A stretch of 64,000 nucleotides of DNA from Naegleria lovaniensis (Eukaryota; Heterolobosea; Eutetramitea; Acrasida; Naegleriidae): the NCBI RefSeq assembly GCF_003324165.1, contig NW_025407829.1, forward strand, positions 711,597-775,596, read 5' to 3'. A program made the position numbers and the translations under genes. The notes beneath the pieces were generated by a model, which was not told the origin of the DNA, did no database searches, and saw only the letters and a program-made list of their open reading frames with translations. This document shows, piece after piece, positions 1-64,000 of this stretch (its first letter is position 1; every line of letters begins with the position of its first letter).

Positions 1-2
1 CG

Positions 3-1613
3 TATCAAAAAAATCCAGACCAAAAATCCTGTCCTAAATGTGGGAAATTATGGAAAGATATCAAAACTCATTGCTTTTTACGCCCATTAAAATTCCAATT
101 CGAGGAAAGGATATTCAGAGAGCCACAATTTTTGGATCAATTTAAACTTGATAATCGTGATCCCCAACTTATCCAAGATCGTTGTGACGGATACATCTAC
201 AAAAACATTCACAAAAAATTCGTAGATGAAGGAGGAAAAACTATGACGTTATTTGGTGACGGTGTTGCTCCGTTTAAATCTAGTCAGCAAAGCTTTTACG
301 AATTCTCTGTCACATTCAATGAGATGAAACCAAATGTAAGAAAGAAGCGCAAGAATAACTTTTTGTGGCTACTATTTCCTAACAAACCATCTCAAGAAGA
401 AATCAATTTGTGTTTGAAAATCATGATGGATGATTTGAATGTGTTCAATGATCAATTTAAACAAATATCATTGAGATTAGAAAGAGTAATTGCTGACTTA
501 CCTGCAAGGTCTGAAATTCTCTTATTTCAAAAATCAGGGTATTATTTTTGCCATTTATGCGAGATTCGAGGGGAACCTGTTCAGTTACCAGGAGGAACTA
601 CTCAAGTTAGATATCCACTTAGGAGAGACATTTCTAGTAATCAACGAATTGTTTTTGGTTTGAGAGATCGACATTTTTGGAATAATATTTCGGGAAAAGA
701 GTTGTCATGGGGTGTTCGTGGATATTCTCCAATATTAGACCAGAGTTGGAAACCAACTCCCACTACAATATGCTCCTATGATTCAATGCATAACTTGTAT
801 GAAGGAATTATGCGTGACATGATGGAGATGATTCCATTTCAATATTGGGACGAGTTCGACAAGGAATATCTCAAGCAAAAATTTCCTTCGTTCTTACATA
901 GACACCCGAGATCAGTTTCCAAAAATTTAGTACACCTTAAGGCAATGGAGATATATATGATTATTCACTATTATCTAGATCTACTTCAGGATGTTAAGAA
1001 TTTCAGTATGATTGAGTTGAAGTATAAAATTATTAAGAGAATGGTTGTTGTAATTGACAAGTTAACAGATGCCATTAATATAGCTGATTTGAATTCAATT
1101 AATGAGGAACTAAGAGGTATTTTGGAGGATTATCAAGAGATGGTAGGTATTGCAAAGGCTACAATGAACTTCCATGTAGCTAGTGATATGGTGCGAAATG
1201 CAAGCCTATATGGTCCATTGGCACATAATACAGCCTTTGTTGGGGAAAATCTAAACTTCACATTGACCAAGCCGTTCATTTCATCAAATTCTGCAAGGTA
1301 TTCTATTATGTTTTTTGATATGGCGCAGTTATGCGATATATTTGGTTTAAGTGAACTCAAACCTTCGGAATGTGTGTGTGGTCATTTCGTATTGAAGAAA
1401 GAGAGAGATGTTGTGGCTGATACTTCTTGTACTCCTGCAAAATACTTCAAAATCAAATCATTCACGGATTCCACAGTGACTTTGCAGAATTTGTCAGACA
1501 GGTCTGTGATTGAAGTGTCCAACAAAGAGCCTCTGGTTCCTTGTGTTACTGTTACTAGAAAGGGGAAGAGTTATTTCATTCCGATGCACAAGAACGTAAA
1601 TCAATATATTTAA
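3..1613 (+). CDS. Tnp2-like DDE transposase, 5' end outside the window
   Basis: The frame is open from the left edge, with no stop or ATG needed, so the gene starts upstream of the window and 536 codons are seen. Visible N-terminal features are a zinc-knuckle-like CPKCG followed by HC (codons about 10-24), then an acidic 'FGDGVAPF' (first candidate catalytic Asp), 'ADLPAR' followed by 'CHLCEIRGE' (second Asp plus CxxC insertion), and 'YDSMHNLYEGI'. This order (CxxC, D, D-x-PAR, CxxC, D-x-MH) is the pattern of the Tnp2 transposase family of CACTA/En-Spm-type elements. The protein would cut and rejoin transposon ends in the nucleus. No terminal inverted repeats or target duplication can be placed because the left end is missing. 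The reading frame has no stops, so it may be recent or domesticated. Family call is from motif memory and no search was run. Confidence 0.6.
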   Translation, partial: YQKNPDQKSCPKCGKLWKDIKTHCFLRPLKFQFEERIFREPQFLDQFKLDNRDPQLIQDRCDGYIYKNIHKKFVDEGGKTMTLFGDGVAPFKSSQQSFYEFSVTFNEMKPNVRKKRKNNFLWLLFPNKPSQEEINLCLKIMMDDLNVFNDQFKQISLRLERVIADLPARSEILLFQKSGYYFCHLCEIRGEPVQLPGGTTQVRYPLRRDISSNQRIVFGLRDRHFWNNISGKELSWGVRGYSPILDQSWKPTPTTICSYDSMHNLYEGIMRDMMEMIPFQYWDEFDKEYLKQKFPSFLHRHPRSVSKNLVHLKAMEIYMIIHYYLDLLQDVKNFSMIELKYKIIKRMVVVIDKLTDAINIADLNSINEELRGILEDYQEMVGIAKATMNFHVASDMVRNASLYGPLAHNTAFVGENLNFTLTKPFISSNSARYSIMFFDMAQLCDIFGLSELKPSECVCGHFVLKKERDVVADTSCTPAKYFKIKSFTDSTVTLQNLSDRSVIEVSNKEPLVPCVTVTRKGKSYFIPMHKNVNQYI

Positions 1614-1677
1614 TGAAGCCGTGATGAAAAATAAACCTTGCTTTGTTTCGAAATTTTTTTTTTTGCAGGTGCGCAAT

Positions 1678-1703
1678 TTTTGCGTTGTTTTTTTAACGCA
1701 AAA
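1678..1703. repeat. Hairpin between transposase stop and FERM-LRR gene
   Basis: A perfect 9-bp inverted repeat (TTTTGCGTT at 1678-1686, AACGCAAAA at 1695-1703) encloses an 8-nt T-rich loop. It lies 65 bp after the transposase stop and 65 bp before the next start codon. It could be a sub-terminal hairpin of the transposon or part of the next gene's leader; the sequence does not decide. Confidence 0.45.
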
Positions 1704-1767
1704 GCGTCAACTTTGCGAAGAGGGTTGCGGGTCCATGAGAAGCGGGTCATTGAGTAAGGAAAAAAAA

Positions 1768-4700
1768 ATGAACTCACCGCCTCAATCTTCCTCACCGAGC
1801 GGAAGGATGAGAAGAGCCGAGTCTCCTTCCTCATCCTCGGTTCGTAGTGCTTCACCGACGAACTCCACAACATCGGGAACGAAAAAAGCAAGTAAGCGTA
1901 AGGAGGAGATGGTAAAGAGTCAGAAAAAAAATGGACGTAGCAGTGTGGAAGCAGTTGGAAAGAATGGTGAGAACGAGAAGAACACTTTGGTTGAGAGGCT
2001 ACAATTAGCTCCCGATCAAGTGCTTCTTACGATTGAAGTTATTGGAGTGGGTAATGTAAATATAGTCGCTGAGAAGGATACAGATCTCATTGATGTTTTT
2101 GATACGCTCCGATCCAAAATCGGGATGAATGAGTTCGGAATGCAATTCTTTGGATTATTGGAGCAAGTTTATGATAGCGAAGGATCCATGCCACTGGGTA
2201 TGTTTTTCATGATGATTTTTTTTGATGAATATTAACATTATTTTCTTTGTATTATTGATTGCACAAATAGGACGATTTGTGAATTTACAACGAACCATTC
2301 AGGAAGAAAATATTACCACATCCTCTAACTTGAAATTTGTTTTACGAACAATTAAGAGACCGGTGGATATGAAAGATTCTGTGGCAGAGAGTATTATGGT
2401 GAAACAAATCCATCTCAATTTCATCAACAGGCTCTACAAGTGCACAGAAAAACAAGCAGTCTATCTTGCATCATTGATTTTACAGATAAATTTTGGCGAT
2501 TACAATCCAGAGAAGCATAAAATTGGATTTCTAAAGTAAGTGATTTCCGTTCAAGATCGACATGTTCGCTTAATGGATTTTTTGTTAGCAAAATTGCCCT
2601 TAACACTTTATTACCCGTTTCCGTTGCAAAGCACGATAATCCTTACTGGCAGGAAAGACTTTTCCGAGTGCACAAGCAGCATCAAGGCCTTTCAACAAGA
2701 GATGCTATATACAAGTACTTGGAGGAGGCTAGTAAGACATCACATTTTGGAATGAAATACTTTTATGTGGAACATGAAGTTGGACCTAAACAATTAATGG
2801 GAATCGCAGAGGATGGTATTTTCTTCTTTTCAAATCTGTCACCTGTAAGTTGGAAAACTTCAAGCAACCCTTGTGAGTTTTTAACACTCAACAACATGGT
2901 CGAATTGATCTTTTGCAGAAGCCTGATTGTTGGAGATGGAGAAAAATTAAAACATGGACAACATCCATGACAAACGAGGGAAAATACAAGATTGAATTGG
3001 AGCGAGTTGGAAATGACAATGAAAAAATCTCTATTATTACTTCGAAAATGAAACATGGAGCAATCTTGTTTCTTATTCAAGATTATTATTCCCTCTTACC
3101 TGAAGATATGAGGACATGTCAAGTGCAAGTTCAACCAAATCCATTGGCCTCTCTATATCAAAAACCTTTGAACAGAATATTCTTGGCAAAAGTTTCAAGC
3201 AGAATTGAGTATTTAATGGGATATTATTGCGAAATGTGTGCAAGGGCAAAGCTCGTTCCCAATCCAGTGTATTGTCGTCAGCTCGATAATGCTCTCGATG
3301 ATGACACTACATTGACATCACTTAGTTTGCGAGCCTTAAAAATTCATGACAAAATTTTGGCCTATTATTTAGATCCCATTGAAACGTGCTTGATTTATCA
3401 ACCCAATATCAACTTTTCTTGGAAAGAAAATTTTACTCTTGAAAGTTTTGATTTTGGTTACAATGAGATCAAGATAGAAGTGCCCAGATTACTTCATGTA
3501 TTGACCTACTTTCGATATTTGAAATACCTCAATCTCTCTGTAGTCCCTTTGAATGAACACTCAAATGTAAGTATCTCATACGTTACTCTTTTGCCGAGTG
3601 TTAACAACATTTTGTTCAACAAAGATATTGTCATCATTCTTGTTACAGTTGACAAACCTTCAAGAATTAGAGATTGCCAAGTGTGGACTCAAAGACAAGT
3701 CCATGCAAACCATTCTTATGGCTTTGTGCAAATGCAAACAGCTTCAAAAATTGAACCTTTCCAAAAACCATATCACCAATAATGCTCTTGAGCATGTCAC
3801 TTCGTTCTTGGAAACGGTCAAGTTGAAACATTTAAACATGTCACTGAATGAAATTGCAGTCACGAAAAAGGATACCATGGTCATGACTTTTTTCAAAACA
3901 TTAGAAACCAATCTCTTTGTGTCCACACTCAATGTAAGTGGTATCAAATTAGGAGAAAAAGGAGGAGAATATATCATTGAGTTCATTCGAGTGACAAGTA
4001 CTTTGAAAGATGTCACAATTTCAAATGCTGGCATTGAGGGCAAAGTGTTTTATAGCATTGGACGTCTGCTGAGAAATCACCCCTCAGTTGAACGACTTGA
4101 TATTTCCATGAATACTATAACCAAGGGAATGACACCTGAGGAAGAAGATGAAGCATGGTACTTTTTATCGGTATGCAAAATGTTAAAACAACTCGACATT
4201 TCCGACAATCAAATTTTTCAACATTCCTTGGACATTATTTCCAAATACCTGATCGAGAACAAGACATTGACTGTATTATCGCTTGCTGGAAATCCGGTTA
4301 CAGCAATCAAAACGTTTGAAATTTCTGCTACATTTTGTCAAGCTATATCTGCAGTTCCTACTCTATTCCTACTTGATGTCACAAGTTGTAAAATAGCCAC
4401 AAAAGGAGTCATTGACATTTTCGAAGCCGTTTCCAAGAATAATTCCATTAAGGAACTTTATATTGGAAGAAATTTTGTAAAGAATTTTGCCGATGTTTCT
4501 CATGTTTTCCGGGAATTGAAATTACGAGTGTTGGATTTGCGACAAATGCGAATTAATGACAAGAACCTAGATCAACTCATTCCTCATTTGCGTGCCAACA
4601 AGCATATTGAAATTATCAATTTCGAGGGCAATCAAATTACATTTGCTGGTTTGGAGAATTTCTTAAAGAGAATTGGAAGAAGATCTGTATTGAAAAAGGT

Positions 4701-4794
4701 CGCCTTCGTTGGCAACACACTCAAGGACCCTCAAAAGAAACTCATCTTTCAACAATTTCTGCATCATACCAATATTCATCATGTAGTTCTCTAG
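1768..4794 (+). CDS. FERM domain plus leucine-rich-repeat protein (CARMIL-like layout), five exons
   Basis: Exons 1768-2197, 2271-2535, 2589-2844, 2919-3566 and 3649-4794 join to 2745 nt (914 aa) with GT-AG introns of 53-82 nt. The start is the ATG after an A-run; an upstream in-frame ATG at 1735 is possible. Residues 1-75 are a Ser/Lys-rich tail. Residues about 85-420 read as a FERM domain: an F1 ubiquitin-like lobe with 'FFGLLEQVYDSEG', an F2 acyl-CoA-binding-like lobe ending 'INFGDYNPEKHKIGFL', and a PH-like F3 lobe ('GIAEDGIFFFSNLSP ... WRWRKIKTW'). After a linker, residues about 515-905 are ribonuclease-inhibitor-like leucine-rich repeats ('LQKLNLSKNHITNNALEHV'). FERM modules bind membrane phosphoinositides and cytoplasmic tails. 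A PH-like lobe joined to LRRs recalls CARMIL actin regulators, so a cortical actin role is inferred. No CARMIL capping-protein motif was recognised. Confidence 0.8.
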
Positions 4795-4883
4795 AATAAT
4801 TAAGAAAAGATCACAACAATCATTCTGAGACACTTTGATCATTCAACATGATTACAACGCAGTGAACTTGGAGTTTTAAAAAA

Positions 4884-6320
4884 ATGTCCTCGATTCATAC
4901 CAATATTGTCGTCTATGGTTGTGGCAACAATACACACAGCATTCTTAGTCCAACAACAGGACCCATAAAACAACCACGATTAATTTCCTTTTTAAAGGCT
5001 TTTGAAAATGCCAATCTCCTTCCAAAATCATCAACCAATTCCATTCCGACCAGTTCATCATCATCATCATCCAATGATGATCAAGATGAAAATTATTTAA
5101 TTGCCCTCCAAAATTCTCAAATTCCTCATCACTTTTCATTGGTCCAGGTGAGTACGGGAGGTGATTTTGCCTTCTTTCTCTTTCGGGATCATTGCAAAGG
5201 AGAAAACCGTTTATTTGCTTGTGGTTATACTGGTACAGGTGAACATGGTGTTCCACAAGATGGTACTCAATCCACTTCTCAGTTACGAGATGTGACTGAA
5301 ATGGCCAAGAAACAAATTCTTCAAAAACAACCGAGTTCAGTGGTTGGAATGGATATTAAGCAAATTGGTTGTGGTTGGAATCATTCCATGTTAATGGTAG
5401 AATTTGAAGAACAGACACAAGAATTGGGATTACCGAATCAAAAGAGGTTGGCCTTTTTCGGATCGGGCTTTAACAACCATGGTCAATTGTCTGTTGGAGA
5501 TACATCTTCAATATCGAGATTTGGACAAGAGGCAGATGTGTCACTGGTCTCACGAGATCATTTGTATAGTATTGAAAAATTCTTTTTAAGATATAATACG
5601 TGTGCATTTATTACAAGAGATCGAACCTTGTATGCTTGTGGAGGAAATTCTAGTGGAGAGATGGGTAAACATGGAAGTGTTTATCGATTTGAAAAGATTG
5701 CAACCAATATTTTGGAAGCTGATTTTTCATATTCACATGGAGCTATTATTAATTTAGATGGAGAAGTTATGACCTCTGGACAAAACGATTACAACAAATT
5801 GGGACATTCCTGTGCCGGTTCCTATCAATTTATCCAAGCACCATTACCAAATAATGAGAAGGGTCAAAAAGTGGCTCTTGGAATTCATCACACAGTCGTC
5901 TTGACACAATCTGGCTCTATTTATACGGTTGGCCATAATGATAACGGTGAATGTTCTTTGGGACATCATGCAAGTGCGTCTGTTCTTATTCGAGTGCCAC
6001 TCGATGTTCATTTTAAGGATATTTGCTGTGGTTTTTATCATACTTGTGCCTTGTCAATCACGAATGAAGTTTATATTTGTGGAATTGATGTCGATACGAG
6101 AGGCAGCAAGAATATATTGTCACCCTTAATAACAAACGATCCGTTATATCGTACCGTTAATGCCATAGCGAGTGGAGGCTATTATTCGTTAATGTATCGT
6201 CAAGATGAAGGTGAGAGCAAACGAGTGAAGGAATTTATGTCCAAGTTATTCAAATTTTCCAAGTTGTCAGCGGAAGGAAGCACTAGTGAATTGCAGGACG
6301 TACAAATTCAATTCATGTGA
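4884..6320 (+). CDS. RCC1-repeat beta-propeller protein
   Basis: Single exon, 478 aa, starting at an ATG after an A-run 89 bp downstream of the FERM-LRR gene. About seven RCC1-type blades are visible from their GxN/GxG and 'CGxxH(S/T)' signatures: 'CGYTGTGEHG', 'GCGWNHSMLM', 'FGSGFNNHGQLSVGD', 'ACGGNSSGEMG', 'GQNDYNKLGHS', 'VGHNDNGECSLGH', 'CCGFYHTCAL'. A Ser-run near residues 55-65 interrupts the first blade. RCC1 propellers act as guanine-exchange or protein-interaction scaffolds; nothing here identifies the partner, and no second domain (BTB, FYVE, HECT) is attached. The family is expanded in amoebae, so orthology to nuclear RCC1 should not be assumed. Confidence 0.85.
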   Translation: MSSIHTNIVVYGCGNNTHSILSPTTGPIKQPRLISFLKAFENANLLPKSSTNSIPTSSSSSSSNDDQDENYLIALQNSQIPHHFSLVQVSTGGDFAFFLFRDHCKGENRLFACGYTGTGEHGVPQDGTQSTSQLRDVTEMAKKQILQKQPSSVVGMDIKQIGCGWNHSMLMVEFEEQTQELGLPNQKRLAFFGSGFNNHGQLSVGDTSSISRFGQEADVSLVSRDHLYSIEKFFLRYNTCAFITRDRTLYACGGNSSGEMGKHGSVYRFEKIATNILEADFSYSHGAIINLDGEVMTSGQNDYNKLGHSCAGSYQFIQAPLPNNEKGQKVALGIHHTVVLTQSGSIYTVGHNDNGECSLGHHASASVLIRVPLDVHFKDICCGFYHTCALSITNEVYICGIDVDTRGSKNILSPLITNDPLYRTVNAIASGGYYSLMYRQDEGESKRVKEFMSKLFKFSKLSAEGSTSELQDVQIQFM

Positions 6321-6485
6321 AAGTGTACTACTGATCATTTAAAGAAAATTAAATAATTTATAATTTATATCAATAATGGTTAGTGAGCGATATTCATATC
6401 CTAAACAAAGAGCGTCCAACAACGACAACAAAATCAAACATGAAGAACTTGGTCAGATTAGTATATAATTTATAGACGAGAATGT

Positions 6486-8233
6486 TCATGCCACAACGTT
6501 CCTTAATAATGTTTCCAACAGCTTGTCATTTTGTAAAATCGTACTCTTCAAAGAATTAATTTTCTCCAACTTGTCCACAATATTTTGTTCCAATTCTTTT
6601 AGTTGTGCTTGCACGGAGGACACTTCTTGCTCAGTTTTCATCCTCTCTTCGATCAGCCGTTGTCGTTGGAGTTCTACATCCTTCCTCCACATGTCATGTT
6701 CTCGTTGCATGCTGTCAAGATCTTCTTGGATGTAATCCATGGTTTTACCAAGTGGATTCACTTTAGAAATTAGAGTTTGAATTTGTTCCCTTAGAGTTGA
6801 GAGTTCAGTAGTTAATACTTCCTTATCTTTTTCTTTTTTACCTGTTTGAAGAACAATTCCCTTCACTGGTTCCTCAGACGAGGGTTTGGCATTTGGCGTT
6901 TTTCCTGCATTTCGCTTCTTTTCAATGTCACTTTCGTTTTCCATTAGCCTGTTAACTAGAGTTCCTTTTTGTTCTGCATTAGTGTTGTTTTGAGGGGCGG
7001 ATCGAACAGCTACATTCTTCTCAATAATTATTTGTTCTTCTTCCTTGTCTTCAGTATCGTCTGTAATCAAACCTTCCGCCGCTTTTGTTTCCACTTGAGT
7101 TTTTTCTGTAGGCATTTCTTGTGTATCAATGGTTCGAACATTGGTTTTAATTTTTGGAGGCGCTCTTCTCGCTGATTGACCTCGAGATGAGAAAGGCCTA
7201 GAATATTGTGCCAAATTAGGATCTTCTTGATTGTTAAGAGGCTGTTGCTGATCCTCTTGAGCAGTTGTGTTTGGAGTGGAAGGTTTTGAAATCTCCCTGC
7301 CAGAGTTTGGTCGGCTGATGCTGGCTTTTTGCTCAATGGAATTAGGGGTCGTCGATCGCTCTTCTTTCGATGGAGTGGGTGGCTTGTTCGTTACGTTTTG
7401 AGATGCAGAGACACCTCTCGACGATGGTCGTCCTTGATCTTGATTCAAGGATGGAGAGTTCGATGATCCCTGTTGCTGTTGAGGTTTTGATTCTACATTG
7501 GTTGGGGTGTTTGATGGAGAAGGTTGCTTTGGTTGCTGTTGCTGTGGGGGAGGTTGTTGAGGTTGTTGTGACGATGTGGTGGATTTTTGTGGTTGTTTGT
7601 TTGTGGTGGCGGCTCCCGAAGAATCTGATTGTGTACTTGAGGGTGGTGTGCTTGTGTTTTGTTGCTGACCAGCAGCCTCCTTTTTTTTCTTGTCATCCGA
7701 GGCCTCAGTAAAATCCTTATACTTTCCAGATTTGATTTTTTCAATGGCCTCCTTGTATTGATATTTTTCCTTATTTCCAGCTGCTTCAGCCAGCGCTTGG
7801 AAAAACACAGAAATATTCTTTGGCGTTTCTTTGCCCTTAATCATGAGTTGTATATTTACAGGAACATTTTTCTTAACAGTGTGGACAATTACATTGATTA
7901 ATTGCTTTAAGAATAGCGTTTTTTCTTCGTTCTATATACAAACACGTTGATCATTAGGAATTGGTGAATACCATTGCGATTCGTTCGCTATCTACAACCT
8001 ACCGTTAAGTCCTTCTTGGCTTTAAGAAATTCCTCATCAAACAATCCATCGGGATACCCTCGTTCCTTGATCAGACAAAGAACAAGAGCTTTAATAAAGG
8101 CAACCGGAGGTCTTGCCAAGTGTTTGTCCTGAAGAGGAATTTTTGAAACCAACGGTTCCAACTTTTTCTTTGAAATCTCAATACACTTTCGGGTCTCTTC
8201 ATCAAACTCTGACTGCTGTTGTTGTTCGCTCAT
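6486..8233 (-). CDS. IFT54: Intraflagellar transport protein IFT54 (TRAF3IP1/MIP-T3 homologue), two exons
   Basis: Exon 1 is 8233-8003 and exon 2 is 7931-6486, with a 71-nt phase-0 intron, giving 558 aa. The start is an ATG 12 codons before the conserved region; an upstream in-frame start in the 5' leader is less likely. Residues 1-125 match the N-terminal calponin-homology-like domain of IFT54 ('ARPPVAFIKALVL ... GLFDEEFLKAKK', then 'EEKTLFLKQLINVI' and a 'KGKETPKNI' that aligns with the usual G-x-EP-x-x-TN). The middle is a long Gln/Ser/Pro/Thr-rich linker. The last 120 residues are the typical coiled coil beginning 'NPLGKTMDYIQEDLDSMQ'. IFT54 is an IFT-B subunit that binds IFT20 and tubulin, so this gene serves the transient flagellate stage. 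Convergent with the RCC1 gene, 165 bp apart. Confidence 0.9.
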
Positions 8234-8484
8234 GATGGTGATGGCGGTGCGATCGTCGATGATGGAATATTTTTTTTGCAGACTTGTTGTTGTTGTTGTA
8301 CTGAGTTTGGGCGGCAAATTTGTCTCTTGAGGATATTTCAAAATCAATTCATATTAAATAGTATATTATTATTGTGTATTAAATTGGAAATGATAATCTT
8401 AGGTGGTTTAGGTTGTTGTCATATGCATACTCGGGATTGTATGCATACATGGTGTGCACAATTCAAATAGGTCGGTTTAGGATA

Positions 8485-10353
8485 TTACATGATGGAACAC
8501 CATTTCGAAAAGAAGGATTCTTGTTCAGCTTGTGTCGTTGACACAGTGTCCACAGAACGATTGGGACTCGAGAGTGAATGGGATGACTTTCTTGGAGCAG
8601 ATCTTCTTGCTTTTCTAACAATTGGAACTCTGGTTGGATCTGTAGTGGAGGAGGGAGGCACTTCAACAACTTGTACGGATGTTTCTGCTTCTCGAGAAGG
8701 TGTTGCAGAGGATGGAATAATTTCCTCGCTCGTTGTAGACGAAGTAGTAGTACTAGTTGTTGTAACAATGATGGAAGTTGTGGTGACAGTGGTGGCTTCT
8801 TCCATGTCGACGAATGGAAGAGGTTTTTGCTTTTTTGGATGTACATCTGTTGTAGTTTCATCTGTGGATACTTGCTCGTGACCCCTCTTGACAACAGGTG
8901 GTTTCTCTGGACGTTCCTTTTTGGCTCTATTCTTGAAAGCATTCTCATCTTCATCGTCGGAAAATGTGACAATCTCAGTCTTTTCGTCTGCATTAAGCAT
9001 TGCATCATAGGATTTTTGGTGATTGGAAACAATGTTCATGGTGCTGGCCTCATCCAATGGTGCACTAATGACATTGTGACAATAAATGACATCGAAATTG
9101 GTTTTGATTTGAGAAATTTCATCTGGCGAGAGTTTGTCCAATGGGGAACTAGGTTTGTCATGAGTGGCACGTTTCTTGTGGAATTCATCCTCTTCTTCGT
9201 CGCTTTCCATTCCTTCCAAGTCCTTCTTTGTTCTGAGAGCAAATTTTTGAGAGCTTGTTGGGGTGGTTGTTTTTGCTGGAGTTGGAAGAAGCTCTTCGTC
9301 GTCACTACTAGAAGTGCTACTCATATCGTCTTCATCTGAAGATAAATCATTTGCTTCCTCTTCTTGTTGCTGTTTCTTTTCTCTTTCATATTTACGAAGT
9401 CTGGCAATCAATTCTTTTTTTTTACCATAGACAGTGAGTCCTCGTTTTTGTAAATATGGTTTAAGCTCAATGATCGTCATATTGTGAGCATTTTCCAAGT
9501 CTAGATCGTCTTCTACAAATTGTTTTGATGGAGTTTTCTTGGGAGTTTGAGCTTTGTGTGGTGTCCTTCGTGATGGTGTTTTCTTTGTTGGTGTAGTTGC
9601 TTCAACGTCTTCCTTTCGTGGTGTTGAGGTTGTCAATGATTCCTTAACACCAGATTCCGTGTTTTGACTTGCATGAACTAGTGAAGGATTTGGTAAATTG
9701 AACACTGTTCTCAAAGTTTGCACATCAGGATAAACCAATACAAAATATGGGGCATACACATTTCCAATGATCTCAGCAATTTTTCCTATTGCTTTTCCGT
9801 CTTTGGAAAACAAAACAGCGCCAATATTAAGCTTTATCTGTGTCCTCAAAAGCTCGCTATCAATTATTTTGTTCTCCTTAAGATTCACGTCGTTTTGAGA
9901 AACAAGATGTTGTGTAGCGGTGCCATTCTTCTTATCCACGAATACTTCAATAATTACTCTCTTGTCCACAATATTCGTAATTTTACCAATAGGTTGTAAT
10001 TCTTGTAAATTGGTTACATGTAATGCAGACAGTTCTTCGGGATAGCTTTGAACGCCTGTTTCCAACACTGCTGTTTGTTGTTGTAGTTGTGGTGATTGCT
10101 TATCATCGTGTTGGCTTGATGTAGAAGGATGTGGTAGTGGGTTTGAAAAGCCATTACTATCGGTCATGACTACATCCTCTAACACTTGTTGAGTAGACTC
10201 AAAAGGATTTCTGGTTGCATTCAATGGATGAAAGAGTTGTCCTGTTGCATTATCATCGGAGGAGTACCACATTGCCGATGGCGATTCGGGTCGTATTGCC
10301 TCAAACAAGCCATGGTCTTCCGTATTCAATGATTGGTCTTCTCCAAATTCCAT
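8485..10353 (-). CDS. NAF1: NAF1-like H/ACA RNP assembly factor with a SAP motif
   Basis: Single exon, 622 aa, ATG start. Residues about 115-225 form a Gar1/Naf1-type beta-barrel: 'LQPIGKITNIVDKRVIIEVF', then 'GAVLFSKDGKAIGKIAEIIG' and 'YAPYFVLVYP'. NAF1 loads the pseudouridine synthase (dyskerin/Cbf5) complex onto nascent H/ACA snoRNA and telomerase RNA before Gar1 replaces it. A downstream 'DEKTEIVTFSDDEDENAFK' resembles the acidic 'EFSDDE' stretch usual in NAF1 and absent from Gar1, and there are no GAR repeats, so NAF1 is preferred. Residues 291-322 ('MTIIELKPYLQKRGL ... GKKKELIARL') match a SAP DNA/RNA-binding motif, which I do not know from canonical NAF1. The remainder is Thr/Ser/acidic low complexity. 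Confidence 0.8.
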   Translation of the reverse strand: MEFGEDQSLNTEDHGLFEAIRPESPSAMWYSSDDNATGQLFHPLNATRNPFESTQQVLEDVVMTDSNGFSNPLPHPSTSSQHDDKQSPQLQQQTAVLETGVQSYPEELSALHVTNLQELQPIGKITNIVDKRVIIEVFVDKKNGTATQHLVSQNDVNLKENKIIDSELLRTQIKLNIGAVLFSKDGKAIGKIAEIIGNVYAPYFVLVYPDVQTLRTVFNLPNPSLVHASQNTESGVKESLTTSTPRKEDVEATTPTKKTPSRRTPHKAQTPKKTPSKQFVEDDLDLENAHNMTIIELKPYLQKRGLTVYGKKKELIARLRKYEREKKQQQEEEANDLSSDEDDMSSTSSSDDEELLPTPAKTTTPTSSQKFALRTKKDLEGMESDEEEDEFHKKRATHDKPSSPLDKLSPDEISQIKTNFDVIYCHNVISAPLDEASTMNIVSNHQKSYDAMLNADEKTEIVTFSDDEDENAFKNRAKKERPEKPPVVKRGHEQVSTDETTTDVHPKKQKPLPFVDMEEATTVTTTSIIVTTTSTTTSSTTSEEIIPSSATPSREAETSVQVVEVPPSSTTDPTRVPIVRKARRSAPRKSSHSLSSPNRSVDTVSTTQAEQESFFSKWCSIM

Positions 10354-10852
10354 GATGATTGTTAATATATAATATATTGAATTGGTTGTATGTTCTTTGT
10401 GTTTGTTAACTTTTTAACTCTTAAATTTTCTTGATGATGAATGCAATGATGTGCCTGTCCGAGAACTTGTGTGTGCACAATATTTTTGTAACGGTTTTTT
10501 TTCTTTTAATTTTTTGGCGTTTTTGTTGAATGTTTAAATTGTCAAACTCCAGCTTTGGGTTTTTTCTTGTCTGCTTTGAAATCTAGCAAAAGTTAACGAG
10601 TACAACAGATGTTTCTTCAGAAGAAGGAATTCCAAAGAAAGAATAACGTGTATGGCGGCTTTAACTTGACAGGTCTTAAAGCAGTGTTAGCCAATAATTA
10701 ATTCCACCTCCTGTTTTAGTATTAAGTGAAACATTAACTAAGGACGGACGATCTGAACACGCAACGAACAGCAGATCCATTTTTTTCAAGAATTTTTGCC
10801 CTATTTCTTTTCTGCAAAGTCGCTCGAACGGTCTTCATCAAAAAAAAATTCA
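10354..10852. other. Divergent intergenic region, 499 bp
   Basis: Lies head-to-head between the NAF1-like gene and the gene starting at 10853, so it should hold both promoters. It is T-rich on the + strand with several runs of 4-8 T. I see no ORF with coding character, RNA gene or repeat. Confidence 0.5.
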
Positions 10853-13554
10853 ATGATTTCATCTCCTTCGTATCAGTTCCGATGTTTGGGACAACCAGAG
10901 ATTCAACCCTTCCATCAGACCTTTGTGTTTGTAGAAGGCTCTTGGAACGATGATCCACATAATGGCCAAAAAGAGAGTCAAAATTTCTTGATCTATGAAA
11001 TTTCAAATCTTCAACACATTCAGTGCAAAGAAGTCTTTCGTGTGGATGATCTTTCTCAATTGTCCGATAAGAATCGGAAAGAAGCACGTTTGAGTGAAGT
11101 AAAATTGGATTGGGAATTGGCATGGTTATTGAATCAGAAAAATAATTCAAGTGTTGTTGAATTGAATTCAGTCAACTCCAGCTCATCCAATTTGGAGAAG
11201 AAGGATGATGCCAGAAAAATCAGAGCCGTTGGTCTGGTTGGATGCTTGATCAGTTCTCATTGTACATGTAACGAGCATGCAATGATTACGAACTGGACTT
11301 TGCAAGGTGAAATGAGCCAACATGTTGAAAAGTATCGAAATAGATCCAATAATAATGCGGTTGGCTTTGTGAATGGGAGAGCTCTCTTCATGTCCTCTCT
11401 TGGTGTGAATACGCTTCCAGATCTTGAGAAAATACTTGACGATCGTGATGAAAGTATTGCTATTGATAAGGAAGGTGATGATTGCTCAACCACAAGTTTA
11501 GTTCTAGAGCCAGTGCAAATATTTACTCAAAACAATTCTGCTGCAGCAACAACACAATTCAGGGACTGTACAAATATCATGATGGTATTGCCAAGCTCTA
11601 ACATTGCACATAGAGAGTACTCCTTTAGTGGAATTTACTTTGGTGGTTCAGTTTACAGATATTCATTGAAGGAAGATGGATTTGTTACGAGTCATCCATC
11701 AATTCCACTTGTCGATGAAACCCTTTCGAAAAATTTCTCCTTTTCTAGAGGTAGCTTTGGACGATATCCACGTTTTATTCCTTTAATTGAGAATGGTCAA
11801 CGATTGAGAAGTTTTTTCTTCCAGGAAGGTAAATTATACGAATTCGTTTGGAGTGATGCTGAATGTAGCAGCTTGAAAGTCGTTCAACATTTGGAATGGT
11901 TGAACAATGATTTTGATAGTGTGACAAGAATTGGCAATGTTGGACTCTTGCTTGGTTCGAATCAAAGTACCATATTTTTCAGGCCTCAAGAAAAAATTTG
12001 CAATGATGAACCATTTTCTAAGGCAAAAGGAAAGATTTCTGTCTTGAACAGAAAGCTCAATGGTGATGTGTTTTGGTGTGAAGAATCGGAATGTGTTGCC
12101 CAATTCAACAACCAATCACCACAAATGTTTGAAAAGGTACTCTCTTTGCAAGATTTATTACAATTGGAATTCAAACTTGTGAGTGAGCTATTCGATGAAG
12201 AATCTGCTTTGAAAGATTTGGAATTCTCTTGTTATGTACCTCGTGTACAAAACTCCAAATTATTAGAAATTGTGAACCCTTCCAAACTTCATCGTCAACA
12301 ACCAAGAATATCCATTGCTTACCAGTGTGCTGAGAATAGATATAACGACATGGAAATTATTGCAGGAATTGGGTAGGTTGTACATAATAACTCTACAAAT
12401 GTGTTCACACAAAATAATGTGTGGTTTAAACCATTTTTTTCATCAAATTTTCATAACCAATGACAACAGCTGTAAAGAATGTCAAGACAAGTTGGGAGAC
12501 ATTATTAGTGAATCATATGTGGAACTTGAACCTAAAGATTTTGCATCCTATCTCGGAGCTCCAATCATGCATACCACGTCATGGTTCGCAGATCGTTTAG
12601 AATATCGTTATTTTATTTTGGACATGAAGGATGGGAAACAATCAAGTGGAGTCATTAACGTTGCAAGTATTAATGGTGGATGTAGTTCTACAACCACGAT
12701 CGATTTGAATGAATTAGTGAAGAAACGTGACACCAACGTAATGACCGATGAAACTTGCGATACCTTTTCAAAGAAGAATTCAAAGACCTTTATTGGTATT
12801 CTTTCACCCAAATCTCAAATCACACAAATTGGAGAGAGTAGTTCCACCTCACTCTCACGCAGTAACAGAACAAAAACCTAAACTCTTTGAAAAACTTGCG
12901 TTGGAACAATTATTCCAAGTACAGAGTACACAAATTCGTGTGTGTGATCCCTTCTCAGACACTGGTGGAGTTATTGTCCAAAATGTGAAACCTGGATTGT
13001 GGAAATGGGCTCAATATGGCTGTGATTCGAAAGAATATTCAGGTACAGGCAATGTGGCTCAGCTCGTTGCGGTTCATGGTGATTACAAACACTTGTTGCA
13101 AGATCCTAAAATTTGGATCGTTCCAGAAGGCACTTATGGTCACACACTCGATCGTTCTAGAAAAATTGAAAAGACTGAATTTCATGAACAAGAATTGGAA
13201 GGAGGATGGTATGTCATGAAATTGGGAGTTGGTGTCGATGTTGCAATGGCTGGAATTTATGATCAACAATATTTCAACGATGCCTCCACATTGGAACTTG
13301 AAAAGAAACAAAAACCTTCGGCTCTTGATCTTAATTTTAAATTTAGTTTTCAATCGGAATGGCAAGAATATGTGAGTAAGGTAATGGAGCAAAGAGGCTA
13401 TCCAAGTAGTATTCCTGTACCTTATGGTATTATTTCTTCGAGTGGTTATGGAGATGGATGTTATGCTTGTTTGTTTAAGAAGAGTGAGGATCATGTGGTT
13501 GCTGTGAAATTGGTGTTTGTTAACGAAACTAGTCACAGTGATGACGATGAGTAA
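10853..13554 (+). CDS. Uncharacterised 845-aa protein, three exons, DUF4241-like C-terminus
   Basis: Exons 10853-12372, 12470-12795 and 12863-13554 total 2538 nt. The apparent frame break near 12.8 kb is resolved by a 67-nt GT-AG intron (12796-12862, phase 1), which joins two otherwise unlinked frames cleanly. The start is the first ATG in frame, in an A-rich context. Residues 1-520 are not recognised; they contain repeated short beta-like segments ('YSFSGIYFGGSVYRYSL', 'FFFQEGKLYEFVWSD') that could be a propeller. The last 230 residues begin 'QIRVCDPFSDTGG' and end 'GIISSSGYGDGCYACLF', a spacing resembling DUF4241-type proteins (start 'DP', end 'GDGxY'). That similarity is from memory and weak. 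No signal peptide or membrane segment. Function unknown. Confidence 0.7.
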
Positions 13555-13643
13555 TCAAGTTGTGTGCACATACTTTCACCCGTAAATTAAATGACAAGAT
13601 CGATTTTGTTATTAAGCTCAAGTGTTTGTTATCTTGAATCACT

Positions 13644-14933
13644 TCAGTTCAAGAAAATATCTTCATACAATGTCCTCTCTTCTTTTGCTGGAAAATGTTC
13701 TCTCAGCACACCCTCTTTATCAGCAAAATACCTTAATGTTTCTTTTGTTTTGTCCACTGAAAAAAGCTTACGAAGTAATTGTTTTGGAGCTAATCGTTCG
13801 TTAGGCATTTCTTTCAACGATGAATCAATAAATTCTTTCAATGTTCGAGATGATTCTTCTTGTTCTTGCAAACATTCTTCAATCTTCGATTTGTTGCAAC
13901 AGTCTTCTTGGCTCAACCTAAAGCATTCTAAAATAACAAGTCCCAAAGAATAGACATCGCTTTTAGGAGAGATTTTGTGTTCGTTATCTCTTTCTGGTGC
14001 ACGATAACCTTTAGAATAGGATTTACAGGTCAGCTCTTTACCGTTGCGTTTGCATTCATAACGAGCATCAGTTTCAATACATTCGTCGAAGGTTTCAGAT
14101 ATTTCAAAATCGATCAAATAGTAATGATTGTCATACTTGACAATATTTTGAGGTTTCACATCGTTATGAATCATGTTCTTCGATTCTAATATCACCATTT
14201 GGCATAGAATGTCACAAATCATGCGTTGAACTTCCTTCCCTTTCATTCCACAACGAATTATTTTGGGCAAGCCAATACCTGCAACACTGATCAAACTATT
14301 GTCTGGTCCACAAACCACATACAATGTTCTCATCTTGCTCATGACGGTCGATGTTTTTCTCCATTCCCACGCGCGACATGTTTTCCAATAGACCTGCAAA
14401 GAGTCGTTTTCTTGTAAAGATTTTCTTCTCAACACCCCTCTACTCACAGTCTTTCCATCATATGGCGTTCCGTCATATTCTTCAGGAGTGAAAGTATACT
14501 CAAACCCCAAAATATCAATGTCTTTGGATTGCTTCTCCAAACCATGTGTCGAGTTATTGATAAAAGTGGTCTGTTTGATATTTAATGAGAAACATTCTTC
14601 TAATGTCTTGTTTTCCAATCTTGTTCAAAGGTGGTGGTGATCATAGAAAGAACATGATCATGTTCAGAATTAGAAAAGACATGCTTACATGCTTTTGGAT
14701 TTCTTTGGTGTAGAATTTTCCTCTTTTGCAAAACAAACCTCCGATAACAATTTCTGTTTTTTCATGCTCCTCTTTCTTTTTTTCTTGTTGATGGGGGTGG
14801 AAATTTCCTTCTTATTAGGATGAGAGTTATTCATGTTTTCAGCAGTTCTAATGTTGAAGGTTAGACCCGTACAACCTTGTAACTCTGTAGTCCGTTTTTC
14901 AGAGGATGATGAAAGTCTTGATTGTGGAGGCAT
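13644..14933 (-). CDS. Divergent protein kinase-like protein, N-lobe not recognisable, two exons
   Basis: Exon 1 (14933-14689) joins exon 2 (14619-13644) across a 69-nt phase-2 intron to give 406 aa. Exon 1 begins at a good ATG and encodes a Lys/Ser-rich tail. The C-lobe is clear: 'IHNDVKPQNIV' (catalytic loop, HRD to HND), 'LIDFEIS' (DFG to DFE), 'KGYRAPE' (APE motif) and 'KSDVYSLGLVILE' (F helix). I cannot find a Gly-rich loop or a VAIK lysine in the first 200 residues, and the Gly of DFG is replaced, so nucleotide binding may be altered or lost. The catalytic Asp and the Mg-binding Asn are kept. Could be a pseudokinase or a fast-evolving active kinase. Convergent with the gene ending at 13554, 89 bp apart. 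Confidence 0.75.
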
Positions 14934-15092
14934 TTTTAAAGATTTCTTTTGGCGGTTTTTATAGATGAGTGGTAAGGCTTGAGTTTCATTCGGAACTTTG
15001 GTATCTATTTACTTTGGTACTATTCGTGATGTTAAGGAATCTTAATGATACCTTAAATGATACTCCTTACTCCGCGGATCGAAATAGAATAT

Positions 15093-16004
15093 TTATTGGT
15101 ACAAATTGAAATTGGGTTTGTTTCTTTCCTTTGCAAGAACATAAATGATCACACTTACGAATAGCACAATGAACATGATGACATCAAACAGAATGAGGAA
15201 ATAAATTGCTTTCTTTGAAAACCTAGCAAATTTTCTTTCTCTTGGGTTGTGTGAATTCTTAAAGTATCCGTAAAAGGCAAGTAAGGGAAGAAGTGACAAA
15301 CATGGGACCATCCATACCAACATGGCCACAGCAATGGCAAGTCCAAAATATAATTTCACATGTTTTGAAGGCCGAGCAAGTAAAGACGATCGTCTTCTCA
15401 ATGTTTGCAATGTAGAAGTATCCTCTTCTGTGGTGTGAATATCAACTTCTTCCATTTCATGATCTGCTTCGAATGGCACTAATTGAAGGGAATCAATTCT
15501 CTTCTCAGAACTGTCTCCATAAAATTGTGGTGTTCCAGTCGTGACAAGAGGTATGGTCGAGGAGGATGAAGATGTTGATGCTTGTTGAAATCCTGCGCCG
15601 CTCCATGTTTTCGATGGTCCCTGGCCTTTATCAAAAATAGCTGGACTAGAATATTGAATAGAAGAAGGACTGATAGTTTCAATAAAGTTCAAAGATGTTG
15701 CTCGTTGTTGTTGATGATGATGATCGAGTGGAATACCTTTATCATCTCGTGGTGGTTGTGAAATGGTAGTTTCAATATTGTTATTATGTAATAGTGACGC
15801 TGGCGATGATACAGAGGCCTCACCTGGCGTCAACATTGTTGAATAATTCCACTCAGTAAGTGATGATCCATGAGGTTGCGGTTTCAATAATGGTCTTTCT
15901 GTTGAGGTAGATTCCAACTGTTGTTGTGCTGGACGTAGGGTTGTGGTTGCTGTGGTGTTGTATGGATCATTGGAAGTGGTTGAGTCCGTTTGGTTTCTTT
16001 CCAT
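15093..16004 (-). CDS. Two-transmembrane protein with long low-complexity N-terminus
   Basis: Single exon, 303 aa, ATG start. Residues 1-210 are Ser/Thr/Gln/Pro-rich and probably disordered and cytosolic. The C-terminus has two hydrophobic segments, about residues 222-246 and 262-292, separated by a short basic loop 'NSHNPRERKFARFSKK'. The loop and flanking helices resemble those of the small protein encoded at 45587-45982 ('KSDVPRARKWGRLSW'), suggesting one uncharacterised family. No signal peptide. Function unknown; an endomembrane or plasma-membrane location is inferred from the helices only. Confidence 0.7.
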   Translation of the reverse strand: MERNQTDSTTSNDPYNTTATTTLRPAQQQLESTSTERPLLKPQPHGSSLTEWNYSTMLTPGEASVSSPASLLHNNNIETTISQPPRDDKGIPLDHHHQQQRATSLNFIETISPSSIQYSSPAIFDKGQGPSKTWSGAGFQQASTSSSSSTIPLVTTGTPQFYGDSSEKRIDSLQLVPFEADHEMEEVDIHTTEEDTSTLQTLRRRSSLLARPSKHVKLYFGLAIAVAMLVWMVPCLSLLPLLAFYGYFKNSHNPRERKFARFSKKAIYFLILFDVIMFIVLFVSVIIYVLAKERNKPNFNLYQ

Positions 16005-16283
16005 TTGTTTTCGAGAGGATAGTTGTGCTTGTGAAAGCGTTTTTGGAAATGACTATTAAAATGTAAAATAGACATTTTAAGAAGTGAACGTTTTCACATC
16101 CTAGTGGTATGATTGTCGTTCGTTGTTCAACAAATTAATCACCATGCTTGATGAAGAAGATTGCCACATGGAATGGGAGTCGTTGGTTTTGTAACAAATT
16201 CTTGTAAATGGCATGCCAGACCTATTTCTAAGATAAAATTAACAGGTAGTCTAGGAGTAGAGTGATAATATTACCAGTAGAGG

Positions 16284-17591
16284 CTATGAAGATGCCTGTT
16301 GTTGCTGATGATGATGTGCTCTTTCCAAATGATTTTTTACAATTTCAATATTTTGCTCCAGCAGAGTATCCATTCGTTCGAGCTCTGTTATATTTTCATT
16401 GTGTGTCTGTGAACTTTCAATTAAATCCTTAATTAATAATTGAGCTTTTTGCAAGTTTTCGAGTGCGAATTGAGCTCTTCTCTTCTGTTCTCGTTGGCGT
16501 TCATCGTCACTGTAATTTTTAATTTGCTCATGGTCATTGTTGCAATACCAAACTAGTGCGCTCTTAGCCAACGCGAGACTTGCCCACCATTTGTACTCGT
16601 GTCCAAAGGTTGTACTTCTTCTTGCATGAAAGATTGAAGCAGATGATGATTCGTAACGAGTGCAATATTTTTGAAGGTTGTCATAAAATTCAGCATCCCC
16701 GATTAGTGTGTTAATAGAATTCAATTCTTCCTGTGTGAAAATATCCATGCCATTAGTAACGGCCAGTCTCAAAAACGAGTAATTTTCTCGCTCTTTCCAT
16801 TCTTTGGAAGAAATTTTCCAATTTTCGACAACTCTTTCACAAAAAGATTGAGGAACTCGAGAAATTTCCTTATACAATTGTCCCATAAATGATAGATAAT
16901 TCATAACATGCTCTCCAAAGGTCATGTCTGAGTGATGGACAATTTCATCGTGTGTATCATCATTTAAATCATGCTTGCGGTGGTTATTAAAATCACTCTT
17001 AATACTCTCCGTAGTCATCATGTCATCGTTTGCTTCAGTCCTTGTTTTACTCATTAAATGATCAAACAATGCACTCACAGGATAGGTCAGAGTATGAAAC
17101 GGGGTTAAACACACGACAAGAGGAAATGCCAACGTTCCCATTGCAAGCATCAAACTTCTAGGAGCACTATGTCCTACATGCACTTGCCCCTCCTGTTGTT
17201 GAAATCTTTCCCTGACATCACGAGATACTTGTTCCAAAATTTCCCGATCAAGCCTTCGTGTATCAAAGGCTCTAAAATCCATCTTGTTCAACATTTCTTG
17301 CTCTTCTCTATTAAATCCGAGATAGGAATTCATCCACAAGATTCGTTGTTTTTCCATTTCTGATTCAAAAAGAAAACAGCACATGCCGAGAGGGAAAGCC
17401 CAACGGGGAATTGTCGAAACTATTTTCTTCATTTTTTTAAAACTTGAAGCAACAAGAAATGATCTCGCGGATGATGTCAAAACAATTTGATTGGATTCCC
17501 GTTCCTCACCGATCACGTGTTCCAACTTGGTGCAGAATAGTTTTGAAAGAATGTGTGGAAACAACATGTAAATGGTCTTCAGAAAAAACAT
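16284..17591 (-). CDS. Uncharacterised 435-aa protein with probable membrane segments
   Basis: Single exon. The frame opens two codons earlier but the first ATG is at 17591. The N-terminus is hydrophobic and basic ('MFFLKTIYMLFPHILSKLF'), which could be a signal anchor or a mitochondrial presequence. Further hydrophobic stretches sit near residues 65-78 ('WAFPLGMCCFLF') and 146-168 ('LMLAMGTLAFPLVVCLTPF'). The C-terminal third is helical and charged, including an Arg/Glu-rich region that may form a coiled coil, ending in a His/Gln run. No family recognised. Confidence 0.65.
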   Translation of the reverse strand: MFFLKTIYMLFPHILSKLFCTKLEHVIGEERESNQIVLTSSARSFLVASSFKKMKKIVSTIPRWAFPLGMCCFLFESEMEKQRILWMNSYLGFNREEQEMLNKMDFRAFDTRRLDREILEQVSRDVRERFQQQEGQVHVGHSAPRSLMLAMGTLAFPLVVCLTPFHTLTYPVSALFDHLMSKTRTEANDDMMTTESIKSDFNNHRKHDLNDDTHDEIVHHSDMTFGEHVMNYLSFMGQLYKEISRVPQSFCERVVENWKISSKEWKERENYSFLRLAVTNGMDIFTQEELNSINTLIGDAEFYDNLQKYCTRYESSSASIFHARRSTTFGHEYKWWASLALAKSALVWYCNNDHEQIKNYSDDERQREQKRRAQFALENLQKAQLLIKDLIESSQTHNENITELERMDTLLEQNIEIVKNHLERAHHHQQQQASS

Positions 17592-17769
17592 TCTCACTCT
17601 TCAGATGAGACTTTGTGAATTGCATGTCATAACTTCGTTCTCATGAACTTGACACTTGAGTACTGACATGGTTTACACAAATTCACAACATTCGAATTCA
17701 TGAATTTTCAAATTGTCTCACAATTCGAACGTTGAAGGAACGCTAGCCTTTTTAAAACAAGAAAAAAAA

Positions 17770-20334
17770 ATGTCCTCGTCGTGTCCGCAGTATTTATCAT
17801 TAACCACGACTCGAACGGTTAATTTTAAAAACGCTGTGGATGCTACTACTAGTAGAACTGGCAATCAAGGCTATGCTGGGAGTAGTATTGATCTGGCTCA
17901 TCATCCGAGAGCTATGTCGGCTACCCACCACCGTTCGTTATCACCTCGGAGTGATCCTCTGAGGCTTGTTATGAATGACGAGGAGGATTTTGCAAGCCTT
18001 TCTGTGAGTGGTAATGATGAGAAGGAAACAACAGCTACAGAACTTTTTAGTAATGGCGGCTCATCAACTATTTCATCAACAGCATCTCCGTCATTGTCGC
18101 CGAAGAGAAACGTGTTCTCATCTCATATGAGCGTTGAAATTGTTCCTAAAAAAGAAAGGATAGCACCAATACTCAACAGGAATGAGAGTTTTAATGGTAG
18201 TAGTAGTGGCAGCTCTGAGAATGATGATCCACTAAAAAATTCTCGGTTTCACAATGGCGAGAGAACGTCTTCCGAGGAAAGTATGGATCGTCATGGCGAG
18301 TCTTGCTGTGAAATATTTGAAGATGATGATGATCACTATGAAAGCAAACTATTGGGCACAACAACCACATATTCCAACACTTCTTCCTTCCAAACACCAC
18401 CGTCGCTCTCAACCTTCGTGTCCAACAGTCGTGAAGTTTATAAAAGGATTATGCGACCCGACATGAATGCTCCGTTCGTGGTTTTTATAATGCTTCTCAT
18501 TATTGTAGTGACAGGCGTCCTTACATTGATGAATATCAACAACAAGAGTTTGCATCCCATCAACAACAACAGCGACCAAAGGTCAACACAAATTTTCACG
18601 ACGAACCTTCAAAATTCTGTAAATACCCTTTCCCAATTGAAAGATGCCTTTAATAGAGCCGACATGGTGAATCCCACAAACTCAACCTTTGCATTTTCAA
18701 CATTCTTGTCAGTGGCCAGCAATGAAAAAGTGGCCTTTGACTATACAGTAGGAGTTGTCACATTATTTCAGAGTGTCATTTCGAACACAAAAACAAATTA
18801 TCCCTTCGTTGTGGTGGTTGTACCTCCACGAATTAATGATGCAAAGGGATTGACTGAGAGCGTCGTTGTAAAAAGGACTCTCTCGGTAATTACCGACATT
18901 CAACAATCGTTAAGGCCGGAAGAACTTTCTCGTATGCGATTTGTGATCGCCTCCTACATCTCCAATCCAACGGAGGGAAAACACGCAATTGCCAATAACG
19001 TTGAAAATCGTTACATTGACACCTTCAACAAGCTTCACATGTGGAAATTGGATGAATTTAATTTTAAAAGAATCATTTACTTTGATGCAGATGTCATCGT
19101 TCTGAAGCCACAAATCGATACTCTATTTCAATGTGGTCACTTTTGTGCAGTGAGCGATTTGTGCATTCCAGAATTTTTCAACGGTGGTTTAATGGTTTTG
19201 GAACCCAAAGAGGAAACATATCGAGACATGACTGAAAAAATACGACAACCTGAATACAAGAGCTATGACGGTGGAGAACAAGGATTTATTAATCGATACT
19301 TTGATTTCAACATCAACAGTACAGCATGGCCATTACGAGCCCAGGCACTGGGATACAAACAACATCAACAAGAGCGTAGTACTATTAACCTGAATGGCAA
19401 TTTTGAAGAATTGGCACAAAAAGTTCCTTCCTCTGTATATAGACTTCCTTTCAATTTCAACGTTCAATCTCAATTGGCCTTACTTTCAAGCATTGGATGG
19501 CACAAGTTTGCATCGACAGCTGTCGACGATGGCTCCATTGCACTGCATCTTGTGTTTCCAGTCAAACCATGGACCTTTATTGGTTATCCCATGCTTTCTC
19601 CCAGCTACATGTGGCAAACCTATTTCAGAAAAACAGCACTATATAGAATTATTCCTTGGGAGCTATTACTGTTGAATTTCTCATTATGTTGTCTTGCAGT
19701 AATAATCATCAGTAAGCAAGTGGGAAAGATTGAGTTACCAACCCTTCTCCTTTCAAATTTGTTTGGAAACATGATTGAGGATCATGTAAAACATTTCAAG
19801 GATGGAACAGAGAGTTGGAAAAGTTTCCTATTTTTCAATTTCATGCCTCCCCTAGCAGTGATTTTTTCTTGCCTTGTGTCTGCATATGTTTACCTGGCCT
19901 TGTTGCTGATTCAACAATATGATCCTCATATGATTTGGGCCATGATGATAGTCACAAGCGGATCCATTACCGCCATTATCTTGGGATTATACACGAATGT
20001 GCTGTCACATGCTACTTTCTTGCACTTTTCAAAACGATTTTTTACGCTCAAAATTGGCCAAAATTACAACAGCAAAAAGTATTTCTTTTGGCTTGTTGGA
20101 ACATTAGCGTTTGGTACGATTGGTTGTAGCTCAGTTTTTATATTCTGCATGTATACGATTGGATTATTTGTATTGCAGATTGTCTACGCCTCTTTAATTC
20201 TCCTTGCATTTTTACTCTTGCTCTATTTGAAAGTATTGCAACCCATCTCTCATCTCACAATTATAAGAACATTGAAAAATTTGACGAAAGAAGGAGAGAA
20301 AAATTCCTTCTTCAAGAACAAGCTGGATGTTTGA
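17770..20334 (+). CDS. GT8 glycosyltransferase (glycogenin/PGSIP-like) with C-terminal multi-TM domain
   Basis: Single exon, 854 aa; the start is the ATG after an A9 run, since the frame upstream has no ATG. Residues 1-230 are Ser/Thr-rich and cytosolic. A transmembrane anchor lies at about 234-255. The GT8 catalytic domain covers about 310-610: the DxD metal/nucleotide-sugar motif is 'YFDADVIVLKP' (D439 and D441), followed by 'FFNGGLMVLEP', 'YDGGEQGFINRYF' and the terminal 'ALHLVFPVKPW' (His and KPW of GT8). Five or six further hydrophobic helices occupy about 630-830. GT8 plus a C-terminal membrane bundle is the layout of plant IPUT1/PGSIP6, which adds glucuronic acid to inositol phosphorylceramide in the Golgi. 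That substrate is an inference; the GT8 fold is firm. Confidence 0.8.
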   Translation: MSSSCPQYLSLTTTRTVNFKNAVDATTSRTGNQGYAGSSIDLAHHPRAMSATHHRSLSPRSDPLRLVMNDEEDFASLSVSGNDEKETTATELFSNGGSSTISSTASPSLSPKRNVFSSHMSVEIVPKKERIAPILNRNESFNGSSSGSSENDDPLKNSRFHNGERTSSEESMDRHGESCCEIFEDDDDHYESKLLGTTTTYSNTSSFQTPPSLSTFVSNSREVYKRIMRPDMNAPFVVFIMLLIIVVTGVLTLMNINNKSLHPINNNSDQRSTQIFTTNLQNSVNTLSQLKDAFNRADMVNPTNSTFAFSTFLSVASNEKVAFDYTVGVVTLFQSVISNTKTNYPFVVVVVPPRINDAKGLTESVVVKRTLSVITDIQQSLRPEELSRMRFVIASYISNPTEGKHAIANNVENRYIDTFNKLHMWKLDEFNFKRIIYFDADVIVLKPQIDTLFQCGHFCAVSDLCIPEFFNGGLMVLEPKEETYRDMTEKIRQPEYKSYDGGEQGFINRYFDFNINSTAWPLRAQALGYKQHQQERSTINLNGNFEELAQKVPSSVYRLPFNFNVQSQLALLSSIGWHKFASTAVDDGSIALHLVFPVKPWTFIGYPMLSPSYMWQTYFRKTALYRIIPWELLLLNFSLCCLAVIIISKQVGKIELPTLLLSNLFGNMIEDHVKHFKDGTESWKSFLFFNFMPPLAVIFSCLVSAYVYLALLLIQQYDPHMIWAMMIVTSGSITAIILGLYTNVLSHATFLHFSKRFFTLKIGQNYNSKKYFFWLVGTLAFGTIGCSSVFIFCMYTIGLFVLQIVYASLILLAFLLLLYLKVLQPISHLTIIRTLKNLTKEGEKNSFFKNKLDV

Positions 20335-20849
20335 GCTTGCATGAAGCTACACACAGCTTATCGTGGACTATGATTGGAACCATCAATTTGTGGTTTAAAA
20401 TTATGTTTCTCTCATTTAGTTCTCCCTCCCAAATGAATATTTCGAATAGGTTTAATCATAAATTAATTTATTTGTAACCAACACGAATCGAATTAAAAGC
20501 TTTCTCTTCAAAAAATAATCTCTTTTTGGTTCTTCTGCGCTTTCCATCGACGTGAACAACGATCCTCAGCACGTATTGTTGCTTCCGATCATTGAAATTG
20601 AACCATTTATCATCATAATCAAATTGTTGTACATCATCACCACAACAACCAATAGGAGGTGAAAAAAACTTGTGGTTCTCTTATTCTGAATTTTTGAAAG
20701 TGTCGGTTGATTTTCATTCTTGTTGTTCCGATCAATTATTCGCTTGCACTACCTAACAACATCATTAGAGGCCTTTCATTGCGTGTTGTTGTAGAGACTT
20801 TTTTAGAACGCTCTGTACTCATCATCACGAAAATATTATTGGTGTGGTA
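20335..20849 (+). other. Intergenic region upstream of the myotubularin gene, 515 bp
   Basis: Holds the 3' end of the GT8 transcript and the promoter/leader of the next gene. It is rich in CAA/TTG-like runs and short T-tracts. I see no coding exon, RNA gene or inverted repeat of note. Confidence 0.5.
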
Positions 20850-23800
20850 ATGAGGATTTTCTCAACAACAGCACCACCGGACAATACTCATCAGCAAGAA
20901 CAAGATCAAAACAATCACTTATTGGAAACTACTAACTTTCAATTTATTGATAGATCGCTCGATTGGATTGAATTAATTCATCATAAACCTCCTACATCAT
21001 CACCAATTTCAACAGATCAGCAACAGGGTGAAAAATCCGAATTAAACCGAGACGAAGAGCCTATCATGAATGAAACATTGAGTCATCAACTTTCCAACAA
21101 CAATAATAACAACAACAGTAATCATACTCAAGGACACAGAAATCATCACACCCACACTGTACAATTTTCAACGAAACCAACTTCTAACGCTCACCATCAT
21201 GTACCAGAAACCACAACAACTCCATTCGTCAGGAAATCGCCTTCTCGACCCTCTCATCCAAACCAACAACATCATGACATGATAAAAGAACTACAAAAAC
21301 GAACGAGTGGACTTTTTGGTGATTCCCCGGTTGCTGCTGGGAACGACAATGGGTATGAAAGTGGAAGCTCTTCCAATGGAGACGAGTCAACAACAGCACA
21401 ACAGTCCAATAATGGAGACGAGTCAACAACTCCATCGGTGGCACTAGCAAGCGAAGGTATTTCGGAATATTGTGATAAGCTTTTAGCCAATAATAATAAT
21501 TATAACAACAAGATTAATGACGAAGAAAACGATAATAGTGTGAGGTAAGTTCAGGTCCCAACTGGTTTTTCATCTCATTATCGCTTCATTGTCAATTATC
21601 TCAACACGTGATAACCACCCACCTTTAATGTCACACCACCAAATTTCATTGCAATGAAATTTTCTCTCGAAACAATTATAATAGAAATCGACCAACACGA
21701 GTTCCCTCTATGCCTGTTCAACACTCTACTCAGAAAACGGTACAATCGAGAACTGCTTCTCTGATACAACATATACAGAGTCAACCCAATTTGACAGTTC
21801 CACTGCAGTCACAGCCTATTTCACTTCTTTCGCAATCCCTCCTCAAGAAAAATACCGATGATGATTACATTGTTGTGGAGGAAAGCGACATTGATTCCGC
21901 ATACATGTTGAATAAGAAGTATCACAGTGAAGCAGCCCTAACAAAGCTCGAATCGAAACAAAACACACAACCAAAACCAACAATCAAGCATAATATTGGG
22001 AAAATTTTTCCAGAAGGCACCGAAGCTTGGCTCTTACCAGGAGAATGTATTATCAATCATGTCAAATCCATTGGCGTTCTAAAGAATTTGCCAGTGACCT
22101 ATTTTCCTCAAGCACAATCCAACCCCCAAGCCATTTCATCAACCAATAACAATTCGAGTAAGCACGGTGTGGAAGAGTTTTTAACAACAACCGAAGAATT
22201 TTTCAATGAATTATTGTCTGGAACCACCGCTTCGAATAATAACTATGCAAGCAGCACTGGAAGCACAACAAGTAATTCTGGAGGTGGAAGTAGCAACACC
22301 AACGCTCTAACAGATCAATCGGATACAGAATTGACACTTGTTTTTGGAGAATTGTACATCACTAACTTTCAAGTTCGATTTCAGGTATGTAGTTGATACC
22401 TTATGATCTGCTATATTCTGATTATTCATGTTGTATTCTACATTCAATATTAACAACTATTTGAAAATAATTTGGTTGAATCTTATTTTCATGAAAATTA
22501 TTTATTAATTGGAATTTATTACAAACAAATATTTTTACTGTTGCAAATATTCATTCTGGTCTGCTATTTCATTGAATCAGAGTAATTCAAAACCATACCT
22601 TGTTTTAAGCACGCCACTTGCATGCATTCTAAAAATGAGCGTTAAATATCCACAAACAGAAACACCTACTTACAGCAACTATTATAGTCAATATTTAATT
22701 TCGGCTCCTACAGTTACGACAACTACTGACAGATTCAATAGTCTAGGATACATTAGTATCAAGAGCAAGGATTTCCAAGTATTGAAGTTTTTGTTTTTCA
22801 AAGCTTCAACTCAAACAATGGAAAAGGTAATGGAAGCACTGAAAAGCACCTGTGGAGCAGCCTCGAGAAGACCATTCGCGTATCCTTTTAGGAAATTTAT
22901 GACTTCTGAATTCGGTATCTATAGCCAAGAAGATATTGAAAATGGATGGAAGGTGTACAAGATGAAGAGAGAATTCAAGAGGCAAGGGCTAAAACTAAAA
23001 AGCAGTGCTTCTATGTGGCGCGATACAGGTGTCAATGTCAAATACAAAATATGTGACACATATCCCGAACATTTAATCGTTCCAAAAGATGTGAACGATG
23101 AAATGCTAGTTGCTGCTTCGTTATTTCGTAGTAAGGGAAGAATTCCTATTCTCTCATGGATACATCCTATTAAGAAACTCTGTATTGTTAGATCAAGTCA
23201 ACCTATGGTGGGTATAACTCGAGCCAGATGTAAAGAAGATGAGGAATTAGTGGATGCCATCCGAAGAGCTTCTGGATCAGAACGACTACTTATCATTGAT
23301 TGCAGACCAAAGGCCAACGCTTGGGCCAACACGGTGATGGGCAAAGGTTACGAAAATATTTCATATTATACAAATTGTTCACTAGAGTTTATGAATATTG
23401 AGAATATTCATGCCATGAGCAGCAGTTTGAACATGCTCAAAAAATTAATTCAAAAACAAAATAATGACCTGTATTGGTTATCCGCTTTTGAAGCTACTGG
23501 TTGGTTAAAACACTCCAAACTCATCATGCAAGCTGCTGCAAAAGTTGTAGCTTCCATAGAGCGATTTGATACATCAGTATTGGTGCATTGCAGTGACGGA
23601 TGGGATAGAACTGCTCAAATTTGTGCACTTGCAGAGCTATTGTTAGATCCATATTACAGAACGATTGAAGGTTTCGAGGTCCTAATTGAAAAAGAATGGG
23701 TTTCATTTGGCCACAAATTTTTGGATCGAGTTGGCCACTATGCTCCCAAGCATGGAAATAACTCAGTATCTGACGAAGTTTCTCCTGTATTTTTACAATT

Positions 23801-24443
23801 TATTGACTGTGTTTTTCAGATTTGGCAGCAGTATCCTTCACATTTTGAATTTAATGAGAATTTCTTATTCTTGATTTTGGATAGCTTGTACTCGTGTAAA
23901 TTTGGAAACTTTTTGCATAATTCTCCAAAACAACAGGCAGAGGACTCTATTACAAAGGAAACAGTATCAATTTGGACGGAGATTCTAGCAAATCGTTCAG
24001 CCTATGTGAATGATGTATATAATCCCAAGAATAGCGAATTTTCAACTTTGATTGTAAATACTGATATGGATACTCTGACTACTCACTTTTGGGTGAGTTA
24101 CTTTTATCGATACAAGAAAGGACCTAAAAACAGATATCATCGAATGTTAAAGAAGGCACTCACCAAACTTAAAAAGGATAACACTTATTTAATGAACTCG
24201 CTCAATGAAGAAGTTCAAACCAGAAAACGAATTGAACGCGAACTTTGTGAAACCAAAGAAAAGATTCGATATTTAGAAGGTCATCACTCTTTGGACAGTC
24301 AAGGCATTACAAATTCCTACGACAGTAATCATGATCGACTCGATAGTGCCAGCGTCTCTACCGACTATGCCGAAGATGGCTCAAAAGTATTGCGATTTGG
24401 AACTAGTGTCAATGACAATTTAGTTGAAAATTATTTCCAATAA
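20850..24443 (+). CDS. Myotubularin-family phosphoinositide 3-phosphatase, three exons
   Basis: Exons 20850-21544, 21685-22384 and 22581-24443 total 3258 nt (1085 aa), introns of 140 and 196 nt. The start is the first ATG; the frame opens two codons earlier. Residues 1-310 are Asn/His/Ser/Gln-rich and disordered. The PH-GRAM domain begins near 'WLLPGECIINHV' and includes 'GELYITNFQVRFQ'. The phosphatase core has 'ASSLFRSKGRIPILSW'-type sequence (here 'AASLFRSKGRIPILSW') and the active-site loop 'VLVHCSDGWDRT', with Cys at about residue 802 and Arg at 808, so the CX5R motif is intact and the enzyme is predicted active on PI3P and PI(3,5)P2. A coiled coil follows at about 985-1025, as in human MTMR proteins. 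Expected role is endosomal/phagosomal PI3P turnover. Confidence 0.92.
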
Positions 24444-24507
24444 TCATGACGATCGTGAACACAAAGACCACCAACACCTCGCCTTGACAAGTATGAATTA
24501 AAAAAAA

Positions 24508-25665
24508 ATGAATTTGAATACAGAAATATTATTACCGAGCTGTGTTGTGACACACCTCTCTCTGATCGACTTGCAATCGGAATGTGATTCAAGTTCTCCT
24601 CACACCCATTCAATCTTTGAAAAATTCAAAGACAAGATGAAACGACCCCTCTCGGGTCACATTCGAAAGCCCTTCTTAGTTTCCAATTTTAAATATCAAG
24701 AAACCCTTCTCATTCGATCAGACAATTCCGAATTCTTTGAAGGCGAAATTCCATGCGATGTCAAAATATCCTATCAACACTCATGTATTTTAATTAGTGT
24801 CCCTGAGAGTGATTCGATTCAAGTGTTTGATCATCATCGTGGATTGCGAGCATTTCGAGGAAGAATTCGTGTGGATCAAATTCGAAAACCAACTTGGATG
24901 TGTGTGGAAGAAGATTTTGAATATGGAACGTCGGCTTTGATTCTTTGTGCACAAAGTCATGATCAAGTTTCAATTTTTAAATTTGATTTGAAATTATTAC
25001 TACTACAACAATGCAAACACAAAACAATTTTGAATACTACTACTACTAATCAGAGTATGAGTGTGGAATCGAACATTCAACCCATTTGGAAGTTTGGACG
25101 ACAATTATTATTCGATCCTCAGAGTATCATTCTGTCTCAACTTGTGAAAAATCAATTATTTATTTCTGACAGTGGCAACGACTGTCTGATCATTCTCGAT
25201 ACCACTTGTGGACAACAAATTGGAACTGTTCGTTTATTAGAACCTCAATCTTTGTTTTATGCACCTTCCCTTGGTTTACTGGTTCCAAAAAAAGAATTCA
25301 TCGATCGAGAATATCTTGTTGTGAGTGAAGAACGGCCAACACTGAGTGGAGTGAAATTGTTTGAACGATCGAAAGGAAATGGAGTTGGGGAATGGCAACC
25401 CATAGAATTGGCCCGCCAGATTGATTTACACAATCCAGGACAAATGACATTTGACAGTGAACATTTATTTGTATGTGAACCACATCGAATTCAAATACTG
25501 TCCTTTGAAAAGAATCATTTTCGTGTGATTGGCCAAATAGGAAACGGTACTCCTGGTAATTACACAGATCAGTTCAATTCCACGGGTGGAATTTGTTTGA
25601 ATGAACTCGAAGGAGAATTATTCGTATGTGACAAACACAATGATCGAGTTCAAATTTTCAAATGA
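24508..25665 (+). CDS. NHL-like beta-propeller protein
   Basis: Single exon, 385 aa, ATG after an A9 run and only 64 bp after the myotubularin stop. Repeated strands of the form 'QLFISDSGNDCLIILD', 'HLFVCEPHRIQILSF' and 'GELFVCDKHNDRVQIF' end each blade with V-x-I-F, the signature of NHL-type six-bladed propellers; five to six blades fit the length. No RING, B-box or kinase domain is attached and there is no signal peptide. NHL propellers bind protein or RNA; the ligand is not predictable here. A tandem partner role with the upstream phosphatase is not supported beyond proximity. Confidence 0.7.
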   Translation: MNLNTEILLPSCVVTHLSLIDLQSECDSSSPHTHSIFEKFKDKMKRPLSGHIRKPFLVSNFKYQETLLIRSDNSEFFEGEIPCDVKISYQHSCILISVPESDSIQVFDHHRGLRAFRGRIRVDQIRKPTWMCVEEDFEYGTSALILCAQSHDQVSIFKFDLKLLLLQQCKHKTILNTTTTNQSMSVESNIQPIWKFGRQLLFDPQSIILSQLVKNQLFISDSGNDCLIILDTTCGQQIGTVRLLEPQSLFYAPSLGLLVPKKEFIDREYLVVSEERPTLSGVKLFERSKGNGVGEWQPIELARQIDLHNPGQMTFDSEHLFVCEPHRIQILSFEKNHFRVIGQIGNGTPGNYTDQFNSTGGICLNELEGELFVCDKHNDRVQIFK

Positions 25666-25718
25666 ACTTTTTCTTAACACTAAATCAAAATTATCATTCC
25701 AAAAGTCATTCATTTCCC

Positions 25719-27203
25719 TTATTCACAACATGTAGAATAAAATTCTTGAATGGATGAATGAGAAAGTGAAGCCACAAATTTGTTTCTCGTGGTTTGATAA
25801 AACTCTTTCAATCGATCCCAAGTCAAATCAGACCATTTACAATTAATACTTCCATGAACAATGAGTTGAATGAGATGAGGAGCAACTGGACATGTCTCTC
25901 GAGTCAATAATTGAATGAGTGTGGGCATTTCGTTTTCATTCCAAAGCAATTTGAATGAAGAACCTTCATCGTATGGGAATGGAATGACATCCAAGTATAA
26001 CAATTGTTGGAGAATTTCACATTGACTCAGCGTTTGAAGGTTATAAATTCCCTTAACGGACAAGTGACATAATTTGGGAAAGGCCTTACTAGTGAGTGCT
26101 GAAAATAATTGTTTCTCGGCTTGAATAGATTCCTCTGTTCGTGAATATTGTTCATGTCCAATGACAATTCTTAAATATTTTACGTTGGGAAAGACAATAT
26201 CATCAAAACAAGATCCAAAATATTCATCGAATCCAACGCTCAAGAATTGAATGGCACTCGATGGAAGCATGTCCTTGTTCGGCCAAAATTCCTTGACGCT
26301 TGCTACTACACTCTTCTCAGCTTGGTTTTCATCCAAAGAATAATCACACCTTGAGGCAACATGTGGAAACGTCAAATTGTCATAAAAATCTTCATGAACC
26401 AAATCCATATAGTTTTGGTTGTATGAGTGGTATTGTTCCACATCAAAATGTTCCAACATTCCAAGAGACAGAATATGTGCCTTCATGAGAAAGAGTTCAA
26501 AACTTGAAATTTTTCCTTTCATTTGCATTTTCACTTGTTCATACTTGTCAAAACTCATGACTACAAGTCGTAACCGTTCTTCATAATTGAGTGCAATGAG
26601 TTCAACGTCATTTTCATCCTTGAGTGAGCGAATATGGTCTATATAATTACTAGCATACCAAGAACTATTTCCATCCATGATGGTCTCTGAATATTTGACA
26701 CATTTTCCAAATTCGACGTTTTGATACAAGATTTGGATGTTTGCCATTTCTTCTGCTTCAATTGCGTTAAAATCTCCTTGAACGAGTGAGAGAGAATTGG
26801 GTTTTCTTTTCAAATAAATAATTAAATCCAACATGTTTGAAAGAGTGAGCCAATACTTTTCCATGAAAATATTATAATGTTCAGCATCATCACAACGATC
26901 ATCAGTTGAACCAAATTGTGATGGTAAAAATCGTTCCACCAATGTTTTACAAGTAGCCATACAAAATGAATTCAATCCTTTCACATTTTCAAATGAAATA
27001 CTAAAATTGGAAACGATGGGATCGGATAGTAAATTGGACAAGGAGAGGTCGTCCTGATACGTTGTATGATCCAATGCATGGAATGCTCTTGAAAACAATC
27101 CAATAGGTCCAATCAAGTATTCAAAAATGTTGTAAAGGAAAATCTCTCTCGGAAGATGGAAAAGAAGGGAATGAGGAGTGCGAGTTTGTTCTGTGGGTGG
27201 CAT
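25719..27203 (-). CDS. F-box-like protein
   Basis: Single exon, 494 aa. The open frame extends 19 codons further upstream without an ATG, so the start is 27203. Residues about 12-35 ('LLFHLPREIFLYNIFEYLI') match the beginning of an F-box (LPxEIxxxIFxYL), the Skp1-binding motif of SCF ubiquitin ligases. The rest has no recognised repeat, although 'VKYLRIVIG' and 'LCHLSVKGIYNLQTL' near residues 360-410 resemble irregular LRRs, which would serve as substrate-binding surface. Convergent with the propeller gene, 53 bp apart. The F-box assignment is plausible but short. Confidence 0.6.
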   Translation of the reverse strand: MPPTEQTRTPHSLLFHLPREIFLYNIFEYLIGPIGLFSRAFHALDHTTYQDDLSLSNLLSDPIVSNFSISFENVKGLNSFCMATCKTLVERFLPSQFGSTDDRCDDAEHYNIFMEKYWLTLSNMLDLIIYLKRKPNSLSLVQGDFNAIEAEEMANIQILYQNVEFGKCVKYSETIMDGNSSWYASNYIDHIRSLKDENDVELIALNYEERLRLVVMSFDKYEQVKMQMKGKISSFELFLMKAHILSLGMLEHFDVEQYHSYNQNYMDLVHEDFYDNLTFPHVASRCDYSLDENQAEKSVVASVKEFWPNKDMLPSSAIQFLSVGFDEYFGSCFDDIVFPNVKYLRIVIGHEQYSRTEESIQAEKQLFSALTSKAFPKLCHLSVKGIYNLQTLSQCEILQQLLYLDVIPFPYDEGSSFKLLWNENEMPTLIQLLTRETCPVAPHLIQLIVHGSINCKWSDLTWDRLKEFYQTTRNKFVASLSHSSIQEFYSTCCE

Positions 27204-27448
27204 TTCTGTGTTGTTTGCGCTGGTCCTTGATGTGACGAGACAGTCGAGTCGGAGATTCAATTTTTTTGTTCAATAATGAAAACTGAGTTTTGATACCTTC
27301 GTACTAACACAAGTTCACCCAAATCTGCAAATTCAATCATGCATTGCGAATGGGATCGTTCAACAATACACATTCGAGTATTGATCAAAATTTAGAAAAT
27401 TTGAACGTGCTTGGTCTGCTGTGTGACTGTTGCTCCATGTTCCATTCC

Positions 27449-29710
27449 TTAATCCATATTAGACGTTAAAGCATTTTGTAAAACTTCAATAATTTCGAAT
27501 AATTTCGCCTTCTTTTTTTCGTCCAAATGATTGGAGCGAGATACGAGTTGAATGGCATGATCCGTCGCTTGTAGTATTTGATCCTCGAGGATTGTGACAA
27601 ACCCAAACTCTTCCAACAAATAATTCACCACAGCTAAATTCCTTCTTTCAACGGCACATCTCAATACACCAAGTCCATGAGGTTCGCTCACATCATCAAG
27701 AGCAGCTCCACATTGAATAAGAGTTTTGATTTGAGAGGGAGTTTTAGCAATCATGAGTGGTGTAAATCCATTCCATCGAAAATTTGGATCAGCCCCTCGT
27801 CGTATGAGCGCCTTAATCGATGAAGTACTTTTGCTTGATGCTCGAGAAGCATAATGCAGTGCCTTTCCTAAACATTCCTCAGAAAAAATCATACCTTCAT
27901 AATTTAACTCTCCGTTGGGATCTGTGATTAAGTTTTGATTGACAAGTTTGTTGAAATTTTCGGTGGACCATTTGGTGTTGTTGATTGAGGAAGGTGTGAT
28001 ATTGTGTTGACAAGAGTGACATGTGGCCCCTCGTTGGAGCAGCATCTCAAGATCTTGTTCAGAAATATTTGCGCTCACTAGACATCCCAAAGGTTGATAC
28101 ATTCTCCACAGCACAACCTTCAACTCTTCTTCGTCTCCTTGACAATCTTCTTTCACTGAATACATGAGAGACAAAAAACAATCGGCCAAGTCTGAAACAG
28201 AGACCACATTGTATCCACTTGTGAACTTGTTACAATATTGATCTAATGTGTTTAGCTTCATGAGTGAAGACATAATAATGGTGTGCTCAATTTCATTGTG
28301 GGAGTGTGAAATTAATTGGTCCAATGTTGGATGATCAGCAAAAATTACGAAATGAGGATCTTGTAGAAACGATGAAATCATTCTTCTCGATTCAGAGGTC
28401 CATTCCTTCATGGTAGGATGTCCATGTGTTAGGGCAATCATTAAATAAGATTTGTTGCAATAAGTATAGCCTAAAATATCTTCGACCGATTCTGTGATTT
28501 TGTAATCAATCTGGATGGACGTAAAAAAGTTTTCAATGGGAGGTGGGACGGATTTTGCACTCGTAGCGTCTTGTGCATCAAAAGCTCGATAAATTGTGAC
28601 AATTGATTCGTCATTATTGGTTGACTTTTGTTTCTTCTTATCGTTGGATTGTGTGGTTTTTTGTTTTTTCACTTTGATTTTAACTTTCAATTCGTGCAAG
28701 TCCATTTTCAATCCTTCAATATTTGTTTTCACTTGTTGAGCATCTTCTTTCGATTGCATGTCAATGAGGGCATATTTGCTTTGTGAATTTGTTTTTGCTT
28801 GTTTGATTTGAATATTTTCAGAAATAATTTTACAACGTTCCAGAATTAAATTATGAATATCATTCATCGTAATGGAATTGGGTAAATTTGTAATTTTTAC
28901 CATGTATTCTTTCGGTTGGGGTTTTTTTCTAAATGAAGTCGAGACTGTATGTTTTGCCTCAAGATTAAATGGTAAATTATTTTGAAGCATGTTTGGAGAA
29001 GGATTAAAAGTTGGAGAAATAGTGTCAATATTGTGTTGCTGAAGCAGTACATTTGGCGTATCCTTAATGAATGTACTGGAATTGTGTTCAGAAAGATGTG
29101 GCGAATCATCTTGTTCTAAACCAAAAGGATCCAAAAATTCTTTCAATTCTTGAAACATTCCTTGTTGATGTTCCTCGCTGTTCACAATTAAGTTATGATT
29201 AATGGTCATTCGATTCACCTTGCTATTTTGTGTTTGATGTGACGATAAATGAATCGTCGATTGTATATATTCTTGTTGCTGTTCAGCAACTTTCTTTTGT
29301 CTCTGTTCTTCCAATTGATTTTGTAACATACTCATCACCATGAGTTTTCGTTTGGGAATGGCTCTTTGAGAGAGTGGTTGATGTGTCGAATTTGTGCTGC
29401 ATGAAGAGCTTTTCCCTGATGATCCATCTACAGTATGAGCTCTATTTACAAATGAATGTTGATGATTAACTAAGTGGTTTTGGCCCTGATTTGAGGAAGG
29501 GTAATGAGTACGACTCGTAGAAGGAGCTCCTTCTTTGGCTACTAGTGCCACTGAAGAAGGGATAGAGCTGCTCGGAGGTGGAGGTTGTTGTTTCGTGGCA
29601 ATTGATTGTCCCAAACAATTCTCAATGCTCAAAATTGAATCGCGTTTGGTAAAGGTACTTGGTGGATGTCGTTCGTAGGAAGAGGGAGCGGAATAGGAGC
29701 TTGTTTTCAT
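27449..29710 (-). CDS. Protein with RRM-like domain and C-terminal ankyrin repeats
   Basis: Single exon, 753 aa, ATG start. Residues 1-265 are Ser/Gln/His-rich. Residues about 268-350 have the beta-alpha-beta pattern of an RRM ('YMVKITNLPNSITMNDIHNL' then 'KYALIDMQSKEDAQQV'). The first line resembles RNP2 and 'KYALIDM' an aromatic-poor RNP1, so RNA binding is uncertain. Residues about 610-715 contain three ankyrin repeats ('GKALHYASRAS', 'RRGADPNFRWNGFTPLMIAK', 'LGVLRCAVERRNLAVVNYLL'). The region between is helical and unrecognised, with a CxxC ('CHSC') near 570. RRM with ankyrin is an unusual pairing; role unknown. Confidence 0.7.
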   Translation of the reverse strand: MKTSSYSAPSSYERHPPSTFTKRDSILSIENCLGQSIATKQQPPPPSSSIPSSVALVAKEGAPSTSRTHYPSSNQGQNHLVNHQHSFVNRAHTVDGSSGKSSSCSTNSTHQPLSQRAIPKRKLMVMSMLQNQLEEQRQKKVAEQQQEYIQSTIHLSSHQTQNSKVNRMTINHNLIVNSEEHQQGMFQELKEFLDPFGLEQDDSPHLSEHNSSTFIKDTPNVLLQQHNIDTISPTFNPSPNMLQNNLPFNLEAKHTVSTSFRKKPQPKEYMVKITNLPNSITMNDIHNLILERCKIISENIQIKQAKTNSQSKYALIDMQSKEDAQQVKTNIEGLKMDLHELKVKIKVKKQKTTQSNDKKKQKSTNNDESIVTIYRAFDAQDATSAKSVPPPIENFFTSIQIDYKITESVEDILGYTYCNKSYLMIALTHGHPTMKEWTSESRRMISSFLQDPHFVIFADHPTLDQLISHSHNEIEHTIIMSSLMKLNTLDQYCNKFTSGYNVVSVSDLADCFLSLMYSVKEDCQGDEEELKVVLWRMYQPLGCLVSANISEQDLEMLLQRGATCHSCQHNITPSSINNTKWSTENFNKLVNQNLITDPNGELNYEGMIFSEECLGKALHYASRASSKSTSSIKALIRRGADPNFRWNGFTPLMIAKTPSQIKTLIQCGAALDDVSEPHGLGVLRCAVERRNLAVVNYLLEEFGFVTILEDQILQATDHAIQLVSRSNHLDEKKKAKLFEIIEVLQNALTSNMD

Positions 29711-30114
29711 GAGTAGAAGTAAATTAATATGAAATATGTATGATGAATAATATTGAATGATCCGAAAATGATCGGAAGAAGATTAAATCAAGGATTGAAA
29801 TGTAGTACAGAAAATAATACTAATGATGAGCAATTACAAGTAACCACACTCGGATGAAAGCATTCCGATAATTTATATAATTTCTTAAAACAGAAAAAGA
29901 TAGCCTCGCTCTCAAAAATTTACAGTACAAAGGCTTCAGCTATTTTTTTGGCGGCTGACAGTTGTTGGTCCTTCTGGGGGTTATGGAATAGGTGTGAAAG
30001 ACGGAGAGATGAATCTCTTGAGAGCCGCGTGAATGATCTCTCTATGAAATCAAGGTTGGTTATTGAGGATCGAAAAAGGTGCGCATTATTTGATCATTAT
30101 ACCCCTATCTTAAC
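29711..30114 (-). other. Intergenic region, 404 bp
   Basis: Lies upstream of the RRM/ankyrin gene and downstream of the BTB gene, both on the minus strand. An open frame on the + strand begins at a TTG and has no family features, so I leave it out. No RNA gene or repeat seen. Confidence 0.45.
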
Positions 30115-31743
30115 TTATTTCACATTCGTCTCTTCCGGTGTTGTGCTTAACTGAGGATGAGTAGTTTGAACAATCTAAAGTTTATGTTAATACGCATAAC
30201 GTGGATAAATATATATGAACCTACCTTCAATCCACAATAATTGTCGTCAGCAAACATTTCCACATGAAATACCCAATCGTTGGAATCTATTTTAAATGTT
30301 TTTCTTTGAACTTGGACATCGTTCCAATACAGAACAAGCTGTTCAGCTTCATAGTTATACCATATGGCAATAGTATCTTTTTCTTTGATTTTTTTGAGTA
30401 TTTCAAATCGTTTCCATTTGTCTGCTTGTTTACATGTTACTCCTTTAAAAGATATTTCGTCAAGTACTCCTTGTAATAACACTTACCCAATGCTAAATTG
30501 CTTGAATCTCCATAGCGGAGAACAAACTTGGTGTAATATCTGTATGGATTATTACAAAGAGAAATTCGTTTCTTGTTCATGACATAATCGAGACATGAGT
30601 AAAGCGAACCTGATTCTGATCTCTTGACCACTTCTTGGTTGTAATGCCGTAGTTGGCAATCTTCCAACGTGGCTTGATCAAATTTTACATTTCTAATTTG
30701 TTGTTCCTCAATATCGTTGATCAATCCAAAAATTTTGAAATAACTTGCTTCATGAATGATGTGCTCAATCATACCATGTGAGAGGTCTTCAATACATCCA
30801 ACGAGCATGCCGTCCCTCAAATAATTCAACCTGTTTTGAATAGATCTCTAAATGGGAACAGTTCATAAATTTACACTTACACGTGAATAAAATATTTTGG
30901 GTCTCTGTCAATGAAAATGACGCCGTTTTCGTCTGTTACAGCTTCAATTGAATTTTCTTTTTTTTTCTGGGAATTGGCGCTTCGATAAAGGTAATACAGA
31001 ATTTCTGACTTTTTTAAAGTTTTAGATGTCGTTTGAAATAATTTTCCTCCAACGTTCAATTTCACTACTTGTATTTTTCGTTTTTCTTTTTCTGGTGTTT
31101 GGGGCACCACATTTTGCTGAGTTGTGAATTCTTTCTCTTCGACCTTAACAGCGCTTTGTTGATTTCTCGGCTTGCTTTGAGATTCACTTGATACATCTTT
31201 TACGGTATCCTGTTTCTTCGGCTCAATTGGTGAAAGTGGTATCTGTTCTTGAGCACTCTTGGGAGATAAAATACCGTCTCCACATGCGCCCGAACGTGGT
31301 GTTGTGAACGGTTCCTTTATCGTGTCCAATCTTTTAATTTCAATTCCTCCATTGACAGTACTTTTCATTATAGTTTTGATCAATCCTTTGGACGAAGGAG
31401 ATAGTGGTTCATTTAATATTAAATGTTCGTTGGGATCCTCTTGCTCTGGAGAGCATGTTCCAATGTATTTTGAATTCTTCTTTGATTGTGGTTCATAGTT
31501 TGATGCCCTAGAAGAGCCTGATGAGGATGAAGAGCTATTGGAGGATGATGAAGAACAAGATGATGATGATGAAGCATTGTGGATATTCACTTCCGAACGT
31601 TTGAAAGTAATTTTCGGACCCTTCTCTGTCGTTTTATAGACTTCCGATCTCATTCTATGAGAAGAAGAAAAAGACTGCATTGATCCAATTTCCATCTTTC
31701 CCGTATCCTCCTCATAATTTTCGGTAGTGAGTGAGGGAGTCAT
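30115..31743 (-). CDS. BTB/T1 (KCTD-type) domain protein, four exons
   Basis: Exons 31743-30881, 30830-30487, 30442-30225 and 30150-30115 total 1461 nt (486 aa); introns are 50, 44 and 74 nt. The 44-nt intron could end at an earlier AG (17 nt), but that would be implausibly short; both keep the frame. Residues 1-220 are disordered with two poly-Ser runs. The T1/BTB domain spans the first intron: 'VVKLNVGGKLFQTTSKTL', 'FIDRDPKYFIHV' and 'LNYLRDG'. KCTD proteins use this fold to oligomerise and often act as cullin-3 adaptors. The C-terminal 200 residues ('KEKDTIAIWYNYEAEQLVLYWN', about 22 residues in two strands) look beta-rich, possibly SPRY-like, and are not assigned. No channel pore is present. 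Confidence 0.8.
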
Positions 31744-31890
31744 TTGTTAATATTTTTCGTAGAGTTTTGGCGCGCGCGGGAATGAAAAAATTCTCAAACA
31801 ACAATTTTATAGGAATATCATTGGAACTTGACGAACGAGAAGAGTTTCAAAAAAATAGACACAACAACAAAATCATCATCATCGTCAATA

Positions 31891-33084
31891 ATGATCAATG
31901 ATAATGATGAGAATATTGATTTTTCTCCGACAAGTTTTAACGAGATCCACCATGAACCCTTTATTGATGATATTATTTTTGAAATTGTTCAATTCTTTGA
32001 ATCGTTGTTTATTGTTCAAGTTTGTATGAAAATTTCGAAACAATGGAGACGAGTATCATTTCAAATTCCTCTCTCATTATCATTCGCAGAAAATTACTTT
32101 AAACAAGTTCCTGAATCAATCATACTTTTAGCTAATTGTGAATGTTTGAAGAATTTGGTTTCTTTGAATCTGAAACACAACGAAATTGGCAATGAAGGAG
32201 TCAAATTTATTGCTACAAGTGAATGGTTGAAGAATTTGACTTCTTTGAATCTAAACATCAATACAATTGGCAATGAAGGAATTAAATACATTGCTACGAG
32301 TGAATCATTGAAGAATTTGACTTCTCTGGATCTGTATGGCAATGAAATTGACAATGAAGGTATTAAATATATTGCCAACAGCGAATGGTTGAAGAACTTG
32401 ACTTATTTAAATCTTAGCAGCAACAAATTTCACAATGAAGGTGTTAGTTATATTTCTAACAGTGAACATTTGAAAAATTTGACTTCTTTGAATCTTAGCA
32501 GCAATAGAATTCGTTATAACCGTGTCAATCATATTTCTATCAGCGAATGTTGGAAGAATTTGACATCTTTGAGTCTGAGCAACAATGGAATTGGCAATTC
32601 AGGCGTTAAATATGTTGTTAATAGTGAATGGTTGAAAAATTTGACATTTTTAAATCTGTCTCGCAGTGTGATTGGTAATGAAGGCGTCAAATATATTACT
32701 ACAAGCGACTTTTTGAAGAATTTGACTTCTTTGAATCTACGTAGCAACAGAATTGGCAATGAAGGTGTCAAATATATTGCTGCAAGTGAATACTTAAAGA
32801 ATTTGATTTCTTTGGAACTGTCTGAGAACCAAATTGACAGCGAAGGTGCCAAATATTTTGCTACAAGTGGATGTTTGAAGAATTTGACTTGTTTGGATCT
32901 TCGTAGCAATAACATTGACAGTGAAGGGGTCAAATATATTGCCATAAGCGAATCACTGAAACATTTGACTTCTTTGGATCTTAGATACAATGCTATTGGT
33001 ACTGAAGGAGCCAAATATATTGCTGCAAGCGAGTACTTGAAGAATTTGACTTCTTTGAACCTGCACGGATTTAATTGGCAATAA
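31891..33084 (+). CDS. F-box-like N-terminus plus 27-residue leucine-rich repeats
   Basis: Single exon, 397 aa from the first ATG; the frame is open 21 codons upstream without one. Residues about 18-65 ('IDDIIFEIVQFFESLF ... KISKQWRRVSF') resemble an F-box. From residue 84 onwards there are twelve ribonuclease-inhibitor-like repeats of exactly 27 residues, with the consensus LKNLTSLNLxxNxIGNEG followed by VKYIAxSE. They would form a short solenoid for protein binding. The repeats are nearly identical in DNA, so unequal crossing-over can change their number. The protein stops in the middle of repeat twelve. Divergent from the BTB gene with 147 bp between starts. Confidence 0.75.
   Translation: MINDNDENIDFSPTSFNEIHHEPFIDDIIFEIVQFFESLFIVQVCMKISKQWRRVSFQIPLSLSFAENYFKQVPESIILLANCECLKNLVSLNLKHNEIGNEGVKFIATSEWLKNLTSLNLNINTIGNEGIKYIATSESLKNLTSLDLYGNEIDNEGIKYIANSEWLKNLTYLNLSSNKFHNEGVSYISNSEHLKNLTSLNLSSNRIRYNRVNHISISECWKNLTSLSLSNNGIGNSGVKYVVNSEWLKNLTFLNLSRSVIGNEGVKYITTSDFLKNLTSLNLRSNRIGNEGVKYIAASEYLKNLISLELSENQIDSEGAKYFATSGCLKNLTCLDLRSNNIDSEGVKYIAISESLKHLTSLDLRYNAIGTEGAKYIAASEYLKNLTSLNLHGFNWQ
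32140..33081 (+). repeat. Twelve 81-bp tandem repeats encoding LRRs
   Basis: Units begin at 32140, 32221, 32302 and then every 81 bp to 33031, each starting GAA-(codon)-TTGAA(A/G) and encoding one leucine-rich repeat. The last unit is cut by the stop codon after about 51 bp. There are no length changes between units. Confidence 0.85.
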
Positions 33085-33640
33085 CGGTGTCAAAGAATGA
33101 TGAACTCAACATTTAAGGAGTTACTTGAATTCAAGAATCTCGCTCCACAATAATATCTCTTTAAGGATTTTCAGACTGAACCCATCATTTACTACAAAAG
33201 AAAAATTATCCAGCCAAGGATGTGACAATAAGGGATATCGATGGCTTTGGAATACACATGACACCCCTTTATATGCCCAAAAAACACTCTTAAATTGAGT
33301 TTTCTCACCTCCATTAACCTTGTAGGCGCTCTTCTCTAGCATTTGAACGACCTGTTGTTGAACACACTGCAGACTGTGATTAGTTATCTGAAGAGAATCG
33401 TGTCAAGTACTACTCCCTCACACAACAACTCAGCATTTCCCGACGTCAGGAGTCTATTGTCAACATACAGGTATAATAACAATGTTCATCAATTCGAGTC
33501 ACACACAGAAAATATTGATCAGTATTTATTTATTGCAAAAGAGCCATGTTTCATGTTGAACTAGGAACATTTTTCAAGACTCCAATAGAAATGTGAAAGC
33601 ACTTTCAATGATGAACATATCACTTTGATTACAATGAAAA
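33085..33640. other. Intergenic sequence before the MITE, 556 bp
   Basis: A minus-strand open frame (33342-33121, true ATG, 73 aa, with 'HPWLDNFSFVVNDG') and a plus-strand frame (33343-33564) are both short and have no neighbours that would splice to them convincingly. The minus-strand one has some coding character and may be a gene remnant. No RNA gene seen. Confidence 0.3.
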
Positions 33641-33648
33641 GAGTTTCA
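33641..33648. repeat. Left copy of 8-bp target-site duplication
   Basis: GAGTTTCA immediately left of the transposon's left inverted repeat; the identical 8 bp directly follows the right inverted repeat. Confidence 0.85.
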
Positions 33649-33672
33649 CGGGGAGGGGGATCGAGAGCGTAG
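33649..33672 (+). repeat. Left 24-bp terminal inverted repeat
   Basis: Begins CGGGGAGGGGG and ends GAGCGTAG; it is the exact reverse complement of 34109-34132. Confidence 0.9.
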
Positions 33673-34108
33673 CTTCCATCGACTCAATCAGCAAGCTAAA
33701 TTCCATTTTGGGCCTAACTTTATACGTCAATCTGAGCCAAAGAGTTCTCGGTAATTGAGGACATGGATGTCGAGACTTTAATTATACACAATTATTGTGC
33801 ATTATACATGCATTGAGGAAAGTTTGGCAGGTCACATTAGTATCTTGCTGCATTTTGATTTCGAGATGCTGATTTCTAGCTGTTGACGAGCATTAAGATG
33901 CGAAAAACTCAGGTGTAAATCTGCTTGGACGAGTTTGATCAACAAAGAAAAATACTAGAAATTCATATAACGATCTACTTTAACTTCCAATAAGGTACAC
34001 GTACCCTTATGTACGCGCAGTTTTTGATTCATTATGTAATGCCACAATTCGTGTGTTAAGATGTACAAATATAGTTAGTCCCAAAATGGAAGGCAAAAGT
34101 CTGACTGC

Positions 34109-34132
34109 CTACGCTCTCGATCCCCCTCCCCG
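34109..34132 (-). repeat. Right 24-bp terminal inverted repeat
   Basis: Begins CTACGCTCTCG and ends CCTCCCCG on the + strand; it mirrors the left TIR without mismatch. Confidence 0.9.
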
Positions 34133-34140
34133 GAGTTTCA
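34133..34140. repeat. Right copy of 8-bp target-site duplication
   Basis: GAGTTTCA directly after the right inverted repeat, identical to 33641-33648. Confidence 0.85.
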
Positions 34141-34185
34141 ACAAAAAAAATTATTTACCTCCAATAACTAAAATTATCAGACAAC

Positions 34186-34792
34186 ATGCCCAAAAAACCA
34201 AACGAGAGGAGCAACGCTCGGTCATCAGCAAGATCCACCACGCAACTTAATACGCCACATGGCCACACTTCACCCAAAAAGAAGAAGAAGAAGAATCAAG
34301 AGAATGACACCGATGATGACGATATCAAGTATTTAATCGAAGTACAAAAGAAAAACAAAAAAGAAATGAAACAACAACAAACAAGCAACAACAATAACAA
34401 TACTGATCGCAACAAGGATCAACGTGTATTTGTTTACATCCAACCTGTTGATATAGGGACACAATTTTCAAAAATGGAAAATCTTTTTTCAAATATATTG
34501 TTGTAACTTTTGTTTCCCTATGAGAGTATTGTATAAATATTCATCTTCCGATTGAAGTTGAATGATTGGAAATACGAGGCCCAATTGGTTTTTTTGGTGC
34601 TCAATTAATCGCTTTCCTGTACTAGTGGTTGAAGTCTTTTCTGAAACTCTAAAGAGAGAGAAAGTGGATCACCTCAGAATCACCTTGATTGACAATGAGG
34701 AGTTGTTTGAATGTGGTGGAACACTCTTGGATGTGTTCAAAGAACGTCATTTCAACTGTATCGTGAATGTTGTAAAATTCAAAACTCCGTAA
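34186..34792 (+). CDS. Small Lys-rich protein of unknown function, two exons
   Basis: Exon 1 (34186-34502) and exon 2 (34579-34792) join across a 76-nt intron with a GTAACT donor in phase 2, giving 176 aa. Residues 1-75 are basic and Asn/Gln-rich with a 'KKKKKK' run. After the junction the protein reads 'NWFFWCSINRFPVLVVEVF' and 'LIDNEELFECGGTLLDVF', a compact alpha/beta-looking segment that I cannot assign. The intron is inferred from phase alone; if it is wrong, the first exon would be a 106-aa protein. The transposon lies just upstream, and the next gene starts 35 bp after the stop. Confidence 0.5.
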
Positions 34793-34826
34793 AATTTTAC
34801 GATTGGCCAAAAAAAACACAAAAAAA

Positions 34827-35501
34827 ATGACAGCAAAGACGACCACCACTTCTACATCACCATCCTCTGGTTCTAGTCCTGTATTGAGAAAATTACAGCA
34901 CTGGAGCGGAATTGCCTTCTCTGTGTTTGCTTCCCTCCATGTGGCCACCACCATTTCTGCTTCTCTTTCACCCTCTCAATACGATTCCGTGTTGAATGCC
35001 ACTCGTAAATGGTATCGGCCATCCATGGCCATCGAAGGATTGGTTGTTTTTGCTCCATTGGCTCTCCACATGATTGCCAATACTTTAATTTTCATGACTA
35101 CAACAACAGAAAAACCAATCGTCCGATCCTTCTGGAAGAAACTTCATACCTATTCGGGATATGCTTTGGGAGGAATGGTTCCTCTTCACTTGTTCGGAAC
35201 TCGATTTATGCATTCGTATGCACAGGAATTTGCTTCATTGAATTACGTATTGGAAAAGGAAATGGGATTTGCTGTTGGAATGTCGTATTTCGTTGTGTTG
35301 TTGAGTGCTGGTGTGTATCATTCCTTGTATGGATTGAATGTTGCATTGGGATACAAGATGAAACAACCATTGGTGTTGGCTTCCATTGTTGGTGTGTTGG
35401 CTGCTGGTTATTTTGGATTATTGGGATTTGCTGGATATTTGTATCCTGAATTGATGACAGCTGTCAGAGAAAAACATTCACAATTTGCTGCAGGTCATTA
35501 A
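34827..35501 (+). CDS. Five-TM protein, MCP1/cytochrome b-like fold
   Basis: Single exon, 224 aa; the frame opens at a TTG but the first ATG follows an A7 run at 34827. Five hydrophobic helices are visible, and the first four each carry a histidine: 'AFSVFASLHVATTI', 'APLALHMIANTLIF', 'GGMVPLHLFGTRF', 'LLSAGVYHSLYGLN', then 'VGVLAAGYFGLLGFAGYLY'. This resembles the MCP1-type membrane domain (yeast Mcp1, a mitochondrial outer-membrane recruiter of Vps13), which is related to the haem-binding helices of succinate dehydrogenase. The family call rests on topology and histidine placement only. An alternative is a succinate dehydrogenase membrane-anchor-like protein. Nothing in the sequence shows regulation. 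Confidence 0.6.
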   Translation: MTAKTTTTSTSPSSGSSPVLRKLQHWSGIAFSVFASLHVATTISASLSPSQYDSVLNATRKWYRPSMAIEGLVVFAPLALHMIANTLIFMTTTTEKPIVRSFWKKLHTYSGYALGGMVPLHLFGTRFMHSYAQEFASLNYVLEKEMGFAVGMSYFVVLLSAGVYHSLYGLNVALGYKMKQPLVLASIVGVLAAGYFGLLGFAGYLYPELMTAVREKHSQFAAGH

Positions 35502-35702
35502 ATGGATCAATGAGCCTCAGATTGATCTTAATAATTTTTGTAAACACAACACCTCATGACATGTGATGGTACTACTCAGTGTGTTCAAATCGAACGAACA
35601 AACAAACCCGCCCGCTCTAGCAACAATTCCAAAATCATCCATGTTCAATTCTTTTTGATTTCCAATTCTATTCCACTCAAAAAAAATTACGAAAACAACG
35701 AG

Positions 35703-38700
35703 ATGACACACAAGCTCCTAGTGCCATGCAGTGTATGGACTCTAGTGGCATCCATCATCATGGTTGCTAATTTGACCTCTTTCACTATTGTTGCTTCTTC
35801 TTCACTTCCTCATGAACGAATGGAAATGACCACTTCAGAATTCTGGTCGTCCTCGTCATCCCGAAACCACAAGAACTCACTCTCTGAAGTTACCAAACAA
35901 CGACCATTCACTGCATCTGATACTCCATCCTCAGGAATTTGTATCAATGGAACGACGAGTTGGTTGCAAGACATTTGTGTGAAATCGAATGACATTTCTT
36001 CCACATCGATTCGACCTTCGTATTGTCAATACATCAATCCCTATGTGGTTCCTTATCCATTTAGTGATCACGATTTTAACACGATGGAACTTGATCCTGA
36101 TTGTTTCGATAGTGAAACAGGAAAACCAAGTGATGATTTACAAAGAGCGGAATGTATCACGGTTCAAGCCATTAGTTCTGCTGAATTTGGACCCTTCTAT
36201 GTCTCTGTTCATAATAATCAAAGTAATGAAACCAATCGGAGTGAATTCATTTCTAAAAGATATTCATTATTTGGAATGAACACGGGAGAAATTTATGCCA
36301 TTGATTTTAACAGTAATGAATTGTATCCATTTTTAACAGTGAATCAGACTTCTTCGAAGGATCCTCATGAGGTTCAAAACGATTCCATTTCAAAATTGGA
36401 TGCCTTTGTGTTGGGAGTGAATAACACGGCTGCATATGTCGTGTCTGCAGATAAGCAACAATTTATGAGAATCTTTTATGTGGATATTATGAATCCTGTC
36501 ATGAATAGTAAATTATGTAAACGAGAACAAGTGGGTGGAAGAATTGAAGATTTTAAATCAGTCAAAGTTGGAGAGGATTTGTATTTGGTCACACTCATTT
36601 CACATGAAGATGACGAGGACTCACAGAAATATCATAACAAAATCAAGACATTGAAATTCTCAAAATTAGGACTTGATTGTCTTTTGGAAATGAATGCATT
36701 CGAGTACACTCTTGATTTGAGTGGGATGGATTCTTCCGAGTTGAATTTTTACACATTCACTCAATCCATGAATAATACTGAGCGACTTTCTCCTTCGATT
36801 TATGTGAGAGACACTCAAATGATGGAAAGAAATCTCATCGTGTTGCAAACACCAAAAACCATTCATATTGTGAATTTTGTGGAAAGCAATGCTGTGATTG
36901 AGATTGGTGCGAATACGAGTTTATCGTATTTAATGTTTTCACTGAATGCTGAAATGATTGAAAATGATTTTTACATTTCCTCAAGTGCAGTCATGACTGA
37001 AGAGTTGAGAAGAATTGATTTTTCAGATAATACCACCAATACGTGTACATTGTCGGACGATGAGAAATTATTTCCATCACAGGAGGTGCATCTTCTTGTG
37101 ACACTCTATTCCAACACTCTGAAAAGTAACTTTTCCAAGTTGGTGGTGAGAAATTTACCAGAATTTGCATCATTTGTTCCATCTCAAGATTTTAATAGAA
37201 CATTGTCACCTGTTTCAAGAAATGATGAATTGAATTGTGACATTTCGAATGGATATTATTTTGATTCGATCCTTGAAACATGTTCACAAGCTCATGAATA
37301 TCTCATTGAATTACCTTCGAAGGCCCTTCAAATTCATTCTCGTTTTATTGATTTACCTCAAGCAGTGAAGGATTATTTAACAGAAGCTTCAAAGCAGTCC
37401 AGTGAACAATCTGAGAAAATTCAACAAGCCATTCAATTTATTTGTTTAGCTGTTGCAGGAGGAGATGTCATGAATCCAACCAAACCTTTCAATGTGAATC
37501 AATATTTACAATGTATGGAAACCATTACAAATCGAACTTTGGAATTGCAATGTCAAGCACAAGCATTTGGAGCCCTCGGAAAAGATTCTCTCAAAGAAAT
37601 TATGAACGACTATTTGCAATATAACGTCTTTATTGCACTCGACAATAATGCCGTTCTCATTTACGGAATTCAACAACGATTTTGTGATCGAATTTCTAAG
37701 GAATTAATTGTCAAACCTTTTAATCAATTTCAATTAATTGGAAAACCTATTCATACCTACATTTCCTCGAATGGACAACATATTTTCATTTCCATCACAC
37801 GCAAGAAGTGGGAAATTGAATCACTCAAGAGATATCAAGAAATTTGTAACATTCTCGAGAATGATCCTGATCATGTCTTTCTCAAAGATTACAGAACGAG
37901 TTGCATCAAATCTCCTCCAAAACCAATCAACATTAATACTTTTGGATTTTACATTTCAAGTTGTTTTCCAGGCATGTACTGTCCAAGTTTAACCAAGAAT
38001 GAAATGTACTCTGTCCAAGATCGTTTCTATACAGAACGACCGAATGCTTTATTACCTTGCCCCATTGGAAGTTTTTGTACATTGGGTTCAAAACATGAAT
38101 GTCCGTATGGATTTATTTGTGACGAAGTGAAAATGAATTTACCAAAACCCTGTACCGATAATCACTATAATTGTGCTTTTAATGGATTAACAGAACCTCA
38201 AGCACCACAAAAAGGTCTAATCACACTCGCTCCGTATTTTCCTGAAATTCCAATTGGACCAGGTCTCTACGTCGAGAGAACAAGTGACATTGATTTGACT
38301 ATTAAGCATTGCAATAAGGGAGATTATTGTCCATTGGCACGGGCCATCGATGTCGGTAGCATGTTTGATCCAATCGAAACAACAACTCTCCTCGAATGTC
38401 CACAAGGAACATTTTGTGAAAATTCACTAGTCATGACTCCAGAAATTTGTTTCTGCAATGCCACGTTTTGTACCTATTGTCCGAATGGAAGTTATATTGA
38501 GAGAGCGTGTCCTGCTGGATTCTATTGTTTGGGACCTTCGAACATCAAGACGTGTAAACTCACTCAGTATTGTCCAGAAGGAACTTTTATTCCACAAACA
38601 TGTGAAGCTGGATATTATTGTGAAAATCCAAAAGTGAGAAAGATTTGTCCTAAAGGTCACTTTTGTCCATCAGGAACCGTTCGACCTCATCCATGCGGGT

Positions 38701-41700
38701 ATGTATTTCATGTGTTAATGTTTTGTTGTTATTTAACATTTTGTACAACAATATATTTTTCAATCTTTTCCATCTTTTCCAATTTTCTATTTTTCAAAAT
38801 TGTAAAATATATATTGTTGTAATGGAATTGACAATAGTTGGCTTTCATTGTGCTCAGAAGGTCAATCCAGTGTTGGATTTAACATTTTAGGTTTCTTTTT
38901 TATTTTCATTTGCTTAATTCTTGTATTCTCCATCAATGTTGGTATCAAGTATGTGCGAGCAAGAAGAGCCAAGAAACGAGATTTGAAAGAAAAGGAAGAA
39001 ATTGAAATGCATCTCTCCTCGATCAACACAAATGTGAACAATAGAGAGGCTCGAACGGCCTATGCCGATCGAAACATGAGTCAACATTATGGATCTAATA
39101 ATTTAGGTGTGAATATTGAATTTGAGAATTTGTCACTCACGGTTGAACAAGCCGGTGAGCACAAAATAGTTCTCAATAATGTTTCAGGAATGATTAAGCA
39201 CTCGGAATTGACTGGAATTATGGGATGTTCTGGAAGGTTTGTTTTTTCGTTAGCTTTTTTTCTTTAATTCCTATTTTGGTTAAAAAAAATTTAATATATG
39301 GTTTTATTTTGTCGTGCGATCCCTAATAATGAAACAGTGGAAAAACAAGTTTCATTACCTCTCTTTCCGGAAGAGCTTATTATGGACAACGAACTGGAAA
39401 AGTCAAGCTAAATGGACAAGAGGACGATTTAACACGATTCAAAAAACTTGTTGGGTTTGTTCCACAAAATGACATTATGCTTCCCTCAATGACTGTTTAT
39501 GAGACCTTGTACTTTGCTGCCAAATGTCGATTGGACAAGAGCAAAACCAATGAACAAGTTGAAAATTTGGTATCAAGTATCATTTCAGTTTTGGGATTGG
39601 AAGATGTCAAGCATTCACTCATTGGAGATGAAAAGAAGAGAGGAATTTCTGGAGGTCAGAAAAAACGTGTGAATATTGGAATGGAATTATCAGCAGTTCC
39701 AAGTGTCTTATTTTGTAAGTTGAGTGAAATTTTATCCAAATTTGGTTCCATAACATTTCATGTATTTTCAAAATGAATGATGAATCATGAATATCAAAAA
39801 TTCGATGAAAACACACACAGTGGATGAACCAACCAGTGGATGTAAGTATAAAATGTGATGAGAACCAGTATGGAATAGTAATTTTGAATTTGGAATATTA
39901 ATGTTTTCAACACAAAATTATTTTCACAGTGGACTCTTCAACCTCAAAGGAAATTATTGAAATTCTTAGAAGTATTGCCGTGAATCAACATTTAACCATT
40001 GTGACCGTCATTCATCAACCTCGATATGAAATCTTTACCATGTTCCATAAAATCATGCTTCTCGGAAAAGGAGGAAGAGTGGTGTACTTTGGTCCAAGTG
40101 TGAAAGCTATGGATTATTTCCAAAGTCTTGGTTTTCAACCACCTGTCAATGTCAATCCAGCAGATTTCATGCTTGACATTATTTCAGGAAATGTTTCAAG
40201 AGAACAAGATACTCATTTCGATCCAGAACAATTATTTGAAATGTGGGAAGAACGATCTCATTTATGGAGTGGAGACAATTCTCAAAAGACAATATCCGTT
40301 GATAATTCTCCAGCAGTGGATGCATCTCCTACGAACTTGACTCAACATGATTTGGAAGAATCGAATGATGCAGCCACTGATTCTCATCATACACAAATTT
40401 CACACCATCATCGAGAAGATTCCCATCCATCTCTTTCACATCAAAGTGAAGATTCAATGGATTGTTCGTATGAAGCTCTCAAACAAGAACACAATTCAAG
40501 ACATGTAAGCTACTTTTCACAATTCATCATGTGTCTGAAGAGATGTATTTTTCAAAGTACAAGAGAGACAAAATCATTTGTGTTGGATTGTTTCTTGGTC
40601 TATATTGCAGGATTGGCCATTGGTGTGATATTTTACGATACTCGATACATTGGTCCACCATTGACTGAAATTATTGAACAATGTCCTGAAGGTAAGTGTC
40701 ACAACGTGCGAGTGAATGAATGGTTCTATCAAAATATTTTTCTGTCATGTTTTAATTATTTGAAATAATTTTGTAATTTTTATTTTGAATCAATTATTTC
40801 AATGAAAACACAGCAATGAGATACAAGTGTGCACTCCCAGTCGATGATCCAATTATCACCATGGGAGCCATTCTCTCTATGGGATTGGCATTGTGTGGTG
40901 TCATGAGTTCATTAAGTAATTTTGGAGATGAAATTGTGGTCTTTATTCGAGAATATGAAAGTAACATTTCACCTCTCATGTATTTCTTAGCAAAGAATTT
41001 GATGCAAATTCCAATCATATTTTTAACTCCTGGTATTTTCATTTCCATATTTTACATTATCAGTAACCCTCAAGGAGATGTTTGGCAATAGTAAGTAATA
41101 TTTGTGTTTTTTTTTAATTCATGAAATGTTGATGTGAATTCATTGAAAAATTCTAACTTTGGACCAAACATTCATTGAAACTCCAACTTGACACCAAATT
41201 CAGTTATTTGGTACTTTTCAATGTCAATTTTGTGAGTTATGGCATTGGTTACTTGTTATCCACACTCTTTCCTTCTTCCTTTTCCAAAGTAGCTGGAGTC
41301 GTCTTTGTGGTCATTAACAATTTAATTGCAGGAATGAGACCAACCATTCCTCAAATGAATGACATGTTCTTCCCAATGCCTTATATTTATTCACTCTCCT
41401 ATCTTCGATATGCAACAGAAGCTCTCTATTTATTTGAAGTTAAGAAATATACAAGTGTTTATTCTGTGGAAAGTGGAATGGAATTATTGGGTTATCAATT
41501 TTCAGATCAAACCAAATGTGTTTGGATTCTTCCATTATTTGGAATCTTTTATAGAATTTTAGCCTATCTGTCACTTGTATTGTTACCTCCTGGAGTTTAT
41601 GTGAAAAAATTGTGGAGAGGTTTATTTAATTACAAACAGCATTGGAAAAAGATGAAGGAATGGATGGAGAGGAAGAGATTATTTTCCGCACGAGGGAATG

Positions 41701-41747
41701 CGACACGATTGGATTCGCATCAATATCGTGATTTGGAACTTTATTGA
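35703..41747 (+). CDS. ABCG-type half transporter with a very large Cys-rich ectodomain, seven exons
   Basis: Exons 35703-38698, 38838-39236, 39338-39714, 39821-39841, 39930-40691, 40814-41090 and 41204-41747 total 5376 nt (1791 aa). The chosen ATG opens a signal-peptide-like stretch ('LVPCSVWTLVASIIMVA'); an in-frame ATG at 35556 is possible. Residues about 35-1005 are extracellular or lumenal, N-glycosylation-site rich, ending in a Cys-rich region with CP-x-G repeats ('CPAGFYCLGPS', 'CPEGTF', 'CEAGYYCENP'). One helix (about 1012-1035) precedes the ATPase: Walker A GCSGSGKTS (Lys about 1134), 'PQND' Q-loop, signature 'RGISGGQKKRVNIGMEL', Walker B/D-loop LFLDEPTSGLD, 'VIHQP' H-loop, 'GKGGRVVYFGP'. 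A six-helix ABC2 membrane domain ends the protein. The layout matches plant ABCG24/28-like transporters, with a larger ectodomain. Substrate not predictable; it should work as a dimer. Confidence 0.9.
39821..39841 (+). other. 21-nt microexon encoding the Walker B/D-loop of the ABCG transporter
   Basis: The 21 nt between the AG at 39819-39820 and the GTAAGT at 39842 encode, with one base from each neighbour, LDEPTSGL. Both flanking introns (105 and 88 nt) are phase 1 and splice in frame. Without this exon the frame holds but the Walker B Asp-Glu and the start of the D-loop are lost. Confidence 0.85.
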
Positions 41748-42592
41748 TTTCTGTGTCAATTCTTCTAAACAATTGCAGTATTGAAAAAATTTTAATTAAT
41801 TTAAATCATCATGAAAATTATTTGTGGTCAATTCGACAACAAATCTGGAAAAGCCAATAAAATCTCTTGAAAGTTAATAGCTATTTTGCATTTCCTTTTA
41901 TGTTCGTCAATTCGAATACAACACACAGCGTCTCATTCTCAAATATACAACCATGGTCAATCGATCGATCGGCTAATGGATCTCCTTCTCACTTCAATTG
42001 TTTTAATTTCTTTCATTACAAAATATCACAAGATATTGTGCGCAAATTCCATTGCTCATTTTCGTTCAAAAGTTTCCTTCAAAACTCTCTTTTGTTTCGC
42101 GATTGCCAAAGTTTAAATATATGGACAGCATGGCTCACAATAGGCAACACAACTCTCAAAATTTCATTTATTTTTTTGTTAGTCCCTACTCTTTTTAGGA
42201 AAGCATGGGTTTGTAGAGTTTTTTGGCATCTGGCAGGTCAAGCCCATGAATGAGTTTTCTCTCTCCTCATCAACAGGTACTCAAAAACAAATAGTAATCA
42301 TAGTAATAGTATCATTGATTCCTTCTTTCTGCGCTTCTATGAAACTCTAATAGTCGTCGTTGAAAATTTTACGTTTTATTTGAATTCACTGAAACATCAA
42401 CAACAACGAATTATTATTGAACGGCAACAATTTGTTGATATTTGAAAGTATTCATTCGTTACCCGAGCATCATTAGTGAATTTATTTCATTCATCATTTG
42501 GAAATACAAAGCGCGTTTTGTTTTGTTTTACAAATTTCAAGAAACAAAATTTCAAACAACAACAATTCGCGAATAAGAATTAGAATTGGACG
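41748..42592 (+). other. Intergenic region, 845 bp
   Basis: Between the ABCG gene and the ankyrin gene. Open frames at 41867-42253 lack recognisable composition or motifs. The last 150 bp are A/C-rich (many CAA) and probably form the leader of the next gene. No RNA gene or inverted repeat seen. Confidence 0.45.
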
Positions 42593-45346
42593 ATGGCGAG
42601 TTACAATGAACAATCACACTTGTCTTCATCTCCCAATTCGCCGTCTTCGATGATGTTTACAAAAACAATTCTTTCGAAACCGACTTCTTCGTCTTCGCTG
42701 CTGTCAGTTGCCAGTGCGTATACCACTGGTTCGACGTCATTGCCCAATCATCATCATGGACAGGTATTGACATCTATTGGAGGATTGTTATCGGTTTCGT
42801 CGTGTTTGACAGGTTCGAGTGTTTGTTCGGCTCCTTCAGAAGCATCATCGCTGTCACTTGTCTCTTCGATGGATGAAGAGGTAGATTTACGTCAACAACT
42901 TCTCGAAGATGATTTTACTGGAATTGATTCAAAGAATTCATGTCAATGCTGCCAAAGTTTGTTTCAAACTCGACCATCCTCCTTTCCAGAAGGTCAACAA
43001 TTACATCCTTCAAATGAGTGTCCAAATGTAAATAACAATAGAATTAATGAAAACAATCATGAGCATGAGGAATATACACAAGAAGATGAATCTCATGAGG
43101 TTGAAGATTGGTGGAAATTTGAAATTTTCCACATTCATCAAACCCTCAAAGAAGAAGACCCCTCGACCTCACCAGCTGTCACTAATCAAACACCAGCCAC
43201 GACTGTTTCTTCTTCTTCAAACTCGATCGCCTACGAAGATTATTCTCCAATTCTCTCAGCTCCTTCATGTTTAGGTTCTTCTCCACTCATTTCCTCTTCA
43301 CCACTTTTAAATAGTCCTCGCACCAATTTTATATCTAATTCTCCAAATACGGCGTCATCCCTGTTGCAAGTGACATCGAATAATGAAAATGAACACTTTT
43401 TAGAAGCATTGTATTTGAATCGATTGTCCAATGCCATTCAAAGAAAACAAAAGAAATTGGAACAAGCTCTCAAAATTCACCAATCGAACTGTCAAGAATC
43501 TGCTTCGATTGGTCCACAAATTGTCACCTTTGTCTTGTCAGAATTGAAATTAGACGAATTAGTACATTCGAAATTGGCTGGAACGAGAACGTTACTCGTT
43601 CATTTAGCAGCTCGACATAACCGATTAGATATTTTGGAATTTTTAAAATCATGTTGTTGCGATGAAAAGTGTGAAAAGAAAGCTTGTCAACATTCAGAAA
43701 CATCCTGTTGTTGCTGCTCTCCTCAATCTCCTCTCCCAGAGACAAGTGACAGATCTTGTCAACCTTCTCATATCCAACATTCCTCTTCATGTCTCTCTCG
43801 ACGTGTGGCATTATGGACTTGTATCGACTCGAACGAATGCACTCCATTATTTTACTCCTGTCAAGGTTGTTCCACATGCAATGCTCACGATTGTTGTGTA
43901 TTTTTATTGGTTCAACTTCAGACCTTAATGGAACGAACGTGTTCTTCTTCGTCGTCGTCGTCGTCGTCAAATATTTCACACTCCGCTCAGTACGACTCGA
44001 TATCCATTCACAAAGCAGATCGATTTGGAAATCTTCCCATTGCCATGGCCTTTAAAAAACGAGATTGGAAAATGTGTGATTTATTGCAATTATTTGGAGC
44101 TTCTCTAGATGCCAATCATGGATCTTTTGGAGAGAGTCTTCTTCACACAAGTGTACGAGATTTAGATTTCTCTCGAGTCGAGTATTTGAGTCGTCATTGT
44201 CCCAAATCCATTCTTAAAAAGAATCAAAAAGATGAAAATGCACTCTTTGCATGTTTAAAAGATTATCGAGTGGCACAAGCCAAATCAGCCACTTCATTAG
44301 CAGAATATCACAAACAAGCGTCGTGTTCTCCCATTCGAACGTTGGTCAATAAGAGTGCACCCAAAGAAATTCGATGTCAATTCATTCAACAATTACTCGA
44401 AAATGGAAATGAATTATTTGGACGAGAAGCATTCGAAAAGGCACTTGTAATGAAAAATCAACATGGAAGAAATTTCTTTACCGAAGCAGTTGCATTCGGT
44501 GACGTTTTAGCCATCAAGACCATTCTCAATTATTTCACATTACAATATTTGGTGAATGTTTCTTCGAGACATTACGAACGATCGCGTGAAAATCATCGAA
44601 AATTGTTGGACTCGCTCATATTTTCAAAAGATCGACAAGGAAAGAATGTGTTACACTTGTCGTTGGAATTTGCAATGAAACGAATGAACAAATTTAATCG
44701 AGAGGATTATCAATCGTGGTTGGAGAGTTTTTGTTTTATTTTGACATGGTTGGAAGATTTTACCTTGTCGTTTAGAAATTGTCAAAAGTCAATGTCGTTG
44801 ATGAACCCTCCTGAATGTGACAAACTCTTTCATGAAAAGGATTTTCAAGGAAAATCAGCGATTGAGTATATTGAATTTGAAATTTCCTCAAATTTGGAAT
44901 GTGACAAGAGATGGTTGAATGCTTTGGATTTGTTGAAATGTTTCGAGTGCAAGTATGTTGCAGCGAGAACAATGGAATCGATTCATGGAATTACAACTCA
45001 TGCCAATGTCATCACAACACCCAAACACAAGAAGGGAATTTTGTCAGCTCTGTTTATATCGAGTCAGTTGTCTGATGAACATGTTCATCCAAAATCAATG
45101 AGTAGTAGTAGAAGTAGTAGTAGAAGTAGTAGTAGCAGTAGTAGTTTGACGTTGAGTTCCACGAATTCTTCATTGACGGCACATTCAGTTTCCTCTTCCT
45201 CATTGAGTGATAGTCTATCCTCTTCGAGTCAATCGTCATCGAAATCAACGAGTCAGCACAAAGCTGCCTCGATGTTGAATCCACGCCAACAACATGGAAA
45301 TGTGTTGAAAGAATTTATGAGGAAATTGTCCATGAAAAAGCAATAA
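42593..45346 (+). CDS. Ankyrin-repeat protein with Cys-rich insertion and Ser-rich ends
   Basis: Single exon, 917 aa, ATG start. Residues 1-260 are Ser/Pro/Asn-rich. Ankyrin-type helices appear from about residue 335 ('TRTLLVHLAARHNRLDILEFL'), 485 ('DRFGNLPIAMAFKKRDWKMCDLL'-like unit), 510 ('SLLHTSVRDLDFSRVEYL') and 620-690 ('NVLHLSLEFAMKRMN'). A Cys-rich insertion ('CCCDEKCEKKACQHSETSC' followed by CCC, near residues 355-380) and a second cluster ('CQGCSTCNAHDCC', near 424-436) fall between the first two repeats and could bind metal. Residues about 835-895 are poly-Ser/Arg, encoded by AGT repeats at 45099-45144. No catalytic domain. Partner and role unknown. Confidence 0.7.
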   Translation: MASYNEQSHLSSSPNSPSSMMFTKTILSKPTSSSSLLSVASAYTTGSTSLPNHHHGQVLTSIGGLLSVSSCLTGSSVCSAPSEASSLSLVSSMDEEVDLRQQLLEDDFTGIDSKNSCQCCQSLFQTRPSSFPEGQQLHPSNECPNVNNNRINENNHEHEEYTQEDESHEVEDWWKFEIFHIHQTLKEEDPSTSPAVTNQTPATTVSSSSNSIAYEDYSPILSAPSCLGSSPLISSSPLLNSPRTNFISNSPNTASSLLQVTSNNENEHFLEALYLNRLSNAIQRKQKKLEQALKIHQSNCQESASIGPQIVTFVLSELKLDELVHSKLAGTRTLLVHLAARHNRLDILEFLKSCCCDEKCEKKACQHSETSCCCCSPQSPLPETSDRSCQPSHIQHSSSCLSRRVALWTCIDSNECTPLFYSCQGCSTCNAHDCCVFLLVQLQTLMERTCSSSSSSSSSNISHSAQYDSISIHKADRFGNLPIAMAFKKRDWKMCDLLQLFGASLDANHGSFGESLLHTSVRDLDFSRVEYLSRHCPKSILKKNQKDENALFACLKDYRVAQAKSATSLAEYHKQASCSPIRTLVNKSAPKEIRCQFIQQLLENGNELFGREAFEKALVMKNQHGRNFFTEAVAFGDVLAIKTILNYFTLQYLVNVSSRHYERSRENHRKLLDSLIFSKDRQGKNVLHLSLEFAMKRMNKFNREDYQSWLESFCFILTWLEDFTLSFRNCQKSMSLMNPPECDKLFHEKDFQGKSAIEYIEFEISSNLECDKRWLNALDLLKCFECKYVAARTMESIHGITTHANVITTPKHKKGILSALFISSQLSDEHVHPKSMSSSRSSSRSSSSSSSLTLSSTNSSLTAHSVSSSSLSDSLSSSSQSSSKSTSQHKAASMLNPRQQHGNVLKEFMRKLSMKKQ

Positions 45347-45586
45347 TGCATTTCGAATCATCTTTCCACTCCATTAAGGATGCCATTTAATATAAATGTT
45401 GAGGAATAAATGTTTTTATTGATGAATGGAATGGGCAAGTTGTTTTAACAGCTGTGTTCTCTCGACGTCACTTTCACTATTATTATTATACACAATAGTA
45501 TTTATTGGTTTCACAAAACACATGACCAACAAACACCTTGACTCTCTTCAGCATGATGGTTAGTAATGACTTCACCACATTCACAT

Positions 45587-45982
45587 TTAAGGAGGTGTTT
45601 GTTGTTGTTGACGAGCAGCGGCAGCTGCAGCTTCAGCATCTCTTCTACCAACCGTTGTTCCCACAGCAATTGGAATAACAATAATGGCACACAACCATAG
45701 ACAAGTGACAGCAGCCAATGTGGCCCAAAACATGAGCCAACTCAAACGACCCCATTTTCTAGCACGTGGGACATCACTTTTTCTGTAACGCCATCCCAAC
45801 ATGTAAGGTAAACAAGCCAATGGATTCAATGTGAAAAATAGAATCAACGAGAGAAAGAATCCTGTCCAGAAACGGTCACGTGCATGATGTGCCTCTTCAC
45901 GTTCATAATAACGATTGTCGTATTTGAGACCACCGGCACCTGAAGCAGCAGTTTCGGTTGGATAGGTTTGTGTGTTCATCAT
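45587..45982 (-). CDS. Small two-TM protein
   Basis: Single exon, 131 aa; the frame opens two codons before the first ATG (45982). Two hydrophobic helices, about residues 43-65 ('FFLSLILFFTLNPLACLPYML') without its first Gly-rich lead and 85-112 ('WLMFWATLAAVTCLWLCAII'), are separated by a basic loop 'KSDVPRARKWGRLSW'. The tail is Ala/Gln-rich. Loop and first helix ('NPLACLPYML') resemble the C-terminus of the protein at 15093-16004 ('VPCLSLLPLL ... NPRERKFARFSKK'). Convergent with the ankyrin gene. Function unknown. Confidence 0.65.
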   Translation of the reverse strand: MMNTQTYPTETAASGAGGLKYDNRYYEREEAHHARDRFWTGFFLSLILFFTLNPLACLPYMLGWRYRKSDVPRARKWGRLSWLMFWATLAAVTCLWLCAIIVIPIAVGTTVGRRDAEAAAAAARQQQQTPP

Positions 45983-46036
45983 TTTCAATGAGTAGTGGTA
46001 TGAGAAGTAGTAGCAATTGTCGAGAGTGGTTAATGA

Positions 46037-46771
46037 TCACTTCTTCTTAGTGGTTTGTTTTTTTTGAGTTGATTTTGGAGTTTTAACGGATTGCTGCTGT
46101 TGTTGTTGCAACAGAGAGCACGCTGTGTGAGGAACAGTCATGGTTGACGACCAGAGTTTAACACACACAGAGAATGGTCGAGAGTGGAGTGTTATCATTG
46201 ATTTCTCTACAAATTTGGTCACTTCCCAATAGTCGACGTCAGTGATGCGTTGTTTTCATGCAGTATAGTGTTCGTGCAAATATGTTGGTATGAATAAATC
46301 AGGAATTTTCACTCTTTGAGAATGTATGAAAAGTTTTCTTTGTAAATTCTTAAATTGGTTATTTGCTGAAAAGAGCTTGATGGTCTGTTGGTAGTATACA
46401 ATTGGAGAAAAAGTGTCGAAATTTTGAAATGCTTGGCCTATTCTCAAACCTAACAAGTTCAAACGAAACTGGTCAAGAAATTTGTTAATTTTCTAAAAAA
46501 GGAGAATGAGAGAGGAGCTTTTCATATATTACGCAAGATAACGTCGAAGAGTCCAGTTGTTGGTTGAGTTTGAATAGAGGTTGTGATGATCCTTCCTTGC
46601 TAGATGGAATTTACAATTATTGTCAAGTAAGGTTCGTTGAAACCTTGGTAACAACCACGACAAGCGATTGTCCATTACATGACATTCCATAATGGATCTA
46701 AGGGTTTGTCCATGATCGCTGCAAGACGTTTGTTTGTATTCTGTGATTCGCTCGCTTCTCAATTCACTCAT
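46037..46771 (-). pseudogene. Broken minus-strand coding frame
   Basis: Three open segments (46771-46529, 46462-46256, 46222-46037) lie in one and the same frame, interrupted by TAA and TAG near 46.5 kb and one TGA at 46258-46256. A possible donor (GTAATA) and acceptor (TTTTTTAG) near the first break would remove 40 nt but put the next segment out of frame. No donor was found that would skip the TGA. The last segment ends in a Gln run and a 'KKQTTKKK' tail. Composition is coding-like but no family is recognised. It may be a decayed gene or a gene with a splice I could not resolve. Confidence 0.3.
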
Positions 46772-47123
46772 TTCTTCTAGTGAATCATGAAAATATGTTC
46801 ATTGGCCCCCATGATGATGAGGAATGTTTCATGGATCGGAACCTCACTACTGAAGAAAAGCCTTATCTTTTTTTCTGTGATAAATATTCTAATGGTTCTC
46901 ATAGAGATGGGTCGTCAGAGGATGTTGGATTTTCCTCTTAATTCCTCATCAGCTCTGAGTTTAATGAAAGAAGTAAATCCCTCTCTCAATCACCAATTCA
47001 ACTGCAACTAGTTGACTTGTAATGTACCAAAACTGTGAAGTATCTAAGGATGAATCAAGGTATTCTCAACTGGTGGATCATCAAAAAAGATCATCATTCA
47101 TTATTAATCTTGCAAAAAATTGA
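46747..47123 (+). pseudogene. Possible decayed plus-strand coding sequence
   Basis: Frame segments 46747-46941 ('NHENMFIGPHDDEECFMD'), 46942-47022 and, one frame over, 47022-47123 ('YQNCEVSKDESRYSQLVDH') have plausible amino-acid composition but are separated by a stop and a frame change. No domain recognised. From 47124 to 47484 I see only a short tandem repeat (ACAAATGAGAAT units near 47174) and no gene. Confidence 0.2.
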
Positions 47124-47484
47124 TCATGTTCAACCTGAGAAGTGTTCCTCGGAGTGGTTGTTTGGGACGAATACAAATGAGAATACAAATGAGAATACCA
47201 ATTCCATTGACACTACAACTTACGCCAAAGAAAATGATGGCTACGCTCTCCAACCAATCAGAAAACACTGCCGGATCGAAAAAAATTTGAGAGCTTATTT
47301 TTTCTGTGAACAACAGCACACGACCAATTTTTCGATCCCACACATCGTTCTTCATTTATTTCTTTGCTTTCTTCGTCGAGCCAGAGCATGTGCAGGTTCA
47401 ACTCTCTTGGCCTTTGCAACAGGTATCAACATGCCTTCTGTTCTCGCTGTTTCGTCTTCCAAATATTGATTCAAATTACTTCCT

Positions 47485-50208
47485 TCAGGCAACCCGATTC
47501 AAGGTTGAAATGGTGTAGTGTTGGTAGTCTTTAGGTACGGTCACACATTGGTCCGAACAGCTATGATTTTCAAATACAGTTGTGTCTTCCTCTCGATAAC
47601 AAAGTTGTTGAAGAATAGATTCATCATCGTTCACCTTCACAGTGTAATCGGAAGCAATTTCCTGCTTTCTCTTTTCCTTGAATCTCTTTGGCTGGCAAAG
47701 CATGAACGTGTTTGGAAGAACAGTGGAAAGAAAAAGTATTCTCAACTTTCGGAACAAAACCTGAGCCAATAGCTTTCCTTTTTGGCCAAGTTTAATGGTA
47801 GAACGAACACCGGTAGGTATTGGTTTCTTACAAAATGTCTCCATCAATAAATCCTTGTTATCATCAACATTGTCTCCGAGAGCTGACCGAACTTTGATTC
47901 CGTTTGATGAAAAATGCTCAAGATAGTCTCTAGTATTGGACAAAATATAATCATAATAGGAATAGGGAGTGCCACCACCTTTGCTTGATGCTCCTTCTAT
48001 TGATTCCTTCTCTTCAAGATGATTGCTTTCGAATGCTTGAGTTTCAAATTGCTTTACATTTCTGACTCTTCGCTTGAGAGCTAAAAAATGTTTCGCTAAG
48101 ATATGAGCATACCAACATTTACCTTGGAATCCTTGAGCAGCAGCAACATAAATATTCCAAAACAACGATAATGATTCCGAAATGACTTGATCCGATGCAT
48201 TCTTGTCAATATTATTCAACAAGCATTTCAATGCGTCCCACAACATTTGTGTTTGTTCCTTCTCGAAAAACGGAGACATCACTCCAACATTGTTCAGAAG
48301 AATGTTGCATGTGTTTCCATGAAGAAACATACGAACATCATTCCATTCTTCGTCTTCAACTTTCTGTAAGCCTTCAAGTCCCTTGATTTTAATAACAGCA
48401 TCCCAAAACTTGTCTTTCTCCTTAACACCACTCAATGTTATTCTCAAAACATTTTCACACAGTCGTTCCTTTGCATGAAGGACGCAAATAATAATATTGC
48501 ATGCAGGTAGTCCAAGAATACAGCCCAATGAATCCTGTGTTCTGGGTTTGTGGTTTTTGCAACATATTGGACTACATGTGTCGCAGTATGGGCACCACGA
48601 TCCTTGTTTCACTCCAGGACAGACCACACCTAACGCTTTCAAATCCATCGTTAAAAACACATCAATGGAGCAATGATTCGATTCGATTGTTATTCCGTGC
48701 TTCCGAATAATCTCAATTTCCTTTCGGAAATGATCTGCCACATGAATGAATTCACTCTCATCTCCAGACCAAATTGCAAGTGGAACGCATATAGCTCGAG
48801 ATTGACCTGTTCCGAAGCATTTGCTATTGATCACAGTAATGGTCAAAGTAGTCAGTTTTGAATTGGCAGCATAATCAAGGTTCAATGCAACAATTAAATC
48901 CTTGTTATCAATTTGATCCTCTTTACAAAGTTGTATCTGCTTTTTCTTCATAAAACCAATCCACTTCTTGTGCTGCAACACATAACAACATACAGTGGGG
49001 AGAATTGAGTGATAAATGATTTTTCGATCTCCATCTAATTCTTTAACCTTTACATTAAATATGTCAGTGCAGATTAAGTCTGTCGTTGATTGTGCATGCA
49101 ATAAGGTAGGTGAGGGTGTTAAATTTTTGACATGTCCTTCTGTTCGAAGTTCGTCCACGGCCTTATTAGAAATCACTTTTCGGTTTTTAATAAGAACTTG
49201 CTTTAAAGTGTTTTCTTTCAATTTGAAATGTCTTGCACTAGTTTTTTTCTTGTTTTGGTTATCGTTGTCATTTCTGTTACGCTTTTTATGGTTCTCTGTT
49301 TGGTGGTTCTTAATTTGAGACATCGTATTACTTTCTTTTGAGAAGAAGGTTTGTTCGTTGCATGATTCTTGTTGTTTTGACATACTATAATCCATACTAT
49401 CCAACAAACCTTCCTCTTTCATACGATCTTCGTTCAGCAATCCTTCCCTCCGTAACATCCCAAGAAATTCATAAATATCTTTAAATTGATCCATTTTGCA
49501 AATAATATCGTGACCTCCTAATCGTTGTAGCAGCTTTTCTTTTCGCTTCGTCTTGGTTCCATAATTTGCATCACCAAAATAGTCAGTGCATTTGTAATTG
49601 AAAGAATTGGTAACAATATCATCAGTGATATGAGTTAAGCCAAGATGTTGTTTGACATCAAGGAAATATCTTGCTTTTAGCTGAGAAGAGGTCTCTTCTA
49701 AGCATATTCGGTCGTTGGAACAAACTTTCCCAACAATAGACGTTATTGGGGGAGAAGAATTGTACTGATTTATTAATCGTTGCTTCCATTTGAACTCCTT
49801 TGATGAAGAAGAATGTGTTGGAAAATTTGAAACTGGTTCGCTCACTGATTCGTTTAATGATGATGATGATGCATGATTGTTGGTGATTGTTGGTGATTGT
49901 TGTCTTTGAGATTCGGATGTTGTAATGTTGTTGGTCAACAATAATGGTGATGGTGTAGGAATGAATGTCGAAGGCCATGAGTATGAAGGCCAGAATATGG
50001 GTTGATCAATGTAATCTTGCGACAATTGTTGTTGTGAATTGGGCCAATCATAGGATTGATTGGTGTTAATTTGAGACAACTCGTATTGTGGAGATTGAAA
50101 GTTCGGAATGAGTTGATATGTTGGCCAGTACAAGGATTGATTACTGTTGATTGGTAGCTCAGGTTGTGAATATTGAGAATTTGTTTGGTAGGGATAAAAT
50201 TGAGACAT
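47485..50208 (-). CDS. Large transposase-like protein, possibly domesticated
   Basis: Single exon, 907 aa, ATG start. Residues 1-65 hold degenerate repeats around 'NQSLYWPTY', 'NQSYDWPNS' and 'QPIFWPSYSWPS'; to about 330 the chain is Ser/Asn/Lys-rich. From about 400: 'VALNLDYAANSKLTTLT' (candidate first Asp), 'FLTMDLKALGVVCPGV' (second Asp), then 'WCPYCD' and a Cys/His cluster, 'VLHAKERLCENVL', and a helical region. An Asp followed by a CxxC insertion and a downstream His resembles RNase H-fold transposases of the Tnp2/KDZ type, including the gene at the left edge ('ADLPAR ... CHLC'), but I cannot place the final acidic residue. No inverted repeats were found around it. It could also be a host gene of unrelated function. 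Confidence 0.5.
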   Translation of the reverse strand: MSQFYPYQTNSQYSQPELPINSNQSLYWPTYQLIPNFQSPQYELSQINTNQSYDWPNSQQQLSQDYIDQPIFWPSYSWPSTFIPTPSPLLLTNNITTSESQRQQSPTITNNHASSSSLNESVSEPVSNFPTHSSSSKEFKWKQRLINQYNSSPPITSIVGKVCSNDRICLEETSSQLKARYFLDVKQHLGLTHITDDIVTNSFNYKCTDYFGDANYGTKTKRKEKLLQRLGGHDIICKMDQFKDIYEFLGMLRREGLLNEDRMKEEGLLDSMDYSMSKQQESCNEQTFFSKESNTMSQIKNHQTENHKKRNRNDNDNQNKKKTSARHFKLKENTLKQVLIKNRKVISNKAVDELRTEGHVKNLTPSPTLLHAQSTTDLICTDIFNVKVKELDGDRKIIYHSILPTVCCYVLQHKKWIGFMKKKQIQLCKEDQIDNKDLIVALNLDYAANSKLTTLTITVINSKCFGTGQSRAICVPLAIWSGDESEFIHVADHFRKEIEIIRKHGITIESNHCSIDVFLTMDLKALGVVCPGVKQGSWCPYCDTCSPICCKNHKPRTQDSLGCILGLPACNIIICVLHAKERLCENVLRITLSGVKEKDKFWDAVIKIKGLEGLQKVEDEEWNDVRMFLHGNTCNILLNNVGVMSPFFEKEQTQMLWDALKCLLNNIDKNASDQVISESLSLFWNIYVAAAQGFQGKCWYAHILAKHFLALKRRVRNVKQFETQAFESNHLEEKESIEGASSKGGGTPYSYYDYILSNTRDYLEHFSSNGIKVRSALGDNVDDNKDLLMETFCKKPIPTGVRSTIKLGQKGKLLAQVLFRKLRILFLSTVLPNTFMLCQPKRFKEKRKQEIASDYTVKVNDDESILQQLCYREEDTTVFENHSCSDQCVTVPKDYQHYTISTLNRVA

Positions 50209-50244
50209 TTTTGTTTTTAATAAAATTAATAATTTATTTCAATT

Positions 50245-50964
50245 TTAGAAGAAAGTAAATTCATCATCATCGTCGTATTTGATCTTGGTATCGTATGACA
50301 TATGCATGAACACTTCACTTGACTCTGTTTCAAGTATAAAAGAAATATTCTTAACTTGCAATAGGTATTCAGTTGTGACCACAGAATTGTCTTCCTGTGA
50401 AATGCAACTCTTGACAACTTGTCTTCCCCAATTCTCAAATAAATCCAGAACTGGTAAGGTATCTTTAAAACGATATCCAACACAGGGAACTTTGTACTTA
50501 ATTCCATGCCTATAGATCATTCTGTCAGAGTGGAAAAACGTTGCTCCCTTCATATTTTGAAACATCAGTTGAAAGGTTTCTGTTTCAATACAGCCACAAC
50601 TAATGGAGGTTCTTCGATGAATACCTCCCAACTTCAGCATTCTGTTAATCTTGACTCGGGCACACTTGGCAAAAAGTTGGAAAGATCTTGCGACGTAATC
50701 TTGTTCTTCTTCACAAAGGTCAAAGTAACTGTAGTTCAGAGGTTCAATTCGTGGTAAACCATGCTCAATGATGATATCTTTGAAATCGTAAGAGCTAGTT
50801 TCTTCTCTGCGTTGTTGTTGGATTTGTGTTGTGATGGGATCGGCTTCATTGTTGTTGTTGTTGTTGTTTGGAGCATCGAACATCATTGCATCGCCTTCAT
50901 CTATGACAATCTCGTACATATTGGTTGTTGCTGTAGATTGGAGTTGTTTGATTAGAATCGTCAT
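50245..50964 (-). CDS. Uncharacterised 239-aa protein
   Basis: Single exon, true ATG at 50964, ending 36 bp before the start of the transposase-like gene on the same strand. The first 60 residues include an Asn run ('NNNNNNN') and Gln/Arg-rich sequence. The rest looks globular, with a Cys pair ('ISCGCIETE') and an acidic C-terminal tail. No family recognised. The very short spacing to the next start is unusual for separate genes here and could mean a shared transcript or an unrecognised splice. Confidence 0.5.
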   Translation of the reverse strand: MTILIKQLQSTATTNMYEIVIDEGDAMMFDAPNNNNNNNEADPITTQIQQQRREETSSYDFKDIIIEHGLPRIEPLNYSYFDLCEEEQDYVARSFQLFAKCARVKINRMLKLGGIHRRTSISCGCIETETFQLMFQNMKGATFFHSDRMIYRHGIKYKVPCVGYRFKDTLPVLDLFENWGRQVVKSCISQEDNSVVTTEYLLQVKNISFILETESSEVFMHMSYDTKIKYDDDDEFTFF

Positions 50965-51454
50965 AATGATTCAGCCAAAATGTTGCTATTGTAAAACTTA
51001 CGTTATTGTGTGCTGTAATCTTCTAACATAAAATTGATACGTATATTGATGTTTACGTCAAGAGTTCAATGTTGATTGTCTTGTCAAACCTACGTGTGTT
51101 GTTTTGTTTCGATGATGAAAAAGGGCCACACAAAAATGCGGCACCAGAGACATTTTATATTTTTTTTTGTTGTAATTTGCTGTGAGCCAAATCATCATTT
51201 TCTTGGCCGCGAGCTGGCCCAAGCGACCGTGGTAAGTTGTAGTGTCATGTGCTGTTTCTGAATAATATGGTTGGAATATTCTCTTCAACGCGTGCGTTCA
51301 AAACACAGTGATGGTGCAGAAACGTCGCCAAAAAAGACCAACCGGACTCCAGTTTACAATTTTTTTTAGAAAAAAATAGGCATTTTTTTCTCGCTTATTC
51401 CCTCTCGGTTTCTCTCTCCGTATTCATTTTAATTATTATTATTGCTTCTTCATC
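50965..51454. other. Divergent intergenic region, 490 bp
   Basis: Promoter region between the 239-aa gene (-) and the CBS gene (+). It contains a locally G/C-rich imperfect palindrome near 51202-51224 (CTTGGCC ... GGCCCAAG) and a T/C-rich tract just before the CBS start. Short open frames here have no coding signature. Confidence 0.45.
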
Positions 51455-52880
51455 ATGTCCGCTTCTAAAGAGTATGTTGTTTTTGATTTTGTAAATGTGG
51501 AGAGTGATCCGAGACTGAACGGGTTCTTTTTCAACATTTTTTGAATAATGAATTTATTTCATGATGAACGTTTTGAATATTTTCAAATATTGTTCATATG
51601 GTTGTTCCATGCCCCCCAATGCGTTGAATTGTTGTTGATGATTTTATACTCTGGTTCCATCTTCAACTCTGTCGTTGCACATTCCTTGCAATGAAATGTT
51701 CATGAAAATTTTGCACCTCTCATGGCTCATGATACATTCCAACCGCGAACATTTCTTTCGCTATTCAACCCTCTCATTGTCGTTCATGAACAATAGTCAA
51801 ATTTTCGACACTGTTCTCGACGCCATTGGAAACACTCCTATGGTTCGTTTGAATCGCGTTCCAAAGAACCATGGTTTGGAATGTGAAGTTTTGGTCAAGT
51901 GTGAGTTTTTCAATGCTGGCGGTTCTGTTAAAGACAGAATTGGCAAGCGAATGCTTTTGGAGGCTGAAAAGAGTGGTCGTATCAAGCCAGGTGACACTCT
52001 CATTGAACCAACATCAGGTAATACTGGTATTGGTCTCGCATTGACTGCAGCTGTGAAAGGATACAAGATGATTATCACATTGCCAGAGAAAATGTCCCAA
52101 GAAAAGGTCTCTGTTTTGAAAGGTTTAGGTGCAGAAATTATTAGAACCCCAACTGAGGCTGATTGGAACTCACCAGAGTCGCATATTGGTGTTGCAGCTC
52201 GTTTGAAGCAAGAAATTGGTGACACTGCACACATTTTGGATCAATACAAGAATCAAGACAATCCATTGGCTCACTATGAAGGTACTGCCGAGGAAATTAT
52301 TAGACAAACTGGTGGTAAAATTGATGTGATTGTCATGGGTGTAGGAACTGGTGGTACTGCCAGTGGTGTTGCAAAGAAGCTTAAGGAAAAAATTCCAGGT
52401 ATTATTGTTGTGGGTGCTGATCCAGTTGGTTCATTGTTGGCCGATCCAGAACATGATAAGGTTGGAACTTACCAAGTCGAAGGTATTGGATACGATTTTG
52501 TTCCTGATGTTTTGGATAGAAGTTTGATTGACATGTGGGTCAAGACTGAAGATAAACCATCATTCACAATGGCTCGAGAATTAATTAGAGAAGAAGGTCT
52601 CTTGTGCGGAGGTTCATCAGGCACTGCCATGTATGCTGCTGTTGAAGCTGCTAAAAAGCTTGGATTAGGTCCTGATAAGAGAGTAGTTGTCTTGTTGCCA
52701 GACTCTATTCGTAACTATTTGAGCAAGTTCTTGAATGATGATTGGATGATTCAACGTCAATTCATGGAAGGTGATCCAATTGCCAGCAGAGAACGTGAAA
52801 TGGAACAATTGAAGAAGAGAATGGAGGTCTTGGAGAAGGAAATTGCTCAATTGAAGAATGCCAACAATAGTCAGAACTAA
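51455..52880 (+). CDS. CBS: Cystathionine beta-synthase (catalytic core only), two exons
   Basis: Preferred model: exon 1 51455-51471 (six codons), intron 51472-51796, exon 2 51797-52880, giving 366 aa. The ATG lies in a normal leader context, the donor is GTATGT and the phase-2 junction is exact. Otherwise the protein would start at an ATG at 51696 (with a presequence-like leader) or 51786. The fold-type II PLP domain is clear: '[11 protein letters not shown]', '[11 protein letters not shown]' (PLP lysine at about 51), '[13 protein letters not shown]', '[10 protein letters not shown]', '[10 protein letters not shown]', '[12 protein letters not shown]'. '[14 protein letters not shown]' and the terminal '[13 protein letters not shown]' are closer to CBS than to bacterial cysteine synthase. 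It condenses serine with homocysteine in transsulfuration. There is no N-terminal haem region and no C-terminal Bateman pair; a 40-residue coiled coil replaces it. Confidence 0.9.
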
Positions 52881-53172
52881 TTTTTGGAGAGTTTCAAATT
52901 GTATTTCTCACAATTTTCACTAACTTCAAATATCGTCGAATAAATTTTTATTGACCAATGCTTTGTATTCGTTCCCAATTTCAAATTGCTTCACAAACGC
53001 AACATTCCAACAATAATTGGAACCCGCCGTTACACTTCAAAAAAAAATACGTTATCTTGATTGCTATCCCAAAGGCTTTGGCTGCATTTTCATCAATAAC
53101 AAGCAAGGCTTTGCAAGCCATATTATCCCGAACAATAACAAACATCCATATAGGAATAGCAATTCATTGAAT

Positions 53173-56100
53173 ATGAACAACAATCTCGACAAATATCTTT
53201 CCGAGCTGAAGGCCAAAAGTTCTTCATCATCCAATAACAGTACTAATAACAACTCGAGTGCCACAACTTCTTCCACAGCTGTTTCCAATAGCTTTACATT
53301 TAAAAGTAAATCAACAGCCTCCGTCAGTCAGAATCAAGCACTTCCCACAAAATCAACTAGAACCAATGTAAATAAGACCTTCGGAACAGCAATAACAACC
53401 CGATCGAATCCTTCAGCACAAACCACCACTTCTAGTGATACCCCTTCGGAAATATTATCAGCCTATGGATCAATTTTAAATAATAATAACAACAACAACA
53501 ACAATACCAACAACAGACAACAAAATCACAATGCTCCTTCCATGGCCATAAAGAAACGAAAATTTGACGATTTCCATGAAGAGGATCATCACGAATCTCC
53601 GACTGAAGAAAAGCCTTCGTCATTTATCACTGCCTCTACTCTGCTGAATAGCAAGTCGTCCAATACTGCTTTGAATTCCAATAACACCTCATCATCGTTC
53701 GTACGACCCAGTGTACGAATTAAACCAAAAGAAAATGGCAGTATCACGAGCAATTTGACTGTCAAAAGTAATAATATCACCACTACTGCCACAAATAGCA
53801 ACAAATCAAGAAAATTGTGGAAAGACAAAGACGAAGAAAATGCAGAGCTGGACGAGTTAATGTCATTTTCATCCACAAATGGCACAAAACAACAGTCAAT
53901 TGATGAAATCGTCATTACTGATGATATTCTTGATGAGGATGAACCAATTTTAACACCTCCAGATTTCAACTCCAAAAACAATTCTGAACCTACAGCACAG
54001 TCATCGAATAGCAAAACAGGTTTTGACCATGATCCTATTCTTGACGAAGACGTTCTTGGTGTTGATTTAATTTTGGATGAAGAAGAAGAGTATCAACGTA
54101 ATAATCTCAATGATGACTCCACATTACAGCATTCATCTACCTCAATCAATAAGACTAGCATTGCAAATGGCTCGAGTACTAGTGTAATTAACAAGACCTC
54201 TTCGACACCAAAATTTCAACCTCCACCCACAAAGAAATTTACCTTACCTTCAAAAACCAGTAGCTCATCCTCGTCAGAGCCACAAACAACAACAACCAAC
54301 ATACAGGTCTCAAAGAGCATTTTACCAAAAGCCTCAACAAAAGTGGCTCCACAAACACCCAAATTTCCTGCTAAATCTTCCTCCTCTTCGACAGTTCAAA
54401 ACTCAAAATCTGAAGCTGAGTTACTGGAAAGTTATGACAAATTGTCGCGAGAGCTTGTTGCCCTATTGACAGACTGTTTGGATTATGCTGATAGTCTTGA
54501 CCCGAATAGCGAAACCTTGATAGATTTCATGTCACAAAAAGCTCAACTCGAAGCGTTGAGGCAAAATCTTTCAGATTCAATGTCAAATATTTCCTCGTCA
54601 TCAACTACAAGCACCACCAACAATGGTTTTGCAACGCCCTCAACTCCTGCCTTCTCATCGTCTCGCACTGTGACAACACCATCTCCCTCTATTTCTTCTG
54701 CTTACGGCAGTAGTAGGCCACAAACAACCTTCTCTTCCTCGACCATTCCAACAAACAATTACAGCTCTTCAAGTAAGAATGTCACTGTTTCTTCCGCCAT
54801 TAACAGTTATGCGAGAAGTAATAATCACACCTATGAGTTCAATAACAACAATGATGACATGCAAGATGACGACTATTCTCACTATTCCAACTTTGATTCG
54901 TCGCCCACAAGCATTAGAGTTGATGATGATGAAGATGTTGTTTTCACAGGCAGTCAAAAGAGCTCAGCATTTCCCACAACAAGCTCATCCAATAACTATG
55001 CTGTCAATGTTGATGAAGATGACGGATTTGGTGCAGTTATTCCATTCGATAATAACAATAATGACAACTATTCTTCAAGATACAATAATAGTAGCAGCTC
55101 ATATTCATATAGCAGCTCGAGCAGTAGCAGTCGAATGCGATCCCAAACACAATCTGAACATGCCTCTACTTCTCACGACAATTCCTATTATGCCAATGAA
55201 AATTTCGAATGGAGCAGAGAGCTCAAGAGTACCCTTAAAGAAGTGTTTGGTATCAATTCATTCAGAAATTTACAATTGGAAGCAATCAATGCTACACTTT
55301 CAGGAAGAGATGTTTTCATTATCATGCCAACTGGTGGAGGTAAAAGTTTGTGTTACCAACTTCCAGCAATTATTGGTTCTGTAGGTGTGACCATTGTCAT
55401 TTCTCCACTGCTCTCCCTTATTCAAGATCAAGTCATGTCTCTCATCAACTTGGACATTCCAGCTGTTTTCCTTACGGGTGAACAAGACTCTGAAACAACC
55501 AAACAAATTTACAGAGAATTGGCCTCATCAAATCCAAGCTTCCGTCTTCTCTATGTAACACCTGAGAAAATCTCTGCAAGCGCATCATTTGTAAACATTT
55601 TACGAAAGCTCTATGATCGTGGACTTTTCAAGAGAGTTGTTGTCGATGAGGCTCACTGTGTGAGTAATTGGGGACACGATTTTAGACCTGACTATCGAAA
55701 GTTAGGCGTATTCAAGGACGAATTTCCCGATGTTCCACTTATTGCTCTTACTGCCACCGCCACTTCACGTGTTCAACAAGACATTATTCATCAACTCAAT
55801 ATTAAGAATTGTGTCAGTTTGAAGGGCTCCTTCAACAGAACTAATTTATATTACGAAGTGAGAAAAAAGGCTTCTTTGGAAAAAACTGCAAAGGAAATTT
55901 CGGATTTTATCAATGACAAGTATCCCAATCAATCTGGAATTGTGTATTGTTTGAGTAAGAAGGATTGTGAAAAGATGGCTGAAGAGCTCACCTCTCTCGG
56001 TCACAATGTTGGAGTGTACAACTCAGACGTAGCGGCAGCTGATAAGCAAGATGTTCATGAAAAATGGAGTCGTGACGAGTTGAAAATTATTGTAGCTACC

Positions 56101-57480
56101 ATTGCTTTTGGTATGGGAATTAACAAGCCGGATGTACGTTTTGTCATTCACCACAGCTTGCCCAAATCCATCGAAGATTATTATCAAGAATCAGGAAGAG
56201 CTGGCAGAGACGGTCTCGAAAGCCACTGTATCTTGTTCTATTCATATGCTGATAAAGCTCGTCAGCAAAAATTTTTGGATAATGAAAAGGCTAGCAAGAA
56301 TGGCTATGAAAACATTAACAAGATTGTTTCCTATTGTGAGAATGATTGTGAATGTCGAAGAGTTGTACAGTTGAGACACTTTGGAGAATCTTTTGATCCA
56401 GCTCAATGCAAAGGAATGTGTGACAATTGCAAAAATGAAGCTCCAGTCGAAAAGAAGGACTACACCAAAGAAGCATCATCTTTCCTCAAATTGGTCAAAG
56501 ATATTGGAAATTTCAAATCGACCATGTCGCACATTGTTGGAGTTTGGCGAGGTTCTAAGGCATCTAAAATTAAGAGCTTACAGCATGATAAATTGGACGG
56601 ACATGGAGCAGGAAAAGATCTCAACAAGAATGTTGCTGAAATTCTAGTATCGAAACTCATTTGTGATGGATATTTACTTGAAAAAGTTCATGTAAATGAA
56701 CAGTATGGTGGTAGTTACAGTCAACTCGGTGTTTCATCGTCAGCCGAAAGAATCATTCAGGGACGAGACAAGTTTGAACTTCTCGTGAGAAGCAAATCCA
56801 AAAAGACCAAAGGTTCTCTTGAAAAGATGTTGACAAAGGGATCTGCATCCTCTACCACAATTAATTCCAATACAAAGAAGAAGAAGGAGTTTGAATCCAT
56901 GTTGAGCACTGCCCTTCAAGATAAGAGATCAGAATTGGCGAAGCAGAAAGGTCTTCGTCCTTACAACATTTTGGCTTCAAAAACTTTACAAGAGTTGATC
57001 TCCCAACAACCTCTTGATATTGAGTCCATGTCAGCAATCAGCGGAATGGGTAAAAATGTTATGGCAAATTATGGTCTAATTTTCTTGGAATTGATTCGAT
57101 CCATGAGATCGAAAGAAATGGGAGATTGCCAACCACTTACAGATGCTGAAAGAAAAGAATTTAGTGAAAAGTACAAAACTTCGACCAAGTTGAATATTCG
57201 AACAGCAGCTTCGAAAACACCTCAACAACAAATTGAAGATGACAAGAATGATGATGAGTTAGATTTGAATTTGGACGATTTGGAAGATATCACTGATCAA
57301 GTTGGCAGCAGTAATGTTAGTGCGGTTGAACACAATCAAAACTCAGATATTGACATTTTAACTACTGAAGAATGGGAAAGTTTAGAAGATTTGGTTGAGC
57401 AAGAGTTTGGTGAGCCATCTCAACCTCCACCCAAACCCTCAGCAAAGAACCAACCAAAGTACAGGTTTAAAAATTTATAA
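53173..57480 (+). CDS. RecQ helicase, BLM/Sgs1 type with RQC and HRDC domains
   Basis: Single exon, 1435 aa from the first good ATG; the frame is open 52 codons upstream but starts at a TTG. Residues 1-670 are a long Ser/Asn/Thr-rich disordered tail with acidic patches. The helicase covers about 680-1015: '[12 protein letters not shown]' (motif 0), '[14 protein letters not shown]' (I), '[12 protein letters not shown]' (Ia), '[18 protein letters not shown]' (II plus aromatic loop), 'ALTATAT' (III), '[10 protein letters not shown]' (IV), '[10 protein letters not shown]' (VI). A zinc-binding set follows ('CENDCECRR' then 'CKGMCDNC'), then the RQC winged helix, and an HRDC domain at about 1250-1320 ('[17 protein letters not shown]'). 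All catalytic motifs are intact. Expected work is double Holliday-junction dissolution and fork repair in the nucleus with a topoisomerase III partner. Confidence 0.93.
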
Positions 57481-57615
57481 AACAACTCTTGATCTGCACA
57501 AGTTGCTCTCGAATATTTTCAATTGAATTTTGTTGAACGTTGCAGAAGGAATGTTTATTTCCGTATTGAACCTGTCGTTGTTTATTTTGCTGAACCACAT
57601 TTTAAATGCTCAAGT

Positions 57616-58992
57616 TCATGCCATCCAGCGACAATAAATACAACACGCCTCTCCTACACTTGTTTCTTCAACAAATTCTTCTGTTAAAGAACACAACAAA
57701 GGCTTCCGCTTTTGTCGCTCACAGTTCATACAGTCAAAGACTGTAGCGGGATTGTCGCCATATTCCTGGCAGGCGTCCCGTCCAAAATTATTAAGAGAAT
57801 TCAACAGATCTTTGAAGGTCTTTCTAGCTTCCAAAGTTGGCCATTCGTGTGAAATATTATTTCTCGACAAAATTATCAGATCGATTAAAATCTAAAGTTT
57901 CATTTACATTTTAGAGCGCCTAAATCCCAGAATTTGATTTAATCTTCTTAATGGAGAGTTCTCGACATCAAATGCACTCGATTGATCACTTAGTGGTATG
58001 GCCCAATATCCATAAGTTTGAATAAATGTGAAAAAGTGAAATTTCATATTGCTGGAAATTGCATTATTGTTGCCCTCTTCCTCAGAATGATTTGTCTCAT
58101 CAACCACACGATGACTATTGTTTCCATTACTGTCATTCAGAGTCATTCCACTACCAAGGCCTTCACTAATTTTTGAGAGAATAATATTTGCAAACCACTC
58201 CTCAACACGAGCTTGATTAGTACCTTCTTTCAACACTCGTCCAAAAATATCTTCATATAATTGCATTCGATAACTTTCGAATGGAATGAAAACGGGCTTG
58301 TTCTTTTTTGTAGTGTTGACCATGTCATGTGACACGCCAGAATCATTCAAAATTGCAAGAATTCCCTCAACCGAAAACCCATTCATCAAATGCACATGAG
58401 GAATGTGATGTTTCAACTTTTCATGCTGATCCAGTTGTAGCTCACGAACTTTTCTCATGACTGTATTCATCGTTTCGATATATTCATCCACACTCAAAGG
58501 ATTGAGCTTGTGAGTCAATATGAAACATTTGGGAAGAAGTAAACCCTCATCATTCCGACTCGAATCGACAATAGTGTTAGATAGTTCAGGAGTGAAGGAT
58601 TGATGTTGATGAGGAGGAAGAGAATGATTCTTGGAGGCGAGAGGAGGTAATGGTACTGAAGGTACATCTCTGTGAGGAGCTGAGATCTGAGATGATGGAT
58701 TAATATCATTTGGCGTGTTGAAATATCGACCTGTGATGAGAGGATTGTGTTGAAGGTAGTTGGTGGTGGGTAATCGTTGGTAAGATAAAGTTGGTGTTGA
58801 ATCATTGTTGGGAAGAAGTTTGATTTCTCTGGCTCGGATAGAGTCTTGGAGTTGAGGAATGTGTTGTTGCTGAGTAGTGGTTGATTCGTTGGGAAGATGG
58901 TGGTTGCTGGTGCTGGATGCGTCTAAAGCATGGATGAAAAAGTCTTGACTGAAAATCAATTCTAGTGGAGTGGTAGGTGAATGATTCATCAT
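57616..58992 (-). CDS. Uncharacterised 443-aa protein with Cys-rich C-terminus, two exons
   Basis: Exon 1 (58992-57908) and exon 2 (57862-57616) join over a 45-nt phase-2 intron (GTAAAT...GTCGAG). Total 1332 nt. Without the intron, exon 1 would stop one codon later, and exon 2 would have no ATG of its own, so the join is favoured. Residues 1-150 are His/Ser/Thr/Pro-rich. The middle has 'KCFILTHKLNPLSVDEYIE' and 'KPVFIPFESYRMQLYEDIF'. The C-terminus carries eight cysteines in 'CQEYG', 'CMNCERQ', 'LLC' and 'ACCIYC', possibly for metal or disulfides. No family recognised. Confidence 0.6.
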
Positions 58993-59279
58993 CACGGGAT
59001 GGTTTTCAAGTTGGAATTTTCAATAATAATAATAATTGGTGATGGATATAGGAAGACGATGCACGGGATAGCTGCTTCAAATTAATTGAACCTGAAGAAA
59101 TATGGTGAGATCACTAGATTCTCTTTCAACACATCCTTTTGATGATGATGAAGAGAATTGAAGAGAGCCGAAACACACAGACGACTGCTCCACGTGGTAC
59201 AAAAAAACCGTTAATTTGGCCTCACGCACAAGCTTACAAAAGGATATTTTTTTATTTTTTTTAATTCGTTAAAACAAAA

Positions 59280-62268
59280 ATGCACACCTCGTTTGCTCCC
59301 TCTCACCATCAGCCACCTTCTGATGATCACCTGCATCATCAAGAAGAAACAAAATATCATCATGGTGAGGGCTTTCAAACATCTTCTTCCTCTCAGCACA
59401 ACATGATGGATGTACATGATGATCCGCATCCACCTGAGGAACACGATGATCACTTGCGAGAAGACCATCACAATAATAACGGCATGTATCAAGAGTATCT
59501 TCATAATGATCATCATCAATCGGCCTACCACGATGTGAGTTATGAGCCTGTTGTAGAAGGTTCACAATCCGTTTACCACCAACACGTACACTCGTCGACG
59601 AGCAGTAGTGGTGGAGCCAGTTCTCATCACCATTCAGGCAAGCCAAAGAAAGACCTCCATGAAGTCGAGCTATGGCTTTGCTCGAAACTGAATAGTGATT
59701 GGAGTTCGGAACGAATTGTCTCTCAAATTAATGAGGAGACTCTCGAACTCTTCATTGATGACCACTCTCACCATAACTATGACAACTTTTATAACTTGGG
59801 TGTTTCCAACTCGCAACTGATCAAACTTCGCTTCATCATGTGCTGCCTCTCCATCAAGAAGAAGCAAATGACTCCAACCCTTGCCTCTTACTTTTGTACA
59901 TTATTTAAGGTATGTTGTATGTTGTTGTTGCGAGTTTTTTGACACAACCGTGTTGTTCGTGTTGATGTTTTGTTCGTAACGTCTGCAATGGTCCAAACTC
60001 GCTTCTCCAATTTTCACAACAACCACCTGTTATTATATTTCATCCCTGCTGCTGCATTCTGGATGACTCGATTTTTTTTGTTAATAATTTGGTTGGTTTT
60101 TTGTTCACTTGCCACTTTCACTTTTCTTTGGGACCTTCGCTTACAATGATTGTTGTAACTCAACATTTATTCTGTGGCAACAACAACAAATGCATGTGTG
60201 AAACAATACCCTTCAATGTTGCACTCTATTGAACCTCCTCTTGGTTTCATTCCCTTCCGTATAGAATATTATCGAAAATAAGCGTGGAGAAGATGACTGG
60301 GTCAGAATGATGGCAGAAATACTCTATCTATTCCCTGAACATTCATGCATTAGGACCGATATTCAGAAAAGCATACTACACGAGCTCGAGATGAGTGATG
60401 AATATGAAGCGCATGAAAATGACTCTCCGCAACGATACTTTCAACAAGCTATCAAACACTTTCAGGCCCTTGCTATGAAGCAAGATGATGAGAATTCGTC
60501 ATTGTCATTACAAAAGCTTTCCTACTCTCCTGCCACTTCACTCAAACCAACAGTCTCCAAGTACTTGAATGTTCATCCAGAGAGTATCGATAGAGCCATG
60601 AAAGAATTGGAGGAGAAGAGAAACTTTCTCGAAGAATACTCCAGCACGGATGGAAAGAACCTCAATAGCAATCTATACTCACTTCGTCACTACCAACCTT
60701 CCAACAAACACTTCACTCTAAGATCATCTGCCTGTAAAAATCTCATTGAACCACTTAATTATTTGGACGAGCTAGAGAACGAGTCCTCTAAGAAGAATGT
60801 CAGTGTGAAAGTTTCACCTCTCAAAAAGCTCACTCCTTCTAGACCTCCCTTATCTTCATCAGGATCTACCTCAACTCCAACCAGTGCCAATCTCAATAAG
60901 AACAAACTCCCTGGACTCAAGAAAATCTCTTCAAATTTACCTTCAACACCTAAGACTACTCTCTTAAAGACTCCTCCTCCTTCACATACTCCCACGACTC
61001 AACTCATTTCACCCCCATCAGCTACTTCCAACTCTGCTCCTAGATCTGTTTTTCTCGAAGATTCGATTGCCTTACAGAGAATTAAAGAGCAGCAACAAAA
61101 CGAGAAGAAACGAACCTCCAACAAACAGTTAACAGAAGAGCAGAAACTAAAAGAAAAAGAACGAAAGAAGCAAGAAAAGCAAGAGCTCAAGGAAAAGAAG
61201 GAGAAGGAAAAGCTCGAGAAGAAGAAGCAAAAGGAAGAGCTCAAGAGGAAGCAAATGGAGGAAAAGAAGGCTGCTCAACAAGCAGCTCTTGCCAATGGAG
61301 GAGCAGCCGGAACAGGACGAAAACGTAGAAAGAACAATCCTGCCAATGCAACACAAGACAATGCAGATCAGAATTCCATGTTGAGTCCTTCACAGGATCC
61401 AAATGTTGCAGCTGGAATGCAACACGCTCACCCCATGTATGGTACCATGTTGAATCAGGCTGGTTATTTGAATCCAATGTTTGCAGCCAGCGCAGGAACT
61501 CCAGGAGGCTTCCCACCATTTGCTGCCGGTCAGTATGCAAACTTGTTGTCGAACACGTTCTTTTCACCTCCACCTGGTACAGCACAACAGGGTACTCCAC
61601 AACCCAATCAACCCGGAATGCCATCTGTTTTAATGCCCAACATGGGAAATATGCAAGCTCTAGGTAAACCTCCACAAGGGGATCAGACTAGTTTCACACA
61701 ATTACTCGGTATCAACTCGTCACCAAACACAAGACCACCCAATAATTTATTGCCTCCACCATTTGCACCACCAACTGGCGTTTCATCATTTCCAAATGTA
61801 TTATTCGCTCCAGGAGATCCAGCCTCAATGAACATGCTCATGAGAGGTGCTCAACTTGGTGCTAATCCTTCTGCAGGACAACCTCAAATGCGTCAACCAC
61901 CAAACTATCCAGTGAGTAACTTCCAACAACCATCTCCTACTACGACTACGACTGCTGCTACTCAGAATCCTCCTCAGACTGCTCAAACTGTAGTCAGTGA
62001 TGAAGAGAGAAAGGCCAAAGTTGAGACCTATCTCAATGGCAATATTTTGAAAGATTGCAATAGGGTATCGGAGGAAACACGAAGCAAAATTTTCAACTTT
62101 TTGATAGGCAACACAAACTCAGAGGGTGGCTTTGAAGACAAGCTTCTCATTCATGAAGAGGTTGATAATGATGAGAAGAGACAAATTTATTTCCATATGG
62201 ATCACACCAATCGAAAGTGGAAGAAGATTATGCAAAAACAGAATAATATCCATAGCGGATTAGAATAA
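59280..62268 (+). CDS. NELFA: NELF-A homologue (negative elongation factor subunit A), two exons
   Basis: Exon 1 59280-59909 and exon 2 60265-62268 join in phase 0 over a 355-nt intron, the longest here, giving 877 aa. The first 120 residues are His-rich. Residues about 125-260 match the NELF-A N-terminal helical domain: 'LHEVELWLCSKLNSDWSSER', 'LIKLRFIMCCLSIKKKQM' and 'DDWVRMMAEILYLFPE', the last aligning with the DPWV...ILKSFPD block of animal NELF-A. 'KHFTLRSSACKNLIEPL' corresponds to its conserved basic stretch. A long Pro/Asn/Gln linker with a Lys/Glu helix (about 400-445) leads to a C-terminal domain ('EETRSKIFNFLIGNTNSEGG' and 'IYFHMDHTNRKWKKI') like the terminal NELF-A module. NELF-A binds NELF-C/D and stabilises promoter-proximal paused RNA polymerase II. 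Assigned from remembered alignment. Confidence 0.75.
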
Positions 62269-62511
62269 ATGAATCGTTGGTTTTGCGTTTGAAATTTGTC
62301 ACACGTGGTACCATTTCGTTGCTTGGAAGGTCTCTCACTTGGGATTGAAATTTCATCATTTTCACATCAAATTGATTGGGAAGGACGAATAAATTTTGTT
62401 CTTGCATTCACTCGAACTGATTTTCACGCAACCTGTCAACTTGTAGCATTTCTCAATTTCAAATAAAACAAAAATTGTTCACAACAACCTTCAATCATAC
62501 ACTCCATCATC

Positions 62512-63632
62512 ATGCAAAGTCAAATCATGACTTACACCAAATTCGTGAGAAGCACTCTATTACGAGTGGCCAACAAGGAAACTGCAGCTGAACAAACCAA
62601 ATACTTTAAACATGTAAGTGCACTTGCCCGAGGACGACCATTGGAAAACGAGTTAGTTACTCAACCGAATCATGATGCACAGGTCATTGATTTTCATGGA
62701 TTAAAGGCTCCGATGGTAGAAAAGTGTTGGAAGGAATCACTCAAAGATCCTCTTCAAACGAAATTTCCAAATGTTTCGGATCAGTTGAAAGTTGCCTATG
62801 AATTGATGAAGAGTAAATATTTTGAAGAGAAGAATGTTGGAATTAAGGTGAGTGAAGCAATGATGAAATGATTGAAATATTTGAACCATTTAATGATGAT
62901 ATTATTGAAATATTTCTAAATTTGGAAAAAATTATTGGTATGAAATATTGGAATATACCTCATCAGATACTAGCTGGAAATGTTTCAAAAATTATTCCAA
63001 AACGAAAAAAGAAAAAGACTGGACAAGATTCCATAGAAGATGCATTGAACGGCCTAAAAGTCATTACCGATCTTGATGAACAATTATTTCAAGATGAACA
63101 TATTTATGATTGGGGAACTTGTGATACATTGAGGTAATTATCATGACATGAATATTGTTGATTGATCATTTATTATAGTTCTCAAGTAATTTGTGAATTA
63201 ATTAAGAGAGATTCTTCATTGGGTTCAATTGTTCAGCAATGGAAAGATTCTTCAAATATTTGGCAACAACGAAGTGCCTGCGTGAGTTTTGTCAAAATTG
63301 CTAAACATGGAGAGTTTAATGATATTATTTTTGATATTTGCTCCACCACAGTTCAAAATAAGGAAAGATTTGTGCAATTGGGAACGGGATGGGTGTTGAG
63401 AGAATTGAGTTTGGCAGATTTGGATGCTGTGACCATGTTTATTAAACGAAATTATTCTAATTTCAGTCGAGAAGGTCTGAGATATGCCATTGAAAAGATG
63501 GATTCCAAGTTGAAATCGAAATTATTGGCTTATTCAAAGGGAGATTCACAAAGTGAGGTTGAAGAGGAATCGTCTGAGGAGAGTCATGGCGCTAGTAGTG
63601 GTGAAGAGATGGAAGATCAATATGAAGAATAA
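62512..63632 (+). CDS. DNA alkylation repair (AlkD-like HEAT) family protein, three exons
   Basis: Exons 62512-62847, 62967-63133 and 63179-63632 total 957 nt (318 aa); introns are 119 nt (phase 0) and 45 nt (phase 2). The ATG is the first in frame. The protein is all-helical, with 'YFKHVSALARGRPLENELV', 'FHGLKAPMVEKCWKES' (matches the G-(L/I)-x-x-P-x-V block of AlkD-like proteins), 'LFQDEHIYDWGTCDTL' (the D-x-W-x-x-x-D block), 'WKDSSNIWQQRSACVSFVK' (the W-x-x-R-x-A block) and 'RFVQLGTGWVLRELS' (the V-x-x-G-W-x-L-R-E block). AlkD excises N3/N7-alkylated purines by base-flipping-independent capture. Family call is good; glycosylase activity is not shown. The acidic tail is an addition. Confidence 0.8.
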
Positions 63633-63803
63633 ATTACCATTTTTTCAATAAATTGCTGAATGTTGCTGATCAGGGTTGTTCACCCAAAACGAGAACAAGC
63701 ACAGAGCTCTCTTTTAAAAAGTGTGAGAGTGAAGTTTATTAGTGAATACGGTGAAAAATTGTTTGGGTTGATGACAACTTGGTTGAATCTCCAGAGTGAC
63801 AAA

Positions 63804-64000
63804 TTATTCTGAAGTCGACATTAAATAATGAATTCTCATATTCAATGCTGTAGTGATTAATACTTTCATCTTTTCCCATTTCCACAAATAACTACCAGCT
63901 TCTGCATGAGGAGGGAAATAAATCTCATCTGCCATTGATGGATAAATCAAATTCTGATACCACATATGACCATGGAATAAATCATGTTCGTAAATTCGAC
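63804..64000 (-). CDS. 3' end of an unidentified gene running off the right edge
   Basis: On the minus strand the frame entering at the right edge (codons from 63998) is open for 64 codons to a TAA at 63806-63804. It reads 'DLFHGHMWYQNLIYPSMAD', then 'YFPPHAEAGSYLWKWEKMK'. Composition is coding-like, rich in Trp/Tyr/His. No family recognised, and the rest of the gene lies outside the window. Confidence 0.55.
   Translation of the reverse strand, partial: RIYEHDLFHGHMWYQNLIYPSMADEIYFPPHAEAGSYLWKWEKMKVLITTALNMRIHYLMSTSE

Follow-up and report, generated by a model that had tools for sequence, protein, structure and literature searches.

A 484-bp element in the window (the whole 64-kb stretch of DNA that was analysed) is best read as one copy of a MITE-like DNA transposon of the non-autonomous cut-and-paste type, presumably mobilised in trans, and we put the probability of this reading at about 0.93. 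There is good support for a DNA transposon insertion that is complete, lacks an ORF and is flanked by an 8-bp target site duplication (TSD). The assignment as a non-autonomous DNA transposon follows from the terminal inverted repeats (TIRs) taken together with the perfect duplication abutting them, the lack of coding capacity, the lack of Rfam and tRNA matches and the intergenic position. As a genomic parasite the element is of an ordinary kind and its transposon footprint is ordinary too; its parts and the neighbouring ORF are located in the window as follows.

33649-34132: the element, 484 bp, with exact 24-bp TIRs and abutting 8-bp direct repeats
33641-33648, no strand: left TSD copy GAGTTTCA, the same 8 bases as 34133-34140
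33649-33672, plus strand: left 24-bp TIR, G-rich, starting with CGGGGAGG, exact reverse complement of 34109-34132
33673-33700, no strand: left spacer of 28 bp from the outer to the inner inverted repeat; gaps are needed to align it with the 17-bp right spacer
33701-33746, plus strand: left arm of the subterminal inverted repeat, its first 19 positions being the conserved part; 34 of 46 positions complementary to 34046-34091
33747-34045, no strand: non-coding core, with no open stretch above 49 codons and no Rfam match
34046-34091, minus strand: right arm of the subterminal inverted repeat, pairing with 33701-33746
34092-34108, no strand: right spacer of 17 bp between the inner arm and the outer TIR
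34109-34132, minus strand: right 24-bp TIR, exact reverse complement of 33649-33672
34133-34140, no strand: right TSD copy GAGTTTCA, the same 8 bases as 33641-33648
34186-34506, plus strand: neighbouring ORF of 106 aa, outside the element, with no Pfam family at E 0.001

The original prediction had described a 484-bp ORF-less element with perfect 24-bp TIRs, a perfect 8-bp target duplication and a second, imperfect inverted pair inside it, and all of this was reproduced. The TIRs at 33649-33672 and 34109-34132 were exact reverse complements at 24 of 24 positions, and GAGTTTCA abutted both ends with 8 of 8 bases identical. When the boundary was shifted from -3 to +5 (nine boundaries), a flanking repeat of 8 bp was obtained only at the boundary listed above and repeats of 0-6 bp elsewhere. 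The structure is thus real and its limits are unambiguous. Over its full length of 46 positions the inner pair (33701-33746 and 34046-34091) was complementary at 34, and among the 19 outermost positions it was complementary at 18. The length of 484 bp was as predicted, and the longest open stretch in all six frames was 49 codons. Direct repeats inside the core (33747-34045) were short, two-copy and 8-14 nt only, the Rfam search of the element gave no match and the tRNA search found none in it. MITEs are under about 800 bp in size, and the element is below this limit. Its G+C content was 71% in the TIRs and 37% in the inner part, as compared to 37.5% in the whole window, and GGGGAGGGGG was confined in the window to the two TIRs. 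The earlier claim that the G/C-rich ends are unusual was therefore borne out for the TIRs, but it does not extend to the interior, which resembles the host in composition; the G/C-rich character is limited to the TIRs.

A target duplication originates from a staggered cut, as is established for DDE transposons. We infer that a transposase encoded elsewhere would act in trans by binding the 24-bp ends, and perhaps also the subterminal repeats, and would excise the element. The element would then be joined to an 8-bp staggered break, the repair of which would leave GAGTTTCA on each side. To judge from the sequence, taking out the element together with one repeat copy would restore intergenic DNA in which GAGTTTCA stands once. 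The TIR and TSD pairs showed no differences in 32 pairs (24 + 8), from which pairwise divergence is at most 8.9% (95% bound), and for the TSD pairs alone this bound was 31%. A recent insertion is allowed by these values. The imperfect inner repeats are unusable as a clock, because the two ends of the element may differ by design.

As a control for chance, 100 copies of the window generated with a first-order Markov model were searched for perfect inverted repeats with arms less than 6 kb apart and more than 50 bp between them, and flanking direct repeats of 3-12 bp were sought. In 89 of the copies no inverted repeat was longer than 14-16 bp, in 10 the maximum was 17-21 bp, and one copy had none of at least 14 bp. 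An inverted repeat of 24 bp was found in 0 of the 100 copies (maximum 21 bp), and the longest flanking direct repeat in any of them was 4 bp. The real window contained 12 inverted repeats of at least 14 bp. The 24-bp TIR pair was the longest of these, followed by one of 18 bp that consisted mostly of a TTG repeat and was without flanking duplication. Among the other 11, a flanking direct repeat of at least 3 bp was found for one, with a length of 3 bp. Coincidence does not account for the arrangement of TIRs and TSD. These results, together with the absence of an Rfam match, argue against the view that this is no transposon and that an inverted repeat, either functional (a regulatory hairpin, for instance) or due to chance, happens to lie between direct repeats, and we consider that view very improbable. 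The single-strand fold of the element, which was better than those of all 100 shuffles (z -5.8), could be taken in favour of a hairpin, though such a fold is expected of any element with long TIRs; following as it does from the TIRs, it adds nothing to the case.

Within the transposon reading, the superfamily of the mobiliser was considered next to published families, the comparisons being with extracts of the cited papers. CACTA/EnSpm elements make TSDs of 2-4 bp, and piggyBac and Kolobok elements have TTAA as target duplication. Both the CACTA/EnSpm and the TTAA-targeting elements are ruled out by the 8-bp duplication, which is GAGTTTCA and not TTAA. The EnSpm families described in the extract of PMC12730594 have 3-bp TSDs and CAC..GTG ends, and the element has one of the three terminal CAC positions; the earlier statement that an 8-bp TSD excludes CACTA is in agreement with this. 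Kolobok, which has been reported from Naegleria, has 5'-RR ends according to the extract of PMC9587614, and the element fits one of these two positions. The original prediction had further pointed to hAT, KDZ, P or a new family. The lengths are compatible with hAT, KDZ and P, but the list omitted Mutator and also Merlin (PMC8101967, in extract).

The likeliest mobiliser is hAT-like, at somewhat below even odds, with the remaining probability spread over Mutator, Merlin, KDZ, P and any lineage still to be described. As a hAT-superfamily MITE, the element would be moved by a host hAT transposase. hAT elements are described with TSDs of 8 bp and TIRs of 10-25 bp, ranges that include the 8-bp TSD and 24-bp TIR found here (PMC3942097, in extract), and hAT families with 5-, 6- and 7-bp TSDs exist too (PMC12730594, in extract). 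The CGGGGAGG end fits four of the five specified positions of the plant hAT TIR pattern [T/C]AGNGNNG given in the extract of PMC6027215, a degree of fit that was reached by 1.6% of the plus-strand 8-mers of the window (1021/63992). The element also has subterminal repeats, the kind of repeat that the hAT N-terminal region binds in addition to inverted terminal repeats (PMC8097297, in extract). The start CGGGG fits three of the four specified positions of the extracted rule YARNG. However, the second base of the TIR is G where this rule, (T/C)A(A/G)NG, has A, and the end of the element thereby departs from it. The TSD fits neither of the two positions of the Ac pattern, a count from one insertion only. 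One of the two specified positions of the Buster TSD consensus nnnTAnnn is matched, and the TSD thus departs from that consensus as well, with only one copy of the element seen (PMC3517528, in extract). The extract of the same paper describes Mar, a hAT MITE of Drosophila, which like the element is short, non-coding, bounded by TIRs and flanked by an 8-bp TSD. The Mar TIR, CAG(G/A)GGTAGGC, is also G-rich, but it is 11 bp long in comparison to 24 bp and has A instead of G as its second base (PMC3517528). Among the terminal rules tested, that of hAT fits best, yet with the departure at position 2. Most reported DNA-binding motifs of hAT-derived CGG-binding proteins contain CGG (extract of PMC8097297), and the CGGGG start of the TIR offers a weak lead towards a CGG-binding hAT protein.

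Mobilisation by Merlin, Mutator, KDZ or P is the other sub-case of the transposon reading, and it is likewise tentative, falling short of an even chance. P elements make TSDs of 8 bp and Mutator elements (MULEs) of 8-10 bp. KDZ, P and Mutator are compatible with the element, matching it by length alone. For KDZ, Zisupton and one Dileera family make 8-bp TSDs, the same length as here and the sole feature compared (PMC12730594, in extract). If the inner arms are included and gaps allowed, the inverted repeat has a length of 98 bp at the left end and of 87 bp at the right end, which exceeds the usual hAT TIR and speaks for a superfamily other than hAT. Merlin elements have been reported from Discoba with TIRs of 24-462 bp and TSDs of 8-9 bp, and the element agrees with them in both respects (PMC8101967); Naegleria is named 0 times in that paper. 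On the other hand, Merlin elements have terminal GG whereas this element ends in CG, and no direct repeat is left if the boundary is set one base further in. The element differs from Merlin elements, and from Zisupton and Dileera, also in that no transposase was found in the window. We regard the element as working in the manner of a hAT-type MITE, but, as the terminal CG departs from the rules of both hAT (CA/TA) and Merlin (GG), we have not filed it as a member of either. A lineage that has yet to be described, probably heterolobosean and characterised by CGGGGAGG ends, 8-bp duplications and bipartite ends, is unlikely. In each bipartite end the 24-bp TIR would form the outer part and an inverted repeat of 19 bp the inner part, the spacers between them differing in length (28 and 17 bp). 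With such ends, the transposase could read two separate sites per end, asymmetrically arranged.

The rest of the 64-kb window was searched for further copies. A 20-mer of the TIR, with up to 3 mismatches, matched just the two known ends, and when the element was compared by blastn with the remainder of the window, 10 matches of 12-22 bp resulted, every one with E above 1. A scan of the window for TIR and TSD pairs allowed up to 3 mismatches in 16, a TSD of 5-10 bp and an element length of 80-4000 bp, and it ignored repeats composed of only one or two kinds of letter. It returned the 484-bp element, the same element read one base off and 6 further candidates, all of them weak and each with 3 mismatches. 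Based on Pfam, a transposase family was found in 0 of the 67 listed ORFs of at least 100 aa, of which 30 were scanned at E 0.001 and 37 at E 0.1; exons below 100 aa were left out. MITEs are families of many similar copies per genome with an autonomous partner that shares their TIRs, and within the window neither a second copy nor such a partner was found. In viral contigs the TIR 20-mer, the subterminal-repeat pattern and the joined empty site each gave 0 matches, and blastn of the element against phages and plasmids at E 0.01 gave no match. These misses are weak negative evidence, because the virus, prokaryote, phage and plasmid collections contain no eukaryotes. In the genome_contigs collection (257 billion bases) the TIR 20-mer had one match, in Microvirga makkahensis. 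It was rejected as a chance match, since about 0.5 such matches would be expected in a collection of this size; it was also single in the 8 kb examined, with 179 bases to one side. A paired 10-mer TIR pattern was found in one viral contig, IMGVR_UViG_3300007790_000142. This candidate was rejected too, as the 10-mers sit in separate terminator-like hairpins (CCCCTCCCC-AAA-CGGGGAGGGG) and the contig, by eye, departs from the TIR of the window directly past the 10 bases. At 1101-1604 of that contig a 149-aa ORF is flanked by two terminator-like GC hairpins whose stems resemble each other (CCCCTCCC), and a search by pattern can take this hairpin pair for TIRs. In open-licence PMC, a search for Naegleria with transposon or MITE gave no title or abstract on the element among the matches listed, and the first 12 letters of the TIR together with 'terminal inverted' gave no paper.

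Upstream of the element lies a leucine-rich-repeat ORF (31828-33084), the stop of which is 556 bases from the left repeat copy. On the other side, the ATG of the listed 106-aa ORF at 34186 is 53 bases past the last base of the element, as had been noted earlier for the distance to the start codon. That the element influences the expression of the gene at 34186 is speculation from this distance alone. A further open frame from 34562 to a stop at 34792 follows downstream, and the 106-aa ORF may be the opening exon of a gene with introns, though no intron was identified. Elsewhere in the window, Pfam domains were split across two neighbouring ORFs in three places on the plus strand, namely ABC2_membrane_7 (39929-41747), DNA_alkylation (62512-63632) and FERM_M (2222-2970), probably due to spliceosomal introns. 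A MIP-T3/IFT54 intraflagellar-transport gene in at least 2 pieces (6486-8347, minus strand; PF17749, PF10243) suggests a flagella-building host. An ORF with a DUF4241 domain (12748-13554, plus strand; E 1.4e-17) was found amid the eukaryote-like window, and a 1487-aa ORF (53017-57480, plus strand) had a complete RecQ helicase architecture with DEAD, Helicase_C, RecQ_Zn_bind, RQC and HRDC domains. The 917-aa ORF at 42593-45346 gave 0 matches in the PDB sequence search. A 401-aa ORF at 51675-52880 (plus strand), with a PALP domain in Pfam, was near cystathionine beta-synthase catalytic domains, with a best E of 2.4e-134 among the 60 PDB matches listed of 127. Human cystathionine beta-synthase has a C-terminal regulatory module; this ORF seems to be without one, since the best PDB match, among the same 60 of 127, stops at residue 370.

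The G+C content of the window, 37.5%, fits the 35-37% reported for three Naegleria species in the extract of PMC6125883. Together with the intraflagellar-transport gene and the density of eukaryotic genes, which seem to be interrupted by introns, this points to a Naegleria-like heterolobosean as the putative host. Table 3 of that paper gives 379 'DNA' repeats for N. lovaniensis, with EnSpm (38) and PiggyBac (29) as the sole named types. The DNA transposons of this species are largely unclassified. As EnSpm, PiggyBac and Kolobok all misfit the 8-bp duplication, an answer on the superfamily would add to a thin Naegleria catalogue. The exact ends of the element, with a 24-bp TIR and a subterminal repeat, provide a handle by which a single search could reach the mobilising transposase in a poorly catalogued protist genome.
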